Source: a virus
DNA: 64,000 nucleotides
Virus record (IMG/VR): IMGVR_UViG_3300028827_000129
Location: 106,084-170,083 of that record
Direction: 5' to 3' (one strand)
The number at the start of each line of letters is the position of its first letter. The first letter of the stretch is position 1. A program made the position numbers and the translations under genes. Shown here piece by piece: positions 1 to 64,000 of the stretch. The notes under the pieces are model-generated. The model ran no database searches and was not told where the DNA came from. It saw only the letters and a program-made list of their open reading frames with translations.

Positions 1-268
1 TGCATTAATTAATAATCAGAAGGCCTCGGACGCTACTGTTGCTAAAGAATTGACAAATCCTTATTTTACTGACCAAATTCCGCCTTTTGATATTACGTTG
101 ACTGGCGAGAATGAATACGGCGCTGTTACTTCTATGAAAATTTGGGGCGTTGAGCTATTGAATGAGGGCTCTGGAGTAAGCGTTGATGATATGGTTATTG
201 AGCAACAATATACCTTTGTTGCAAGAAATATTTCACAGTGGACTAAAGGAACAGCTAGAGTAGCTTAA
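1..268 (+). CDS. Tail-tube-like virion protein, C-terminal part only
   Basis: The window opens inside this gene. The frame is open from base 2 and ends at TAA 266-268, leaving 88 visible codons; the internal TTG at 50 has no ribosome site and is not a likely start. The visible part contains PPFDI, a GVELL segment and a final TFVARNI motif. The same three landmarks occur in the same order near the ends of the next two genes (PRFDF and EIVNEGG in the gene at 306; GPFDI, GVELL and QFIARNI in the gene at 1060), so the three are paralogues. Proteins of this kind occur in phage tail modules as tube or tube-like virion components. The tube role is inferred from the similarity and from the position just before the chaperone and tape-measure genes. 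Confidence 0.6.
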   Translation, partial: ALINNQKASDATVAKELTNPYFTDQIPPFDITLTGENEYGAVTSMKIWGVELLNEGSGVSVDDMVIEQQYTFVARNISQWTKGTARVA

Positions 269-274
269 AGAGGG

Positions 275-296
275 TGGCCCCGCGAAAGCGGGGCCA
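275..296 (+). promoter_or_regulatory. GC-rich GAAA-tetraloop hairpin in the intergenic gap
   Basis: Nine perfect base pairs (275-283 with 288-296) enclose a GAAA tetraloop at 284-287. The stem is almost pure G+C in an AT-rich genome. No T-run follows, so it is not a standard intrinsic terminator. It occupies most of the 37-base gap before the gene at 306, which has no other good Shine-Dalgarno sequence; the only G-rich stretch is in the 3' arm of the stem. It may stabilise or process the mRNA, or tune translation of the next gene. A very similar hairpin lies at 49171-49200. Confidence 0.75.
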
Positions 297-305
297 TAAA
301 ATAGT

Positions 306-1052
306 ATGTCAGGTAAATTACCTTATTCTAACAATACTGAACCTTTATTATCTCAATTTGATCCCTATCGCGAACAATCTTCTGGTATCACAGAAGATAA
401 GCACAAGCTTGATAAAATAGACGATGTTATTATTTATGACAAGGCTTCATATTCAGGAGTCGACATTAAATGTTTGGTCATGGGACCTCCAGGTGCAGCT
501 GAAGGAGCAGAAGAGGGATGGATAAAAGTACTGGGGGAAGTACAGACTGTTTCTTATCAAATCCATAGAGAGAAGGTCCCAGTTAGAACATTAGGCAGAA
601 GTGCGCCAAAAACGTATACGAAAGGTACTAAGACCGTTGCAGGGTCAATGATATTCACGCTATTTGATCGTCATGTTTTTAATTCAATGTTATTAGGATC
701 TAAGCTTTATGGTTCTGCTAAGGATACAGCAAATCCTTATGTTACTGTAGACCAATTACCGAGATTTGATTTTGTATTATATTTTGCCAATGAACGTGGT
801 AGTGAGTCGTTGCTTGCTATCTTAGATTTAGAAATTGTCAATGAGGGTGGTGTATTTAGTGTGAATGACATGATATCTGAAGCAACTATGAATTGGGTTG
901 CGCAGCATATTATGCCATTAAGGTCTTTAGATGAATATAAACGAGCAATTAATAGTAAGCAAGGGGCGGTTCAGAAGGGGAAGAGATTTTCAGACATAGT
1001 TAACCAATTAGGCTATAAAGAAGTTTTAGCCAGCAATAATCCATTTATTTAA
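306..1052 (+). CDS. Tail-tube-like virion structural protein
   Basis: This 248-aa protein begins at ATG 306. A central segment (roughly residues 75-125) contains EKVPVRTLGR, then TKGTKTVAGS and FTLFDRHV, a pattern I associate with conserved virion structural proteins of large Gram-positive phages. The C-terminal part shares PRFDF, EIVNEGG and a degenerate VAQHI with its neighbours on both sides. The last 45 residues are basic and extend past the shared domain. I infer a tube or tube-initiator/terminator protein from paralogy and gene order. The start lacks a normal ribosome site because a GC-rich hairpin sits immediately upstream, so its expression may be controlled by that structure. Confidence 0.6.
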   Translation: MSGKLPYSNNTEPLLSQFDPYREQSSGITEDKHKLDKIDDVIIYDKASYSGVDIKCLVMGPPGAAEGAEEGWIKVLGEVQTVSYQIHREKVPVRTLGRSAPKTYTKGTKTVAGSMIFTLFDRHVFNSMLLGSKLYGSAKDTANPYVTVDQLPRFDFVLYFANERGSESLLAILDLEIVNEGGVFSVNDMISEATMNWVAQHIMPLRSLDEYKRAINSKQGAVQKGKRFSDIVNQLGYKEVLASNNPFI

Positions 1053-1059
1053 TCAAATT

Positions 1060-1803
1060 ATGACAGACGTAGTTAAGAGAGATATACCTGCAGCTAGATG
1101 GGATAACGACTTTTTTACTGGTGCCCAAGTAAATGTGTATTTTGGAGACGTTTGGGTAGACGACATTGTATCTCTAAGCTTTAGTTTAGAACAAACAAAG
1201 AGACCTATTTATGGTTATGCTTCTCAATATTATGATGCTGTTGCTAAGGGTAAAATTTCAGTAAGAGGCAATTTTACAATTAATTTTAAAGAAAATGGAT
1301 ATTTATATGTTATACTAGATTATCTGAAGAATAATTTTTATACTAAAGAAGAAAAAGGTGGTTCTTCAGAAACTTTGCAAAAAGCATTTTTTATGGAAAA
1401 GGCAGAGTCTGGTCGAGGTGATGCAAAGGTAATTTCTAGGAATATAGAAAATATTCTTGAGAAAAAATCTTCAGGAGCCGAAGGATTTGATAGATTAACA
1501 TATTTTTTAAATGCCGATATGTCTAAATTTGAAGATTTAGCTGAAGCATATGAAGATAGTGTATGGTCAGATGAAGGGGTTTCTGTAAAGACTATTGGAG
1601 GCATCAATAAAAAATACAAAAGACCAGATGAATTTGGCCCTTTTGATATTATTATTACTTACGGCGATATTAATGCCAGCAAGGAAGATCATACAGTAAA
1701 GAGGATTACAGGTGTTGAGTTATTGGGGGCGTCTCAAATAGTAAATTCGGACAGTGAGCCGATATATGAAGCATACCAATTTATAGCTCGCAATATTCTT
1801 TAG
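1060..1803 (+). CDS. Tail-tube-like virion structural protein (paralogue)
   Basis: This is a 247-aa protein. Residues about 45-85 contain RPIYGYAS, a YDAVAKG segment and NFTINFKENGYL, typical of phage tube-type structural proteins. The C-terminal 50 residues hold GPFDIIITYGD, GVELLGA and YQFIARNI, matching the partial gene at 1-268. A charged, lysine- and glutamate-rich insertion (residues about 95-185) separates the two conserved halves and may be an exposed loop. It lies 7 bases after the previous gene and has no visible Shine-Dalgarno sequence, so coupled translation is likely. The structural role is inferred from family resemblance and synteny. It could be a tube-capping protein rather than the main tube subunit. 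Confidence 0.6.
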   Translation: MTDVVKRDIPAARWDNDFFTGAQVNVYFGDVWVDDIVSLSFSLEQTKRPIYGYASQYYDAVAKGKISVRGNFTINFKENGYLYVILDYLKNNFYTKEEKGGSSETLQKAFFMEKAESGRGDAKVISRNIENILEKKSSGAEGFDRLTYFLNADMSKFEDLAEAYEDSVWSDEGVSVKTIGGINKKYKRPDEFGPFDIIITYGDINASKEDHTVKRITGVELLGASQIVNSDSEPIYEAYQFIARNIL

Positions 1804-1812
1804 GAGGTTTTT

Positions 1813-2235
1813 ATGTCTAAAGCAGAAAAAGATTTAGATGTCCAGGCTGAAGAGCAGGTAGAAGGTAGTAAAGAGGCAGTAGATCCTATTATGGCTGCAT
1901 TTGAGAAGATGGAGAATGGTCCATCTAAAGAGCAAATAGAGCTATGGAAAAATGAACATAATGGGGAGGTTTATATCTCCGCTTTTGATGAAGATGAAAT
2001 TTATGTTTGGAGACCATTGTACCGTCTTGAGTATAAGAATATTATCAAGATGGTTAAGGACCCAATTATGGCAGACGAGAAGATGCTAGAGAAGTGTTTA
2101 CTTTTTCCTAGAGTCACTCCAGAGTTTTTATCTATGACTAAAGCAGGTACTATTGAAACTATGGCTGCACAAATTAGGGAAGTTTCTAATTTTGTTAATC
2201 CAGAAACTGCCATTGGGCTTGTACGTAAGCTTTAA
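1813..2235 (+). CDS. Probable tail assembly chaperone, first of two
   Basis: This is a 140-aa acidic protein with a strong ribosome site (TAGGAGG, 1801-1807) six bases before ATG 1813. The first 30 residues are highly charged and probably disordered; the rest is predicted mostly helical and ends with NPETAIGLVRKL. Small acidic proteins between tube and tape-measure genes are usually tail assembly chaperones (gpG-type) that coat the tape measure during tube polymerisation. No sequence motif proves this; the call rests on position, size and charge. The next gene, also of chaperone size, is in another frame, but a stop at 2240-2242 prevents a frameshift fusion of the gpG/gpGT type. Confidence 0.5.
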   Translation: MSKAEKDLDVQAEEQVEGSKEAVDPIMAAFEKMENGPSKEQIELWKNEHNGEVYISAFDEDEIYVWRPLYRLEYKNIIKMVKDPIMADEKMLEKCLLFPRVTPEFLSMTKAGTIETMAAQIREVSNFVNPETAIGLVRKL

Positions 2236-2245
2236 AATGTAAAGG

Positions 2246-2755
2246 ATGCGTTTATTTGAAGAAAGGTATGGTATAGAATTCCAGGACGGGGAGTTTATAG
2301 TTTTTAAACTCCTCTCCTGGGGTCAATATAGGCGCTACAGAGAAATTTATTTTTCTAATCCTGATGCTCTTCCTGAAATAGAGGAAGAGATTTTTGATTT
2401 ATGCGTATATAACGCTCATTTATATGATAAAAACTATCTAAAAGCTGGGACTGTCTCTACTGTCGCATATGCAATACTTAAATTATCAGGCCCAAATAGT
2501 TTAAAAGACGTAGAAGAATCTTTAACAATAGCTAGAAATAATATTAGTGATGTTGGGTATCAATTGGCTGGATTTGTTTGCAAGGCATTTCCTGCATATA
2601 AATTAAGCGATATTGACGACTTAACGTGGCATGAATTTATGAATCTCGTTGCATTATCGGAGCAGATATTAGGTAAGGACATAGATTTTAATCAAAACCA
2701 ATCTATGCAGAACCAACATCAATACAACTATGTAAATAAGAAATTTCATAGGTAG
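2246..2755 (+). CDS. Probable tail assembly chaperone, second of two
   Basis: This 169-aa protein starts at ATG 2246, ten bases after the previous stop. It is the only usable start near the frame opening, because TAA lies in frame at 2240. An AAAGG stretch directly abuts the ATG with no spacer, so initiation probably depends on ribosomes finishing the upstream gene. The protein is helical, contains SWGQYRRYREIY near residue 24 and ends in a glutamine- and asparagine-rich tail. I infer a second chaperone or tape-measure-binding protein from its place between the gene at 1813 and the giant proteins. The early coding sequence folds into a long composite hairpin (2281-2320). Confidence 0.45.
   Translation: MRLFEERYGIEFQDGEFIVFKLLSWGQYRRYREIYFSNPDALPEIEEEIFDLCVYNAHLYDKNYLKAGTVSTVAYAILKLSGPNSLKDVEESLTIARNNISDVGYQLAGFVCKAFPAYKLSDIDDLTWHEFMNLVALSEQILGKDIDFNQNQSMQNQHQYNYVNKKFHR
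2281..2320 (+). promoter_or_regulatory. Composite mRNA hairpin early in the second chaperone gene
   Basis: An outer stem (CCAGGA 2281-2286 with TCCTGG 2315-2320) encloses an inner stem (GGAGTTTA 2290-2297 with TAAACTCC 2305-2312) and a 7-base loop. Small unpaired stretches separate the two. It begins 35 bases after the ATG, within the range where secondary structure affects early elongation and coupled reinitiation. The function is inferred; the pairing is directly visible. Confidence 0.55.
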
Positions 2756-2766
2756 GATTTTTTGTT

Positions 2767-5700
2767 ATGCCTCAACCTACTCCTTTAATCCCTGTTGATC
2801 CTGAAGAAAGAAAAAAGAAAGGGATGCCGTGGGGGGCTGCTACTACAGCAGCCCTTATTGCTGGGCATGATCTAATAGAGATTCCTCTTATTAAGAGGTG
2901 GTTTTCTGCTAGATCTGGAATAAGGAGCTCAAGATTAACTTATCTTAATTTAGGTCTTTTTATAGCCCCCAATCAGCGTCCTGCTGGTATACAAAGTTTT
3001 AGAGATTTAACTGGCCGTTCAGAAGCTCTCGTTAAAGATGTTATTTATGAGGGCATAAGGCGACTAGAAGAGACTCCTACTAGAATTTTCCGCACTTTTG
3101 AATTATCTTCTTTATTTTCGACCATTGTATTTAGGGACACTAGCGGTGCAGTTGCTAGGTTTTCTGGAGAAGAAGCCTTAAAGTTACGTAAATATGTTAC
3201 TCGTTTAGCCGGCAGAGATATTGGAGTAGAAGAAATAGCTGGCGGCATGAGAGTTATTAAAGGCTCTTTATACGGAGTCAATGTCAATGGAGAAATAGGC
3301 AAAGAGCCACTCGTCAAATTTGTAACATTCATGCAGCGCAAATGGACTCCGTATCATGAGAAAATTAAAGGAGCCAGGCAAGAAAGACTTTCTCATTACA
3401 GCAAATTAGCCAAAGAATACGAGGCTATGATTGCTGGAGAGGACTTTGGCAGAATAGCTGCACACAGGGGCGAAAGCGACTTTTTACTTTTGGTAGGTGG
3501 ACGTAATCGCTCTGAAAGTTCTATGCGCACAATCAATGCCTTTTTGAGAGTGCAAAGTAAGAAATTTTTTCATTTGCTTGACGATCCTTTTGAAGCTTTA
3601 CAAGAGATTACAGGCGTTGTTAGCAAAAGGTTAGGTCGCGGTTCTCGTCTTTGGGAAAAAATAGGCATTAGGGGTAAATTAGGTCTAGCAGGTGATTATT
3701 CTGGGTCTCTAGCTGAAATGTGGGCCAGATGGCTTTTGCCTGGCAAAGGTAAAATGGGATGGAGGCTTGGTGCAATTGGAAGCTTTGTAGCGCTGCCTTT
3801 TATTTATAAAATAGCAGAAGCGCATTTAAAGGTCCCTAACACCATTCTGGAGGAAGGCCCGACAGCAGCATTGGCCACCTTATATGCTAAGGGGGATATT
3901 TTAAGAGGTCAAGTTAGTGAAGCTTTAGGAATACAAAGCTTCATTGAAAAACAAGAAGAATTAGCGCCGGGATCTACAAAGGGCATAATGTCTTACTTAG
4001 CATTCCCTGCCTCGTTCGCTATGACGGGCGCTGTGGCCTCCGGAGCCCTTACCATGACCCATCGGTTAAGTAAGGGTATGTTAGGGGCTAGAGAGGAGGC
4101 TCAGGCCCTCAGAAGGCTTTCTGGGCCGCTAGGTAAGCTTATAAAGAAGAGTTTGCCGAGAGCTCATCGTTGGGCATATTACGGAGCTGCTATTGGAGCT
4201 ATTGCTGCTGCTCCATTTGCTTTGGGTGCTGCCTTAGCGACAGTATTTGGACGCAAGCCAGTGCAGCAGCGAAAAGAAGAATATGCAGGAATTAGAGAAA
4301 TACCAATCCGTAAAGGCAGATGGTGGGAAGCTGGAAGAACTCCTTATGAAGGCGGGCGCATTCTTACATATGCACCGCACTTTGTCGTAAGGGCCAGAAC
4401 TCACGCTAAAGAGAAGGCATTGTATGGAGAGTACTGGGATAAACCGATTACTCGACTATTTAAATCTATAGTTGATCCTTATTGGCTTGAGCGTATGCAT
4501 AATGAAGATAGACCATATCCAATATGGGGGCCATCTGATCCAGGGTTAGGATTTTTGGGTACAATATGGCAGCATACATTAGGGGCTCTATTCAAGCCGC
4601 CAGTTTATGTAAATCAGGACAAGTATATTACTGAATCAGGAGAATATATCGATAGAGACACTAATTTAAAATATGAACCATCCTATCGTTTAGGTGGAGA
4701 ATTACCAGATATGCCTGAGCCTAAGACTGGCTGGAAATATGCACTCTCAGAGATAAAGAGAAGGCTAGCTGATACATTTGGATTGACTGGTTTTGCCTTA
4801 GAGTCTGTAGAAGAGAAAATGACTGGCAGCACAGACCTATTTGAAGATAAAAGGTTTTTAGCTTCTTCTGCAGAACTAGATTCAACAGCTGCAGATTTCT
4901 GGGGATTGCACCTTGGCGGAGGTCTTACAACAACTGAAGCATTACGTAGGATCTATTTTAAAGAACGTCCTAATATAGAAGTTGTTAATCCTGCTGAAAA
5001 CAATATGCCATCATGGCTGCCAGGTGACGATTATATGGTTAATTTCCATACTGGAAATCCTTATACAAAAATCCCTATGGGTGAATATGTTTTGCCAGGA
5101 CCAGCATATGAGGAACTTCACCCAGAGTTAAAAGGTGTCCCTTATGAAGACTACCCGCTAATCCATAAATTGAATATTCTTAAGAATGTAGCTGTTTATA
5201 GTAAAGAATTTACTGAATATGCAAAGACGGCTAAACGTATTATAGCTGAAGGGAAAGAGGACCAGGCATATATAGAGCAGCTTAATAGTATTTTGGAGCA
5301 AGCTGCTCAAATGAAAAAACTTGAAGTGCAAGAGATCCCTGATGATAATATTATATCTTCTTATTGGAGTCTTTTAAATGAATCTGCTGCTAACCCTACA
5401 GAATATTTAACTCCTATTGCCCCTATTCATAAATTTGTCCATACAATGGGGCCTATAGATACATATAGAGATACGCAGATTCTTTCAAGTGAAGTTACTT
5501 TGTGGAATAAGCCTTATGAGCATTTTATAAAGCCTGCTATTAGACATTTGTTTGGTGTAGCATATGATGATTATGTTCCTAAAGAAGTAAGAGAAAGGCA
5601 GAATTTATCTGATTATTTTGAAGCTTTAAAATATATCAAATATAAAAATCTTCTTAACATTGCTAAAGAACGTGGGCTGCCAAGTTACTTATATGAAAGA

Positions 5701-6312
5701 AGAGTAAAATCTAATTTATTTGGCATTAGCTCTGCATCAAGAGAAGATGATTTATATTATGCATTACCAAGGATTGATAAAAAATTCTTTGAATTTTTTA
5801 TCAATGCGGAAGGGGAAGAACGCGAGGAGATCAGTAATTTAGTTTCTCCCATGATAGCTAGGGCCTATAATATATTTTGGGCAAAGCATGATGGAAAATC
5901 TTCGTATATTCCGGCATTTACAGCATCTGACGTAGAAGAATATTTGGAAGATAAACCGATTCCTGGACCTAATTGGATAGGCTGGGACAGTGATGTAGAT
6001 TTAGAAGATATAAAACTAAAGCTTCTAGAAAGAAATTTTGAAGATTTTACGGAGTATGACATTTGGGGGGACCAGATTAGAGCATCTAAAAGGAAGCCTT
6101 ATTTAGAAAGGGCTTTAGATGAGTTTAATGTCAAGAGGTCGAAAGCAGAAGTAAAGAAGCAAATAGAACAAATGTTATATGGCAATGGTTTAGAAAATGT
6201 AGAAGTTTTAGTCGATGATTATACTGGGGAAAATGTTATATTTTTTGAAGGGAAGGATTCTCAAGAAAAGTACCTGAGATCGCAGATGAGAGATATGGGA
6301 TTTTTTAGTTAA
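2767..6312 (+). CDS. Giant tail protein in tape-measure position (first of two)
   Basis: This is an 1181-aa protein starting at ATG 2767 behind TAGGAT. Hydrophobic stretches near residues 332-353, 408-430 and 471-495 look like membrane-spanning segments (GAIGSFVALPFIYKIAEA, FPASFAMTGAVASGALTM, GAAIGAIAAAPFALGAAL). The N-terminal third is basic and helical; the C-terminal half is tyrosine- and acid-rich without repeats I recognise. Tape-measure proteins commonly carry such hydrophobic segments, enter the host envelope on DNA ejection, and lie between chaperone and hub genes, as here. I find no transglycosylase or peptidase motif. It may be half of a divided tape measure, or an internal tail protein that works with the next gene product. 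Confidence 0.5.
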   Translation: MPQPTPLIPVDPEERKKKGMPWGAATTAALIAGHDLIEIPLIKRWFSARSGIRSSRLTYLNLGLFIAPNQRPAGIQSFRDLTGRSEALVKDVIYEGIRRLEETPTRIFRTFELSSLFSTIVFRDTSGAVARFSGEEALKLRKYVTRLAGRDIGVEEIAGGMRVIKGSLYGVNVNGEIGKEPLVKFVTFMQRKWTPYHEKIKGARQERLSHYSKLAKEYEAMIAGEDFGRIAAHRGESDFLLLVGGRNRSESSMRTINAFLRVQSKKFFHLLDDPFEALQEITGVVSKRLGRGSRLWEKIGIRGKLGLAGDYSGSLAEMWARWLLPGKGKMGWRLGAIGSFVALPFIYKIAEAHLKVPNTILEEGPTAALATLYAKGDILRGQVSEALGIQSFIEKQEELAPGSTKGIMSYLAFPASFAMTGAVASGALTMTHRLSKGMLGAREEAQALRRLSGPLGKLIKKSLPRAHRWAYYGAAIGAIAAAPFALGAALATVFGRKPVQQRKEEYAGIREIPIRKGRWWEAGRTPYEGGRILTYAPHFVVRARTHAKEKALYGEYWDKPITRLFKSIVDPYWLERMHNEDRPYPIWGPSDPGLGFLGTIWQHTLGALFKPPVYVNQDKYITESGEYIDRDTNLKYEPSYRLGGELPDMPEPKTGWKYALSEIKRRLADTFGLTGFALESVEEKMTGSTDLFEDKRFLASSAELDSTAADFWGLHLGGGLTTTEALRRIYFKERPNIEVVNPAENNMPSWLPGDDYMVNFHTGNPYTKIPMGEYVLPGPAYEELHPELKGVPYEDYPLIHKLNILKNVAVYSKEFTEYAKTAKRIIAEGKEDQAYIEQLNSILEQAAQMKKLEVQEIPDDNIISSYWSLLNESAANPTEYLTPIAPIHKFVHTMGPIDTYRDTQILSSEVTLWNKPYEHFIKPAIRHLFGVAYDDYVPKEVRERQNLSDYFEALKYIKYKNLLNIAKERGLPSYLYERRVKSNLFGISSASREDDLYYALPRIDKKFFEFFINAEGEEREEISNLVSPMIARAYNIFWAKHDGKSSYIPAFTASDVEEYLEDKPIPGPNWIGWDSDVDLEDIKLKLLERNFEDFTEYDIWGDQIRASKRKPYLERALDEFNVKRSKAEVKKQIEQMLYGNGLENVEVLVDDYTGENVIFFEGKDSQEKYLRSQMRDMGFFS
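2834..2854 (+). promoter_or_regulatory. Perfect 8-bp hairpin near the start of the giant tail gene
   Basis: GGGCTGCT at 2834-2841 pairs with AGCAGCCC at 2847-2854 across the loop ACTAC. It encodes an alanine/threonine stretch, so it may simply follow from alanine codons. It lies 67 bases into the coding sequence. Confidence 0.4.
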
Positions 6313-6314
6313 TC

Positions 6315-9300
6315 ATGACTGAAAATAATGACTCTGGGCTAAGAAGTAGAATTCGTAATACTGCTGTTTTAGGTGCTGCTGTTGGCGGCAGTTGGCTTAG
6401 CTTGCAGTATCTTGCCACAAGAGGGGTACATCTTGGCAGAGCTTCAGTCGCTAGCAAAAGTGCAAAGAAAATTAAGACAGCTGTAGAAAGCTTTGATGCT
6501 AAAAAGGCCTCTGAAGAGATCTTAGCGCTTTTAGAGCACCCAGATTTGTTTGAGTATCAAAAAACTGCTGCTCATGCAGCAGCTATCAGCATGGCCAAAA
6601 AACGATCTGGTGTTGTGCGAGAGTTTTCTACATTATCTGACGCTATAGCTTATGGCGAAACTAATGTTTCATTCCAGAAAAACTTGTTAAGTGCTTCAAG
6701 AGAATTAGAGAAGACGTTATTTGAAGAAGTAAGACATAGGGAAAAGTATTTAAAATCTCCTTTACGTTTCGCTACTACAGATTATATTTCTAAGCCGTTA
6801 GTAAAGCAATCTTCTGGATTTTATCTTTTTGCCGAAAGGCGCGGATCTTGGTTTAACGATATAACTAAAGCTATTTCAGATATACCAGGGCTTAAGAATA
6901 GACAGGATATTAGCGCTTTAGCGCAAAGTATGGCGGATGTTGCAGCTTCTATAGCTGGCACGAGTAATATTTCTGTAAAGTTTTATGCTGCTGATATGCT
7001 GCACGGTGGTCAGATACAGAGAGAAATTATTGGTGTCGGGTTTCTCAGAAATAATACCAATGAAGCATATTTTCCTATTTTAACTGCTAGCAATAAATAT
7101 GTTGTTGGTAGAAACCAAACAACTATATATGCTCCCAAGCGTGTAGTAGTAGACCCAGATATGTTTGTAGAAACTCTTGGGGCTAAAGGACATGTAGGTT
7201 TAGACGTGTACCACATGTCTAAGTTTGTCGAACAATATAAGACTAATACCAATATAAACAAGCTCGCGCGAAGCACTCAATTAGATGTAATGAGGCATGC
7301 TGTTTATTCTGATGATTATGGTAGATTTAAGCCTTCTTTTACAAGAAATAGTGTACGTGACGTTATAAGGTCGTCAGGATTTGTTTTCCCGACAATTTCA
7401 CAGACTGCCTTTATTCAAAAAGCTGAGGAGTTAATAGAGAGGGGGGTTGACATTGGCGGGATTCCTGGTCAGCATATTGCTAAAAATACGTTATTCTTAA
7501 ATTTGAATAAATATTATATGTTTGGTGATACTGGCGATCGTGATAAGTTCATGCGAATGATAACGCGCGATGTATCTTTTGACCCAGGTCGAGCTCAGAG
7601 GCTAATGCAGCATGGAGTAGATATGAGACCTATTGTCATGTCTGCTGATTTAGCTAATTTGATGAAGCAAGAAAATGATTTTTTGCCTCGGTTTACTAGA
7701 CTTGGGGTTTCTGAAGATAGATTAAGGGAACTTTTAAAGAGACATGGGCTTGAAGACTTTATGCCCACTGAAGATGAGTTTATTGCTCCGCAAAGTATTA
7801 GAGGTCGCTATATTGCCGAATCTGCTGGTACATACACTCTTTCTTCTGATACGCCGATTAGAGAAGAGCTTATTAAGGTAGCGAAGGGAGAGCAGAGCGG
7901 CGATATCTTCTTGCATGAAGGTGCTTTTCTTGGGGTTTCTCCGGAGGGTCGGGCTGTCACAACTAAAACAGCTGGAGAAAAAATAGAGAGCGTTGTCATG
8001 AATGACGACGGGACTGTTAAGATAGTGACGCGTAGAAAAAATGTTGGTACAGATATAAAGTTTTATGGGATGAATACCAAGCTTACTGGAGGCCACCAGG
8101 GCTTTATATCTAACAAGAAGTTTCGCGCTTTAGTTAAAGATATTTTAAGGGAAGATGTCGGCATAGAAAGTGGCCATGTTATATCTAGATTAGCCAGAAA
8201 CATAGAGGGTATTTCTATAGGTGCCCCTAAATCATCGTATGGTCATGCCCAAGTTGAAATGCGTCTTGCTAATATACTGAGGATAATGGAGACGTCTGAA
8301 TTGAGCAAAGAACAGTTTGAGCATGTTAGCAGACAGTTATATGCCCTTGGGATTAAGGCTTCAAGTGACAACTTAGTTTCTAAGTATGTTGTTGAGAATA
8401 GTAGGCTTAATACAGACCAGATAGCGCAACGCCTAAATGCGATTGAATCGTCCTTAGAAGAATATACAGGCATTAAAATGGCTAAATTAAGTAATGTTCT
8501 TTTCCATGATATTGTCACACGCGGCGAACATCTTGTTTTGCAGGGCGCTGGTAAGCGTGCTACTCTTAGTAGGCAGACTCAGGCTGTCTTAGACACTCTA
8601 GCAAGAGACGAAGAGCTGGGGCAATATTATGCTGCTATTAAAGAAGATGTAGCATCTAGGATGAACCTTAAACCTGAGAATTTGCGTGAGGTAGCAAAAT
8701 CTTATTTAGCTGTGGATCGCATAGATGCTACTCCTGTGACGAGCGCTTATGAAAAGTATAAAAAAATGTTTGGTGGCGATATTGATGAATTTTTAGACTA
8801 TATTTATGATCAGGATATAGATGTAAGGCGCGAAAATTTGGCGGCGTTAGGTATTAAGGATGAAATGATTGGCCTTGGCACTACGCTAAGGACAGAAACA
8901 GGTGTATCATTATCGGCCCTTAGAATTAGTACAGATCCATCAGGGTATACTGGAATGATGTCGATAAGTAGCGGCCGTCCGTTTCATAAGTCTCTCGATA
9001 AGGCTGGTAGATCTTTGTTGAGGGCTGTACTTGTCGAAGGTGTTGAGGGCGAAATGCCATTTGCTGTAGAAGAGGCATTAACTAATTATATTGATGAGCT
9101 AACGAATGTAGCTGGCAAGAATTTGTTAAAAAGTGCTTATTCAGGGAAAGTGTTTGGGTCTGCGTTACTGAAGGCAGCTGGCTATAGAGGAGGCCGTATA
9201 GAAGGGTTTAATCAGGATTATGCGATTATTGTACATAGAGATATTTACCGTAAAATGCTTGAAGATATGGGGCTGCAAAGGGGTGAAATAGCGAGGAGGC

Positions 9301-10706
9301 TTAAGCAAGCTTCTAAGACTGGGGATTACGCGTTGTTAACAAAAGACCCTACATGGGGAAGGATGAAAACTCCAGTTGTTAGAGTTTATACAAATAAGGC
9401 TGCAGGCCTTAAAAAGATGTCGAAGCATAATGTATTGGTCAGCGAACGCATATTAGGGTTAATTGAATCAGAAGTGCCAGTAGGGACACATATTGATACA
9501 GACGGTGACATTTTAAATATTTTGCCGTTAAAAACTGCAACATCAAGAAATGCTGCAAAGGTATTACTTGGTCAAAAAGGTCAAGGTAAGCTGTTTGAAA
9601 TGATGGATGAATTCTATAAAAACATTCATGTTTCTACATTTGATGCTAAAAAGAGCGTGCAGTATTTTGATCCTGAAACTGGCCTGGTAAGGAAGGAAAT
9701 TTTAAAAGGGCAGTTTAGAAAAGCATTAATGTCAAAGTCTGAAGTTGGTAAGATTACAAACAAAATTGAGCTATTAAGGGCGTCATTATTAAATTCTCCT
9801 TCTGTAACGCCGAGACAACTTAGTTTGCTTGATGCTTGGTCAACCGAAATGATTGAGCGCGGTATTCTTGCTAAGCATATTTCACCTGAAGAGATTAGTA
9901 AGTACAATATTTTAAACGACCTAGAGTCTGCTGTTGAATCTTATAGAGACCCAGATCAGGCATTTAAGCATTTAGTTTCTGCTACTCGCAAGGTGTACAA
10001 TATCGCAGATATGCCAGAAGAGACAATTAGAAGTGCTTCTGTCATTAAAGATGCGAAAGGCAAATTGTTTAATATGGCTGCCTATAGAGAGCAAGAGGTA
10101 ATGCTCAGAGAGATGGCTAAGCAGATGGTTGCGTTTAAGAGTTCCGCTGAATACAGAGCATTAGAAGAAGTGCATAGCTTAGCTGGCAGTAATTTTAAGA
10201 GTAAGCAAAGATTTTTTGAGAGAGTTGCTGATCTATCTGATACATCTTCTGTTGGCGCTAGGGCAAGAGCTTTTGTTGGCATTCCTGAAGAAGGTGTTGG
10301 GGCGGCAAAGAAAGTCACGAAAGCCTTAGAAAAAGAAGCTGGCCTTTTTCAAGGTATAGCTATTTCTACTTTGCGCAAGTATAAGCGGCCTATAGGATTG
10401 GCTGTTGGTGTTTTGGCTGGTTTAGGAATGATGATGTCTAAACCAAGCGATTTAGATATAGATACTTTACAAACAGAACACGCTGAGCCTATGCCTGCTA
10501 AAGTTCCTATGGGTGGGCATAATCTACCTGTTGGACAACGTAACGGATATAAGATACGCATTCGTGCCAAAGGGGATGGGCATGATTTTGGTCATTTAGG
10601 TAGAAAAGCTGCAGATATTGCAGGTGGTGGGAGAGTTCATGTCTCCGTAAGTGATACAAGAAGAAAACTTTATAAAGAAGATTTAGAGAAGCTTATTTAT
10701 GCATAA
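6315..10706 (+). CDS. Giant tail protein in tape-measure position (second of two)
   Basis: This is a 1463-aa protein starting at ATG 6315, two bases after the previous stop. One hydrophobic segment lies near the N-terminus (residues about 14-36, AVLGAAVGGSWLSLQYLA) and one near the C-terminus (about 1359-1375, IGLAVGVLAGLGMMM). Between them lies a long, mostly soluble body rich in arginine, lysine and glutamate. The end (about 1390-1463) is glycine- and histidine-rich (GGHNLPVGQRNGYKI). Position before the hub gene and great length suggest a tape-measure or internal tail protein paired with the gene at 2767. I recognise no catalytic domain, and a virion-packaged effector cannot be excluded. 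Confidence 0.5.
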   Translation: MTENNDSGLRSRIRNTAVLGAAVGGSWLSLQYLATRGVHLGRASVASKSAKKIKTAVESFDAKKASEEILALLEHPDLFEYQKTAAHAAAISMAKKRSGVVREFSTLSDAIAYGETNVSFQKNLLSASRELEKTLFEEVRHREKYLKSPLRFATTDYISKPLVKQSSGFYLFAERRGSWFNDITKAISDIPGLKNRQDISALAQSMADVAASIAGTSNISVKFYAADMLHGGQIQREIIGVGFLRNNTNEAYFPILTASNKYVVGRNQTTIYAPKRVVVDPDMFVETLGAKGHVGLDVYHMSKFVEQYKTNTNINKLARSTQLDVMRHAVYSDDYGRFKPSFTRNSVRDVIRSSGFVFPTISQTAFIQKAEELIERGVDIGGIPGQHIAKNTLFLNLNKYYMFGDTGDRDKFMRMITRDVSFDPGRAQRLMQHGVDMRPIVMSADLANLMKQENDFLPRFTRLGVSEDRLRELLKRHGLEDFMPTEDEFIAPQSIRGRYIAESAGTYTLSSDTPIREELIKVAKGEQSGDIFLHEGAFLGVSPEGRAVTTKTAGEKIESVVMNDDGTVKIVTRRKNVGTDIKFYGMNTKLTGGHQGFISNKKFRALVKDILREDVGIESGHVISRLARNIEGISIGAPKSSYGHAQVEMRLANILRIMETSELSKEQFEHVSRQLYALGIKASSDNLVSKYVVENSRLNTDQIAQRLNAIESSLEEYTGIKMAKLSNVLFHDIVTRGEHLVLQGAGKRATLSRQTQAVLDTLARDEELGQYYAAIKEDVASRMNLKPENLREVAKSYLAVDRIDATPVTSAYEKYKKMFGGDIDEFLDYIYDQDIDVRRENLAALGIKDEMIGLGTTLRTETGVSLSALRISTDPSGYTGMMSISSGRPFHKSLDKAGRSLLRAVLVEGVEGEMPFAVEEALTNYIDELTNVAGKNLLKSAYSGKVFGSALLKAAGYRGGRIEGFNQDYAIIVHRDIYRKMLEDMGLQRGEIARRLKQASKTGDYALLTKDPTWGRMKTPVVRVYTNKAAGLKKMSKHNVLVSERILGLIESEVPVGTHIDTDGDILNILPLKTATSRNAAKVLLGQKGQGKLFEMMDEFYKNIHVSTFDAKKSVQYFDPETGLVRKEILKGQFRKALMSKSEVGKITNKIELLRASLLNSPSVTPRQLSLLDAWSTEMIERGILAKHISPEEISKYNILNDLESAVESYRDPDQAFKHLVSATRKVYNIADMPEETIRSASVIKDAKGKLFNMAAYREQEVMLREMAKQMVAFKSSAEYRALEEVHSLAGSNFKSKQRFFERVADLSDTSSVGARARAFVGIPEEGVGAAKKVTKALEKEAGLFQGIAISTLRKYKRPIGLAVGVLAGLGMMMSKPSDLDIDTLQTEHAEPMPAKVPMGGHNLPVGQRNGYKIRIRAKGDGHDFGHLGRKAADIAGGGRVHVSVSDTRRKLYKEDLEKLIYA

Positions 10707-13700
10707 TAACTACTTCAAAATAAACGATATTGAATTAGCAGTTTCACCGTCCAATATTCGTGTAGATAAAAGTACAAAGAATATAAAAATTCCCATTGTA
10801 CGCGAGTCAGAAGCGGTAAAGAACCGTAGTGGACACGGTGACATAAACGTGTCTTTTGATGTAATATTTTCATACAACGAAAATATTACATCATCATCTA
10901 AACATAATGACATCAAGAATGACTTATTGAAGATAGTAGCTCAGCTACAGTTAACTCCATTTTTCATAGTAGAAAATGAATTTGTTACTAAATCTATAAA
11001 GCCAGAGTACCAAGATTCAGAGCCTTTAATGTTGGTGCTCAATAATATGTCTATCTCTACTTCTCCTGAGTTACACAATTCCATCATTGCCCAATTTAAT
11101 TGTTTTTATGTAGAGCATTCTGCATTTACTCCATTTTTGTTTTTCAAAAGAACGGAGACATCTGGGGCGGATGAGAAGCCAGTAAAAATCAGCGAAAGTG
11201 GGGCATGGAAGGCATTTTACAAACCGTATTGGGATCGATTGAGAAGTATGGCTCCGTCATCCTTTAATGGGAGTTGTCATTTTCTTTTTCCTGTATTAAT
11301 AAACGAGGATGGTAATGTAACTTTTGGCACAACAGGGTTTGATATCGATGGGACACAGGTCCCGGTGTCTGTTACTGTGAATTTCTATAATCGCCTAGCA
11401 GTAATGCCTTTTATAGGTCTTGAATATCCAGCTTATCAGTACATGGGTGGATCAGATAGAGAGGTTTTTATAACAATTGAAGATGTTAGTGGGCGAGACC
11501 AAAAGTTTAAAGACTTGCTTAAGTTGTTACAGCATTTTAATCAACTTGCTATAAATGATAGACAAACAGCTGGCAATGATGCAATAGTTGTAAAAAATGA
11601 TATTCTAAATATGCTTGGAATAGAAGAGGTTATTTGTGAAAGCGTTTCAGTAGAGACTCATCCGTCTGAACCAGAGACTTCAATCATTAATTTACATTTA
11701 TTGTCTCATAACATAGATAAAGTAAAAGAAGCAGAAAGTCTCGAACGCGAAGAATATAATACTGTTGAGTCATTAGTTGAAGAGATTATAGATAACTTCA
11801 TTAATTATACAGACGCATCTATTGTAAGGCGTAAAGTGACAGATTCTGTATATGATGATACGTTTTTGTTAAATTATGATTTTGAAAGAAGTGTTTTTGT
11901 GATGACATCTGGCATACCAGATTTGCCAGCTCCATTAGACTCATTATTTGAAGATTTTAAGAAGACTTTATCAAACATATATTCAGGATCTATAGTTTAT
12001 AAATTGCGTGATGATTTTTATGATTTTATGAATCATGTTGACGACGCTGTTTTTGGGATTAAGACTAAATTAGGCGTTGGTCCTTCTATTTATAAAAATA
12101 AAGATAATGAAGCAAATAGTGCGGCAAGACGTGTTCTTACTGATTTTGCCTTTAAGGCATTTCATGTTTTGAAGGATTACCCAGATGCTTATCCTGAAAT
12201 GAAAATTATAGCAGAGAAAGTCGACTATGAACTGAAGCATGGGATGAGAAAAAATGTCCAGCCGTGCTATCCTGATATAGTCCCAGATGATATCAATAAA
12301 AACCCAGACGATTACTTTTTTTACAGTGGTTCGCTGAAAGAAATAATTAAAGAAGCGAAATTGTTTGGTGCAGATGCTATTTCTAAAACATTTGATGCAG
12401 TTGAAGACTTTACTGACAAGAATGGCATCCACTGGGATTTTTCTGGTCTTTCTAGTGGTGACAAGGCGTCGATTAATAATATTAAGAGTTCATTAAGCGG
12501 CGATGGCGTAACAATTACAGATGGTAGGCCGGCTGAATTTATTTCTAAGCATAAGAATCAGGGTAGATTTACAAAAACTTCCATTGTCGATAAGGAGTTA
12601 TTCCTTGACGGCTATAATGACACATCTATGTCATTAAAAGCTGAAATGAATGCTACCCATCGATTCGATAAGGCTTCATTTAAATCACAGTTTGAATTAA
12701 TTGATTTCCCGGATGATTTTATGACCTTTAGAAAGGCATACCCAACATTTCGTTTATATTTTATTGAAGAATATTCTCAAAAAACAAGAATGCGTAAATT
12801 AGACGATAAGTTTGTCTATAGAGCAATAAAAGAAATTAGAGTTATAAGATCTAGGAAAAACCCGATAGATACTGCAATTATCCAATTGAGTAATGTAGAT
12901 GGATCATTTTATATTAGAAATTTTAAGCGCAATGACCTAAAGGGTACATATGCAAAAGAGCTTGTCCGTGGGAAATATGACTATAGAGGGCATGACGTTT
13001 ATTCATCCGACAATAAAAAAGACAATTTATTAGATGAAAAGCCTATCTTCCAAGAGGGTTCTGTAATCCAGATACGATTGGGATATGATAACAACCCAGA
13101 TAAATTGACTACGGTTTTAAATGGCAAAATAACAGAAATAGACGGTGACGGGTTTGGTATTATTACGATTGTTGTTCAAAGTTTTGGGTATGAACTCTTG
13201 GAAGATACTTGGGGGACTCCTGGCGATGGCATGAGTCTTGGCGGATGGTTTAATAATACAACTCCTTCTATTATCACGGAGATTTTGAGCAGTCCTTCTA
13301 TTACACACTTTGGCAGGTGGACTTATGGATATACTAAAGAAGTAGATCCTGATGAAATTGAGCGTAAAGCAAGGCATTCTATGTTGCCGAACTTTATCGT
13401 AAGGCATATTTACAGATGGATCGATACGCCCAAGGATGACAATATCTTCGCTCCTTATGAAAGCTTTTATCGTAAGTATATAGAAGATTTTGCTATATTG
13501 CGTGGTTGGAAAGATTATTATTCATATGGATATACAACTTGGGATATATTGAAAGACATGGAGCGTAGGTGGCCTGGGTATGTATGTCAGCCAGTACCTT
13601 ATGAAAACAGAATGACATTGTTTTTCGGTATCCCTAGCATGGGGTATTGGTTTAGGGATGACAGCTATATAGATAAAATGGAACGAGAGTCTACGTTAGC

Positions 13701-14829
13701 ATCTTTACAAAGGAAATACAAGTCTATCAGGTCATCAATTGAGGCTGCTGACTCTTTTAGTAAGAAAGGTATTCATGGGGTTTCGGAAGAGGCGTATAAA
13801 ATCGCCGATAGAGTTATTAGAAAAGTAGGGCGGTGGAAATCTTTCCGAGATTATCATATGTTAACTTCTGAACATGATATTTTATCGAATGGAGTTAAGA
13901 CTTCTTCAAAAAATACATACAACGGCGTAAGAATTATATATGATAATGATTTTTGGAGAGAGGAAGAATTTGATATAAACAATTTACAATCAGAATTTAC
14001 CCTTAAGCCAAATAAGCATATTCCTGATGAGGAGATAACATATCAAGACTTTTTTGAGGCTAATGTTATTGGAGATGATGGGGCAAGAGTTTGTGCAATT
14101 TCAAGGTTATTAGATGGTCTAAGAGACTTGTATACAGGAGAAATAGCTTTAATAGGCAACCCAAGAATTAAACCTTACGACATATGTTTTATTTACGATT
14201 CATATAACGACATAGCTGGTCCAGTCGAAGTCGAGCAGGTTGTTCATATATTTAATCAAGAGGATGGGTTTATTACATTATTAACTCCTGATTTATGCGC
14301 GTATGCAACAGAATATGCATCTAGTACTTTTATAAGCGGTGTTGGTACAACGTTTATGAAAGTCTGGGATAAATTAGCGAATGCTACCGACAAACTAATA
14401 GACAAGTATAAAACTGCGATAGTTAATGACGATACTTTTCTCAAGACTGGGATGATTGGTGTAGGTGCCTTTACTGGAGATAGGGTGATACAAACTTCGT
14501 TAGCTGCTATGTTTACTCCATCCTCGATGGCTATCTTGAGTATAGGCAGTTTATTTATGCTTAATGTGCTTTATGATTGGGATGTTGGTCGTTATCCTAT
14601 TCAGGTATTTCCTCTGTTATTTAAAGATAAACCTTATATTTTAGGTCTCCCAGATTGGTCAGAAACTAGCTTGTGGCAAGATATTTCTGGTGAATGGAAG
14701 TTCCTTACCTCTGGCGTTAAGAAGTTTTGGGAATCTGAGATTAAAGAGCCTTCTAAACAATTTGGTGCGTTTAATATTTTAAGTGAAAGGTTCAAGAGAT
14801 TTCTTGGCGAGATGTTTCTTGGTAACTAG
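10699..14829 (+). CDS. Large baseplate hub / distal tail protein
   Basis: This 1376-aa protein starts at ATG 10699, overlapping the previous gene by 8 bases. The first about 150 residues (FKINDIELAVSPSNIRVDK onward) resemble distal-tail or tube-like domains. Residues about 790-840 contain IQIRLGYDNNP and LNGKITEIDGDGFG, the beta-barrel style found in gpD/gp27-type hubs. Residues about 1145-1205 (IGNPRIKPYDICFI, GPVEVEQVVHIF) are a second hub-like barrel. A hydrophobic segment lies around 1252-1294. Hubs join tube, tape measure and baseplate, which fits the location between the giant tail genes and the wedge genes. Confidence in a hub role is good; exact domain borders are not certain. Confidence 0.65.
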   Translation: MHNNYFKINDIELAVSPSNIRVDKSTKNIKIPIVRESEAVKNRSGHGDINVSFDVIFSYNENITSSSKHNDIKNDLLKIVAQLQLTPFFIVENEFVTKSIKPEYQDSEPLMLVLNNMSISTSPELHNSIIAQFNCFYVEHSAFTPFLFFKRTETSGADEKPVKISESGAWKAFYKPYWDRLRSMAPSSFNGSCHFLFPVLINEDGNVTFGTTGFDIDGTQVPVSVTVNFYNRLAVMPFIGLEYPAYQYMGGSDREVFITIEDVSGRDQKFKDLLKLLQHFNQLAINDRQTAGNDAIVVKNDILNMLGIEEVICESVSVETHPSEPETSIINLHLLSHNIDKVKEAESLEREEYNTVESLVEEIIDNFINYTDASIVRRKVTDSVYDDTFLLNYDFERSVFVMTSGIPDLPAPLDSLFEDFKKTLSNIYSGSIVYKLRDDFYDFMNHVDDAVFGIKTKLGVGPSIYKNKDNEANSAARRVLTDFAFKAFHVLKDYPDAYPEMKIIAEKVDYELKHGMRKNVQPCYPDIVPDDINKNPDDYFFYSGSLKEIIKEAKLFGADAISKTFDAVEDFTDKNGIHWDFSGLSSGDKASINNIKSSLSGDGVTITDGRPAEFISKHKNQGRFTKTSIVDKELFLDGYNDTSMSLKAEMNATHRFDKASFKSQFELIDFPDDFMTFRKAYPTFRLYFIEEYSQKTRMRKLDDKFVYRAIKEIRVIRSRKNPIDTAIIQLSNVDGSFYIRNFKRNDLKGTYAKELVRGKYDYRGHDVYSSDNKKDNLLDEKPIFQEGSVIQIRLGYDNNPDKLTTVLNGKITEIDGDGFGIITIVVQSFGYELLEDTWGTPGDGMSLGGWFNNTTPSIITEILSSPSITHFGRWTYGYTKEVDPDEIERKARHSMLPNFIVRHIYRWIDTPKDDNIFAPYESFYRKYIEDFAILRGWKDYYSYGYTTWDILKDMERRWPGYVCQPVPYENRMTLFFGIPSMGYWFRDDSYIDKMERESTLASLQRKYKSIRSSIEAADSFSKKGIHGVSEEAYKIADRVIRKVGRWKSFRDYHMLTSEHDILSNGVKTSSKNTYNGVRIIYDNDFWREEEFDINNLQSEFTLKPNKHIPDEEITYQDFFEANVIGDDGARVCAISRLLDGLRDLYTGEIALIGNPRIKPYDICFIYDSYNDIAGPVEVEQVVHIFNQEDGFITLLTPDLCAYATEYASSTFISGVGTTFMKVWDKLANATDKLIDKYKTAIVNDDTFLKTGMIGVGAFTGDRVIQTSLAAMFTPSSMAILSIGSLFMLNVLYDWDVGRYPIQVFPLLFKDKPYILGLPDWSETSLWQDISGEWKFLTSGVKKFWESEIKEPSKQFGAFNILSERFKRFLGEMFLGN

Positions 14830-14839
14830 AAGAGCCTTC

Positions 14840-14845
14840 TATAAT
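14840..14845 (+). promoter_or_regulatory. Possible -10 element (TATAAT)
   Basis: TATAAT lies in the 29-base gap before the gene at 14859. I see no convincing -35 or TG extension. A start site seven bases on would remove part of the ribosome site, so this may be a chance AT-rich match. It belongs to a recurring TATAATAT(A) pattern found at several gene gaps in the window. Confidence 0.25.
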
Positions 14846-14858
14846 ATACCTAGAGGTT

Positions 14859-15272
14859 ATGATGTTGAAAAAAGAGAATTTTTCGATAAAAAATGATAAT
14901 AATGATGTTGTTCGTGCTGTTTTTGGCAGGGTTTATGATTATAAATTTGACGACGAGGGTCATGCTGTTAAAGTAGCAGCATCAAACCCGCCATTAGATT
15001 GGGATCACAAAAAGCATGGACCGTACTTAATCGGGGCGGAATTTACTAATAGGGAAGGGTTGTGGATACCGTTTTATAAGAATATTACAGAGGTTTTGAA
15101 GGATTGGCAACCAGCTAAGGGTGATGGTGTTATTGTATGGATTTTTGGCAAGCCAAACAGCAATCCAAATAAATATAGAGCAGAAAGTTTTAATTTAAGT
15201 CACACGAAACAAAATAAAAAAGATGCAGAATTATTTCAAAATGGCGGGATGATGTTTTGGGCTAATTTATGA
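14859..15272 (+). CDS. Small baseplate-region protein
   Basis: This 137-aa protein starts at ATG 14859 (an adjacent ATG at 14862 is in the same frame) with the weak ribosome site AGAGGT upstream. It is beta-rich: VRAVFGRVYDYKF, then LWIPFYKNITEVL, and KGDGVIVWIFG at about residues 88-98. That layout would suit a small OB-fold or spike-adaptor protein, since such proteins lie between hub and gp25 genes in many phages. I do not recognise a specific family. The gene overlaps the next by four bases (ATGA), so the two are translationally coupled. Confidence 0.45.
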   Translation: MMLKKENFSIKNDNNDVVRAVFGRVYDYKFDDEGHAVKVAASNPPLDWDHKKHGPYLIGAEFTNREGLWIPFYKNITEVLKDWQPAKGDGVIVWIFGKPNSNPNKYRAESFNLSHTKQNKKDAELFQNGGMMFWANL

Positions 15273-15604
15273 GCGGATATGAAAACAGTGCCTTAATTTG
15301 GAAGAAACCAGGACGCAATGCTGGCATGGCAGTCGGTGATAATTTTGCTCTCATGCAAGGCGACCCTAGTCATGGTTTTATATCTTCTGAACAAGGAAAT
15401 GTAATAAAAGGAAATACTCATTTTGTTGGTGCGCCACATGAGTTTTCGTTTAGTGGTTTATGGACCTTTAACCCGTTGTTATTATCAACTGTGCCATCTA
15501 CGATAATGACGCCTATGAGCGTTTTAGTTTTTAATAAAAATGCTTTATCTGGGTTCGACCATATAGCTAAGAGCGTTTCAGAGCACATGAGTTTATTGTT
15601 ATAA
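15269..15604 (+). CDS. Small baseplate-region protein of unknown family
   Basis: This is a 111-aa protein beginning at ATG 15269 inside an ATGA overlap with the previous stop. It contains PGRNAGMAVGDNFALMQGDP near the N-terminus and two TVPSTIMTP-like hydrophobic stretches. Glycine- and proline-rich small proteins at this place are sometimes spike tips (PAAR-like), but I cannot see the histidine/cysteine metal pattern that would support that. The role is inferred from the neighbours only: hub upstream, gp25-like gene three bases downstream. Confidence 0.4.
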   Translation: MSGYENSALIWKKPGRNAGMAVGDNFALMQGDPSHGFISSEQGNVIKGNTHFVGAPHEFSFSGLWTFNPLLLSTVPSTIMTPMSVLVFNKNALSGFDHIAKSVSEHMSLLL

Positions 15605-15606
15605 TT

Positions 15607-16002
15607 ATGGCAAATATAGATCTTTATTCAAACGAATTCGGTGATATCCTAGTCTCTAATGGAGATTTTGTATCTACGTCAGAAAATGAAGAGAGGACTT
15701 ACATACAACAAGTTATTGCTCGTATGTTATCTTATCCTGGCGATTGGACTGTATATCCTTGGCTTGGGGCTGGGCTTTCTTCTTATCACGGGAGGTTAAA
15801 TACCAGAGAAACTGCTCGTGACATGGAGTCCGATATAACAAGGGCCTTAACGGAAGATGGGCTAATTCCTAAAGTAGCATTAACTGTGAAAGTTGTACCT
15901 TTAACACATACTTCAGTAGGTGTTTTCATTAAAATTAAGGGCATTACAAATGCTCTTGCTTTTATGTTTAACCTTGAAGATGGGGAGATTAAATTAAATT
16001 GA
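15607..16002 (+). CDS. Baseplate wedge protein, gp25/GPW family
   Basis: This 131-aa protein has the size and signature order of T4 gp25 / phage P2 W proteins: GDILVSNGDFV near residues 12-22, EERTYIQQVIARML at about 28-41, and GDWTVYPWLGAGL at about 45-57. These are wedge components that nucleate sheath assembly in contractile systems. The next gene is J-like, the usual partner. No Shine-Dalgarno sequence is visible before ATG 15607; it starts two bases after the previous stop, so coupling is likely. The next gene's TTG start overlaps its stop. Confidence 0.8.
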   Translation: MANIDLYSNEFGDILVSNGDFVSTSENEERTYIQQVIARMLSYPGDWTVYPWLGAGLSSYHGRLNTRETARDMESDITRALTEDGLIPKVALTVKVVPLTHTSVGVFIKIKGITNALAFMFNLEDGEIKLN

Positions 16003-17210
16003 AGCTTATAGGTAAAAATTTTGATGAATTAACTGCGGAATCTATTAATGATTTAGTAGGCAATACCGTATTTTCTCATATTTCTCCTGCTTCTAATGTA
16101 AGAGCGATTTTAGATGTTATAAATAGACAATTAGAAACTAATTATGTGATTCTAGATACTGGGATCGCTTTGTCATTTTTATCTACTGCGTCTGGTGAAT
16201 ATTTAGATAATATTGGCGAAATGTTTGGGCTTAGCCGTAAGCAGGCCACCAAGTCAAGTGTTAGTAAAGCTTCGAAAATCCAGAAGTTTTATGTTGAATC
16301 AGGTACATTTGGCGGCATTAATAATTCGCAAGATATAACTATTCCTATTGGCACAGTAATATCTTCTGAACCTAATCAGGGTGGTGTTAGGTATGTTACG
16401 ACAGAAGCTGTTACATTAAATGCTAGTGATAGCGAAGGATGGGTAAGTATAAAGAGCATAGATGAAGGTTCTGCTTCTCATGTTGGTAAAGAGATTTTAT
16501 CATTCCATAACTTTACAGGTTATGCAGACTCAAATAATGATTCATTGTTAACATCTAATATAGCTAGCATTAATAATGGCAGCGATGCAGAAACTGATAA
16601 CAATTATAGATATAGAATAAGTAAATATGTAACATCTTCTGAGGGAGCTAACGAAACTGCTATTCGTTTGGCTATGTTAAGTATTCCTGGGGTTAGTGAT
16701 GTAAAGATTGTTCCATACGTAAGAGGACTCGGCTCTTTTGATGTTTTTATCAAGTCGACTACTCCTGAAGTGCCAGATGATCTAATTAGCACTTGTCAAG
16801 AAATATTAAATCAAGTAGCTGCTTATCCAGTAGATGCTCAGGCTAAGAAGCCTATTACAGTTGGGGTATCTTTTGAGTTGACTATAGTTTATAATGTAAG
16901 TACTGTTACAGATTCAATAAAGCGAGAAGTTGAGAATAATGTAAAATTGGCATTGGAAGATTATGTTAATAATCTTGATATAGGTGAGCAATTAGTTTTG
17001 AACCAGGCCTTGTCTAAGGCGATAGAGGCAGACGATAGGGTTTTATCTATCGGTAAATATGGGAAGGCATTCGACAATTTAACTTTATACCGAGAATCTA
17101 AATTTTCAACAAATAAGTTGGCAGTTAGATTAATGAATGACTATAAACCGCTTTTTAACGAAAAGCTAATTATTGAACCGACGTTAGAAAATCCTATTAT
17201 TTTTAATTAG
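15999..17210 (+). CDS. Baseplate J-like wedge protein (gp6/gp47 family)
   Basis: This 403-aa protein starts at TTG 15999, which forms a TTGA overlap with the stop of the gp25-like gene; GGGGAG about ten bases upstream is a good ribosome site, so the rare start is credible. The N-terminal part has YLDNIGEMFGLSR (about residues 67-79), typical of baseplate J proteins, followed by a beta-rich middle (GGVRYVTTEAVTL). The C-terminal half has EGANETAIRLAMLSIPGVSDV and VDAQAKKPITVGV. J proteins polymerise with gp25/W-type partners to form the baseplate ring. Length and gene order match the family. Confidence 0.8.
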   Translation: MKLIGKNFDELTAESINDLVGNTVFSHISPASNVRAILDVINRQLETNYVILDTGIALSFLSTASGEYLDNIGEMFGLSRKQATKSSVSKASKIQKFYVESGTFGGINNSQDITIPIGTVISSEPNQGGVRYVTTEAVTLNASDSEGWVSIKSIDEGSASHVGKEILSFHNFTGYADSNNDSLLTSNIASINNGSDAETDNNYRYRISKYVTSSEGANETAIRLAMLSIPGVSDVKIVPYVRGLGSFDVFIKSTTPEVPDDLISTCQEILNQVAAYPVDAQAKKPITVGVSFELTIVYNVSTVTDSIKREVENNVKLALEDYVNNLDIGEQLVLNQALSKAIEADDRVLSIGKYGKAFDNLTLYRESKFSTNKLAVRLMNDYKPLFNEKLIIEPTLENPIIFN

Positions 17211-17226
17211 GTTTGGAGGTTTTTTC

Positions 17227-17862
17227 ATGGCCATTTATAAAATTGTAGGAGCCTGCAATAATGGTGGAGGCAAGAATGTTTTTAAGGTTACATTCCAGGG
17301 CGCTCCTCTTACAGCTCCTCCTGTTTTGGAAGCGTGGGATGATGTAAGTATGACATCAACCTCAAATGAGATTTTTACTGGGACTGTTGGGAATGCATTT
17401 CAGCCAATGGTTGCAGCCATTGATACTAGTGACACTATTTCTGCCCCTGGGGCAGGGTGGGTCGATTCTATAGTGCCTGGAGCTGGAAGTCAGTCTAGTA
17501 ATCTACTTAAGGGAAATGACCAGACTGTTGTTCTTGATGGTGGCACAGGCAGAGTCCCTGCGGCTAATGAATATGTTTTGTTTAATTTAAATTTACGCAT
17601 ACCATCTGATACGTCTGTTCCGTCAAATGGTGCTTTAGATTGTGTTTTTGTTGTGCGATATTATTATTCAGATAACACTCCAGTAATAGAATGGGCAGCT
17701 AATAATGGAGGTACTGATACCGTCCCGAGCTGGACTGCTATCAATACTGGCACTGAGGTATTGCGCTTTACTGATACTGGCGTCAATTCGTCTAATCTCA
17801 CACTAACTCTTCCAGTATCTGGAACTAAAGATTCTGGAGAAGCATGGATAGACAATGCATAA
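17227..17862 (+). CDS. Tail/baseplate-associated protein, unknown family
   Basis: This 211-aa protein has a strong GGAGG ribosome site just upstream of ATG 17227. It is beta-rich, poor in lysine, with many Thr, Ser, Gly and Asp residues, as in exposed virion proteins. Residues about 105-150 (YVLFNLNLRIPSDTSVP, VFVVRYYYSD) look like a jelly-roll or immunoglobulin-like sheet. It ends LTLPVSGTKDSGEAWIDNA. It opens the long run of fibre and adhesin genes after the wedge proteins. I cannot name a family; a head or tail decoration role is also possible. Confidence 0.45.
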   Translation: MAIYKIVGACNNGGGKNVFKVTFQGAPLTAPPVLEAWDDVSMTSTSNEIFTGTVGNAFQPMVAAIDTSDTISAPGAGWVDSIVPGAGSQSSNLLKGNDQTVVLDGGTGRVPAANEYVLFNLNLRIPSDTSVPSNGALDCVFVVRYYYSDNTPVIEWAANNGGTDTVPSWTAINTGTEVLRFTDTGVNSSNLTLTLPVSGTKDSGEAWIDNA

Positions 17863-18187
17863 GCTAAATGGATGGGAAGTAAAAGCAAAAGATGGCACAA
17901 TGTTGTCGTCGAACTTTTGTTCATGGAGAGATATTAATAAAGACATAGATAAACTATTTATTAAGATAGATGATGAAGTTTTCACAATTTCTGGATATGA
18001 TAAATACTTTTATGTAGTAGAGGGGATTGCCTTTGTTGGGATGCAAGGTGTCCCAAATAGAGTGTTATTCGGTGGAATAAAAAATAATATCTGCGATATA
18101 TATTCAATTGACATCAATACTTCTCAGTTACGGGTGATAGAGCATCGCAATGTTAACTTCCCATTTACTGCGGATATACTTAAGTAA
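17855..18187 (+). CDS. Small hypothetical protein in the fibre cluster
   Basis: This is a 110-aa protein whose ATG at 17855 lies eight bases inside the previous gene. It is predicted to alternate short strands (DKLFIKIDDEVFTIS, YFYVVEGIAFVGMQG). There is no signal peptide or catalytic motif. It is not recognised; its place between two virion-type genes suggests a small structural or chaperone role for a neighbouring fibre. Confidence that it is a real gene comes from the overlap pattern and the tight fit with the next gene (11-base gap carrying TAAGGA). Confidence 0.45.
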   Translation: MHKLNGWEVKAKDGTMLSSNFCSWRDINKDIDKLFIKIDDEVFTISGYDKYFYVVEGIAFVGMQGVPNRVLFGGIKNNICDIYSIDINTSQLRVIEHRNVNFPFTADILK

Positions 18188-18198
18188 GGAATCTAAAA

Positions 18199-20151
18199 AT
18201 GGCTTTAGTTGGGCTTGGAGGAAATACTTCTGCTCTTGCATCTAATTCTGGCCTATTAATTAATTTCGGCAAAATTAGTGGAGATGTTTATGGTCTAGGG
18301 AATATAAATGGTGCTTTAAAGATTTCGTTGGTTGGATCTGTTTCTGCTTCAGGTGATATAGAGACGGCAACCGGCGGCCTTGGGTCTGTAGTAGCTCTTG
18401 ATCAAGGGCAGACGCAGGCCTTTTTATTTATAGATGGCATAGTTAGGAAGAATGAATTTTATAATATTGATGGTGCCGTTAAGGCCACTAGCAACACAGA
18501 TGCGTCTCAAAGTGTAAAGCTATTTATTCAAAATAATACCTTTTATGGCACTTCTAGAGCTATTTGTAGATATTTAAGGTCTGGCGAATTTACATCGTGG
18601 AGCTTAAATGATGTACCGCAAAATAAATTGAGTGGTGTCAGCAAAGGTCTCCATAGATCTACATCAGTTTATATTAATGGGAATGGTTCATTAAATAATG
18701 GCTGGCAACTGACAGATATTTATAGCAAAAATGACGGCAGCAGTATAGTTGTATCAGAAAGTAGCAATACTCCTGGATTCACAGTAGAGATTCTATTTTC
18801 TGATGTTAAATACTTTGATTCCGTAGCTGCATATGTTTATTATGACGGCACAAGTGGGCATAATATTAATGTAGATATTTATGACTATTCTCAGTCTTTG
18901 TGGCATAATTTAGGAAGCTTTTCTGACCAAAGTTCTTTTACTGATTTAAGCTATCAAATACAGAATTGTAGCGACTATATTAGTTCAAGTGGCACAGTAT
19001 TACTTAGGTTCAATCATTCATCTACCGGCGATAATACACATACGTTGTCTATAGACTTTGTTGTTCTAGGAGATTCGTCTGATACGGTCCTTGAATGTGA
19101 CAGTAATGCTTTAGGATATTTTGGCGCAACTAGTGCGCATCAAAATATCGGAGGCAAATGGTATTGGGAAATATATATAGATAGAATAGGCGGTAGCCAA
19201 GAAATAAGTGTAGGAGTTGTAAACAAAGATTTCTTATTTAATGGACATGTTGGAGTATCAAGCGCTAGCTGGGGATACATAGCTAAAACAGGTAATTCCT
19301 ATCATGACTCAGTGTTGTCGGCATATGGTCAGACTTTTACCGAGGGTGATGTTGTTATGGTCGCCCTGGATGCTGATAATCATAAGATATGGTTTGGTAA
19401 GAACGGGGTATGGCAAAATGGTGGTGACCCGAGCAATGGCATCAATGAAGCATTTAACGATGTCAGTGGAGAAATATATGCAGCCGTTGTTTTCAGAGAA
19501 CAAGACGATAAAGTTACCGCAAACTTTGGTTCTGGTGTATTATCTTTTGTATATTCACCTCCAACAGGATTTAATGCTGGGTTTATAGGAGAGCCTCCAT
19601 TTGAATATCTAGATAGCAACGTAGCTTCATTAGGTGGGATTTATTCTGATAGAATATTTATTGATTATAGTATTGGTGGTGATGTTTCTGCATCTGGGTA
19701 TTTTTTTGATACTAATGCTAGGCCGCTTGGAGAGGCTGCTACTAGTGCTACTGCTAGTTTTGAACCTGCGCTTGGTAAAATTTTTACTTTAGGGTTATCA
19801 GAAACAGCTTCTATATGCAATGGTGATGGAGCTTTAGGTCTATCAATTAATCTTATTAATGGCTTTGTTACATCAAATGCTTCTACTCTTGGGGACTTGG
19901 GGCTTTTTGGGGCATATATATTACGTAGTTCTTCATTAGCTTCTTATAAACTTGGCGAAGCTTACTTATTTAGTAGTAGTACTACTCAGCTATCTGGAGG
20001 GACGTCGTTCCTTGTATGTAAACCATCAATTAGCAATATTAAAACTGGTATTTTAGACAGGATTTATACTTTTGAAAAGCAATTAGATATTGCTGGAGAT
20101 TTTAAGTTTATTAATAGAGACAAATATTCTGGTAAAGATCAAAAGTTTTAG
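18199..20151 (+). CDS. Tail fibre/adhesin with a SPRY (B30.2-like) domain
   Basis: This 650-aa protein starts at ATG 18199 behind TAAGGA. Residues about 290-465 have the SPRY pattern: GKWYWEIYI, then SVGVV, SWGYIAKTGN, YGQTFTEGDVVMVALD, KIWFGKNGVWQNGG and finally PPTGF. SPRY domains are ligand-binding beta-sandwiches and occur in some phage and bacterial surface proteins. The first about 290 residues include a low-complexity beginning rich in Gly/Ser/Ala and a beta-rich part that may be another lectin-like sandwich. The C-terminal about 180 residues repeat short GDLGLFGAY-type segments. It is probably a receptor-binding or fibre protein at the baseplate edge. Confidence 0.6.
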   Translation: MALVGLGGNTSALASNSGLLINFGKISGDVYGLGNINGALKISLVGSVSASGDIETATGGLGSVVALDQGQTQAFLFIDGIVRKNEFYNIDGAVKATSNTDASQSVKLFIQNNTFYGTSRAICRYLRSGEFTSWSLNDVPQNKLSGVSKGLHRSTSVYINGNGSLNNGWQLTDIYSKNDGSSIVVSESSNTPGFTVEILFSDVKYFDSVAAYVYYDGTSGHNINVDIYDYSQSLWHNLGSFSDQSSFTDLSYQIQNCSDYISSSGTVLLRFNHSSTGDNTHTLSIDFVVLGDSSDTVLECDSNALGYFGATSAHQNIGGKWYWEIYIDRIGGSQEISVGVVNKDFLFNGHVGVSSASWGYIAKTGNSYHDSVLSAYGQTFTEGDVVMVALDADNHKIWFGKNGVWQNGGDPSNGINEAFNDVSGEIYAAVVFREQDDKVTANFGSGVLSFVYSPPTGFNAGFIGEPPFEYLDSNVASLGGIYSDRIFIDYSIGGDVSASGYFFDTNARPLGEAATSATASFEPALGKIFTLGLSETASICNGDGALGLSINLINGFVTSNASTLGDLGLFGAYILRSSSLASYKLGEAYLFSSSTTQLSGGTSFLVCKPSISNIKTGILDRIYTFEKQLDIAGDFKFINRDKYSGKDQKF

Positions 20152-20160
20152 GGGAATATT

Positions 20161-21705
20161 ATGGAATACTCTGTTTTAACAGAAAAGGCATTATCTATTT
20201 ACCCTGATTGGGTTAATACGTCTAAGAATAGTGCTATTTTTCAATTTTTGATGCCAGCATTGAATGAAGTAGAAGCGTTGCGCGCACAATCAGTTAGACT
20301 TATTGAAGATAGGTTTTTAACTGAGTGTAATATTGATGAGCTGGATTGGGTCTATAAACTTGACCTTGGTTTTGATTTTGAGTTTAAAAACCAAAAAGTT
20401 CAACATTATATTGATGATGATAGCTATATTAAAATCCAAGCACCAGTTGTTATTGCTGATGGGGTTCATTTGGATGTAGTGGATACTTCTAATATAGGGG
20501 CATTTTTTTATGCTTACCCATCTAGGGCTGTAAAGCAAAAAATAAGCAGTGGCCTTAATAAGGTTACTTTAAATAGTACATCAAATGGCTATGTTTTATA
20601 TGATTCAGAGTTGAATATTTATAATAAACCAATTTACTTTACATTAAAAGACAATAATGGTGCGATATTTGATCGTGAAGATAGATTAAGGATTTATATC
20701 CATGGCGAAAGGCATGATGGATTAGAAATTAAAGAAGTACTTATGCCACTGTCTAATGGCGTCTATAAAACATCTTACGCATATTCAGTTGTTAAAAGTA
20801 TAGAGATAGAACACTTTTATAGCGGCACAATTATTATAGAGGATTATTTGCAGGCTAAAGATGTTTTAATCTTTAAAGATATGTCAAGATATTTTAACTC
20901 AGGTTATTATTATAAAGTAGCAAATAGGAACGGGGCTGTTTTTTTAGATTACATGATAAAAAATACCAATAAAGAAGGTTCTTTATTGGAATATACAACC
21001 AAATATACAATGCAACTTTATGATGATTCTGGGATGCCGCTTGTAGCATATAATGCTTATGACATAGATTATAAGCGCGGCTTGGTGTATCTAATCACGC
21101 ATAACAATAATGTATATATGTTTTCTTTAAATAGGCAATATTTTGACCCAGATCGTGTTAGAGATTTAAACAAAAGAACAACTGATCGATATTCTATTAT
21201 CGATGTGGATGAACACTTCCCTTATCAGATTGGCGATTCTGCTCATATTAGTGTAAGATCTAAAAACATTGATAATCTTGATGGTTTAAGGTTATGGGTT
21301 AAATCACCATCTGGAGCCAAGACATATCTGAACAATGGAGATATTATATCTGTAAACTCATCTCAGCGATCTACTTACAATTTTGACATTTCTTTAGACG
21401 ATACTGCTGGGACATATACAATTTATTGCGAATTTTACTATGCTAATAAAAAAGAATTGGATGTTGTAAATCTTGAAGTAGGATACAAAACACCGATAAA
21501 TGTTTTTAAGGGGCTTGACAGAACATATGACGGCCAAGACCCTTCTTATCTTGAAGTTCTTGAGGATGGTAATTTAGTAATAAAAAATACAAATAATGTT
21601 GTAGACTATTTCGTGTTTTATTATGATGTCGCTATGGTCGACGTAGATTCTAAGATACTTTATTTGAGAGATAAATACAATACAGTCAATGTGAGGACAG
21701 AGTAA
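20161..21705 (+). CDS. Baseplate/fibre-connector protein with beta-hairpin module
   Basis: This is a 514-aa protein with a good GGGGA site before ATG 20161. The N-terminal about 75 residues are helical (FLMPALNEVEALRAQSVRLI, NIDELDWVYKLDL), as in proteins that plug into the baseplate. The rest is beta-rich with an immunoglobulin-like sheet around residues 380-460. AYDIDYKRGLVYL (about 301-313) and AMVDVDSKILYL (about 489-500) belong to a short hairpin motif that recurs in several genes of this cluster. I infer a connector between wedge and fibres; the family is not recognised. Confidence 0.45.
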   Translation: MEYSVLTEKALSIYPDWVNTSKNSAIFQFLMPALNEVEALRAQSVRLIEDRFLTECNIDELDWVYKLDLGFDFEFKNQKVQHYIDDDSYIKIQAPVVIADGVHLDVVDTSNIGAFFYAYPSRAVKQKISSGLNKVTLNSTSNGYVLYDSELNIYNKPIYFTLKDNNGAIFDREDRLRIYIHGERHDGLEIKEVLMPLSNGVYKTSYAYSVVKSIEIEHFYSGTIIIEDYLQAKDVLIFKDMSRYFNSGYYYKVANRNGAVFLDYMIKNTNKEGSLLEYTTKYTMQLYDDSGMPLVAYNAYDIDYKRGLVYLITHNNNVYMFSLNRQYFDPDRVRDLNKRTTDRYSIIDVDEHFPYQIGDSAHISVRSKNIDNLDGLRLWVKSPSGAKTYLNNGDIISVNSSQRSTYNFDISLDDTAGTYTIYCEFYYANKKELDVVNLEVGYKTPINVFKGLDRTYDGQDPSYLEVLEDGNLVIKNTNNVVDYFVFYYDVAMVDVDSKILYLRDKYNTVNVRTE

Positions 21706-21706
21706 A

Positions 21707-24700
21707 GTGGCAGTTAATGAACGAGCTCCTGGGGTGTGGTTTTTTGACGACCCCCCTGTTTTGGAAATGTCGAATGCCAATTATCCTGGCATTGTTGACT
21801 GGACTACTGTTGATTTATCTAGCATTGGAATCCCGTCCAATGCAACTTTTCTAATAGCCCGATTCTGGAGATTAAGAACAGATTTTGGCTCTATTGGCGT
21901 TCGTATCCCTGGTACAACATATACACACACTGTAGGCATTTATACCTGTTTTACTCATAGATATGTGCCTGTTGTTAATAGTCAAATAGAGATTAAATCA
22001 ACTGCTGGGGGAATTTATGGCGGCTATCCATATATGGCTGTTATGGGGTATTTTACTTCAGATACTGCTACAATGTTTAGTGATCATGTAGAGTATCAAA
22101 TGACTAATATTTCCTTTCAAACGTTTGATTTTAGTGGCATAGTTTCGCAAGATGCCGTCTTCTTAATTACTGACTTTTTTGTTATAGGCGGAGCAGGTAG
22201 AGGTTATATAAGGCCAGTAGGGTCGACACGTGAAGATTGGCAGCCAGCAGGTACCCCATCCAGTTTAATGGATTATGTTATCCCACTAGGGAGTAATAAG
22301 ACTGTAGAAGTTGGGAGAGATCATGTAAGTAGTGATATTTTTGTAATTCCAAAGGGATACATCAATAAAGGTGTTGCTGAAGTTAATCCAGCGTTATTGC
22401 CGCTGCCTTCTGCTACTGATACGTATGAAAAAATAACGCCAACATACAGCACCTCTGCCCCTCCTAATGCTGTTTCACTGTTTAATATTTCTCCAGATTT
22501 AGATGGTGTATATTACAATATTAGAAATACAGATCAGGTTAACTTTACTACAACTCGTAGGCGTTCTAGTTGGAGTACTGCTGTTGTTGCGCTTGATCAA
22601 AATAAAGAATTTGATCTATCCTTAAGTAGGATAGATGTGCCATTTGATTATTATTCTTATGGCTTTATTGGGGCGAATGTTGTAGATCTTGGTTCTGGGT
22701 CTACGCTCGCTAGATGTAGCCAGGATTCTGAATTAAGAAAGGCTTATAAGGAATTTTCTGCACTTAGATCTTTTAATGATGTAGTATATCAGTTAAACAT
22801 AGATTATGGTGCATTTAGTATCATATCCGATCCTGAAGAAATAAAGATTACTTCGGGGGCTTTTGCTGTTTATCCATCAATAAAACATACGAATATTAAG
22901 GCTTTTGATACAACTCTTTTTGTGGATCGTACTAATGTACCACCAAAAGATCAACACAAGTATACTGCATATGATATTGTAGAGCAATACAAGCCACCAT
23001 ATGGTGTAAGGACAGTTCCACTTGATTGGTCTGTTAACCCACCGGATGATGAGGTAAATACCCCAGTAAGAAACGATAACAATATTGTCCCAACGCCTGG
23101 TTTTGAATATGGGCATAATACTGGAGGTGCTGTATGGGGAGGGCCAGGAAACCCAGAGGTGGAAACTTGGGAGATGCCTTTTCCTGTTCTGTTTTTTGGA
23201 AAGTATTATGACCAAATTTATGTAGATGTTAATGGTAATATATGGTTCGATGAACCAACATCTCAGTATGGATTTGACTTAGCTACAATCAAACGTCCGG
23301 TTATTTGTGCGTGGAATAATCATTTGACTACAAATTACAATGGTAGATTCACATTAAGTAAGTCCCCATATGATCCTAATGACCCATATATCGTGCCAGA
23401 TAAAATTATTGTTGATTGGGTAGTTGAGACGTTTGACGGCGCATATGCTGGCAATGAGCACGTTATCCAATGGCACTTCCGTGTCACTTTTTATGATACT
23501 GGGAGAATCCAAATTTTATATTGGCCTAAAACTTATACATCTCATGACAATAGACAGGCATTATACCCAGACGATGTCCCTCCGCCAGGTGATTTATGTA
23601 ATTATCCTGTCTGGGGGTTAGATGGGATGTATGCTGCAGGAGTTGCAGATGGCAACGGCAACTATGTTTCACATGGCAAGTCTATGCGCGATTTTTATGG
23701 AAACCTCTATGAATATGGGATAAGAGAGGGCGATACACATCGCGCAGATACTCCTATAATTTATGCTTCTGAAATTGCTTCAGATCATATTTCTGTATAC
23801 GGGACGCCATTTGATGATATTCCTCCCACACATTCACATATAAAGACACAGTGGCAAATTTTTACAGGTTATTGGGACTATCAATATAACTTTTTTGTAA
23901 TTGATGAAAATAACCCATTGCAGGATTGGACTGTGTCTGCTGGAGAAGTCCCTGACTTAACTCAGTTTACATTTAGTCATTTAGATCCAGAGACTGATTA
24001 TAAGGTCAGAGTTAGATATATGTGCGACAACCAAACTTGGTCAAAATGGAGCACTGCAAAGGTTTTTAGTACTCCTGATGTGAATCGCACAAATGCTACG
24101 GCTAATGTATCGGCTACATCAATGTCTTGGGTTTTAGCTTCTTTATATGGAACGTCTGAAGCAATTTCTAATACAGAGGCTTCTATGACGTATAGATTTT
24201 ACCTTGGTGATAACTTCTATATGAATGCGAGGGGGTCTGCTTTTGCATATTTAGGGACAAGATTTGCTTTAGGCGATGCAAGTAGTCAGGCAAGAGCATC
24301 TAATAGGGGTTACATTTATAGCAAAGTTTTAATGGATGGCGATGTGGCCGCCCGTAACGAATCAGTAATGAACACACAGCCTGTAATTGAGGATATAGCT
24401 GGGGCGTTATATGCGTCATCGCAGACGGACTCTAAGCTTGGGCTTCATCACTATATCGCTGGTGACGCCGTAAGTAATTCTTATAATGTCATTGCTATTC
24501 ATAAAGCCCTAGATGGCTTAGTCTCTGCTAACCTAGGCGCCTCTTTAAGAGTATATGAATGGCTTCAATATGGTTACCTTAATGGCCCGAATCCAGTTTC
24601 TGATTCTGTTCCTCCTATTGATATTTCTAATTCATATGGGTATGCTAAACTTACTGACCTCGGGAATGAAAACTATAAATATGAAGTTAGTAGTACAGGT

Positions 24701-25249
24701 ATAGATACAACAACAAGATATCATAATGTCAGAGTACAATTGAAGAGTCAATATAATTATACCATACGAAGCAATTTTGACATACGTACTGACTACGATA
24801 TTCAAGAGTCTAATATTTCTGATCTAGCGTATAATATCTTTTTACGCATATCATTGTCATTTTATGGGTATCAAACCGATGGTTATACTCATTCTATTGT
24901 ATTTGAAAAGTATAATAACAGCAGCGATGGCGAACATCACTGTAGGGCATTCGCCAGTAGGACACCATATCAGCAGATTTGGTCGTATGACTTAATAAAT
25001 ACAGCAACAGTTGGCTCACTTAGAATTGTACGAACTTATAATTATACCCCTGGTGTTAACGATTTATATGAATTTTATGTTGGTAATACTTCTGGTTATT
25101 GGACATTGTTTAGTTCATTCTTAGCAGATCACTCACTTTTTGGACCAGAGGCAACTTCTGACTTAATGTTTGTTAGTTATACACCTTCTGATAGTGGGCC
25201 AAATACGCTTGTAACTATAGGGTCGAATTTCAAGCTTGACTACTGGTAA
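21707..25249 (+). CDS. Large multidomain tail adhesin
   Basis: This 1180-aa protein starts at GTG 21707, one base after the previous stop. Residues about 490-640 contain FGKYYDQIYVDVNGNIWF, then KIIVDWVVETF and TGRIQILYW, a layout like NIDO/PA14-neighbour surface domains in which a globular sheet begins with VxVNGxIxF. Residues about 735-790 form a fibronectin III-like domain (FSHLDPETDYKVRVRY, WSKWSTAKVFSTP). The following region is alanine- and serine-rich. The C-terminal about 200 residues are beta-rich with KYEVSSTGIDTTTRYHNV. It is likely a receptor-binding or fibre protein; the substrate cannot be read from the sequence. Confidence 0.5.
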   Translation: MAVNERAPGVWFFDDPPVLEMSNANYPGIVDWTTVDLSSIGIPSNATFLIARFWRLRTDFGSIGVRIPGTTYTHTVGIYTCFTHRYVPVVNSQIEIKSTAGGIYGGYPYMAVMGYFTSDTATMFSDHVEYQMTNISFQTFDFSGIVSQDAVFLITDFFVIGGAGRGYIRPVGSTREDWQPAGTPSSLMDYVIPLGSNKTVEVGRDHVSSDIFVIPKGYINKGVAEVNPALLPLPSATDTYEKITPTYSTSAPPNAVSLFNISPDLDGVYYNIRNTDQVNFTTTRRRSSWSTAVVALDQNKEFDLSLSRIDVPFDYYSYGFIGANVVDLGSGSTLARCSQDSELRKAYKEFSALRSFNDVVYQLNIDYGAFSIISDPEEIKITSGAFAVYPSIKHTNIKAFDTTLFVDRTNVPPKDQHKYTAYDIVEQYKPPYGVRTVPLDWSVNPPDDEVNTPVRNDNNIVPTPGFEYGHNTGGAVWGGPGNPEVETWEMPFPVLFFGKYYDQIYVDVNGNIWFDEPTSQYGFDLATIKRPVICAWNNHLTTNYNGRFTLSKSPYDPNDPYIVPDKIIVDWVVETFDGAYAGNEHVIQWHFRVTFYDTGRIQILYWPKTYTSHDNRQALYPDDVPPPGDLCNYPVWGLDGMYAAGVADGNGNYVSHGKSMRDFYGNLYEYGIREGDTHRADTPIIYASEIASDHISVYGTPFDDIPPTHSHIKTQWQIFTGYWDYQYNFFVIDENNPLQDWTVSAGEVPDLTQFTFSHLDPETDYKVRVRYMCDNQTWSKWSTAKVFSTPDVNRTNATANVSATSMSWVLASLYGTSEAISNTEASMTYRFYLGDNFYMNARGSAFAYLGTRFALGDASSQARASNRGYIYSKVLMDGDVAARNESVMNTQPVIEDIAGALYASSQTDSKLGLHHYIAGDAVSNSYNVIAIHKALDGLVSANLGASLRVYEWLQYGYLNGPNPVSDSVPPIDISNSYGYAKLTDLGNENYKYEVSSTGIDTTTRYHNVRVQLKSQYNYTIRSNFDIRTDYDIQESNISDLAYNIFLRISLSFYGYQTDGYTHSIVFEKYNNSSDGEHHCRAFASRTPYQQIWSYDLINTATVGSLRIVRTYNYTPGVNDLYEFYVGNTSGYWTLFSSFLADHSLFGPEATSDLMFVSYTPSDSGPNTLVTIGSNFKLDYW

Positions 25250-25262
25250 TGGTATCTATAAT
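25236..25262 (+). promoter_or_regulatory. Possible promoter at the end of the adhesin gene
   Basis: TTGACT (25236-25241) and TATAAT (25257-25262) are separated by 15 bases, shorter than the usual 17. A start site would fall at about 25269, almost on the ATG at 25271, which has no Shine-Dalgarno sequence. Either the next gene is made from a leaderless message or the match is accidental. Confidence 0.3.
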
Positions 25263-25270
25263 ATATTAAG

Positions 25271-26098
25271 ATGAGCCAAAAGACCTTTAACATAACAATA
25301 GATTTATTAGAGCAAGCCTGGAATTCTTTGGACGAGTATGGGCTTCTATTGGACACACCAAGGATTCTTGGTGAAAATAATGCAGATTATAAGAAAAGGT
25401 TGCTGGAAGTTTTTTCGCTTCGTGCTGGCTCAGCATATAACCCGCTCTTAAATGGTATTTTGAGAGATTTTGGGCTATCAAAATATAAGGCATTTACAAT
25501 AGACTGGGCGGGTTCTTCGTCTAATTACAGTTGGTATATAAAAGCCATAGACGATGTAATGTATTTTTATAGTGATAAAAATACATTACAAGGTTTCATT
25601 AATTTAAGGCGCGACAGTTGGTTTACTGTTACAGATTTAGTTAATGAAATAAACAATAGTACATCCTTGACTTTTTCTGCAACACCTGTAAGTGGGGCTG
25701 ATATAGATATTCCAGCCTACTGTATTCCTGCTCAAAATTCGTTAGAATATGTTTTGAGTGCTGTGCCGGCATCTTCTGTTTTTGAAATACAATATGAATA
25801 TGTAGATTTTGATACGTTATTTTTTTCAGAGAAGGACGTTTTCAATAAGCGCGTTGATGATATAAATGCTGATCTTGAGCCAGGAGATTATAGACTGAGC
25901 ATAAATGTGGCGTCTGGAAAATTTTATACAAAAGTTGAAACCTTTACTCAACCAAGTGGCAAAGGCAAGATGGAATTCCGTTATCGTAAAATTCCATTTA
26001 ATGTTATTGTAAGCCCGATTTCTATTTCTAAGTTAGAAAACTATAAAAATAGTAGACAAATTATAAAAAGTGCTGCGCCAATTTTTTGGGGGAAATAG
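25271..26098 (+). CDS. Tail/baseplate-periphery protein, unknown family
   Basis: This 275-aa protein starts at ATG 25271 without a clear ribosome site. The N-terminal about 75 residues are helical with LLEQAWNSLDEYGLLLDTPRI followed by YKKRLLEVFSLRAGSAY, a pattern like the baseplate-attachment region of tail fibre proteins. The remainder is beta-rich, with FEIQYEYVDFDTLFF and GKFYTKVETF. It may anchor the following 712-aa protein, which begins four bases after its stop. I do not recognise a family. Confidence 0.45.
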   Translation: MSQKTFNITIDLLEQAWNSLDEYGLLLDTPRILGENNADYKKRLLEVFSLRAGSAYNPLLNGILRDFGLSKYKAFTIDWAGSSSNYSWYIKAIDDVMYFYSDKNTLQGFINLRRDSWFTVTDLVNEINNSTSLTFSATPVSGADIDIPAYCIPAQNSLEYVLSAVPASSVFEIQYEYVDFDTLFFSEKDVFNKRVDDINADLEPGDYRLSINVASGKFYTKVETFTQPSGKGKMEFRYRKIPFNVIVSPISISKLENYKNSRQIIKSAAPIFWGK

Positions 26099-26101
26099 TT
26101 T

Positions 26102-28240
26102 GTGGCTAAATCAGTCCAACAAATATATAGAGTTAATCTGAATATTTATCAATCTGCTTCTAGAGAGACATCGCTGACCCCAGGAACATGGCAATGGGAT
26201 ACTGGCATTATGCTAGATCCAAACTTATCGTTTAGCACATTTGAGTCGAAGTGGGATTATAATGTCAAATCAATTAATAAAGAATTCTGGGTCAATGGTA
26301 TTGATAGTTTAGATAGTTTTACTATCATTGGCCAAGCAGATGTTTTTGCAGATAATAAGAGTATTTCAACAAAAAAAATAAGCAGTGGTGTGATAAGACG
26401 TTTTGGTGCGGAATGGGTAGTGCCAGGCGATGATGCATCTTTTGTAACAGCCAATAATGCTACAAAAGATATAGATAATATTTGGAAAGTTTATTTAGAT
26501 AAGCCAATTAAAGACAACGAAAATGTTTATGTAACATTATATGGAACCTCTAATGAAACAGCATATTTTAGAGTCAATTACTTTACTGGAGTATTGGATG
26601 CAGATGGGCAAGAGCAAGTAAATATTGACAATTCCGGAGAAGTTATCGACTATAACATCGCAAATGCCGACACAACTAAGCGTGAATTTGTAGTAGTTAA
26701 GAATAGAGATTTTGAGACTGAATTATGGCTTGGAATACATGATCCTGCAGAAAACCCAATTACCATTACATTGACAGAGCCATTCGTAACATCGCCTCGA
26801 TTTGAATATAGTTGGCTGTTTAAAAAGCAAGTAACAACTACGCCGTCTGCGCCAGGAGAATATAGAATTCTTCCAAATACTCTTGAGTTCTTTTTAGGCG
26901 ATTCAAATAACAATATCCCCTCTGGAGAGAAGATAGATTGCGGACATTTTTATTATCACAAAAATTATCCTGTAGAAGTCTTATTTGCATCTGAGCCTAC
27001 TAAACAAATCGGTACGCCTGGTGACGTTTTTAGCCTTGAAGAGATTGGTGTTTCTGATGCTTCTGCTAGTCAGCTATTTTCACTTAAAAATAGGCCAGTT
27101 GTTTTTATTAGTGGGACAGAAGAGCCAAGGATTTGGGTTTATGATAATGACTTTTCAGGCGCGGTTGAATGGACTCGCGTAGACGACTTTAGTGGGTCTG
27201 GGCCGAATGATACGCATTTTGTTTTTTATGAATCTATTGGGGCTATTATTTTCGGAGATGGGACTAATGGCAAGATTCCAGATGTAGGTATGCGGATTGG
27301 AGCATCTTATAAAACATCTCCGATTATCTTTTATAATACAAAAGAAAGTATTGGCTACATTATACCTAGTGAGCTGAACTTTAACCCAATGTATAAAAGT
27401 GGCGGGGATTATTATATAACTGTTACACCTAATGAGGATGCTTTGTTATCTACGCTGCGATTAGATATTGATATAGACAATCTCTTAGCTGCTGGTATAC
27501 ATGGGCCTCTATATTCACCTTCATCTGTTGCTTTATTTTCCGTTACTGCATTATCTCATTCAGGAGATGCCATTTCTGATGTTGAAGTAATTTTATTTTC
27601 AGATTACAATATTGGCAACTTGGATTTTACTACTAATATCATAGACGGTGTAGGTGGATCAACCAATGACAATGGGGTTGTGCAGTATTTATATAGTACT
27701 CCGTCAAACCCATTTATGTTAGGCGAATTCGTAGATAATTCCTTAGTTAATACAACCGCCAATACGATAGAGGTGAATGACATAGGTCTATATTATATAG
27801 ATAGCTATAATGATGTATGGTCTTTCTTTGTAAATAACGATGATCCTTTACAGCCATGGTCTAATGAGGTTGCAACATCTGGCCGTTTTTATGCAATTTT
27901 AGATGGTTATTATAATATGCAGCGACCTAATGGTGTCAACGGCAATGTAATACAGTACCCTGCAGGCTCATTAGCACAATATGATGATGTCAAATATAAT
28001 CCGTCTTCAAGGGTTGGTGCATATGTTATAGCTCCGCGAGTTATGACATTTCAAGCTAAAGCATATAGTCCTATTTTTAACAAATATATTTATAGCAATA
28101 AAATTAAAGTACTTATAGCTGTAGAGCCTGGATATGCCAATGTGTTTGAGTTAGGTAAGTTACCGGGCCTTAATGGTATAACTTGGTTTGATCCTATGTT
28201 TGAAAGATCATATTTAAAATCTTCAACTAATGTAGTATAG
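26102..28240 (+). CDS. Fibre/baseplate protein with gp10/J-like FGDG motif
   Basis: This 712-aa protein starts at GTG 26102, with GGGGGA about nine bases upstream. Residues about 377-402 contain GAIIFGDGTNGKIPDVG and then a beta strand ending in SYKTS. The pattern FGDGxxGxxPxxG is known from baseplate proteins such as T4 gp10-type and J-type. N-terminal residues 30-280 hold beta-sandwich-like segments. Residues about 470-560 contain an Ig-like stretch (FSVTALSHSGDAISDVEVILFS). I infer a baseplate-periphery or long-fibre anchoring protein that works with neighbours sharing related hairpin motifs. Confidence 0.5.
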   Translation: MAKSVQQIYRVNLNIYQSASRETSLTPGTWQWDTGIMLDPNLSFSTFESKWDYNVKSINKEFWVNGIDSLDSFTIIGQADVFADNKSISTKKISSGVIRRFGAEWVVPGDDASFVTANNATKDIDNIWKVYLDKPIKDNENVYVTLYGTSNETAYFRVNYFTGVLDADGQEQVNIDNSGEVIDYNIANADTTKREFVVVKNRDFETELWLGIHDPAENPITITLTEPFVTSPRFEYSWLFKKQVTTTPSAPGEYRILPNTLEFFLGDSNNNIPSGEKIDCGHFYYHKNYPVEVLFASEPTKQIGTPGDVFSLEEIGVSDASASQLFSLKNRPVVFISGTEEPRIWVYDNDFSGAVEWTRVDDFSGSGPNDTHFVFYESIGAIIFGDGTNGKIPDVGMRIGASYKTSPIIFYNTKESIGYIIPSELNFNPMYKSGGDYYITVTPNEDALLSTLRLDIDIDNLLAAGIHGPLYSPSSVALFSVTALSHSGDAISDVEVILFSDYNIGNLDFTTNIIDGVGGSTNDNGVVQYLYSTPSNPFMLGEFVDNSLVNTTANTIEVNDIGLYYIDSYNDVWSFFVNNDDPLQPWSNEVATSGRFYAILDGYYNMQRPNGVNGNVIQYPAGSLAQYDDVKYNPSSRVGAYVIAPRVMTFQAKAYSPIFNKYIYSNKIKVLIAVEPGYANVFELGKLPGLNGITWFDPMFERSYLKSSTNVV

Positions 28241-28249
28241 GGGATAGCG

Positions 28250-31036
28250 ATGGGCGTATATTCATGGGAACAGATTAAATTTTTTGAACGGCAAAGACCT
28301 ACTGATGATACATTTAATGGATGGAATGATGTTATAAAAGATGGGTTTGCAGCTATAGAAAGAGCTCTTGGTTCTATTAATGAAAATGGTGTAGTTACTG
28401 GCGGAGATTTAGTTTTTCTTAATCAATTTGCAAGCATTATAGGATCAATAGGCAATTTATCTTTAAAGTATCCTAAATATGGTGAACAGCCACAGACTAT
28501 TAGTTCCTGGCCATTAGTAGAAGGGGCTCAGGTCCATATACTCCCGTTATTCCCAGAAATTAATACATTAGCAAATGTTTCTGGTGCTGCTTTAGGTATA
28601 AGGAAGAATAGCTTACATGAACTTACTTCTGCTGGGGATTACTATATCTATGAAATGTCTTCAGAGATAGCCCCAGGAATTGGTTCTCGTGTTTTATATA
28701 CATATCAACCTGCGCAGGCAGGTGATGCTATCTCATTCACTGGACATACTTTACAATATGCAGACAATTTGGCAATAGGCCATACTCTAGTACCACAACC
28801 AGCGCAAGTAACAGCTGGGGAAGCTGTTATTTTTTCAGCGGCTACGTTAACAAGTGCTGGTAATGGTTATATAGCTACTTTACCTAAAATCACACATGAT
28901 TGGCTTGGGAATTTATTGCCATCTTACTTGCAATATTATCCTATTTTAGATCCGGACATTGTTTCACAGTGGGATGGTTCTGCGAGCATTGCTTTTCAAC
29001 AAGATACTGTGCAGATGTGGGATGTTGGTACGTCTCCATATGACTTGTCAGATCCTTCTAATATAGCTGCCATTTCTCCAGATATTCAATTTTATTATGA
29101 AGGCACGGATGTAAATGGTGCCCCAAAGATTGGTATAGTAATTCCACAGAATGTTACATTTGACGACACAAAGGGTTACATTATAGCATTTTCAAATAAT
29201 AGCACTAATAGGAATATTGGGGACATTAGAGAAAAACTATTTAATCATAAGCATGACGGTAAGGATTATGGCAGTATAATTTCTCATACAGATTTAAAAG
29301 ATAATGTTACTTCCGGCGATTATTTAGATGGTTCTGGGTCGCGGAAGTCGACTATTATTTATGGCCATTCAATAATCCCTAACCATGCTCATACAATGTA
29401 TCTTGTAAGAGAGGGATATACGCCTAATGATCCTGGTACACATAACAATTCAATGATTGGGGATCTTGTTATAGCGTCAACCTCATTAAGTTCTAATTTT
29501 TTCCAAAATCTTTCTGCCAATTCCAATAAATTGATTTTTGGAGAATGGGCTACAGGGCCTGCCATCTATTTTGCTTTCCAGGGAGATGGAATTGGTATTG
29601 AACCATGGGCTACTGATGGGTTTTTAAATATCACTAATAAAGATATGGCCATAAGTGGTGAGACTCCTAATTTACTGTTTAATAAGACAGGTCCACAGTC
29701 TCCACCAGCTGGCGATGGTCCCGTTGTTTGGCGTTTAGGATTTGAATCAGGTAGCCGTGATTTCCTTATCGAACCCGAGGACTTCAATACATATTTGCGA
29801 ATAAGAGGCACCGATAACTCTACAAAGGTTTCTATTGATACTTCTACTGGCAATATTGTTGTTAGCGGCTCTATTACACAACAAGATGCTGGAGGGATGA
29901 GTAGGTTTGCTGCTAAGAGTTTATTCTCTCCTATTCTTACCCAGGATCCTGCAGCGCCAGTTGATGTTGTAAATACGATAGACAAAGAAGGGTTAAGGGT
30001 AAGGAGATATGCATCTGATATCCATTTAGATATTTATGGTAAACTTGAAGCTGACAAGTATTTCATCTCATTTAACGCATCTAACGCGTCGACATCTTCT
30101 GGTATGACGTTTTCTGTAAATGATTTTACAGCATTTAGAGTTGTTTTAAATGGTACTGGCTCTGAAGCCAATGTTGAGTTTCTAACAAGGGCAAAATTTT
30201 TAGACGACTTAACAACTCCATTCATACGTCATCCTGATTATGATCAAACTTATATTAAGTTTGATCAAGACACTAATGGTAACCGTGATATAGAAACTTA
30301 TTCTCAGTTATATGGCCCAGGGATTAAACATAGTGGTTCTCGTATATATGTCGGCAGTAGCCAAGTTTTGCCATATATTTGGGATGAAAACTATGATACT
30401 TATCGTATCCTTGGCCCTGGGGCTGATAATGTACCTATTAATAACGGGGCTAGGAACGCGAATCTTAATGCTGATATGTTAGACGATTTACATTCTTATG
30501 ATTTTGCTTGGTATGAATGGAATATTAATAACGCTAAAGTGTCATATACGCAGTTTGATGAAAGTCAGTATTCATATGTCGGTAATCTGGTATTTTTAGT
30601 AACTGTAGACGCATATTCTAATATTATTAAAACCGAGTTAGGCAGTCTTTCTTGGAATGGCCCAGTTGATGGGTTTAATTTAGAGACTTCATCATCTGGT
30701 ACGTGCACTGACGGCTTTAATTCAAATTATTCATGGAATTTTAGTGGAATACCCGTAGATACGGTGTCTATTTTAGTAAGGCAGGTTAGTTTTTCATATA
30801 AAACAACTACCAATGAGTACCATTCTTTAACTAATGTTAGAGTTACTACTGGTCCATTTTGGAATAATCTTAATAAAGGAACAGAACAATTTACTGATTA
30901 TTTACTAGCAACAGGTCATAGTAAGTTTTTATTGTATTTTGATAGTTATTTTGAACATTATAATTCTGGGTTAAATAATTTACCGTGGGCAGTAGAACTT
31001 CAATTCAAGGTTCTTAGGCATGGTAGGGCGATATAA
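28250..31036 (+). CDS. Tail fibre protein
   Basis: This is a 928-aa protein with the ribosome site GGGGAT before ATG 28250. Residues about 745-757 contain GARNANLNADMLDDLHS, the NADxLDGxH-type motif common in phage tail fibres next to the trimeric shaft. A related NADKVDGFDAS motif occurs in the gene at 41548. Residues about 325-395 have HKHDGKDYGS and IPNHAHTMYLV, histidine-containing motifs also frequent in collar-type fibres. A helical N-terminus (FERQRPTDDTFNGWNDVIKD) may attach to the baseplate. The role as a fibre is well supported; receptor specificity is unknown. Confidence 0.65.
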   Translation: MGVYSWEQIKFFERQRPTDDTFNGWNDVIKDGFAAIERALGSINENGVVTGGDLVFLNQFASIIGSIGNLSLKYPKYGEQPQTISSWPLVEGAQVHILPLFPEINTLANVSGAALGIRKNSLHELTSAGDYYIYEMSSEIAPGIGSRVLYTYQPAQAGDAISFTGHTLQYADNLAIGHTLVPQPAQVTAGEAVIFSAATLTSAGNGYIATLPKITHDWLGNLLPSYLQYYPILDPDIVSQWDGSASIAFQQDTVQMWDVGTSPYDLSDPSNIAAISPDIQFYYEGTDVNGAPKIGIVIPQNVTFDDTKGYIIAFSNNSTNRNIGDIREKLFNHKHDGKDYGSIISHTDLKDNVTSGDYLDGSGSRKSTIIYGHSIIPNHAHTMYLVREGYTPNDPGTHNNSMIGDLVIASTSLSSNFFQNLSANSNKLIFGEWATGPAIYFAFQGDGIGIEPWATDGFLNITNKDMAISGETPNLLFNKTGPQSPPAGDGPVVWRLGFESGSRDFLIEPEDFNTYLRIRGTDNSTKVSIDTSTGNIVVSGSITQQDAGGMSRFAAKSLFSPILTQDPAAPVDVVNTIDKEGLRVRRYASDIHLDIYGKLEADKYFISFNASNASTSSGMTFSVNDFTAFRVVLNGTGSEANVEFLTRAKFLDDLTTPFIRHPDYDQTYIKFDQDTNGNRDIETYSQLYGPGIKHSGSRIYVGSSQVLPYIWDENYDTYRILGPGADNVPINNGARNANLNADMLDDLHSYDFAWYEWNINNAKVSYTQFDESQYSYVGNLVFLVTVDAYSNIIKTELGSLSWNGPVDGFNLETSSSGTCTDGFNSNYSWNFSGIPVDTVSILVRQVSFSYKTTTNEYHSLTNVRVTTGPFWNNLNKGTEQFTDYLLATGHSKFLLYFDSYFEHYNSGLNNLPWAVELQFKVLRHGRAI

Positions 31037-31066
31037 AAGGCTTTTATGCTGTAGTAGGTTTAAAGT

Positions 31067-33688
31067 ATGAAACAGCTATCTTTAACATGTACAGTAAACA
31101 TTACGGGATGTCCAGTTGTTTTACATTATCATGCGAGATTTTTTATTTCGCCGCAGTATAATACTTTTGCTTTTAAGCAGGAAGTGGCTGATGAGATCCC
31201 ATTATATTTTGTTAATACACCTAAATTAACTGCTAAAGACAATCTCTATATAGATGACAGGTCTGCTGATATTCCGGCTAATTTAAATTATGCAAATAGC
31301 TTTACAACAACATTAAAAACATTTAATGTACAAAACAAAAGAGTATTAATTACTAATCAATTTAAAAACGGTAACGCATTATATTACTTTCATCAGTTGC
31401 CACCTGATGTAAGTGGTGTTTATATAGAAGATAGTAATGGAACCCCTGTTAATGTACAAGATTATAAAGTACATGGTGATAAATTATATAATAATTTATC
31501 TTTTACTAACAATATTAGATATTTTGTTGGGTATATTAAACAAGATGGGACGAAAGAGAAGAAGTTATTAAATAATTGGCCAGTTTTTGTCCCCCAAGTG
31601 CTATATGCACTTGGTTTTGGCGATCAATTTTTTGTTATTGGTGATACGCTTTCTAATGGAGAAGTAGAAATTAGAACAAGTACTCCGGCTGGTACTAGGC
31701 TGGAAGTAAAGTATTCAGATAGAACTGAAATATTTTTAGATAAAGTAATTGGCGGTTCGGATTCTGACTCATGGAAAGTCAGAGTTATGGATGGGGTCTT
31801 TGAGCACAATGGTGAAGTATATAGTATCCCAGAATATACTAAACAAGATTCGTTCTTTCCTATTGCCCCATTTGTTTATAGGACACATGTAAAAGTTGAT
31901 ATTTTGTCCGATACAATGATAAAACTTCCTGAATCTTTTGTGATTGATTTGTCACAAGCATTAATTGTTACACTATATGTTTATAATAATAAGAATCAAT
32001 TAAAATATATTATTACGCAAGATTCAAGTACAATTACAACTGATGCCGCCGTTTACGAAAAGACATTCTGGTCATATTCAGAATATGAAGGGATAATAGA
32101 CATTAAATCTAGTACAGATGAAACAGATATTTATTTCAGTCTTGACGATAATATATATGCATATTACTATACAATTGAAGATGGCTTTATTGTCTCAGAT
32201 TTGGAATTTAATCCCATTTTAAATAAGGCTATAAGGGATATTGAGTTTGTAGGTTTTGTCATTTTATCTGACGACTTTAGGGCTAGATTTTCTCCGACAA
32301 TAGAAGCTTCTGTCCAGTATTTGTTTGTTAATTCATTTAATAAAATTATGGATTTTTCTCTTGGACTTGCTCAGCATAGTGGAAAAGATTGGCAATCTGG
32401 CCAGAATTATTTAAAAGATTTATTAATTAGATATAATAATGAAGTATATATTTGTAATGTAGATCACTTATCAGATGTATCAAATGCACCTGGGGTTAGT
32501 TCTGAATGGACTGTTGTTAATTCTTTTAACCAATTTGTTGATAATTACTGCATACAGCCTTCTTATGCAGAAGTGAAGAATGAAAATCTTGGCTCTGGTG
32601 GGGTTGCTGGGCTGCAAATTATATCGTTGTCTAATGTCCCTGCGAAGGAAAAGCCAGTGTTTTTTTCAAACACAGATATTTTTTATAAAGAAGTGGCCTA
32701 TAATCCCAATAGAATTCTAGGCCAAGGTGAATATTCAATTGATTATAGCACAGGGAATATCTATACATATACTACAGCAGATAACGTTGACCTTGGCTCG
32801 GTTTCCTATTCATACAAAACGTCACAAAGTTTGAGTCATTTTTATGTAGGCTCTGTTTATGTAAATGCAAATGTTGATTATAAAAATTTAGATTTTATAG
32901 ATGCCAGATCTATAGGCGGTTCTATTAAAGACGATGTAGCTAGATCGATAGTTGATAGTGGTTATTGTATTTTCGATAAAACTGGGTTTGCTGGGGATAT
33001 ATTACCTGGTAAATCAGGAATATTAATTGAGGTTCCAAGTAGAGTCTTTAAGCCACATGGCGGGCCTTTTGATGTAAGGGAACTCAATCATTTAATTAAA
33101 AAACATACCGCACTAGGCGTTTTAAGTTATGGCAAGATTTATGATATTGATTTAAATTTAACTGATGCATCTTTTGTTAAGGTTAATGACAATATGTATG
33201 CCATTTATTTAAGTTGGGTTCAACCAGTTTCTGCAGATTATACAATATCTTTTATTATTGATAACAATAGCTATACAAAAAATATACAGGGGCCATCTGA
33301 CGGTTGCACTATTTTAGTTAGTTCACAGGGTATATATGACGACATAAATATGACTTTATTTGTGGATGGTTATAAAGATTATTCAGGGGCAATCAATTCA
33401 TTGTCACTAAAACTTGATAATAAAGTTTCTTATTCTTATGAATATTATTATGATCACCCATCTTATCCTGGGCTTTTTGTTGAAAGAACAATCATTGGTA
33501 GCAAATCTAGTTTTAACGTTTTAGATGTTAAACAGGGCGATAAAGGATATAGAGTTAATGGATCTGCATATTATGTTGTAGAAGCACAGAATGACGGCCT
33601 TAGTGATGATGGCGGCCCTGCTTTAAGTTATCCATCTGTAATTACATCAGATGCTAAAATTCATTTTAGGGATTGGTCTCCGTTATGA
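31067..33688 (+). CDS. Large beta-rich tail protein
   Basis: This 873-aa protein starts at ATG 31067 behind TAGTAGG. It is rich in Tyr, Asp, Asn and Ser and lacks obvious helices. Residues about 557-587 contain YSIDYSTGNIYTYTT and then SVSYSYKTSQS, the same hairpin module found in the genes at 20161 and 35792. Residues about 455-480 (VYICNVDHLSDVSNAPG and EWTVV) resemble small carbohydrate-binding modules that include a W-x-x-V end. It overlaps the next gene by four bases (ATGA at 33685). A structural or adhesin role is inferred; the family is not recognised. Confidence 0.45.
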   Translation: MKQLSLTCTVNITGCPVVLHYHARFFISPQYNTFAFKQEVADEIPLYFVNTPKLTAKDNLYIDDRSADIPANLNYANSFTTTLKTFNVQNKRVLITNQFKNGNALYYFHQLPPDVSGVYIEDSNGTPVNVQDYKVHGDKLYNNLSFTNNIRYFVGYIKQDGTKEKKLLNNWPVFVPQVLYALGFGDQFFVIGDTLSNGEVEIRTSTPAGTRLEVKYSDRTEIFLDKVIGGSDSDSWKVRVMDGVFEHNGEVYSIPEYTKQDSFFPIAPFVYRTHVKVDILSDTMIKLPESFVIDLSQALIVTLYVYNNKNQLKYIITQDSSTITTDAAVYEKTFWSYSEYEGIIDIKSSTDETDIYFSLDDNIYAYYYTIEDGFIVSDLEFNPILNKAIRDIEFVGFVILSDDFRARFSPTIEASVQYLFVNSFNKIMDFSLGLAQHSGKDWQSGQNYLKDLLIRYNNEVYICNVDHLSDVSNAPGVSSEWTVVNSFNQFVDNYCIQPSYAEVKNENLGSGGVAGLQIISLSNVPAKEKPVFFSNTDIFYKEVAYNPNRILGQGEYSIDYSTGNIYTYTTADNVDLGSVSYSYKTSQSLSHFYVGSVYVNANVDYKNLDFIDARSIGGSIKDDVARSIVDSGYCIFDKTGFAGDILPGKSGILIEVPSRVFKPHGGPFDVRELNHLIKKHTALGVLSYGKIYDIDLNLTDASFVKVNDNMYAIYLSWVQPVSADYTISFIIDNNSYTKNIQGPSDGCTILVSSQGIYDDINMTLFVDGYKDYSGAINSLSLKLDNKVSYSYEYYYDHPSYPGLFVERTIIGSKSSFNVLDVKQGDKGYRVNGSAYYVVEAQNDGLSDDGGPALSYPSVITSDAKIHFRDWSPL

Positions 33689-34152
33689 TTAGTTTATTTA
33701 TTAGTGATCCTTCTACTTCAGATAAAAAGTTGCTTACTAATATATTTTTTGGAGAAATATCTCCAGTACAAGGAGGTAATATTTCTGTCGAGAAGGAGAT
33801 TGAAATTGTTGCATTTGAACAAGATGCGCTGGGCGGCATTAAAGAAGCTAGAGAAATTAGATTTTATACAGATTATAGTAGGTTTATGAAAGTTTCTTAT
33901 GGCGTTGAAGTCAACCAAGATTACAGAAATGGCTATGCTTCTTCGTGGCAACCTTTAGATCATTTTAGTGGTTCTTATAAAGATAATGCTATTTTGTTGA
34001 GTAGAGACAGTGGGGTTGATGGACAGTTATCATCCGATGGCGTTATGAAAGCAGGTGAAAAGGCTAGGATAAAATTCAGAGTAAAAATCCCAATTAGATC
34101 AGATATTAATAAAGTCTTAGAAGAGTTTAAGATCTACTTTATTTACGAGTAA
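33685..34152 (+). CDS. Small beta-sandwich tail protein
   Basis: This is a 155-aa protein. I chose ATG 33685, which forms an ATGA overlap with the previous stop, over an in-frame TTG at 33673 that lacks a ribosome site. The sequence alternates strands (EKEIEIVAFEQDALGG, REIRFYTDY, KARIKFRVKIP) like a single immunoglobulin-like or carbohydrate-binding sandwich. A charged DINKVLEEFKIYFIYE end closes it. Its tight coupling on both sides suggests it is a subunit or accessory of the neighbouring large tail proteins. Confidence 0.45.
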   Translation: MISLFISDPSTSDKKLLTNIFFGEISPVQGGNISVEKEIEIVAFEQDALGGIKEAREIRFYTDYSRFMKVSYGVEVNQDYRNGYASSWQPLDHFSGSYKDNAILLSRDSGVDGQLSSDGVMKAGEKARIKFRVKIPIRSDINKVLEEFKIYFIYE

Positions 34153-34158
34153 GCTAAT

Positions 34159-35802
34159 ATGAATAAATATATAGAAACATGGTCAGACTCTTATAGTGCA
34201 GCACAAGCAGAGTGGATTATTAGCCAGTACAAGGGTTCTAATATTAATAAAAGCGATATACTTGATTTATTAAATGCCCCTATATTGTCTAAGTCTTTAT
34301 TAGACATGTATAATGTTTCTTCAAACGATGTGATGTTTTCATTTGATTATAATACCATCGTAAATGCATTTGCCCTTGATCTAAAGACTATTGTTGAAGG
34401 TTATGCTCAGCGTTTAGATGATATAAAAAAGCATGAAAACATTAATAATGAAACGTTTATAGCAGAACTTAACGGCATTTTAGATGAATTAGAGCAGAAA
34501 GTAGAGATGCTAGAAAGTTCTGCTGGTTTTGACGGTAGTAATTATACGATCTCTAATAATTTTGACAACATTTCTGCTAGAGCTAGCAATAGTGAAGTCT
34601 TAGCAAAATCATTATATCTAGATCACAGGAATAATAATAAATCTTTATTAGGAGCAGAGTGCACAATAGATACATCAAGAAAAGTTTTAACTTTGCCTTA
34701 TAAAAACAGATATCTGCATAGTGCTGATGCTGTTTTTGATGCCATTGAGCCAAAGCCAGATATTGGCACTAATAGTTATCAGTTGGGGAAATATAATGTA
34801 AAAGAATTTATATACAGTTATGAAAATTTAGATCATGCTACTATCGCTATAGATATTAACTTGAATCAGAGTGCTTTTATTAGCGCGATACGTATAGATA
34901 CAATAGGCGGTAATAAGGTTGTTATTGAAAATGTAAAAGCTACTATTTTAGAGGATGGCAATGAAGTAGAACAAGATGTAACATTTGACATTAAGCAGCA
35001 TAATGTTACTGGCGAGATTTTTATATCTTTTGACCGTATAAAAGCAAGCTTTTTGAAGTTTAGGGTTAAATGCTATAACCCAATAAAGACAGAAATTGGC
35101 AGTAGTGTTGGTTATATGTATAAGTTTGGAATAGGAGACATTGAACTACTTCATGATACTTATTATTTGGATGGATATTTTATATCGCAACCTATAGAAG
35201 TTAACAATGTTTCTTCTATATCTTTAGATGTTTTAGGTGAAAGCTTTGGCGCTTATGGTTCTATAGAGTATCTAATATATAAGTACGATTTTAATATTGT
35301 TAATAACGAATTTATTGGTAGGTTTGTTTACCCTATTATCCCAATTGGACAGGAGAAAATTAACAATGAGCGATTATTGTTTACAGAGAAAGATACACAA
35401 CTTTATAACACTATCGGCTATTTGCGGTTTTTTGGGCATTGCGGCATTAGCATATCAGATATATCTATATATCAAAATAGTTCTGCTTTAGTTACTTTGG
35501 ATATATATAATGTTGTTAAGAATATTGATGAGGAGGGCCAGACAAAGATTTCATTCAGTAGCGTTATTCCAGGAGCGATATATACGGTTGATTATATTCC
35601 TGCTCATAAAGTCAAGGCAGATGGGCTGGTTAAAATAGATGATATAGCATCTTACCGTAATGATAATAATATTATATTCAAACAATACGATTATGGAGTT
35701 AAAAGCATAATATATTTAGGTATCGTGATGCGAACTTCAGATCAACATTTTACTCCTACACTTTCTAGGTACAACTTGAAGGTCAGTAGCTATGACAAGT
35801 AA
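34159..35802 (+). CDS. Coiled-coil plus discoidin-like tail protein (1 of 3)
   Basis: This 547-aa protein has a predicted coiled coil at about residues 81-122 (LDDIKKHENINNETFIAELN, ELEQKVEMLESS). It is followed by a beta-sandwich at about 230-325, with ISAIRIDTIGG, KASFLKFRVKCYNP and FGIGDIELLHDTYY, which resembles F5/8 type C (discoidin) domains. The same order occurs in the next two genes, so the three are probable paralogues. Discoidin domains bind carbohydrate or lipid. The C-terminal part ends with SYDK and overlaps the next gene by 11 bases. A role in a baseplate-edge adhesin complex is inferred. Confidence 0.5.
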   Translation: MNKYIETWSDSYSAAQAEWIISQYKGSNINKSDILDLLNAPILSKSLLDMYNVSSNDVMFSFDYNTIVNAFALDLKTIVEGYAQRLDDIKKHENINNETFIAELNGILDELEQKVEMLESSAGFDGSNYTISNNFDNISARASNSEVLAKSLYLDHRNNNKSLLGAECTIDTSRKVLTLPYKNRYLHSADAVFDAIEPKPDIGTNSYQLGKYNVKEFIYSYENLDHATIAIDINLNQSAFISAIRIDTIGGNKVVIENVKATILEDGNEVEQDVTFDIKQHNVTGEIFISFDRIKASFLKFRVKCYNPIKTEIGSSVGYMYKFGIGDIELLHDTYYLDGYFISQPIEVNNVSSISLDVLGESFGAYGSIEYLIYKYDFNIVNNEFIGRFVYPIIPIGQEKINNERLLFTEKDTQLYNTIGYLRFFGHCGISISDISIYQNSSALVTLDIYNVVKNIDEEGQTKISFSSVIPGAIYTVDYIPAHKVKADGLVKIDDIASYRNDNNIIFKQYDYGVKSIIYLGIVMRTSDQHFTPTLSRYNLKVSSYDK

Positions 35803-38800
35803 TAAAATTTCTGATTTTTTTGACTCAATCCTAAGCAAATATAATTACGACACAGAATCGCAGTCTACTATCGACATTTTACGTAAAATGTCGGATGGAG
35901 GAGGTATTGTTGGCGCTTATGTACATAGCGTCGATGATACTTTTTTAAATTTACCAGAATACGTCGTTATGCCTTTGAAAAAGAGTACGGAAAGACTGGC
36001 CTTTGTCAAAGAGCTTTTAGATGCCTTGACTTTATATGAGATATCTAATTATAACTATTATTTGGCTGAGTTTAATAGGTTTAAAAATGAATTGCAAGAT
36101 TTGAATGCTAAAATCAAATCAGCAATATTGTACGCCAATACATATAGATTTTATGTTATAGCTAAAGATTTGTTAAATTCTACATCATTAATAGATTGGG
36201 CGATTACTACAACAAATGTTGATACTTTAGGGCAGAGGGCTACTTTGCCGATCCAAGGTGACGAGAAGATAGATGTTGATTCGATTACTATTGGAGGCAT
36301 TTCCAATGGATCGCCAGGGAGTAGTCTTATCACAAATGGTTATAAAGCAAATGACGTCCAGGCGTTAGTAGATAATACACCTGATACTTGGTTTGAATAT
36401 GAAAGAATTTCTACTAAGCCTGTGGTAGATAGCCTGTATTTGGAGGTTTTAATAAAACTTAACGGGCCACAAATTATTAATTTCGTAGAAATTTTACCAA
36501 GCAATATCAGTATCTTTGGCAGTGTCGTTCTGAAAGAAGTCAGTGTTTCTTATGATGGCAATAAGTTTTATAATGTTTTGCCAGAAGAGAAGGCGGAAAG
36601 CGGCTACGAAATTACGACATCACTTTATAATAATACTGGCGACTTTAGTTTTATATTTTTCCCATATAAGGCTAACTACATCAAATTAATATTTGAACAA
36701 ACACACTCATATTTTGTAGAGCTTAATCCTAATGAATGGGTTTATCGTCAAGCCATAGGAATCCGCGATATTAACATAGCTGGGATACGCTACGAAAGCA
36801 AAGGAGTTTTTGCTTCAGTAGACCATAATTTCGATAATAAAGTTTCACAGTTGGCTGTTTTAGCTACAACTGACTTAACTGGTGGCAGTAAAGACGTTGT
36901 TAAGTTTAAACACTTTATTTCGCCAACTTCTGGTAACGAGTATTATGAAGTGTCGCCGATAGATATGTCTTCTCAAGACATAAAGGAAGTGGTAAAATTT
37001 AATACTCTCGAAGACGACTCTATTAAAACCATTAGTGATGTTACTAAGATTAAATATAAATTAGAAATGACGGTAGATCGTGAGGCTTTTTCAAATGCGT
37101 TAACTCCATTTAAGGCATTTGAAAACACATATAATCAAGATGTGTTTTTTGCTACGATACCACCTAATAATATAGAGCTTTCTCATATTCCTTCTCCCGG
37201 AACAGTTGAAGTTTATAATCCAAAATATGCAGCAGTTGGGAAAAGAGATGGTTTGTATTATTTAGGTACGTCAAATGGGAAAGCTAATCAAGTATTTGAG
37301 TATGATTTAGACATTGAACCGCTAAGCGAAGAGGTGTATATAGATAATAAAAGATGGAGAAGAGGAAGATTTAAGGATGCTTCTCCGATAGCCAGAGTTT
37401 ATTCTATTGATTATATTAATAAAAAAGTGTATTTTGGAGATGATAATAGTGGCGCTATCCCAGTGCAAGGTTCTGATATTTTTATCCGTCTTAAAGCAGA
37501 AAGGCCTATTGTTACAAATCTAGATCCATTGAGAATAAAAACAAAATATAAAACAAATGGAGATAAATCTTCTGTAGAAATCAACCAACTATACAATACT
37601 GAGCAACATATCCAGCTTTTGCCTAAAAATAAACAGGTAATAAAACTTGAAAAAGATAAATTGCAGTTATATACAGAATATACTGGCATTTGGGAAATTA
37701 AATGGGAATGGAGTGTTTACGATGGGGACACCTTAGAATCTGAAAATACGACTAGGTATGTTTTAATTTCATCTAAATACTTTGAGGATCAGTTGCTGTG
37801 GATGCAAACCCCGACCAGTAATGGTACGTTGCGAGACGCAACTTCTATAACAGTAAAAGCTACGCCTATAGACTTCCAGACGGAGGTTGTGTTGACGCCA
37901 CATAAATATAGTACTGGCGTTTATTATGTTTCTTTAAGAGAGGCTACAGGAGCTAAGGGTGTCGAGATAGGCGGAGAAGGCTCATATCATGCTATTAATG
38001 AGGTTCCATTTATAGATGGGTTTTCGGAATTTAGTGTACCAGGAGATTTTTCTGTAGATTACAATAGCGGATATATGTACTTCAATTCCAATACGCCATC
38101 TGACAAAGATATTACAGCGACTTATTTTTATAAGGATGTGGCAAGATTAGCGGATAGTCAGTGGGATTATTATATGGGGAAGAAAGATGAAATACAGATT
38201 AAGCCGGGGGTTGCATTAGTAAGAAAATTAACGGAGAAATTAACAGAATCCAGTACAAATCAAAAAGTATTTATACTTGAAAATGAAGCGATTATAAGAG
38301 GTACAGCTAAACTTAACTCTTCTGTTTTTAAATATGAAGTCGATTTTATAGATGGATCTACAGAATTTTTAAACAAAGTCCAGGTTAAAGATGTGGTCAA
38401 TAATAGCGACGCAGGCAATGTTAAATTAACTAATGATAATATCTATGCTTTTATTTTATCTAATAAAATTGATACAACTCAAAAATATTCGTTCTTTAAT
38501 ACTGGCAACACGTATAATGTAGAAGTTAATAGCATTGACGATGTTATAAACGACAGCAATGGGACAGCGTTTTATGTTGCAGAAAATGATGCTGCCTTTG
38601 ATAATAGAAGTGTTATATATAGCAGCACTAGACCTTCAGACGAAGGTTATATCATGTATGTCACTTCCAGAAATATAGAAGATAATGCCTATTCGATAGA
38701 TTACGATTTGGGGGTATTGTATACTAATAGCAGTAATGTAGAAGCTAATTTACTTATTACTTACGAATACCTAGATTTAGAAATTAAATATTATGTAAGA

Positions 38801-38998
38801 AAAGACATAGATACAGATTCGTGGAAACTTAGTAATAATAATTTAACTTTAAATATAAAAAGCGGCTTATATCCATCTAGTGGTGGTGTGGTGCGTGTAT
38901 CATATGTTTTTGATAACGAAAAGGAACAAAATATGAGCGAGTTGGTTGATTATTATACGCCTGCTCTTAAGGGGTATGAAATTAGGGTGGTATCATGA
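35792..38998 (+). CDS. Coiled-coil plus discoidin-like tail protein (2 of 3)
   Basis: This 1068-aa protein starts at ATG 35792 inside the previous gene. A short coiled coil (about residues 90-113, FNRFKNELQDLNAKIKSAI) precedes a discoidin-like sandwich (about 212-336: FVEILPSNISIFG, VSYDGNKFYNVL, YIKLIFEQTHSYF, GIRDINIAGI). Further on come three copies of the hairpin module: YSIDYINKKVYFGDDNSG (about 538-555), FSVDYNSGYMYF (about 753-764) and YSIDYDLGVLY (about 967-977). The first also matches the FGDG pattern of baseplate proteins. An Ig-like region is likely around 610-700. It ends in an ATGA overlap with the next gene. Confidence 0.5.
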   Translation: MTSNKISDFFDSILSKYNYDTESQSTIDILRKMSDGGGIVGAYVHSVDDTFLNLPEYVVMPLKKSTERLAFVKELLDALTLYEISNYNYYLAEFNRFKNELQDLNAKIKSAILYANTYRFYVIAKDLLNSTSLIDWAITTTNVDTLGQRATLPIQGDEKIDVDSITIGGISNGSPGSSLITNGYKANDVQALVDNTPDTWFEYERISTKPVVDSLYLEVLIKLNGPQIINFVEILPSNISIFGSVVLKEVSVSYDGNKFYNVLPEEKAESGYEITTSLYNNTGDFSFIFFPYKANYIKLIFEQTHSYFVELNPNEWVYRQAIGIRDINIAGIRYESKGVFASVDHNFDNKVSQLAVLATTDLTGGSKDVVKFKHFISPTSGNEYYEVSPIDMSSQDIKEVVKFNTLEDDSIKTISDVTKIKYKLEMTVDREAFSNALTPFKAFENTYNQDVFFATIPPNNIELSHIPSPGTVEVYNPKYAAVGKRDGLYYLGTSNGKANQVFEYDLDIEPLSEEVYIDNKRWRRGRFKDASPIARVYSIDYINKKVYFGDDNSGAIPVQGSDIFIRLKAERPIVTNLDPLRIKTKYKTNGDKSSVEINQLYNTEQHIQLLPKNKQVIKLEKDKLQLYTEYTGIWEIKWEWSVYDGDTLESENTTRYVLISSKYFEDQLLWMQTPTSNGTLRDATSITVKATPIDFQTEVVLTPHKYSTGVYYVSLREATGAKGVEIGGEGSYHAINEVPFIDGFSEFSVPGDFSVDYNSGYMYFNSNTPSDKDITATYFYKDVARLADSQWDYYMGKKDEIQIKPGVALVRKLTEKLTESSTNQKVFILENEAIIRGTAKLNSSVFKYEVDFIDGSTEFLNKVQVKDVVNNSDAGNVKLTNDNIYAFILSNKIDTTQKYSFFNTGNTYNVEVNSIDDVINDSNGTAFYVAENDAAFDNRSVIYSSTRPSDEGYIMYVTSRNIEDNAYSIDYDLGVLYTNSSNVEANLLITYEYLDLEIKYYVRKDIDTDSWKLSNNNLTLNIKSGLYPSSGGVVRVSYVFDNEKEQNMSELVDYYTPALKGYEIRVVS

Positions 38999-41526
38999 TA
39001 GATAAAGTTCGTCAAGATTTTATATTAGGCAATTTAATTAAAGATAAAATAAAGTTAGGAGAATCCTTACTTATTACTGAGTTATTAAGTGAACTAGAGG
39101 AAATTGTCACTGATAAGGATTTATCCACTTCTTTTTTTGATGCAAAAGAGCATGAAGTCTCTTTTAATGAGCTGTCAAGTGCATCTAAATTTAATCGAAC
39201 TGTAGAGCAAATTTTTACAGAGATAAAGTTTTTAGAGTCGTCAATAGCCGCAACGGCTGTTAATGCCCATGAAAATCATATTAATAACGTCTCTAAATAT
39301 AAGGCTATACAACAGCGCATAAAGGAATTACGTAGCCGAATAGAAAATCTTTTGCTCTTAAATAAAGATACTGCTGGCTTTGTAAAGTTTGTAGGCGACA
39401 ATTTTTCAGATTTATCAAAAGTTGACCTATCTAAAACTACAGCAAATGTTGATGCAAAAACTGGTGTTGTAACACTATCTACGTCAGATAGTGTTACAAA
39501 TTATAAATCCCGCATTAATAATAATTTGTTTAGTACAAGTTTTAAAGTACTTTCTGCTAAAGAAGCTCCTTCTGGTATAGTTGAGCTACCTGGCTCTTCT
39601 ATTAAGAATGCTTTATCTGAAAGTGATGCTGTTTGGCATACAATTTTGCGATTCGTAAATAGTGTAGGTAGGGTTTCTGTAGAAGTATTATTTACATTTG
39701 AAAATAAAACAGATATAAGCAGTCTTTTTATTGATCTTCATGGTAATGTGTCTTCTGGTGTTATTGTTACGGTTCAGCATAGCGAAGACGGATATAATTG
39801 GTATAATGTCGATGGCGCAGATTCATCGAGAAATGTGATTAATAATTCTCTTTTTGTATTCAAGCAAATTAGTCCTAAATATTTAAGACTGATATTGACT
39901 AAGGAAACATACGACTATATTGATGCTGGATTTTATCATTATGAATTCGGGGCCAAGGAGATAAGTATTTACCACAATGCTTTTGTCAATGAATCTGTAC
40001 TATATTCCAAGCCGTTATCTCTTTTCGTAGATGATACAAAGTACAAATTTACAGGGTGTTCATTGCAGGTATGTCAAAAAACTCCTGGCAATTCCAAAAT
40101 TAAATATGAGGTAAGCTTTGATGATGGCACATACCAACCAATTGGCCCGTTGAATACAAATACTTCTGATCCGCTTATAGCTACAGTTAGTAACACCCCT
40201 GACTATACAAGATATGCAAGAATAGATCAGCATGGCAGGTATGATTTTAAATCCTATTCTCATATTTTATTAACAGGAGATTTAGGGAACCCCAGGTATA
40301 GTCAATCTGATGTTAGTGATGATGTTGCTATAAAAAATTCTATGAGAGTATGGAGGAATTGTGCGCATCAACATAGGAAAGCATATAAATATGGAATTGC
40401 TGCTGGGTGGGGTTACGACGGCATTAAATATTATTCATGTTATTTTTACTTGAATAATACTAAAACGTTTGATTTTGGCACATCCGCCTGCGAGATTGAC
40501 GGCAAGATTGTTACAGGTTCCGTTACAATTAAGCCCGGTGTGCATAAGTTTAGGACATCACAGACAAATTGGTTTGATGTTAGTAGGTATAGTGATGATG
40601 TATTAGCCCCGTACAACCATAAGAATATCATAGAAGGATTGAGTGCAGATATAGTTCAGGCCGAAGATGGGAAGTTCTACAAATGTATAAAAGATCATGT
40701 TTCTACTAACGATAATAAGCCAGGAGTAGGCGGAGGCAATAATCAATCTGATTGTTGGGTATTTGTGTATTCAGACAAGCGCGGCGGTGAATTAATTTGG
40801 GGTCTTGACGAAAATTACTATAGCCAAAAAGATTACTATCAAGGCGCGGATCTTAATGCTGAATTATTGATGACCGAAACATCTTTAATTGATTTTGAAT
40901 CTAATATAGATTCTAATGATTATTCTAAATTTGCAATAGTTAATTTAGGACATGCTAAGCGCTTGATTGTAAATTACGACATTTATAATCATGATGCAAA
41001 CGTATTGGATGAGCTTTTTGTAATACAGTGGAAAGAGGAAGAAGCTTCGGCATCAGAAATCAAATTAAAAGCAACATTGATTTCTGATGGGGAAAATTAC
41101 CCTACCCTGGGTGAATATATGATAAAGCTAGGTAATCCTGTCGTATTTATAGACTCCGAACTTATAAAGGGGGATTATATAGAACCTGTCCCTCCACAGG
41201 TTACCGGGTTTTCCGCATCTTTAGTTAATAAAGACGTAATTAGCTTTACATGGGATAAGATACAACCTAATAGTGGATGGGGCGAAGCTTTACCGGCTCC
41301 AAGGTACGAAATCAGGCGAGGTAAAAATTGGGCAGAGTCAGAGTTAGTTGATACAGCAATATCATGGTCGTCTGAATGGAAGACATATATAACGCCTGCT
41401 GATAAGGCTGCTGCAAAGTCGAACCCTATTAATGATGATGTAACTTATCTAATTCGTGCATATAACTCTATGGGGTACAGTGAATTAGTGGCTTCTACTA
41501 CTATTAGCTTAACTGGGGCACTATAA
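38995..41526 (+). CDS. Coiled-coil plus discoidin-like tail protein (3 of 3) with fibronectin III end
   Basis: This 843-aa protein starts at ATG 38995 in an ATGA overlap. The coiled coil spans about residues 78-130 (EQIFTEIKFLESSIAA, IQQRIKELRSRIENLL). The discoidin-like domain (about 235-335) has HSEDGYNWYNVDG and KYLRLILTKETYDY. A cysteine-containing sandwich follows (FTGCSLQVCQKTPG). The last about 115 residues are fibronectin III-like: PPQVTGFSASLVN, ISFTWDK, YEIRRGKNW and YLIRAYNSMGYSE. Together with the two preceding genes it forms a tandem family that probably builds part of the adhesion apparatus. Confidence 0.5.
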   Translation: MIDKVRQDFILGNLIKDKIKLGESLLITELLSELEEIVTDKDLSTSFFDAKEHEVSFNELSSASKFNRTVEQIFTEIKFLESSIAATAVNAHENHINNVSKYKAIQQRIKELRSRIENLLLLNKDTAGFVKFVGDNFSDLSKVDLSKTTANVDAKTGVVTLSTSDSVTNYKSRINNNLFSTSFKVLSAKEAPSGIVELPGSSIKNALSESDAVWHTILRFVNSVGRVSVEVLFTFENKTDISSLFIDLHGNVSSGVIVTVQHSEDGYNWYNVDGADSSRNVINNSLFVFKQISPKYLRLILTKETYDYIDAGFYHYEFGAKEISIYHNAFVNESVLYSKPLSLFVDDTKYKFTGCSLQVCQKTPGNSKIKYEVSFDDGTYQPIGPLNTNTSDPLIATVSNTPDYTRYARIDQHGRYDFKSYSHILLTGDLGNPRYSQSDVSDDVAIKNSMRVWRNCAHQHRKAYKYGIAAGWGYDGIKYYSCYFYLNNTKTFDFGTSACEIDGKIVTGSVTIKPGVHKFRTSQTNWFDVSRYSDDVLAPYNHKNIIEGLSADIVQAEDGKFYKCIKDHVSTNDNKPGVGGGNNQSDCWVFVYSDKRGGELIWGLDENYYSQKDYYQGADLNAELLMTETSLIDFESNIDSNDYSKFAIVNLGHAKRLIVNYDIYNHDANVLDELFVIQWKEEEASASEIKLKATLISDGENYPTLGEYMIKLGNPVVFIDSELIKGDYIEPVPPQVTGFSASLVNKDVISFTWDKIQPNSGWGEALPAPRYEIRRGKNWAESELVDTAISWSSEWKTYITPADKAAAKSNPINDDVTYLIRAYNSMGYSELVASTTISLTGAL

Positions 41527-41527
41527 T
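41522..41527 (+). promoter_or_regulatory. Possible -10 element before the short fibre gene
   Basis: TATAAT at the end of the previous gene is followed by ATAATAAGAAGGAG, which includes the ribosome site of the gene at 41548. I see no -35 box. It would place a start site a few bases before the ribosome site. Confidence 0.25.
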
Positions 41528-41547
41528 ATAATAAGAAGGAGATAATA

Positions 41548-42177
41548 ATGCCTAAGCCTAGAGACATACAACTTTCCTTTGTTCATCCACATTTCCCTGA
41601 AAGCAAACCTGCGTCAACAAGGGAAATGAATTTGGTTTTTGGTGATATCCAAAACGATCTGAAAGCGATTACCTATGAGTTTAATAATGTTATTCTCCCT
41701 TTATTGAAAACTTTACCATATTCGCCTGTTGATCCGAATGTTGATGCATTTGATAGCGCGACTGGTGCATTAGACGGTAAACATATCTATGTTGACGAAC
41801 ATGTAACCAGTGGCGCGTATTATAACGCCAAAGACAATGTCCCAAAAACAATATATGAGGTTTTTGCTGAATTTAAGACTAGATTAGATGATTTAGATGC
41901 TAAATATAATGGCAATTTAAAAAATGCAGATAAAGTTGACGGGTTTGATGCCAGTATGTCTCCGGGGTCTGGTACAATACCAGTGACAGATCAAAATGGC
42001 GACTTAAATTTACCTAGTGGTTCTGTAAATTGTAATGGTTATTTGGCTATTGCTGATGGAATGAGCGAACCTGCAACTGCTGTTGGGAAAGCTATTATTT
42101 ATGTAGATCAAACATCTGGCGATTTAATGGTAAAATTCTCTGATGGGACTATAAAGACGATTGTTGTTGATACATAA
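41548..42177 (+). CDS. Short tail fibre-like protein
   Basis: This is a 209-aa protein with the strong site AAGAAGGAG before ATG 41548. A helical N-terminal half (STREMNLVFGDIQNDLKAI) leads to a coiled-coil-prone stretch (EVFAEFKTRLDDLDAKYNG). Then come NADKVDGFDAS (about residues 131-141), the fibre-type motif also seen in the 928-aa fibre, and TDQNGDLNLPSG. The end (AIIYVDQTSGDLMVKFSDG) looks like a small beta cap. This is typical of short trimeric fibres. It is the penultimate gene before the module terminator. Confidence 0.6.
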   Translation: MPKPRDIQLSFVHPHFPESKPASTREMNLVFGDIQNDLKAITYEFNNVILPLLKTLPYSPVDPNVDAFDSATGALDGKHIYVDEHVTSGAYYNAKDNVPKTIYEVFAEFKTRLDDLDAKYNGNLKNADKVDGFDASMSPGSGTIPVTDQNGDLNLPSGSVNCNGYLAIADGMSEPATAVGKAIIYVDQTSGDLMVKFSDGTIKTIVVDT

Positions 42178-42189
42178 GGAGAATAGTTA

Positions 42190-42387
42190 ATGGCTATTAC
42201 TGATGAAGAATTTTTAACACTACAAGAAGCAGTAAATGATTTAATAGATGTTGTTAATGCAGCATTGGTAACTAAGTTACAGTGGCAGCAAGTAAATAGC
42301 ATCTTCGAGGCAGAACTTAACTCCATCAAAGAAAGACTTGATAAAATCGAGTCTGACATCAAGATCCTACAATCCTTCCACAATTAA
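42190..42387 (+). CDS. Small coiled-coil protein at module end
   Basis: This is a 65-aa protein with the strong site AAGGAG before ATG 42190. Nearly the whole sequence is helical with heptad spacing (LQEAVNDLIDVVNAALVTKL, then IFEAELNSIKERLDKIESDI), so a coiled coil is likely. Small coiled-coil proteins next to fibres are often trimerisation aids or fibre chaperones. It ends two bases inside the terminator stem, so it is the last gene of the tail transcript. The family is not recognised. Confidence 0.5.
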   Translation: MAITDEEFLTLQEAVNDLIDVVNAALVTKLQWQQVNSIFEAELNSIKERLDKIESDIKILQSFHN

Positions 42388-42417
42388 AGTAGGCATAATG
42401 CCTACTTTTCTTTTTCT
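42386..42417 (+). terminator. Rho-independent terminator closing the tail module
   Basis: AAAGTAGGCAT (42386-42396) and ATGCCTACTTT (42398-42408) are exact inverted repeats about a single central base, followed by a T-rich run (TTTTCTTTTT). The first arm overlaps the stop codon of the 65-aa gene. The hairpin with its T-run is a standard intrinsic terminator. It separates the tail operon from the replication block. Confidence 0.9.
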
Positions 42418-42420
42418 GTA

Positions 42421-42429
42421 TGTTATAAT
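42421..42429 (+). promoter_or_regulatory. Extended -10 promoter for the replication block
   Basis: TGTTATAAT matches the extended -10 consensus TGnTATAAT. It lies directly after the terminator, so the terminator's T-rich segment takes the -35 place and no good -35 hexamer is visible. The gene at 42459 begins 30 bases downstream with its own GAGAGGTG ribosome site. It is a plausible vegetative-sigma promoter for the nuclease and downstream genes. Confidence 0.65.
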
Positions 42430-42458
42430 AATATAAAATTTAAAAAGAGAGGTGTTCT

Positions 42459-44348
42459 ATGCCCAAATTACCTTATTTTAATTTATTTGAACTAACAGAC
42501 AAACAATTACTTAACCCAATTGAATTATATCCACCAAGGTCTAAAAATTTAAGACCTTCTGAAGCTTCTATTATTAATAGGGTTACTGGGGAGCCATCAG
42601 GGAAATGCGCTAGGGCTGTTTATTATAGGCTCATGGACGCTCCTATTACAGATCCGCCATTGCCGAAGATGTACTATACTTGGATGATGGGGAAGCTTTT
42701 TGAAGATAGATTAGTAGAAGAGTGGAAAAAGATGGGCTTATATGTAGCTAATTCTGTTAGGTTTTATAATGGAAGATACCATTTGTCCGGCGAATTAGAC
42801 TGCGTGATTAAACATCCAGACATCCCTGATCAACTAATAGGACTAGAAGTAAAAACTGGATATGGTTATAATTATGAAAAGCAAGTAATAGGCACAATTA
42901 ATACAATGGGGCAGCCTAAGATTGAGAACTTATTACAGGCCTCAATATATTTAAATGAATTTAAGCATTCTATTGCTATGTTTAAAATCCCGTGTATGAC
43001 AAGAGATTCTATGAAAAGAGCGGAGTTTGATATAGAATTAATTGATGGAGGCAAGAGGGTAACAGTAAATGGTAAGGTTCAACATGCCTTCTTGATAGAA
43101 GATATTTATAATCGCTTTGATTATATGTGGGAGCATTATGAAAAACAAATTATTCCTCAAAGAGACTACATGCTTAAATGGGATGATGAAACCATAGAAC
43201 GCAAATATGATTCTGGAGATTTATCTGAAAGTGCCTATAAGAAATTTAAAGGCGCTAGGAGGCCAGATACACGTGAAAAGTACCGTCCTGGCGATTGGCA
43301 GTGTTTTGCTCCTAGAACATTAGTGTGGATGTCTAATGGTGAAATGAAGACGATCAAAGACATAAAAGTAGGAGATGAAGTTGTCAGCATTGATGGTCCT
43401 ACAAAAGTAGTTAAAGTAGGGAGTAAGACGACTAATAGTAAAATGGTTACAGTTAAGCCAGCAGGCACACTTGGTGTGGATTGTACTGAAGATCATAAGT
43501 GGTTGATTGGGTCTTGGGACAATTGGGATGAATTTTGTCGCATGGAAACGATTAACCCTAAATTAATGCAGGCAAAGGATATTATTGCTTTTGATGGTAA
43601 AGAAAATATAGACAGGGTAGACGTAGTCTTTATTCCTGTTATTGATTTTTCGTATGAGTCAGATTTAACCATAGAACTATGTGAATTTTTAGGTTATTAT
43701 GCAGCTTTAGGGGACTTAGAAGATCTCAAATATGATAGAGTGACTTTTGTTTTAGACTCTGATAACATGGCCGTTGTAGACAAGATCGTTGAGTTAGGCA
43801 TAAATTTATCAGATAAAAATTCTTGCAACATTGCCTTGACCCATGATGTAGATGGCAAAGAAATTTTGAAAATAATTTTCAGATCTAAAAAATTATTAAA
43901 TTATGTGAGAAAAAATATTATTGGAGACAATAATGAAAATAAAACACTGAGCCACAATATCATGGGCTTGGATCATTGGTCTACAGACGTTTTTTTAAGT
44001 GCTGTTGCTGCTGGACATCAGAATATCGTTAAAGTGGCATCTAAAATTTTAAGCTTACAATATCAACAACTTTTTTGGAAAGTTGATGTCCCAGTTGTAG
44101 TGAAACATATTGACGGCATTGGATATTCGATACAGTTTACTGTTCTTGAAAGTGTAAAATTAGTAAGAGTTTTCAATAAAAAATTTGCAGCATTAAGAAT
44201 AGAAGATGTTATAAGTACAGAAAAGACAGATAAAGTTTACGATATAGAAGTTGATAGTACACATCATGTATTTGCAACAAGTGGAGGATTAGCCAGCAAT
44301 TGCAGTTATTGTCAATATAAAACTTACTGCTGGTCTAGCGACAAATAA
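42459..44348 (+). CDS. Cas4/RecB-like iron-sulfur nuclease, interrupted by an intein
   Basis: This 629-aa precursor starts at ATG 42459 behind GAGAGGTG. The host part carries a PD-(D/E)XK nuclease core: GELDCVI with Asp114, then LEVKTGYG with Glu130 and Lys132. SGKCARAVYYRLM (Cys50) and the C-terminal CSYCQYKTYC (Cys615, Cys618, Cys624) together give the four-cysteine [4Fe-4S] pattern of Cas4 and AddB-type proteins. These process DNA ends during recombination or replication. Residues 282-614 form an intein, leaving about 296 aa after splicing. It is the first gene after a terminator and an extended -10 promoter, upstream of the primase-helicase, so a role in DNA replication or repair is inferred. 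Confidence 0.8.
   Translation: MPKLPYFNLFELTDKQLLNPIELYPPRSKNLRPSEASIINRVTGEPSGKCARAVYYRLMDAPITDPPLPKMYYTWMMGKLFEDRLVEEWKKMGLYVANSVRFYNGRYHLSGELDCVIKHPDIPDQLIGLEVKTGYGYNYEKQVIGTINTMGQPKIENLLQASIYLNEFKHSIAMFKIPCMTRDSMKRAEFDIELIDGGKRVTVNGKVQHAFLIEDIYNRFDYMWEHYEKQIIPQRDYMLKWDDETIERKYDSGDLSESAYKKFKGARRPDTREKYRPGDWQCFAPRTLVWMSNGEMKTIKDIKVGDEVVSIDGPTKVVKVGSKTTNSKMVTVKPAGTLGVDCTEDHKWLIGSWDNWDEFCRMETINPKLMQAKDIIAFDGKENIDRVDVVFIPVIDFSYESDLTIELCEFLGYYAALGDLEDLKYDRVTFVLDSDNMAVVDKIVELGINLSDKNSCNIALTHDVDGKEILKIIFRSKKLLNYVRKNIIGDNNENKTLSHNIMGLDHWSTDVFLSAVAAGHQNIVKVASKILSLQYQQLFWKVDVPVVVKHIDGIGYSIQFTVLESVKLVRVFNKKFAALRIEDVISTEKTDKVYDIEVDSTHHVFATSGGLASNCSYCQYKTYCWSSDK
43302..44300 (+). mobile_element. Intein with eroded LAGLIDADG endonuclease domain
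   Basis: The intein runs from Cys282 to Asn614 of the nuclease precursor (333 aa). Its N-terminal block has CFAPRTLVWMSNG followed by IKVGDEVVSIDG. Block B has CTEDHKW with the conserved T-x-x-H. The end has VYDIEVDSTHHVFATSG and finishes SN before Cys615, the +1 nucleophile. The residue before the terminal Asn is Ser rather than the usual His. The middle (residues about 385-585) resembles a LAGLIDADG endonuclease: ELCEFLGYYAALGD and a second motif near VFLSAVAAG. The positions normally holding the catalytic acidic residue are Leu and Ala. Splicing is likely retained; homing activity probably is not. Confidence 0.85.
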
Positions 44349-44350
44349 TA

Positions 44351-44380
44351 TTGTTTTTGCCTTGTATTTTATGGTATAAT
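44351..44380 (+). promoter_or_regulatory. Promoter for the primase-helicase gene
   Basis: TTGTTT (44351-44356) and TATAAT (44375-44380) are 18 bases apart, with TG at 44372-44373 making an extended -10. A start site near 44387 leaves about 20 bases of leader before the GAGGTG site and ATG 44408. It lies in the gap between the nuclease and the primase-helicase genes. Confidence 0.75.
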
Positions 44381-44407
44381 ATTATCAAAAATAAAACGAG
44401 GTGTGAT

Positions 44408-46858
44408 ATGCGTTTTAATAATCTTGATACTGTAATTGCAGAGTTGAGGCCGTTTTTAAAGAATTATTTAGAAGAGCATAATATTGATACAACAAAAAAG
44501 TTTAACTGCCTTAATCCAAAGCATGAAGACGCGGACCCGTCTATGTCATTTATTCCTGACTCGAATGGCGAGGCATGCTTATGTTTTGGGTGTGGTGTTA
44601 CGGTGGACATATTTAAAGCTGCCCATTTTCTAGAGCATAAACCAATGCAAGGAAAAGGTTTTATTTATGATAATGTAATTTATTTAGCAGAAAAGTATGG
44701 CATCAAAGTAATGATGACAGAGCCTACAGATGAAGAAATTTATGAGATGTCTATTTATAGGGCATATTATGAAGCTGCAGAATATATTGCTCATACTAAG
44801 TATACAGATCTGGGATCCCGTGAGATCGCCTCTCGCGGCTGGACAGAGGATTTCTGTCGCTCCCACTATATAGGGACTGTACCAAGCTTTAAGGCCTTCA
44901 GAGAGGCTCTGAAGGCCTCTGGCTTTAAACCTTCGTTTATTGACGACATAGATCTTGGACGTGAAGATATTTTTAACGAGAATAATTTGATTTTCACAAT
45001 TTTTGACGACTTGGGGAGGCCTGTGGCTTTCGCAGCGAGGAATTTAAAATATGATGGCGTAAATGGGTTAAAATATATTAATTCTTCTGGTAAAAGAGGC
45101 GATGGCGGCCATGCCGCTACTTTATCAGGCAAATGCAATATTTACAGAAAAGGTGAAATTTTATATGGATTTAATTTAATAAAAAATCAAGGTGGTCCAT
45201 TGTATATTTTTGAAGGCTATGCAGATTGGGCCACTGCAAAATCATCTGGGGTGAATAATTGTGTAGCAGTCGGTGGAACGGCCTTTACTGAAAAGCATAT
45301 AGAGTTGTTGCAGCAATATAATCGTCGTGATATTGTTTTTGTATTTGATGCAGATAAGGGCGGCAAAGAAAGTATTTTAAGAATCTTAGATAAGGTTTTA
45401 GTTGGCTATAAAGATATTAAAGTGCATATTATTGCTTTGCCAGATGGCTATGACCCAGATGAATTTATTAGAGAACATGGTATAGAAAATTTTTACGCCT
45501 TAAAGATAAAGACTGCTTTTCAATGGCGTTTAGACCAATATACAGATATTGATGATCCTATTGACATTTGTAATACAATGGTCCCGATTATAGCTGCAGA
45601 ACCTTCAGCTGTTATGCGGGATCAAATGGTAAAAGAGTTAGCGCAATTTACGGGCATTAAAGAAAAGAATATTGATCGCGACGTAGAAAGAATTGTCAAT
45701 GCTAAAGAAAAGGAAGTTGAGAGGCGTAAAGAGGAAATTATTGATAGGACAATAAGGGAGATAAGATTTTCTGGTGGAGACGCCGCATCGATGTTATATT
45801 CTGCTGCAGAGCAGATTAAAGATATAGAGGTCGCTAACAATGAAGATTCTTATTCTAAGGAATCTTTTTTAGATCGCCTTGACAATATTAAAATTACTCA
45901 AGAAACAAAATCTTCTTGGGACGACTGTTTTGTTCTTGGAAAACAATTTAAAGAATTTGAAAATAAGATGAAAGGTGAATGGAAAAAGGACGTTTTGATA
46001 TTAGTTGGCGGGAGTCCGAATAGCGGCAAAACAACATTTTTGTCTAATTTATCATTAGATATAGCCATGAATAATGATGACGCGCTGGTAATTTTTCACA
46101 CTATCGATGACACAATGGAACAATTTGTCCCCCGCTTAGTTACTGCTTTATATGGTGAACCAGATAGCGGCCTAACGATAAATAAAGTAAAGAATCCGAA
46201 TTTGTATGATGATGTGGATGAGATCAAGGACAAGCGTGAAATAGGCTATAGACGATTAAAGGCTTTAGTAGAGCAAAATAAGTATGTTGTTAAAGATGCC
46301 AATGACGGTACTGGTTTTGCTTACATTGAATCATTGATTAAATATTACATTGATCGCTATCCAGATAAACAAATAGTTTACTTTTTAGATAATTTGCATA
46401 AAATTTATGGATTCGACAACAGTAAAGAAGAAAGAGTTAAGTGGCGGACTATTTCACAGAACATGAAGCGTCTTGCTACTAAATATCATATACCAGTTTT
46501 ATGTTCTATTGAGTATCGGAAGCTACAGCATGGAGCTAGGCCTTCTAATAATGATATTTTGGAATCTGTTCAATTTGAATATGATGCCAATTTGATTTTA
46601 CATTTATATAATGAATTGCATTCTTTACGAACAGATTCTGTTTTATACACACTGAGCGAAACGACAAGAAATCAAATTCCTATTGTTGAAGTCATTTTCG
46701 GCAAAAATAAGATTACAGATTTTAAAGATAGCTTATATTTTAATTTTTATACTGACCAAAATATATATGAACGGGTTGATAGAGATTTTGTATTTAGTTT
46801 AAAACGCAGTGTTGATAGCGATCAACAAAAAGGATGGCGTACAGGAGGCTATGCATAA
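44408..46858 (+). CDS. Bifunctional DNA primase-helicase (T7 gp4-like architecture)
   Basis: This 816-aa protein starts at ATG 44408, four bases after GAGGTG and downstream of a promoter; an in-frame TTG at 44351 lies inside the promoter and is rejected. Domains in order: a zinc-binding primase finger (Cys34, His39, Cys57/Cys59, Cys62); a primase core with TOPRIM motifs FEGYAD (Glu269) and FDADKGG (Asp314, Asp316); and a RecA-like helicase with Walker A GGSPNSGKTT (about 534-543) and Walker B VYFLDNL (Asp661). It primes lagging-strand synthesis and unwinds the fork. At 816 aa it is longer than T7 gp4, with a linker of about 150 aa. It may be the main replicative primase-helicase. Confidence 0.85.
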   Translation: MRFNNLDTVIAELRPFLKNYLEEHNIDTTKKFNCLNPKHEDADPSMSFIPDSNGEACLCFGCGVTVDIFKAAHFLEHKPMQGKGFIYDNVIYLAEKYGIKVMMTEPTDEEIYEMSIYRAYYEAAEYIAHTKYTDLGSREIASRGWTEDFCRSHYIGTVPSFKAFREALKASGFKPSFIDDIDLGREDIFNENNLIFTIFDDLGRPVAFAARNLKYDGVNGLKYINSSGKRGDGGHAATLSGKCNIYRKGEILYGFNLIKNQGGPLYIFEGYADWATAKSSGVNNCVAVGGTAFTEKHIELLQQYNRRDIVFVFDADKGGKESILRILDKVLVGYKDIKVHIIALPDGYDPDEFIREHGIENFYALKIKTAFQWRLDQYTDIDDPIDICNTMVPIIAAEPSAVMRDQMVKELAQFTGIKEKNIDRDVERIVNAKEKEVERRKEEIIDRTIREIRFSGGDAASMLYSAAEQIKDIEVANNEDSYSKESFLDRLDNIKITQETKSSWDDCFVLGKQFKEFENKMKGEWKKDVLILVGGSPNSGKTTFLSNLSLDIAMNNDDALVIFHTIDDTMEQFVPRLVTALYGEPDSGLTINKVKNPNLYDDVDEIKDKREIGYRRLKALVEQNKYVVKDANDGTGFAYIESLIKYYIDRYPDKQIVYFLDNLHKIYGFDNSKEERVKWRTISQNMKRLATKYHIPVLCSIEYRKLQHGARPSNNDILESVQFEYDANLILHLYNELHSLRTDSVLYTLSETTRNQIPIVEVIFGKNKITDFKDSLYFNFYTDQNIYERVDRDFVFSLKRSVDSDQQKGWRTGGYA
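44812..44918 (+). repeat. Cluster of palindromes inside the primase-helicase gene
   Basis: Four structured elements lie in 107 bases: GGGATCCC (44812-44819); an 8-bp stem with one G-U pair (44818-44825 with 44831-44838); GACAGA with TCTGTC (44842-44847 with 44853-44858); and a perfect 12-bp stem with a 3-base loop (44892-44903 with 44907-44918). The first two are mutually exclusive by two bases. They may act as RNA structure or as a DNA origin signal. No iterated direct repeats were seen. Confidence 0.6.
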
Positions 46859-47569
46859 ATGAGGCTTACAATACAGGACCTAAAGGATTATACATTTTGC
46901 CCGCATTATTTTAAGTTCAACAATGGTCAATACTTCTATTCTATAGGAGTTGATAAGCATTATTATGAAAGTCTTGTGCGGACAGTTAAACAAATTTATG
47001 CTAGACAACTAGAGACAGAAAGAAAGGTCAGGTGGGATGAAGTTACAAATAAATGGAATAAATTCTTTTGGCAATCTAAAGACCCATCAAGTAAAGAACA
47101 TAGAGTTCAAAGTAATAATGGCTTTTTATGCCTTAAGGATTATTATGATAAATACTTAGAAAGAAAAGAGTATGTTTTGGCCGTTAATTGCCCTTACCAT
47201 CATTGGGCCGGGGACCATGTTGTTAGTGATTCAATCCCTGTGCTGTTGGCATCAGAAGATGAAGTTGTGTGTTTGTTGTTTGATCAGGATATAAATACTC
47301 AGATGCCGTTATACAGAAGCATAGAGGTACAAATGATTTCTGTTGTTCTTAAGGATCTTTTCCCCGACAAGAAGCTAAAGATAGTCAATAATTTTTACGG
47401 TAAAGGCCCAATGAAATTTACAGAATCTTATGTATATCCTACAGATGATTTTGTGGCTCAAAGTAAAATAATGGTCGATATAGTTATAAGAAATGTTGGT
47501 GCCGGCCTTACCTTTTCTAATATTTATGGCTGTAAATTTTGCCCAAGAAACAATATTTGTTTTGAATAA
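46859..47569 (+). CDS. Cas4-like iron-sulfur protein with eroded nuclease core
   Basis: This 236-aa protein starts at ATG 46859 immediately after the primase-helicase stop, using GGAGG in its end. LTIQDLKDYTFCPHYFKF (Cys14) and the C-terminal CKFCPRNNIC (Cys225, Cys228, Cys234) give the [4Fe-4S] arrangement of RecB/Cas4 proteins. Asp124 in VSDSIPVLL could be the first nuclease Asp. Where D/E-x-Lys is expected, the sequence reads LLFDQD, without lysine. So the iron-sulfur fold is probably retained while cleavage activity is doubtful. It may be a structural or DNA-binding partner of the active Cas4-like protein encoded upstream. That pairing is inferred. Confidence 0.65.
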   Translation: MRLTIQDLKDYTFCPHYFKFNNGQYFYSIGVDKHYYESLVRTVKQIYARQLETERKVRWDEVTNKWNKFFWQSKDPSSKEHRVQSNNGFLCLKDYYDKYLERKEYVLAVNCPYHHWAGDHVVSDSIPVLLASEDEVVCLLFDQDINTQMPLYRSIEVQMISVVLKDLFPDKKLKIVNNFYGKGPMKFTESYVYPTDDFVAQSKIMVDIVIRNVGAGLTFSNIYGCKFCPRNNICFE

Positions 47570-47581
47570 GGAGATGATATT

Positions 47582-47740
47582 ATGAGTTTCAGTTTTGTCG
47601 ATAAAAATGGTAAAATAAAGTATATATTAGATGATAATGGAGAAATAAGAGAAGTAGAGACTAATAAGATCATAAAAGACGCAGAAGAGGAAGATCAAGA
47701 AGAAAAAGACGAGCAAGAAAATACTGAAGAGGAGGTTTAA
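47582..47740 (+). CDS. Small acidic protein
   Basis: This 52-aa protein starts at ATG 47582 behind AAGGAGATG, a strong site. The first half (SFSFVDKNGKIKYILDDNG) looks like a short beta hairpin; the second half is almost entirely glutamate and aspartate. Its stop region (GAGGAGGTTTAA) supplies the ribosome site of the next gene, indicating coupled translation. The family is not recognised. Acidic phage micro-proteins can mimic DNA or bind polymerase, but nothing here proves that. Confidence 0.55.
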   Translation: MSFSFVDKNGKIKYILDDNGEIREVETNKIIKDAEEEDQEEKDEQENTEEEV

Positions 47741-47743
47741 GAT

Positions 47744-48133
47744 ATGCCATCTATTATGCCACAACCAATGGGGATGTCAGTATTAGAGAATAAAATCCCT
47801 ACATTACGTTGCGATAATTGCAAGAATGATTGGCTTGAGCAGATTATGGTTTCTAAGTACGATCAACATGCAATTGCTATCGGTTTAAAGAAGCCTAATA
47901 TAGTAGACAAGCCGCAAATTTATCTATTTAGATGTATTAAATGCGGCACTATTCTTGAGCACCAAGTTCCATATACTGGGAACAATCATATACAAAAGCT
48001 ATGGGAAGATGTTATGGAGACAATTGGCCGCAGGAATACAAAACCTGAAGCGTCAGCAAAAAAGGCTGCACCAAAGGCTAAAAAGCAAAATACAGCCAAG
48101 ACACAAGAGAAGGAAAAGAATGAAGATAATTGA
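47744..48133 (+). CDS. Zinc-ribbon protein
   Basis: This is a 129-aa protein with GAGGAGG before ATG 47744. CDNC (Cys23, Cys26) and CIKC (Cys64, Cys67) make a C-x2-C ... C-x2-C zinc ribbon with a helical insert. The last 35 residues are lysine- and alanine-rich and probably bind nucleic acid. It sits between the primase-helicase genes and the endonuclease gene, so a DNA or RNA transaction role is plausible. It overlaps the next gene by 14 bases. Confidence 0.6.
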   Translation: MPSIMPQPMGMSVLENKIPTLRCDNCKNDWLEQIMVSKYDQHAIAIGLKKPNIVDKPQIYLFRCIKCGTILEHQVPYTGNNHIQKLWEDVMETIGRRNTKPEASAKKAAPKAKKQNTAKTQEKEKNEDN

Positions 48134-48392
48134 TTCTTCTGTTTATCCATTGCAAAGTGACCAGTCTGTGTATCACTTGGCGACATTAGTTGATGGAGTT
48201 AGGGAATATGTAGCGTTTTTGCTGGATAATAAAGTATACATTGAAGAGATAACTGGAGGTAATTTAAAATATATCGACGATGATGATATCGCAAAGGAAG
48301 CAGAGGAGCTTTTATTAGATGCCGGCATATTGCATCCTATGAATATAGCTGCTAAAATAAAGAGATGGGAAGATACACAGAGGAAGAATTAG
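48120..48392 (+). CDS. Small hypothetical protein in the replication block
   Basis: This 90-aa protein starts at ATG 48120 inside the end of the zinc-ribbon gene; GAAGGAAA just upstream is the ribosome site. An in-frame ATG far upstream at 47955 would make a basic extension that is only the shadow of the zinc-ribbon gene, so it is rejected. The sequence has YHLATLVDGVREYVAFLLDNKVYIEEITG and an acidic patch DDDDIAKEAEEL, like a small mixed alpha/beta protein. It overlaps the next gene by 28 bases. Function is unknown; it may be a small regulator or DNA-binding accessory. Confidence 0.5.
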   Translation: MKIIDSSVYPLQSDQSVYHLATLVDGVREYVAFLLDNKVYIEEITGGNLKYIDDDDIAKEAEELLLDAGILHPMNIAAKIKRWEDTQRKN

Positions 48393-49030
48393 AAAAGATT
48401 AAACTTTATTTATCTAGCGGAGATTTTACTTATAGTGACATTGCTTCGTTACTTGGGAGGTCAACAGCTGGGATAAGGGCGTTATGTAGTAAGAAAGGTT
48501 GGACCGGCCTTGCAAAGCGTTTAGATTCAAAAGGCAATGTATCTTTGTATAATATTTTAAAAAAGATATTGCCATTTACAAGAATCGAAAAAGAATATCA
48601 TATAGGGGAGAGGTTGAGACTTGATATATATATCCCGGATTATAAGATTGGTTGGGAAGTACAAGGCATCCAGCATTATAAATCAATACAATATTTTCAC
48701 AAAGACGAAGATGCGTTTGATAAGCAAATTGCAAGAGATAGAAGAAAAAATCAATTATGTAAAAAACAAGGGATAATTTTAGTAAATATAGAACCTTCAG
48801 ACATAACATATGATAATATTAAAAATATATTAAACGGAATATTGGAGGAGTACAGTGAAGATTGTTTGGAAGAAAGTGTTCGAGAGAATAGGATTGACGA
48901 TAAGTCTTCAAGCAATTGGAAAGATATTGCGAAGGCTAACAGGAAGAAGTACATGAGAGGCTTTTATGAAAAAGCAAGGGAATATAGAAAAGAACAATAT
49001 AGAAAGTGGAAGCATTCAAGAAATAAATAG
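48365..49030 (+). CDS. HTH plus PD-(D/E)XK endonuclease-like protein
   Basis: This is a 221-aa protein. Residues about 22-46 (TYSDIASLLGRSTAGIRAL) form a helix-turn-helix. A nuclease core follows: GERLRLDIYIPDYKIGWEVQGIQHYK, written here in parts as RLDIYIP (Asp87) and WEVQG (Glu98, Gln100), then a DRRKNQL helix and GIILVNIEPSD. Gln replaces the usual Lys of D/E-x-K, a variation known in Vsr-, DUF559- and some homing-type nucleases. Its start and end overlap the neighbouring genes, so it belongs to the operon rather than being a recent insertion. It could act as a mismatch-type endonuclease or a site-specific nuclease. The C-terminal 40 residues are basic. Confidence 0.65.
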   Translation: MGRYTEEELEKIKLYLSSGDFTYSDIASLLGRSTAGIRALCSKKGWTGLAKRLDSKGNVSLYNILKKILPFTRIEKEYHIGERLRLDIYIPDYKIGWEVQGIQHYKSIQYFHKDEDAFDKQIARDRRKNQLCKKQGIILVNIEPSDITYDNIKNILNGILEEYSEDCLEESVRENRIDDKSSSNWKDIAKANRKKYMRGFYEKAREYRKEQYRKWKHSRNK

Positions 49031-49442
49031 AAGTGTAAGGTTTTTTTTAGATATTGCACCTAAAGCCCAAGGGCGTCCAAGAGCTGCTGTAATAAAAGGG
49101 AGGGCTGTTATTTACGATCCTCCAACTTCCCGGAAATACAAGCAGCTTGTAAGAGAGAAATTAGAGGAGGTGGCCCCGGAGGAGAAATTCTCCGGGGCCA
49201 TAGCAGTTAACTTTGTTTTTCATATGCCCATACCAAAATATTTAAAAAACAAAGTTAAACACGGAGAGCCTCATTTAGTTAAGCCAGATTTGGACAATTT
49301 AATAAAAGCAGTAAAAGATGCATTGACTGGCACAATTATCGTAGACGATAAGGCAATTTATTGCTATAAAAAGGATACAAAAAAAATTTATAGCAATACA
49401 CCTGGTATAGAGGTATTTGTCACAGAACTCACCAACTACTAA
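48966..49442 (+). CDS. rusA: RusA-like Holliday junction resolvase
   Basis: This 158-aa protein has the RusA signature KPDLDNLIKAVKDAL at about residues 107-120, followed by TIIVDDKAI (Asp127, Asp128). The catalytic aspartates are Asp108, Asp110 and Asp118 or Asp127, matching the conserved D-x-D-N-x(5)-D pattern. The N-terminal APKAQGRPRA and YDPPTSRKYK also fit RusA. It resolves recombination and replication intermediates before packaging. The first about 30 residues are longer than usual, and the ATG at 48966 has only GAGAGG upstream, inside the preceding gene. The coding sequence contains a 13-bp GC-rich hairpin (49171-49200). Confidence 0.85.
   Translation: MKKQGNIEKNNIESGSIQEINRSVRFFLDIAPKAQGRPRAAVIKGRAVIYDPPTSRKYKQLVREKLEEVAPEEKFSGAIAVNFVFHMPIPKYLKNKVKHGEPHLVKPDLDNLIKAVKDALTGTIIVDDKAIYCYKKDTKKIYSNTPGIEVFVTELTNY
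49171..49200 (+). promoter_or_regulatory. 13-bp GC-rich GAAA-tetraloop hairpin inside rusA
   Basis: Bases 49171-49183 pair with 49188-49200 (one G-U pair) around GAAA (49184-49187). It lies in the coding sequence and follows a perfect GAGGAGGTG that leads to no start codon. The flanks TGGCCCCG and CGGGGCCATA are shared with the hairpin at 275-296. The two elements look like members of one family. Confidence 0.75.
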
Positions 49443-49467
49443 AATATACAGAAAAGGGGTGATCAAA

Positions 49468-50256
49468 ATTTTAGATACTCAGATCTACACAAAAGAGCAA
49501 TTACTCTCCCATAGAAAACTTGGCTATAAAACACTTAATGAGTTAATAGCCAATTATCAAAAAGATATTGCCAAAGGCATAGAACAAAGTCCATATCTTG
49601 ACCAAATAATGATCCAGTTTCATGGATACATTGAAAAATATGTAGACATTTTACATTATAAAGGCGCGAATATTGATTATACAAACATGGACACTCGTAA
49701 ATTTATCTCCTTATTTTCTGCCGAAGATGCAGCTGGTACAACTTTAAAAGCTAAAAGAGCGCAGCTTGTCAGGTTAACTGAATCATTGTCTGATGTTGAT
49801 ATATATAATGAGTTGGTTGCTATATTTATAAAAATCATTCAAAGATACGACAGTAGTAAAAATGTTAATGCACAAGGTTTTGTAATTACACAATTTAGAT
49901 GGCGAGTTAAAGATTGGGTGCTTCGACTAAAGAGGCACGTTAACCACCTTGATGTCGATATTGATACCGCAGAATACAACCCAGAGTTTTTTCATATATT
50001 TGCTAAAAGTGATAAAGCAGTGCAAGGTGACGCTTCTTTAATAAGCGATCTAAATATTAGATGGCTAGATGACCCAGGCAATGAAGCTTTTAAAAAATTA
50101 TCTAGATATCATCGTTATTTATTATTTCTTCGGTATGGCGAAGATATGCCAATGACAGATATTGCAAAGTTTTTTGGTAAAAATAAAGATACGGTTTTCA
50201 AACATATAAAAACTGCACTTAATTCAATACGTAAATCTATTGGGGAGGAGCGATGA
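49468..50256 (+). CDS. Divergent phage sigma-like factor
   Basis: This protein is about 262 aa. AAGGGGTGATC (49454-49464), a near-perfect anti-16S match, lies just upstream of an ATT codon at 49468. The frame's other options, GTG 49459 inside that site and TTG 49417 with a cramped GAGG, are poorer, so a rare ATT start is my choice. Residues about 110-145 (DIYNELVAIFIKIIQRYDSS) resemble sigma region 2. Residues about 210-255 (LSRYHRYLLFLRYGEDMPM, TDIAKFFGKNKDTVFKHIK) resemble region 4 with a helix-turn-helix. This suggests a middle or late phage sigma factor that redirects host RNA polymerase to the structural genes. The sigma call is reasonable but not certain. Confidence 0.6.
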   Translation: MLDTQIYTKEQLLSHRKLGYKTLNELIANYQKDIAKGIEQSPYLDQIMIQFHGYIEKYVDILHYKGANIDYTNMDTRKFISLFSAEDAAGTTLKAKRAQLVRLTESLSDVDIYNELVAIFIKIIQRYDSSKNVNAQGFVITQFRWRVKDWVLRLKRHVNHLDVDIDTAEYNPEFFHIFAKSDKAVQGDASLISDLNIRWLDDPGNEAFKKLSRYHRYLLFLRYGEDMPMTDIAKFFGKNKDTVFKHIKTALNSIRKSIGEER

Positions 50257-51173
50257 TGTCTGACGATAATATCTTTTTTGATGATATAGCTGGACAAGAA
50301 ACAGCAATTAAACATTTAAAAAAGATAGTTGATTGGATAGAACATAGAGAATTGTACGATTATTGGGGCGTCAAAGTATCTAAAGGGTTTTTGATGACAG
50401 GTCCGCCTGGTGTCGGTAAAACAGCTTGTGCTAAGGCTTTAGCGAATGAAAGCAAGGGGTATTTTTTTGAACTAAAATTACAAGATGTATTGTCTAAGTG
50501 GGTCGATCAAAATATTGAAAATCTTAAAGAATTCTTTGAAGAAGTAGAGGAGAAGGCAGAGGATGATGTTGTAATTGTTTTTATTGACGAAATAGATTCA
50601 ATGATCCCAGAAAGAACAATTAGTATTACTGATGGAGATAAAAAGCGCGTTAATACAATCCTGCAATGGCTTTCTAAGGAAGATGATATAAGTAAAAATA
50701 TTATCGTCATAGGCGCTACCAATTATCTAGAAGGGGTTGATTCTGCTGCAAAAAGAGCGAAAAGATTTTCTACAATCATTAAGTTCAATCACTTAAAACC
50801 AAAAGATTTAATAGATATTTTTAAAATTAATATACGTAAAGCAGAAAAAGAAGCCAACAGAAAGTTGTTTGGCAATATTAATTTTAATAAGCTAGAGATA
50901 GCTTTAAAGGATCAAGGTGCAACTTTTAATGGAGCAGATGCTGCAGAAATTATTAGAATCACATTAGAAAATAAAGTAGCAGAACATATTAAAAGAATTT
51001 CGCGCTCAGGCTTAAGTAAGGAAAAATGTTGCCCTCCTAAAGTTAGAACATCTGAAATTCTACATACTATTAAGACTTATTTTGAAGAAAACAGAGGAGG
51101 GGAAAAGCAAAAGGATAAAGATTTCCTTGGGTTTGCTCCTCCACCTAGAAAGGAGAAGATAATGAATGGCTAG
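50253..51173 (+). CDS. AAA ATPase (CDC48/FtsH/proteasome-type)
   Basis: This 306-aa protein starts at ATG 50253, overlapping the sigma-like gene by four bases, with GGGGAGG upstream. It contains Walker A GPPGVGKT (50-57), Walker B VFIDEID (109-115), sensor 1 GATN (154-157) and arginines near SAAKRAKRF (arginine-finger region). It has one AAA module and a small C-terminal lid, without a protease or substrate-binding domain. Such single-module ATPases usually remodel protein complexes. Placement between a sigma-like factor and PhoH suggests a role in transcription, replication or particle assembly; the partner is unknown. The C-terminus is lysine-rich. Confidence 0.8.
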   Translation: MMSDDNIFFDDIAGQETAIKHLKKIVDWIEHRELYDYWGVKVSKGFLMTGPPGVGKTACAKALANESKGYFFELKLQDVLSKWVDQNIENLKEFFEEVEEKAEDDVVIVFIDEIDSMIPERTISITDGDKKRVNTILQWLSKEDDISKNIIVIGATNYLEGVDSAAKRAKRFSTIIKFNHLKPKDLIDIFKINIRKAEKEANRKLFGNINFNKLEIALKDQGATFNGADAAEIIRITLENKVAEHIKRISRSGLSKEKCCPPKVRTSEILHTIKTYFEENRGGEKQKDKDFLGFAPPPRKEKIMNG

Positions 51174-51879
51174 AAAAAAGGCGGCTAAAAAGGCAAAGGT
51201 TAAGGATGATATTAATAAAATTGCAGAATATTGCATTAATGGTGGGCTAAAACCAAAAACAATAAATCAAAATAAATATTACAAGAGCATGGCCAAAAAT
51301 ACATTAACTTTTGCCTTGGGAGTAGCTGGCAGTGGCAAAACTGCTTTAGCTGTTGATTTTGCTGTAAAAGCAGTAATGGCAGGAGAACATGATGGCATTA
51401 TTATTACAAGGCCAGTAGTAGAAGCTGGTGAAAAATTAGGGTTCTTGCCAGGAACACTTGAAAAGAAAGTTGAACCATATATGAGGCCTATCAAGGACGC
51501 GTTGCTAGATATTTTAGGTCCTAGAATTGCTTATGATTGGATTTTTCAGCATGTAGAAGTCGCTCCTTTAGCTTATATGAGAGGAAGGACATTAAAAAAC
51601 AAAGTTATTATCTTAGATGAGGCGCAAAGTTGTTCAAGAGAACAATTAATTATGTTTCTAACTAGAATAGGAGATAATTCAAAAGTAATCATAACTGCCG
51701 ACCCAGATCAAATTGATTTAAAGTATAAAGAGAATAGTGGCCTAAGTGAAGTTGTTAATACCTTAAAAGGTAAAGAGGAAGTCGGGGTTGTATATTTAAC
51801 TGATGCCGATGTTCAGCGTAGTAAAATAGTAAAAATAGTTTTAGATGCTATTCATGAAAACTTTAAAGCTTTAGCATAG
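51166..51879 (+). CDS. phoH: PhoH-like ATPase
   Basis: This 237-aa protein starts at ATG 51166, eight bases inside the previous gene, with AAGGAG upstream. Walker A is GVAGSGKT (52-59), followed by IIITRPVVEAGEKLGFLPG (about 78-96), Walker B VIILDEAQ (147-154), ADPDQID (178-184) and DVQRSKIVK near the end. These are the hallmark blocks of PhoH-family ATPases, which are common in phages and thought to act in RNA or nucleotide metabolism; no single function is settled. The lysine-rich first 15 residues may bind nucleic acid. It closes the replication/regulation block. Confidence 0.9.
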   Translation: MARKKAAKKAKVKDDINKIAEYCINGGLKPKTINQNKYYKSMAKNTLTFALGVAGSGKTALAVDFAVKAVMAGEHDGIIITRPVVEAGEKLGFLPGTLEKKVEPYMRPIKDALLDILGPRIAYDWIFQHVEVAPLAYMRGRTLKNKVIILDEAQSCSREQLIMFLTRIGDNSKVIITADPDQIDLKYKENSGLSEVVNTLKGKEEVGVVYLTDADVQRSKIVKIVLDAIHENFKALA

Positions 51880-51901
51880 CTAATATAGTTGGAGGTACTA
51901 T

Positions 51902-52018
51902 ATGAAAACATTTATAAAGGTAGAACTTGTTAAAATAGATTATGCCGGTAATTTCATTCTTGATGTTAAAAAAGATTTTACTTCTTTAGGACCTAAAAGC
52001 TCTAATAAATATAATTAA
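51902..52018 (+). CDS. Small hypothetical protein (38 aa)
   Basis: This 38-aa ORF starts at ATG 51902 with the strong site TTGGAGG five bases before. It contains FIKVELVKIDYAGNFILDV, a likely two-strand hairpin, and ends KSSNKYN. There are no further motifs. The strong ribosome site and consistent placement after phoH support it as a real gene. Function is unknown. Confidence 0.45.
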   Translation: MKTFIKVELVKIDYAGNFILDVKKDFTSLGPKSSNKYN

Positions 52019-52122
52019 TATTTTCTCTATACTATATCTTAGATAAGCTCTTTGAGCTATCTTAGGCAGCCCATGGGGCGTCTTTAAATTAATTTAATAC
52101 TATCCATAGGAGGTATTAGATT
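52019..52122 (+). promoter_or_regulatory. Structured leader before the Hsp20 gene
   Basis: A stem (52038-52044 with 52059-52065, then 52046-52050 with 52054-52058, one bulged A and one T-T mismatch) encloses the loop TTT. A second small stem GCCC/GGGC (52069-52079) follows, then an AT-rich stretch with TAAATTAATTTA. CTAT/ATAG (52100-52109) partly covers the AGGAGG ribosome site at 52108-52113. This may include an attenuator for the small upstream ORF or a thermosensor for the heat-shock gene. TATACT at 52028 is a possible -10. Confidence 0.4.
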
Positions 52123-52587
52123 ATGCTTATGACAAAGAAGGACAGAGCTTTAGCAGCAAGAGACAACATTTTTCATTACTTTTGGACCGAATTCGATAAG
52201 ACATTTAATGAATTTTCAAAGTTGACTGGAGATTTTACAATCACACCATTCGGGAAATCAAGCACACCTAAATTAAATGCTTATGAGCTAGATAACAAAT
52301 ATTATCTTGATTTTTATGTCCCGATGGCTACTAAGGATGATGTTAAAGTAGAAATTAAAGATAGAACCTTAAAAGTCGAGGTTAAGTCTACTAACGACGA
52401 AAAAGTAAGCAATGACAAATATTTTTATCGTGAGGTTTCTAGATCTGCCAGTACACGTTATGTTGGTCTTGGGGATGATATTGACCTCGACTCTATTTCT
52501 GCAGAATTGAAAGATGGTGTTTTGAAAATTAGCTTCGATAAAATTTCTAATAATAAAGAAGAAAGTAAAGTAGTTACAGTCAAATAA
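52123..52587 (+). CDS. hsp20: Small heat-shock protein (Hsp20/alpha-crystallin)
   Basis: This 154-aa protein starts at ATG 52123 with AGGAGG nine bases upstream. Residues about 48-142 form an alpha-crystallin domain: YYLDFYVPMATKDDVKVEI, LKVEVKS, then the conserved DGVLKISFDK (131-140). The C-terminal KVVTVK supplies a V-x-V anchoring motif. The first 45 residues are helical and probably mediate oligomerisation. Hsp20 proteins hold unfolding proteins in solution; phage versions may protect virion subunits. It precedes a set of abundant structural proteins, which would suit a folding-aid role. Confidence 0.85.
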   Translation: MLMTKKDRALAARDNIFHYFWTEFDKTFNEFSKLTGDFTITPFGKSSTPKLNAYELDNKYYLDFYVPMATKDDVKVEIKDRTLKVEVKSTNDEKVSNDKYFYREVSRSASTRYVGLGDDIDLDSISAELKDGVLKISFDKISNNKEESKVVTVK

Positions 52588-52608
52588 TATTTAGGAGGCT
52601 TATATATA

Positions 52609-53061
52609 ATGGCAGGCACTTTTAGTACATATCTAGAACAGCAGCTTTTAAATTTAGTTTTCCGCAATACTGCTTATGGGCCTTTAGCAACTACGTATGT
52701 TGCTTTGGCCGATGCTTCAGGTCAAAGTGCTGCTGTAGACAGTTCGGACGGCGATGATATTACGACCACATATGAAATTTCTGTTTTAGGTGGCGGCAAC
52801 TATGCTCGTCAAGCAGTAGCATCAACTGACTGGAGCGCTCCAGCAGCAGGTACAGGAAATTTTTCTGAAATTTCTAACAATGTTGAAATTCAATTCCCTC
52901 AAGCAAGCTCTGACTGGGGCACTATCACACATTTTGCTATATATGATGCCCTTACTGCTGGCAACTTGTTGTGTTGGGGTGATTTATCAACAACTAAAAC
53001 AATCAATACCAATGACATTGCATCATTTGGCGTTGGTCAACTAAAAATTAGTTTGGACTAA
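52609..53061 (+). CDS. Small virion structural protein, Gp80-like
   Basis: This is a 150-aa protein with the strong AGGAGG site before ATG 52609. The start TYLEQQLLNLVFRNTAYGP, then LATTYVALADAS, GGNYARQAV and VEIQFPQASSDWGTITHFAIYD, ending GQLKISLD, form the well-known pattern of a small phage structural family often called Gp80-like. These are probable decoration or tail-associated virion proteins. The gene is followed by an exceptionally strong terminator, consistent with high expression. Three other genes nearby (53181, 53711, 61018) have a similar size and style. Confidence 0.7.
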   Translation: MAGTFSTYLEQQLLNLVFRNTAYGPLATTYVALADASGQSAAVDSSDGDDITTTYEISVLGGGNYARQAVASTDWSAPAAGTGNFSEISNNVEIQFPQASSDWGTITHFAIYDALTAGNLLCWGDLSTTKTINTNDIASFGVGQLKISLD

Positions 53062-53082
53062 TTATATGGCAGCGAATCCATG

Positions 53083-53120
53083 AGAAAAGGCCAGAAGTTT
53101 CTGGCCTTTTCTTTCTGTTT
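53083..53120 (+). terminator. Strong Rho-independent terminator
   Basis: AGAAAAGGCCAGAA (53083-53096) and TTCTGGCCTTTTCT (53099-53112) are perfect inverted repeats of 14 bases, followed by TTCTGTTTTT. This is a textbook intrinsic terminator placed after the Gp80-like gene. Confidence 0.95.
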
Positions 53121-53121
53121 T

Positions 53122-53137
53122 TATAATTCCTTATAAT
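53122..53137 (+). promoter_or_regulatory. Possible promoter for the gene at 53181
   Basis: Two TATAAT hexamers (53122-53127 and 53132-53137) follow the terminator, 44 and 54 bases before the ATG at 53181. No clear -35 or TG extension is visible. A new transcript is expected here because the preceding terminator is strong. Confidence 0.45.
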
Positions 53138-53180
53138 ATAAAGAAGAATGTGAATATACAATATTTAGGAGGTTTTAGAA

Positions 53181-53615
53181 ATGGCTTTAGTTTTAGCAGA
53201 TGTTGGCGCAGATGCCCTTTTGAATATTATTTTCAATAATGTAAGAGCAGCTGGCGGGAACGATTTTACCTTAAAGTTATTTACTACAAATATTACCCCG
53301 GCAGATACCGATACCGCTGCAACCTATAGTGGCAGTGAAGCTTCTGGTGGCGGTTATGCCGCACAGACTTTAACAAATGGCTCTTGGACTATTACTGCTG
53401 CTAATGATCCTTCTGATGCTGTACATCCTCAAGTAACATTTACATTTACAGGTCCTTTAACTGGGAATGCAACTATTTATGGCTATTGGGTTGAGGATGC
53501 AGACGGGACACTGTTATGGGCAGAGCAGCTTTCAACTCCATTTACTCCGGCCAATAATGGAGATCAGCTGAAGATTACTCCAGTTTTCCAGATGTCTAAA
53601 GGAACCCCGACCTAA
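53181..53615 (+). CDS. Small virion structural protein
   Basis: This is a 144-aa protein with AGGAGG before ATG 53181. FTLKLFTTNITPADTDTA, GGGYAAQTLTNGSWTI and ATIYGYWVEDADGTLLWAEQ form a conserved arrangement familiar from many phage and metagenomic virion proteins. It has a predicted beta-sandwich fold. It is flanked on both sides by terminators, so it is probably expressed alone and at a high level, as expected for a decoration or fibre-associated protein. Confidence 0.65.
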   Translation: MALVLADVGADALLNIIFNNVRAAGGNDFTLKLFTTNITPADTDTAATYSGSEASGGGYAAQTLTNGSWTITAANDPSDAVHPQVTFTFTGPLTGNATIYGYWVEDADGTLLWAEQLSTPFTPANNGDQLKITPVFQMSKGTPT

Positions 53616-53664
53616 TTTGGTTAACGTTAAAGAAGTAAAGCTTGGCCACATTAAGTTTGCTTAT

Positions 53665-53700
53665 AGGCCGCCTTCTATTTTAGACGGCGGCCTTATTTTT
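53665..53700 (+). terminator. Rho-independent terminator
   Basis: AGGCCGCCTTCTA (53665-53677) pairs with TAGACGGCGGCCT (53681-53693) with one mismatch, and TATTTTT follows. The next gene's GGAGG ribosome site begins one base after this T-run, at 53701, so read-through or a promoter inside the hairpin would be needed to express it. Confidence 0.85.
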
Positions 53701-53710
53701 GGAGGTTATT

Positions 53711-54109
53711 ATGGTTATTTTACCAGATGAAGGCAGGGCAGCTAGAAATAATGACTTATTTAAAAAAACTCACATTGATGCAGATTTAGAGTTGGGTCTG
53801 TTTACTAATGATCCATCAACCTTATCCACATCTACAGTTTATACAGACCTAACTGCGCCTGTCGGCACTGGATATAGTGCCATTACATTGGCTGATGCTA
53901 GTGCAGCTGTAGATTCATATGGTGTTGTTACGTGGGGAACGCAAACATTCACGGTAGGTACAGGCGGATGGGATAAAGATATTCAAGGTTATTATATAGC
54001 ATGCTCTATATCAGGCGTTAAAAAGATTCTTGTAATTTATGTACGAGATGATGGCCCAGTAACTTCTACGGAAGGTAGAAGCATTGATATCATCGCCAAA
54101 TTATATTAA
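53711..54109 (+). CDS. Small virion structural protein
   Basis: This is a 132-aa protein. ATG 53711 follows GGAGG by five bases; an in-frame TTG at 53699 lies before that site and is rejected. DADLELGLFTNDPSTLS, GYSAITLADASAAV and WDKDIQGYYIACS match the same class of small structural proteins as the two genes before it. It ends 15 bases before the giant adhesin gene, which has no ribosome site of its own. It may be co-transcribed with the adhesin. Confidence 0.6.
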   Translation: MVILPDEGRAARNNDLFKKTHIDADLELGLFTNDPSTLSTSTVYTDLTAPVGTGYSAITLADASAAVDSYGVVTWGTQTFTVGTGGWDKDIQGYYIACSISGVKKILVIYVRDDGPVTSTEGRSIDIIAKLY

Positions 54110-54124
54110 AAATATTAAATCGTT

Positions 54125-57100
54125 ATGGCTAAAAATATAGTACCAGCAATAAGTAATGTCCTCATTAACTTTGATGGCACATCTGTATCTTTTTCTGAAA
54201 ATGGATTGCGATTTGACTTAGAAGGTAGTGCCTGTGGGCTTTTGGACCAAGATCTAAGTGGTACTTATCCTGACAATCCTGCTTTTGCAACAACTTGTAA
54301 ATTATCAACTGGTATTGGTTGTGATGGAAAATGGGCATACCTTGAGAAAGATCTTTCTATATTAACCGTTAAACCATCTGTCATAAAATTAACATATGCA
54401 TCCCCGGAAATTGTTGGTTCTACACCAACGGATTACGGAGATTATGGTGGCACTGGGTTTATAATTAGCAATGGAAGTATGCAAATTTTTATTAAATTTA
54501 TAAACAATTCGAATGCTCCAATCCAGTATATGAAAAATAATGGTACCTGGGGAGTTATTACAGATGATAATAATATGTCAACTTGGTGGAATAATCGCCA
54601 GTTAGACCAGTATTGGGAATTTGATCTTTCAGCTTCTAGTGGCCCATACGCCGGGATTGTTGGATGTATAATTGATGGTGTACAACGTATCGCTAGCCCA
54701 ATAGCAGATTCATTATGCCCCGCTACTATTCCTGCAGGTATTAGAGTTTTTGCTGACAGAGGTACAAATGCAACAGTTTACACTACAGCAAGTATTGGCA
54801 AATTAATATTAAGTGCTCCTGGGGCATCATATACATATTGCGATGGCATAGCTGGACAAGCAAATGATTTTACGCAGAGTGGCAATGGTACTGTTACTGA
54901 CGATGTCCAAGAAGAAAATAGGACATGTTTAAAATTAGATAGCGGGGCTGTCGGAGACAGTATAGAAATTTCTAGACAAATAGCTGGAACATTCCGTGGG
55001 ATTTCTGATTTTTGGACACGCATAGAAGCTAAAATGCTTGTAGGTGCGTTTAATGATGGAGATACTTTAGAGGTTACATTATCTAATGGTTTAGCAGAGT
55101 TTAGTATTGAATTTGCTACAGATGGTATTTACGCCCTTAAGTCAGATCGTACTAAGCTGAAAGTATATGATTCTCCACCAGTGTCTTCTTTTAATGACTG
55201 GTATATACATTGGTGCCCAGGAGAGTTATCTGCGGATGGATGTGGTATACGCGGGATATATTTAGGGGATAAAAAAATAGTTTCAGGTATAGCATCTTCT
55301 GTAGCAGGACGTAACGAAAGTGATTGGATATATACGCCTGAAGTAGACTATGATGGGACTATATCTCTTGCAGCTGCTGGTTGGACAGAAGGAGGTACAG
55401 CAACAGCAGTTACTAGAACTCCAAATGTTTCATTTGATGGTACAAATTGTCTTAAATATTCTATTAGTCCATCTAATACTGGTTATATTTTAGATAAAAT
55501 TTTACCAGCCAATAGGGCAGTTAACCAAAAAAGAATCAAGTGGGAAGCCAGATACCAGTTTGTTAACCATTCCTTCACATCTGCTGATCGTTGTGCTTTG
55601 CAGTGGAATAATGGTGCTTATTGGCATACAATAATGGACAATAGGCGTACTCTTAGTCCAGCCTGGAGGTATGCAGACGATTATGCTGACGGAGGATATG
55701 GGCAGTGGAGATTTTACGACGGTAAAAAGAGTTATTTTTTTGAACTCCCTGGGTCTATCACTACCTTGAATATTGGATGGATTCATGAATCTGTCATATT
55801 TGACAATGAAAATAAATTTATATTATCTTACAGTATAAATGGATATGAATATTTAAAAGGTCCGCTCCCTTATGACAGCCCTCCTGTAGACAATACTAAT
55901 ACATTACGTACATTATTTTACGGCGATTCAGGTAGTGGCTATGATCTTTATATTGATTTCATAAAATTATCGTATGGGAATACAGCCCCTTCAGGATATG
56001 GAACAGCTCTATCTGATGGGTTTGTAAAAATAACATTAAAAGGTAATACTGCAAATAGGCAAGTATTTTTTGATAAACTTTATTTTGGCCGTGACGGTAA
56101 CCTTTTTTTGCCAACGCCTGCAATATATACTGAAGAAAACGATACATCTTACTTTGACGTTTTATCACAAGGTAGGATGGAATGTGACGCTCAAGATCCG
56201 GCATGGACCGAATTATATAAAATTGGTAACCCAACTTTTTCAGTAGACGCGGATCCAGATGATCGTACTTATGTAGAAGAATATAGCGTCTACGGAGATT
56301 ATAGATCATATGTAGGTCAAAAAGTTTTAAGAGTAGACTTATGGAATAATGACTATCCATTATTTTATATAGATGGTCATTTTAGTGATTTATCGGAAAG
56401 AAATATTACAGACGGGTCTGCTGTTTTAGGCGGCTATACGGTCCCATATCTTGTAGCTGCCAAGGAAACTGGCACGGACTTTCCTTTTGATGAAAATGAA
56501 GGCTATTGGATTAATACTGACACAGCCTGCACTCTCCTATTATCTAATTTTAAATTCGACCAAGGGTCTCCAACAAACTATTTAACGGTAACAGATGGTG
56601 TTGAACTAGATGCCACTTGGGATTCTTCTGGTTCGTATGGTGTTTATACCAAAACAGACAACGATACTTTGTCTGCTGACAATTCTACTGGATGGTGTCA
56701 TTTTGTTGTTGGAGATAATGGAACAACAGATTCAAAAATTAATTATGACAAAACTTTTGGGGACTTATCAACTGCTACATATGTAAGAATACGTACAACT
56801 ATACATTTAATAAGCCTTGGTGATATTTATGCCGGTGATTTCTTTGTCACATGTGGCAATGGTAACTTTGTGTTCTATTTATGGTTAATAGATCCTGGTA
56901 CTGGTCCAGAAGTTGGCTTCTACGACAATAGTGTCGGATATAAAAAAGTAGCAAGTTTAAGTTACAATAAAACATATACTTTAGAATTTATCATTGATGC
57001 ACAAAGTGGCTCTGAGGAAGTACTAGAATTTTGGATGGATGAACATGATGGCAATTCGTTGCAGCTAAAAGCTTACAACTTAGGGACACCTCGTCTTGCT

Positions 57101-60100
57101 ACATTCATGGATGATAGAGTTTTAGTTGTAGCTAAATCGGGCACTGGTGTTACGACAAACGAACTGTACTTCAAAGACTTAGTTATTGATCAAATAACAA
57201 CAGCTTTGGCATCCAATTCTAAAGGAATATTACGTAAAAATATTGGTCAAATTTCTACATCTGCAGATAGAATATATTTTGATATTATTTTTAGAATGAA
57301 AGGCTACGGTAATGCCTTATTAATACCGATAGCGTTTAGTGCTACACATGGTGTATTATTGCAATTTACTGAAGCTAATGGCGGCACACTTTATTACACA
57401 AATAGTGCTGGTAGTACAGTAGAATTAGCATCTAATCTTGGGTTTGATACAAGTCCACATAGAATTAGAGGCAGCTTAGACCCTACTGCTATCTCGGGTG
57501 GAGCAGGTATTACATATCTTATTATTGACGAAGATGAAAATAAAGAGTTCTCATCTATATCCGATTCTGTGGATACAACATATGGAGCCTATGGTGCAGA
57601 GGGTGATGTCCAGATTAGAATGCAAGCTTGGAATGTAACTCCATGTCATTGTGAGATTTTACAGTTTGCATTTGATGATAAGCCATATAGAGAACTGGCC
57701 ATAAAACGTAATATTGGTACTTTTTCAGACAAAGGTCTTTTAAATTACATTCATTCTATTAGACACAGACCTAATTATGGTAGTGGTCTAACAAAATTGA
57801 TCTTCTCTAATGGCGCAACTAATACTGAACTTGTCATGACATCAGCTTATCATCCTCCAATTTCTAGAGCAGAAAAGTATAATGAATCTTCAACTTACTA
57901 TTTAGATAATGAAGGCGTGAGGCATCCTGTTGCTTCTTTGCAGTCTGGTGGATATTCTCGTCATGGGCTTGGTATATTTGATTTATCATGTCATACGCCT
58001 GAAGGTCCTGGCATAGTGGGGTTTTATGGGCACCCTGCTATAGCACCAGATGATTTTTTCTTATACAAAACTTCTCGGAGAATTAATTACGAAGGTTTTG
58101 AGGACGGCGATGTTGTTCTAATCTTTAGGGCATATTTAGGATATCCGACTTCGCCTTACCATCAAACATATTTTGACTTTTTGCGCCTTGGTGAGACCTT
58201 ATCAAGTTCTTTGACTCTAGAAAATAAAATGGACTTATTAGGTGGCTATGACTATAGCCAAACCATGTTAGCTACAGACGAAATTATTAATGTAAAAATT
58301 GATTTAGGTTTCACAATAGAAGGATCTTCTTCTATTGAATTAGACTCTCCTGACTATTTGATGTATACTGGGTTAGATCCAAATGAAGATATAGGATATA
58401 CTTTTCAATCATCTGTTTTACAAACGCCGTATTATAGTGTTGCATTTTGTCCTAATGCAGCTGATAATCAAAATATACGTTTTGGGCTATTTTTCTATAA
58501 TGATATAAATAATCCATGGATTACTGATGCTCAATTTGGATGGGCGGCTAAAGGATATCATATTAGTGTTGATGGGAATCCTGATGGAGGAGGTATTGGT
58601 GGTAGTTTGTTTAAGCCAGCTGGTACCGACTTACCATATCATAAACCACTTTTCAAATATCCTCCGCCATTTAATAAAGATTATGTTGATACTTTAGGGG
58701 TAATTTCTGCGAATGCTTCTACTAATGATAAATTTTTATCAGGCGTCAGTTCTTATTTTGTTAATAATGATAACTGGATAAGTGGAATGGGAGCAAGTCC
58801 TAATTATGGTCTTATGCCTGCTGTATCATTTAATGGCAAAATTTATGTTGGATCATACTGGGGGTTTTCCAATGTAAGCATAGGCACAAGATATACTGTA
58901 GATTCTTATTATGTAGTAGGTAGTCTGACATATGCCGGACCTATTCCGTTTCAGATCACTTCCAATGTAGAATCGCCACCATCTGAATATAATACAAGAC
59001 TTTATTATTTAGATCCTGATGATCCAAATAAATTAATGCGTCAAAGAAGAGGGCGTTTTAGGATTGCTGAGGCTTTTGCCACTGAAGAAGTCTTATCTTT
59101 AAGATTATACGATATTTACCAATGGAAAGCGGCTGTTACCCTTGAAGATATTCCTTATATCTTGTATCGAGATGTTTATAATGCTAAGTTAATGTTATCG
59201 AAGAATTTAGAGTCTATTGTGATATGTGATACTCCAACTCAATATTTTACTATTGTAGCAGATAGGACAAGAGCTGCTGCGTTATATATCTTTTATGTTG
59301 ACAATAGCGATGGACATTTAAAGTATAAAACTTATAGGGCAAAAGCTTTTGAGCCTATTAACGAAAAATACCTATCGAATGCTACTATTTTGAAGAAAAA
59401 CATAGATATAGCTGGCAATTCTTTACAAGCACCAATGTCTGTTAATACTGGTGAAATTATTCTGTCATACATAACATCTACTGGCGAAGCAAGAGCATTG
59501 CCATTTACTTTTAAGATGACAAAGCATTTGTCTGACCCAGAATCTTGGCTATGCTGGACTGCTGGTGGCGTTGAGTGGGAACCATTTTGGAATGGTTTTA
59601 TTGCAGAAAATTATTTTAATTCACGTAAGGTCATGATTGGTCATAATGAAAGAAGGACTCCAGAAGTTGTTTCTGTGCCAAAGCAAGGAGAGCCAGTAGA
59701 AGACAATAGTTTTATTTTACCATATGGTCCTTATTTCGATTCGCATAACAAAGCTTCTGGCACATTATCTAGTGACAAATATATATATGTTGCAGCAGGT
59801 GGCAGAGAACTTGCTGGTGTTATAGAATATGGATATAGCGAGAATGTTAAAGAAAATGTTTTTGCATATCGTTCTGCATATCCCATAAATGATCCCAACT
59901 TTGACGTTACAAATTTTATTGATATCACTGGTAACTTAAATAATGTACACCAGTTTTTAGTTGGGAGAGGCTATAAAGCCTTGCATCCAACCCACGATAA
60001 TGCCATAGCTATGTTTTTTGCATACTCTTATCACTATGGAGTTACGGAATATATTCCTGGCCAAGGATGGAAAACAGGACAAGAATTACTAAGCACAGAA

Positions 60101-61006
60101 TATTCTGAGGGCGATGCTATAGGAGACAATAGTAGAGGTAATGCTGGTAATATTTACCTCTTAGATATAAAGCCATATAACAATAATGGGACATTAGAGT
60201 TTCATGTTTTTTGGACGTGCAGGAGATTTGTTCAAAGCCAAGACGAAAATGGAGTATGGGTTTATGATGTTGAATTAGGACGTTCACATGCTGAAATTCT
60301 TTATACAAAATTAATACCTAATGGAGATGGCACATATAACGCTTATAAATCAGATGATACTCCTCAATCACTGACTGTTTATGCTCCTGATGCTGAAGTT
60401 GTATGGAGATCTCCAGGATTTCCTTATAACACTGACTGTATCCCTAGGGCATATGGTTATGCAACTATTATGGACAATGGCAAGCCAGCTGTTGCAGTAT
60501 GGCAACAGAAGTTTGCAGAAGCGGCAAGTAGTACTGCTAGATGGGTAAGTAATGATTCTGTATTTTATTACTTAGATGACAACGGTGTATGGCAAGAAAG
60601 AATTATTAATACTAATCTTTTTGAACTTACTGGATTAGCATACAACCCAGAAACAAAAGGGATGATAGTAGTAGGCACCAGAGAAGAAAACGGTTGGTTA
60701 ATTCCTGTTTTCCAAAAATCAACAGATAATGGGGTTACTTGGTCTAGTATGCAGGCCGCTCCTATTAATTATTATGATGATGAAGGAAATAGAATGCATG
60801 TAACAGACTTTAGAGTTGCTGGTTGGTATGGTAAATATTTTAATGTTGTATGGACTTTAAATTATAATAAACCAATTCAGAGCTCTTCAAGTATTGGTGA
60901 AGTACACCACGGATATATGTACTTTGATGATCTTGGTGTAAAAATTATTAATTTAAAAACAACATGGAGGCATACATTTAGACATGTTGCTAGAGGTAAG
61001 AGTTAA
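54125..61006 (+). CDS. Giant adhesin / tail spike-like protein
   Basis: This 2293-aa protein starts at ATG 54125 without a visible Shine-Dalgarno sequence, so it may rely on coupling to the gene before. The first about 1300 residues contain several lectin- or laminin-G-like sandwiches (for example VIFDNENKFILSYSINGYEY, LYIDFIKLSYG and YTLEFIIDAQSG). The last about 650 residues resemble a sialidase-type beta-propeller, with an Asp-box STDNGVTW at residues 2199-2206. There is no clear catalytic site, so binding rather than cleavage of surface sugars is the safer inference. Its size and lack of repeats suggest a single long host-recognition molecule. Confidence 0.6.
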   Translation: MAKNIVPAISNVLINFDGTSVSFSENGLRFDLEGSACGLLDQDLSGTYPDNPAFATTCKLSTGIGCDGKWAYLEKDLSILTVKPSVIKLTYASPEIVGSTPTDYGDYGGTGFIISNGSMQIFIKFINNSNAPIQYMKNNGTWGVITDDNNMSTWWNNRQLDQYWEFDLSASSGPYAGIVGCIIDGVQRIASPIADSLCPATIPAGIRVFADRGTNATVYTTASIGKLILSAPGASYTYCDGIAGQANDFTQSGNGTVTDDVQEENRTCLKLDSGAVGDSIEISRQIAGTFRGISDFWTRIEAKMLVGAFNDGDTLEVTLSNGLAEFSIEFATDGIYALKSDRTKLKVYDSPPVSSFNDWYIHWCPGELSADGCGIRGIYLGDKKIVSGIASSVAGRNESDWIYTPEVDYDGTISLAAAGWTEGGTATAVTRTPNVSFDGTNCLKYSISPSNTGYILDKILPANRAVNQKRIKWEARYQFVNHSFTSADRCALQWNNGAYWHTIMDNRRTLSPAWRYADDYADGGYGQWRFYDGKKSYFFELPGSITTLNIGWIHESVIFDNENKFILSYSINGYEYLKGPLPYDSPPVDNTNTLRTLFYGDSGSGYDLYIDFIKLSYGNTAPSGYGTALSDGFVKITLKGNTANRQVFFDKLYFGRDGNLFLPTPAIYTEENDTSYFDVLSQGRMECDAQDPAWTELYKIGNPTFSVDADPDDRTYVEEYSVYGDYRSYVGQKVLRVDLWNNDYPLFYIDGHFSDLSERNITDGSAVLGGYTVPYLVAAKETGTDFPFDENEGYWINTDTACTLLLSNFKFDQGSPTNYLTVTDGVELDATWDSSGSYGVYTKTDNDTLSADNSTGWCHFVVGDNGTTDSKINYDKTFGDLSTATYVRIRTTIHLISLGDIYAGDFFVTCGNGNFVFYLWLIDPGTGPEVGFYDNSVGYKKVASLSYNKTYTLEFIIDAQSGSEEVLEFWMDEHDGNSLQLKAYNLGTPRLATFMDDRVLVVAKSGTGVTTNELYFKDLVIDQITTALASNSKGILRKNIGQISTSADRIYFDIIFRMKGYGNALLIPIAFSATHGVLLQFTEANGGTLYYTNSAGSTVELASNLGFDTSPHRIRGSLDPTAISGGAGITYLIIDEDENKEFSSISDSVDTTYGAYGAEGDVQIRMQAWNVTPCHCEILQFAFDDKPYRELAIKRNIGTFSDKGLLNYIHSIRHRPNYGSGLTKLIFSNGATNTELVMTSAYHPPISRAEKYNESSTYYLDNEGVRHPVASLQSGGYSRHGLGIFDLSCHTPEGPGIVGFYGHPAIAPDDFFLYKTSRRINYEGFEDGDVVLIFRAYLGYPTSPYHQTYFDFLRLGETLSSSLTLENKMDLLGGYDYSQTMLATDEIINVKIDLGFTIEGSSSIELDSPDYLMYTGLDPNEDIGYTFQSSVLQTPYYSVAFCPNAADNQNIRFGLFFYNDINNPWITDAQFGWAAKGYHISVDGNPDGGGIGGSLFKPAGTDLPYHKPLFKYPPPFNKDYVDTLGVISANASTNDKFLSGVSSYFVNNDNWISGMGASPNYGLMPAVSFNGKIYVGSYWGFSNVSIGTRYTVDSYYVVGSLTYAGPIPFQITSNVESPPSEYNTRLYYLDPDDPNKLMRQRRGRFRIAEAFATEEVLSLRLYDIYQWKAAVTLEDIPYILYRDVYNAKLMLSKNLESIVICDTPTQYFTIVADRTRAAALYIFYVDNSDGHLKYKTYRAKAFEPINEKYLSNATILKKNIDIAGNSLQAPMSVNTGEIILSYITSTGEARALPFTFKMTKHLSDPESWLCWTAGGVEWEPFWNGFIAENYFNSRKVMIGHNERRTPEVVSVPKQGEPVEDNSFILPYGPYFDSHNKASGTLSSDKYIYVAAGGRELAGVIEYGYSENVKENVFAYRSAYPINDPNFDVTNFIDITGNLNNVHQFLVGRGYKALHPTHDNAIAMFFAYSYHYGVTEYIPGQGWKTGQELLSTEYSEGDAIGDNSRGNAGNIYLLDIKPYNNNGTLEFHVFWTCRRFVQSQDENGVWVYDVELGRSHAEILYTKLIPNGDGTYNAYKSDDTPQSLTVYAPDAEVVWRSPGFPYNTDCIPRAYGYATIMDNGKPAVAVWQQKFAEAASSTARWVSNDSVFYYLDDNGVWQERIINTNLFELTGLAYNPETKGMIVVGTREENGWLIPVFQKSTDNGVTWSSMQAAPINYYDDEGNRMHVTDFRVAGWYGKYFNVVWTLNYNKPIQSSSSIGEVHHGYMYFDDLGVKIINLKTTWRHTFRHVARGKS

Positions 61007-61017
61007 GGAGGTGTCAG

Positions 61018-61593
61018 ATGTCTAGAATCTATAAAAAAGGAACTGGCTTTGAGTTTTGGGTTAAACTATTAAACCCAACTACTGGGAAGTATGCCACTGG
61101 ATCAGAGTTAAATTTTGCAGTTGGTGACTTTAAAATTATAGGCAAAAATAAAGGTAGTGCCGCATCTGCTAGAACAGACTTAGCTACTATGCCTGTTGAA
61201 ACTCCATCAGGCAGTGGCGATGTATTGATCACAGTAACAGATGCAGAAGCTAACTATGACTCTTTATTAATAACTTTCCAGCATCAGGCTGCTGTATTAG
61301 ATGATAACAGCTGGGACTGTTATGATGGGTCGAATCTTGGATTGTCTACATTTGATGCCTCTACTGATACTGTACAAATTGATCCAGCTATTACAGCTGA
61401 TATAGACTTTTTAGTACAAATAATGAAGAATAAAAAAGAAGTTCGCAAAGAAGGCTCTACGTGGTATTTATGCGTAAGAGATAGCGGAGATACATCTGAC
61501 ATATTAAAAAAAGCACTTAAAGATTCTTCTGGTAATGATATTTCTGATCTATTGGCAGGTCAATTAGCACAAGAGCTCGGGACTTCTGTATAA
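61018..61593 (+). CDS. Small virion/host-interaction protein, BppU-like style
   Basis: This is a 191-aa protein with the strong site AAGGAGGTG before ATG 61018. KKGTGFEFWVKLLNPTTGKY, then SGDVLITVTDAEANYDSLLITF, resemble the N-terminal domain of upper-baseplate or decoration proteins that begin a fibre. The last about 60 residues are helical with EVRKEGSTWYLCVRDSGD and LLAGQLAQELG. It lies between the giant adhesin and the repeat protein, so an adaptor role is plausible. The family is not certain. Confidence 0.5.
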   Translation: MSRIYKKGTGFEFWVKLLNPTTGKYATGSELNFAVGDFKIIGKNKGSAASARTDLATMPVETPSGSGDVLITVTDAEANYDSLLITFQHQAAVLDDNSWDCYDGSNLGLSTFDASTDTVQIDPAITADIDFLVQIMKNKKEVRKEGSTWYLCVRDSGDTSDILKKALKDSSGNDISDLLAGQLAQELGTSV

Positions 61594-61602
61594 TTTATTA
61601 TT

Positions 61603-62694
61603 ATGATTCTACGTATAGGACAGGGTTTAACTGGCTCAGCAAGTAAAGAAATCGCTTTTGGCTTAGGTTCGTCTGATCGCCGATCTTATATTTATGTTTC
61701 TTCAGGCGGAGCTTTAGCAGGTGGTTTTGCAATTGCTAGCACAGATAATGCTTACCTTTCAACTGGTGGGTGCATTGTTAGTGGTAGTGTTAATATTACT
61801 TATTCTAATATTATTACCTCGTCTGCTGGAGCTATTTTAGGTGGCTCATCTACCCAGCTATTTAACGTAGATTTTATTTCGTCGTCTGGTGTTATAGCTG
61901 GAGGTTCGTCGAATGTAGAATATCAAGGTACATTTACCTTTATATCTTCTGGCGGAGCTGTTGTATCTGGTGATGCAACTATTAGCAACACTACATCTGT
62001 CATATATAATGCAACTGGTGGCGTTATATGTGGCGGCGAAGCATTAATTAATATTTCTAGTAGTGTTTCATATCAATCTAGTGGTGGTGCTATAGTTGGC
62101 GGAACAGTTCCATATATATCCTTAATAGATTATCAATTAAGCGGTGGTAGCATTATTGGCGGCGAAATACAAGTCGTAGCTATAAAAAATGATACTGCCA
62201 ATAATGGCTGTATTGTTGGAGGTCAAGCGTTAATAAGCTCCTCTGGATCTATTGACTTTATAACAGAAGGCGGAGCTGTTATTGGCGGTAATGCAGCTGT
62301 TGTTACGCCGAATATATTTGAATATACTACAAATGGTGGGTTAGTAGCTGGAGGTGGCAGTACTACAAATATTAGTCATATTTTTGAATTTACTGCTACA
62401 GCTGGTGGCATAATTGGTGGAACCTTATTGCAAAATAATATATTCACCTATAACATGTCTGGAGGTAGTATTTGTAATGGCAATGTTGCCACATCCAAAG
62501 ACATATACTTAGAAGGTAACATATTAAGCTCATCTAAAGTAGAAGGCCTAACTGGATCTAAGTATATTCTACGTGGGTTATCTTCAAGGCATTTTAGAAT
62601 ATATAATAATAGATATAGACCCCTTCCTATAAGGCAGCGATTAAGAAAAAAGGGGTTTTCACGTGCAGCTATACGCAGAAGCATAAAATTATAA
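61603..62694 (+). CDS. Glycine-rich repeat (beta-solenoid-like) surface protein
   Basis: This 363-aa protein starts at ATG 61603 without a visible ribosome site. Residues about 30-295 contain 13 imperfect repeats of about 20-23 residues, each centred on SGGAIxGG-type cores (for example SSGGALAGG, STGGCIVSG, SSGGAIVGG, LSGGSIIGG, TEGGAVIGG). Such regular glycine pairs favour a beta-solenoid or a polyglycine-type layered fold. The last 40 residues (RYRPLPIRQRLRKKGFSRAA) are strongly basic. It is probably a virion surface or adhesion protein. It ends shortly before the GC-rich gene. Confidence 0.55.
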   Translation: MILRIGQGLTGSASKEIAFGLGSSDRRSYIYVSSGGALAGGFAIASTDNAYLSTGGCIVSGSVNITYSNIITSSAGAILGGSSTQLFNVDFISSSGVIAGGSSNVEYQGTFTFISSGGAVVSGDATISNTTSVIYNATGGVICGGEALINISSSVSYQSSGGAIVGGTVPYISLIDYQLSGGSIIGGEIQVVAIKNDTANNGCIVGGQALISSSGSIDFITEGGAVIGGNAAVVTPNIFEYTTNGGLVAGGGSTTNISHIFEFTATAGGIIGGTLLQNNIFTYNMSGGSICNGNVATSKDIYLEGNILSSSKVEGLTGSKYILRGLSSRHFRIYNNRYRPLPIRQRLRKKGFSRAAIRRSIKL

Positions 62695-62695
62695 T
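62690..62695 (+). promoter_or_regulatory. Possible -10 element before the GC-rich gene
   Basis: TATAAT overlaps the stop of the repeat protein; the following 36 bases hold TTGATTACC, a T-rich stretch and the ribosome site GGAG. No -35 box is evident. This AT-rich leader has the composition of the phage, unlike the gene it precedes. Confidence 0.3.
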
Positions 62696-62731
62696 ATAAG
62701 TTGATTACCTTTTTTATATAGGAGAATAATT

Positions 62732-64000
62732 ATGCAGATTATCTGCAAGGTAGGCAACCGGCGCAAGCCTGACGACCCGCTGTTTGAGTTCGACTGGCGG
62801 GACGGGCAGATTGTTACGATCCGGCCTAGCGGGGCTACGCTCGGGGTGCTGGACCGGAGGCATTTTGTTGCGATTGAAACGCAGCATGATCTTGCAGATC
62901 TGCGCGGGAGTGTAGACCCTAAATATTGGGGCGTTAAGGCACAAGCGATAAAGCGATATGTTGTGCCTGCCTATCTTGGAAAGCTGCCTTGGGAAGCAGG
63001 TTATGTAGAGCCTTCTGTGAGGATTCGCAAGCGGGATTGGTTCATCGACTTCAGGAGGCTTCTGCAGCTTGGTTGGATTACGTTGGCGCAGTATAGAAGC
63101 ATCTACGACTTCAGTGTGCCGCACAGGCCGATCTTCATCAACAGGCCGCTTACTGAGTTGATCCAGCATGAAGACAGCGCTAGGCGGCTGGGTGAGTTGA
63201 AGAATATGGCTGTGTCGTCTGGGACGTATACGGTCGGTTCGGATGCTGGCGATGATTACTCAAGCTGGGCGACTGCCATTGCTGATGTAACCACCCAGAC
63301 TGGCGACTTGATACTTGAAGGCGCTCGGGCTGAAGAAATGTCTGAGACTTCAGAGATCGTCATATCTCATGATACGGGTTCCTATACTTTTACGATGCGG
63401 GCTGCTTCCGGGGCAAAGCATAACGGAGGGGCTTACGGCTCCGGGCATCGGGTAAATTTTGGCGCGTATGATCATTTTACTTTTAGCGAGTCTACTAGCG
63501 GCACGCTGAATAATGTTGTTGCCCAGGACTTGGCGATTGATGCCTCCGGGACGTACAATCGCGGTTTCCAGGTTGATGCTTGCGGGTCAACCGATGCTTG
63601 TATTGTCCAGAGGTGCGTGATCAAGGGCGACTCCAGCACTGCGGCGGGAGTTTATGTAACAAACAACTGCGACAGTATAATTCTGCGGAATAATATCATC
63701 TATGGTGTACAAACGGCGTGGAGATATGGAATCGGCCTTGATGACTCGAATGATGTTACGAAGTGGGAAATCTACAATAACACGACGTGCAAATGCACTT
63801 ACGGAATTCGGGTTGGATCCACATCGCATGGAGCAGGCACTAAGATACTCAAAAATAATCTGTCACAGGGCAACATAAGCGGGGATTTCAGTAACTTCGT
63901 TGGCTGGACCACCGAGAAGAATGTCTCGCAGGACACCAGCAGCCCGGACACTGCGTATCGGTCGCTGAACAAGCAGTCTGTCTTCACGGACTACACGAAC
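62732..64000 (+). CDS. GC-rich right-handed beta-helix protein (start only)
   Basis: The frame opens at ATG 62732 with AGGAG upstream and stays open for 423 codons to the window end, so the gene is incomplete here. The first about 155 residues (ICKVGNRRKPDDPLFEFDWR, then GATLGVLDRRHFVAIET) look like a virion-attachment domain. GTYTVGSDAGDDYSSWATAI leads into a parallel beta-helix: VVAQDLAIDASGTYNRGF, QRCVIKGDSS, IILRNNIIYG, WEIYNNTT. Base composition and codons differ sharply from every neighbour (CGG four times and CGC twice in the first 60 codons). It is likely a tail spike or fibre gained by transfer. Confidence 0.7.
   Translation, partial: MQIICKVGNRRKPDDPLFEFDWRDGQIVTIRPSGATLGVLDRRHFVAIETQHDLADLRGSVDPKYWGVKAQAIKRYVVPAYLGKLPWEAGYVEPSVRIRKRDWFIDFRRLLQLGWITLAQYRSIYDFSVPHRPIFINRPLTELIQHEDSARRLGELKNMAVSSGTYTVGSDAGDDYSSWATAIADVTTQTGDLILEGARAEEMSETSEIVISHDTGSYTFTMRAASGAKHNGGAYGSGHRVNFGAYDHFTFSESTSGTLNNVVAQDLAIDASGTYNRGFQVDACGSTDACIVQRCVIKGDSSTAAGVYVTNNCDSIILRNNIIYGVQTAWRYGIGLDDSNDVTKWEIYNNTTCKCTYGIRVGSTSHGAGTKILKNNLSQGNISGDFSNFVGWTTEKNVSQDTSSPDTAYRSLNKQSVFTDYTN

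Follow-up and report, generated by a model that had tools for sequence, protein, structure and literature searches.

The window analyzed here, a 64,000-nucleotide stretch, is part of a 170-kb IMG/VR virus record. Within it we find a 629-amino-acid open reading frame (ORF) that encodes a Cas4-like PD-(D/E)XK nuclease split by an intein, followed directly by a primase-helicase gene. The nuclease motifs all lie in the N-extein, while the C-extein is a tail of 15 amino acids with three cysteines (Table 1).

Table 1. Positions in the window of the nuclease precursor gene, its intein, its predicted metal ligands, and the adjoining gene
Feature	Position	Strand	Basis
Precursor ORF, 629 aa, Cas4-like PD-(D/E)XK nuclease split by intein	42459..44348	+	
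N-extein, residues 1-281, with Cys50 and all nuclease motifs (D114, E130-x-K132, Q160-xxx-Y164)	42459..43301	+	
Cys50 codon, predicted N-terminal cluster ligand	42606..42608	+	100% conserved in alignment
Class-1 intein, Cys282-Asn614, 333 aa	43302..44300	+	TIGR01445 and TIGR01443 above cut-off, homologue junction
Block B TxxH (T343-E-D-H346)	43485..43496	+	sequence
LAGLIDADG-like helix 1, residues 408-420 (CEFLGYYAALGDL), degenerate	43680..43718	+	sequence reading
LAGLIDADG-like stretch 2, residues 511-520 (VFLSAVAAGH), without acidic residue	43989..44018	+	sequence reading
Block F Asp595 (F:4), then His602/His603	44241..44243 (Asp595)	+	
Block G Ser613-Asn614, penultimate Ser in place of His, terminal Asn	44295..44300	+	
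Cys615, nucleophile at +1, first of the three C-terminal Cys, counterpart of SSO0001 Cys188	44301..44303	+	
C-extein CSYCQYKTYCWSSDK, 15 aa and stop, with Cys615, Cys618, and Cys624	44301..44348	+	
Primase-helicase gene adjoining the nuclease gene	44351..46858	+	

Both ends of the intein are recognized by NCBIfam models. The intein_Nterm model (TIGR01445) scores 25.5 bits against a cut-off of 24.5, with a match starting at residue 282, and intein_Cterm (TIGR01443) scores 18.9 bits against a cut-off of 15.6, with a match ending at residue 615. The residues expected of a class-1 intein are in place: Cys282 at position 1, the TxxH of block B, the Asp and His of block F, and a terminal Asn614 followed by Cys615 at +1. 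The penultimate His, which is common but not obligatory in class-1 inteins, is absent, and Ser613 is found instead. A penultimate Ser can slow the C-terminal splicing steps. Mja KlbA, a class-2 intein that splices, naturally has Ser at G:6 (PMC4031507). In the middle of the intein, two LAGLIDADG-like helices can be made out by eye, the second of which reads AAGH and lacks an acidic residue; no Pfam LAGLIDADG family matched the intein at E ≤ 1. Together these two observations suggest that the homing endonuclease has decayed and that homing has probably been lost. The predicted structure of the precursor is of low confidence in the intein (mean pLDDT, 54.7) and was set aside.

The junction itself was located with intein-free homologues, which carry an uninterrupted GDWQ-C-x-Y-C...C; Acinetobacter phage ME3, the first distant homologue, reads GDYQ-CRYC without a break. 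A first family scan returned 45 loci, but its pattern included D[WY]QC[SR]YC, which makes the CxxC conservation among them circular. A second scan, seeded from N-extein motifs only, identified 27 distinct homologues. The N-terminal Cys is found in 27/27, as is the complete C-terminal Cys triad, with two additional residues between the first C-terminal Cys pair in two of them, and not one of the 27 contains an intein. These intein-free homologues with their Cys triad confirm the junction. The bounds of the intein given in the preliminary description, with Asn614 directly before Cys615, are thereby correct to the residue by both the end models and the homologues, and the alignment leaves the junction where it had been placed. 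The aligner puts the shared Cys at position 282 because the first residue of the intein is also Cys; by the splicing mechanism, the residue left in the product is Cys615. An N-extein alignment of 21 sequences was too divergent for use as a scan query, and scans for relatives with single proteins recovered the same virus only. A second IMG/VR contig carries an identical copy (100% identity over 10,843 bp) and so represents the same virus, not an independent occurrence. An intein at the nuclease Cys triad was thus found in one virus only.

The host protein belongs with the Cas4-like nucleases. Its spliced sequence matches PHROG 1990 (Cas4-domain exonuclease; 2.6e-13) and PHROG 1706, and joining the exteins lifts the PHROG 1706 score from 30.4 to 37.1 bits, with a match that then reaches residue 295. 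The RecB motifs D, ExK, and QxxxY are present, and D114, E130, K132, Q160, and Y164 are conserved at 98-100% in a 41-sequence alignment. Because the score against TIGR00372, the CRISPR Cas4 equivalog model, falls far below the cut-off (17.4 bits versus 65) and that against Pfam PDDEXK_1 is also below cut-off, we describe the protein as Cas4-like and not as a CRISPR Cas4 equivalog. An AlphaFold model of L006, an intein-free homologue that is 39% identical, has a pLDDT of 92.7; in Foldseek it retrieves SSO0001, ACE1, Cas4, and EXO5, with modest TM-scores of about 0.4-0.6 to Cas4 structures. In 51 homologous loci (about 10 of which are the same contig twice), the nuclease gene has a primase-helicase homologue nearby, which suggests a role for the nuclease in replication or recombination.

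To assign the cysteines, we compared the family with SSO0001 (4IC1), which shares the nuclease motifs and the four-Cys signature of the Cas4 family and, like that family, has no intein. The family profile matches this protein with an E value of 1.6e-7 and aligns NWECKYCIFSVIC with DWQCSYC-x5-C; the 4IC1 chain is numbered four higher than SSO0001 in the alignment, an offset that we took as a tag. The ligands of the SSO0001 [4Fe-4S] cluster are Cys32, Cys188, Cys191, and Cys197 (PMC4176176), and Cys615 therefore corresponds to Cys188. The earlier proposal of two roles for Cys615, as +1 nucleophile and as predicted cluster ligand, is upheld by this homology. The dual chemical role of Cys615 is accordingly well supported by homology, with splicing and metal binding themselves predicted from sequence.

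Which metal the four cysteines hold is less certain, with Fe-S likeliest and zinc possible. DUF3799 (3L0A), a related RecB-like nuclease, uses the same arrangement of four Cys to bind zinc (PMC3466216), and Cas4 clusters differ ([2Fe-2S] or [4Fe-4S]) with no sequence signature to tell them apart (PMC5704561). Both observations would fit a zinc or purely structural site, with the +1 Cys as ligand of a metal and not of an Fe-S cluster. We regard such a site as rather unlikely, given that the closest solved relative by profile, SSO0001, is a [4Fe-4S] protein.

In all likelihood, the locus holds a splicing intein at an Fe-S/zinc Cys triad, and the overlap of roles reflects site preference and not an evolved redox switch. 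On this explanation, the host would be a phage Cas4-like "iron-staple" nuclease, and a class-1 cis-splicing intein would immediately precede the Cys that opens its C-terminal CxxC...C triad. Splicing would begin at Cys282, Cys615 would accept the N-extein by transesterification, and Asn614 would cyclise. The ligated product, of 296 aa, would regain GDWQ-CSYC-...-C, and Cys615 would join Cys50, Cys618, and Cys624 in holding an Fe-S cluster (or zinc). That Cys615 serves twice would follow from insertion at the most conserved site of the gene together with the need for Cys, Ser, or Thr at +1. That need is established for class-1 inteins, which also favor conserved motifs (PMC4031507, PMC5050341). 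Consistent with this, 24-nt windows across the insertion point rank 1 of 865 for nucleotide conservation in the gene. Seven Cys, Ser, or Thr positions are at least 90% conserved, four of them the cluster cysteines, and the nuclease family has four invariant Cys, all predicted ligands. With every invariant Cys a predicted ligand and no stretch of the gene more conserved than the insertion point, the overlap is to be expected. The insertion site is new; the biology is otherwise ordinary.

The preliminary description had gone further, suggesting that nuclease activity might depend on redox state or metal supply. We find this idea unsupported. Cys-to-Ala mutants of the Cas4 proteins Pcal_0546 and SSO1391 lose the cluster and keep wild-type nuclease activity, and those of SSO0001 lose both (PMC4176176); cluster-free mutants are thus active in two of three enzymes, and a relative, as noted above, holds zinc. 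That the cluster cannot be completed before splicing is plausible. The remaining C-terminal ligands, at +4 and +10, lie after the junction. The precursor itself may have nuclease activity, because the N-extein contains every catalytic motif. A metal bound by the precursor and blocking splicing is conceivable, in that the Cys615 thiol would be free before step 2 and the intein fold would bring the junctions close.

Regulated splicing has a precedent in the Pyrococcus abyssi MoaA intein, where step 1 is blocked once oxidation has linked Cys(-3) to Cys1 by a disulfide (PMC10663303, PMC3922620). Like the nuclease intein, it is a class-1 intein with Cys chemistry at the junction of an oxygen-sensitive Fe-S enzyme, and its +1 residue may itself be a ligand. 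The trap in MoaA works through Cys(-3), however, whereas the -3 residue of the nuclease precursor is Asp279, which excludes a MoaA-type trap here. An evolved switch would have to act differently, with metal or oxidation at Cys615/Cys618 blocking step 2 so that active nuclease forms only when redox state or iron supply permits. The CxxC right after the junction might bind metal or close into a disulfide, zinc- or disulfide-inhibited inteins are documented (PMC10663303, PMC3922620), and the penultimate Ser may slow splicing enough for tuning (penultimate variation is discussed in PMC5050341). Yet we consider such a switch improbable: besides Asp279 and the active cluster-free mutants, the single occurrence means that conservation of the arrangement cannot be shown, and an intein landing on a conserved Cys codon is enough to account for the overlap. 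If there is a disulfide or metal effect, the prediction is that it would tie up Cys+1 (as Cys+1/Cys+4) and stall step 2, with N-terminal cleavage as a side reaction. A reversible block of transesterification, caused by metal bound to the C-extein CxxC or by its oxidation, would make the release of an active nuclease linked to replication depend on iron, zinc, or redox conditions. Such coupling appears to us very improbable; if true, it would be a step-2 gate, distinct from the step-1 disulfide trap of MoaA. Least probable is that the intein no longer splices and the precursor is a final product that works as a nuclease unspliced, for while the penultimate Ser, the apparent decay of the endonuclease, and the position of the nuclease motifs upstream of the intein would all suit this idea, the frame is intact, all nucleophiles and block B/F residues are retained, the KlbA intein splices with a penultimate Ser (PMC4031507), and the C-extein triad is intact although it would then be free to decay.

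The preferred explanation, a splicing intein placed at a metal-ligand Cys by site preference, has a parallel in another enzyme family. The CxxxCxxC motif of radical-SAM enzymes binds [4Fe-4S]. Among 395 genomes sampled from the actinobacterial class and reached through a GroES scan, 23 contain full members of NCBIfam NF038136, which describes intein-containing Rv2578c-type radical-SAM proteins; intein-containing members were found at the class level only, with none in the sampled Mycobacterium genus or its family. Direct reading of seven radical-SAM loci places the intein after CxxxCxY and before the third Cys of the motif, with HN/CFAR at its end (slashes mark junctions); intein-free relatives read GCSHACRYCFAR. 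As in the nuclease, the intein directly precedes a Cys of a [4Fe-4S] motif (GCSHAC-x-Y/C ... HN/CFAR). Unlike in the nuclease, the host is a radical-SAM protein, two other ligands including Cys(-3) are on the N-extein side, and the penultimate residue is His. With the other ligands before the junction in the radical-SAM proteins and mostly after it in the nuclease, redox or metal should affect different splicing steps. The Rv2578c-type inteins (L178-L185) share Cys(-3) with MoaA and lend themselves to tests of redox-trapped splicing.

The nuclease is the third unrelated host, after MoaA and the Rv2578c-type radical-SAM proteins, with an intein at an Fe-S Cys motif. The three hosts suggest that inteins land repeatedly at Fe-S ligand cysteines, as these are invariant, have low-degeneracy codons, and already supply the Cys required for splicing.

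It also provides a second, different insertion site among phage Cas4-like nucleases. The Cas4/RecB-like exonuclease of mycobacteriophages (Bixzunavirus) likewise contains an intein (PMC5050341), which differs from ours in site and +1 residue, being at the catalytic ExK motif (PVELK ... HN/TQNSRS) with Thr at +1. Phage Cas4-like nucleases with an intein are therefore known already, as is a +1 Cys that is an Fe-S ligand; what is new is their combination at the present site. Many of the Bixzunavirus Cas4-family exonucleases annotated as "HNH endonuclease" (L186:1801-3564) are split by an intein at ExK, and those of Alice, Flabslab, and others are without an intein. Mycobacteriophage Alice gp247 (L052:1940-3724), an intein match, does not read as a Cas4-like protein; it has another class-1-like intein (Cys1, SN/C) in a host that is von Willebrand A-like by eye.

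Several other genes in the window are worth recording. The 236-amino-acid ORF that follows the primase-helicase gene (46859-47569) has FCPHYF near its N terminus and ends CKFCPRNNICFE, a Cas4-like Cys spacing; it gave no significant profile match and could be an iron-staple nuclease that has degenerated. A free-standing HNH/homing-endonuclease-like gene (PHROGs 559 and 9084) lies at 48365-49030, downstream of the intein gene by about 4 kb. Further on, a 2,293-amino-acid ORF (54125-61006), with no PHROG match and a weak cadherin-like Pfam match only, probably encodes a structural or adhesion protein.
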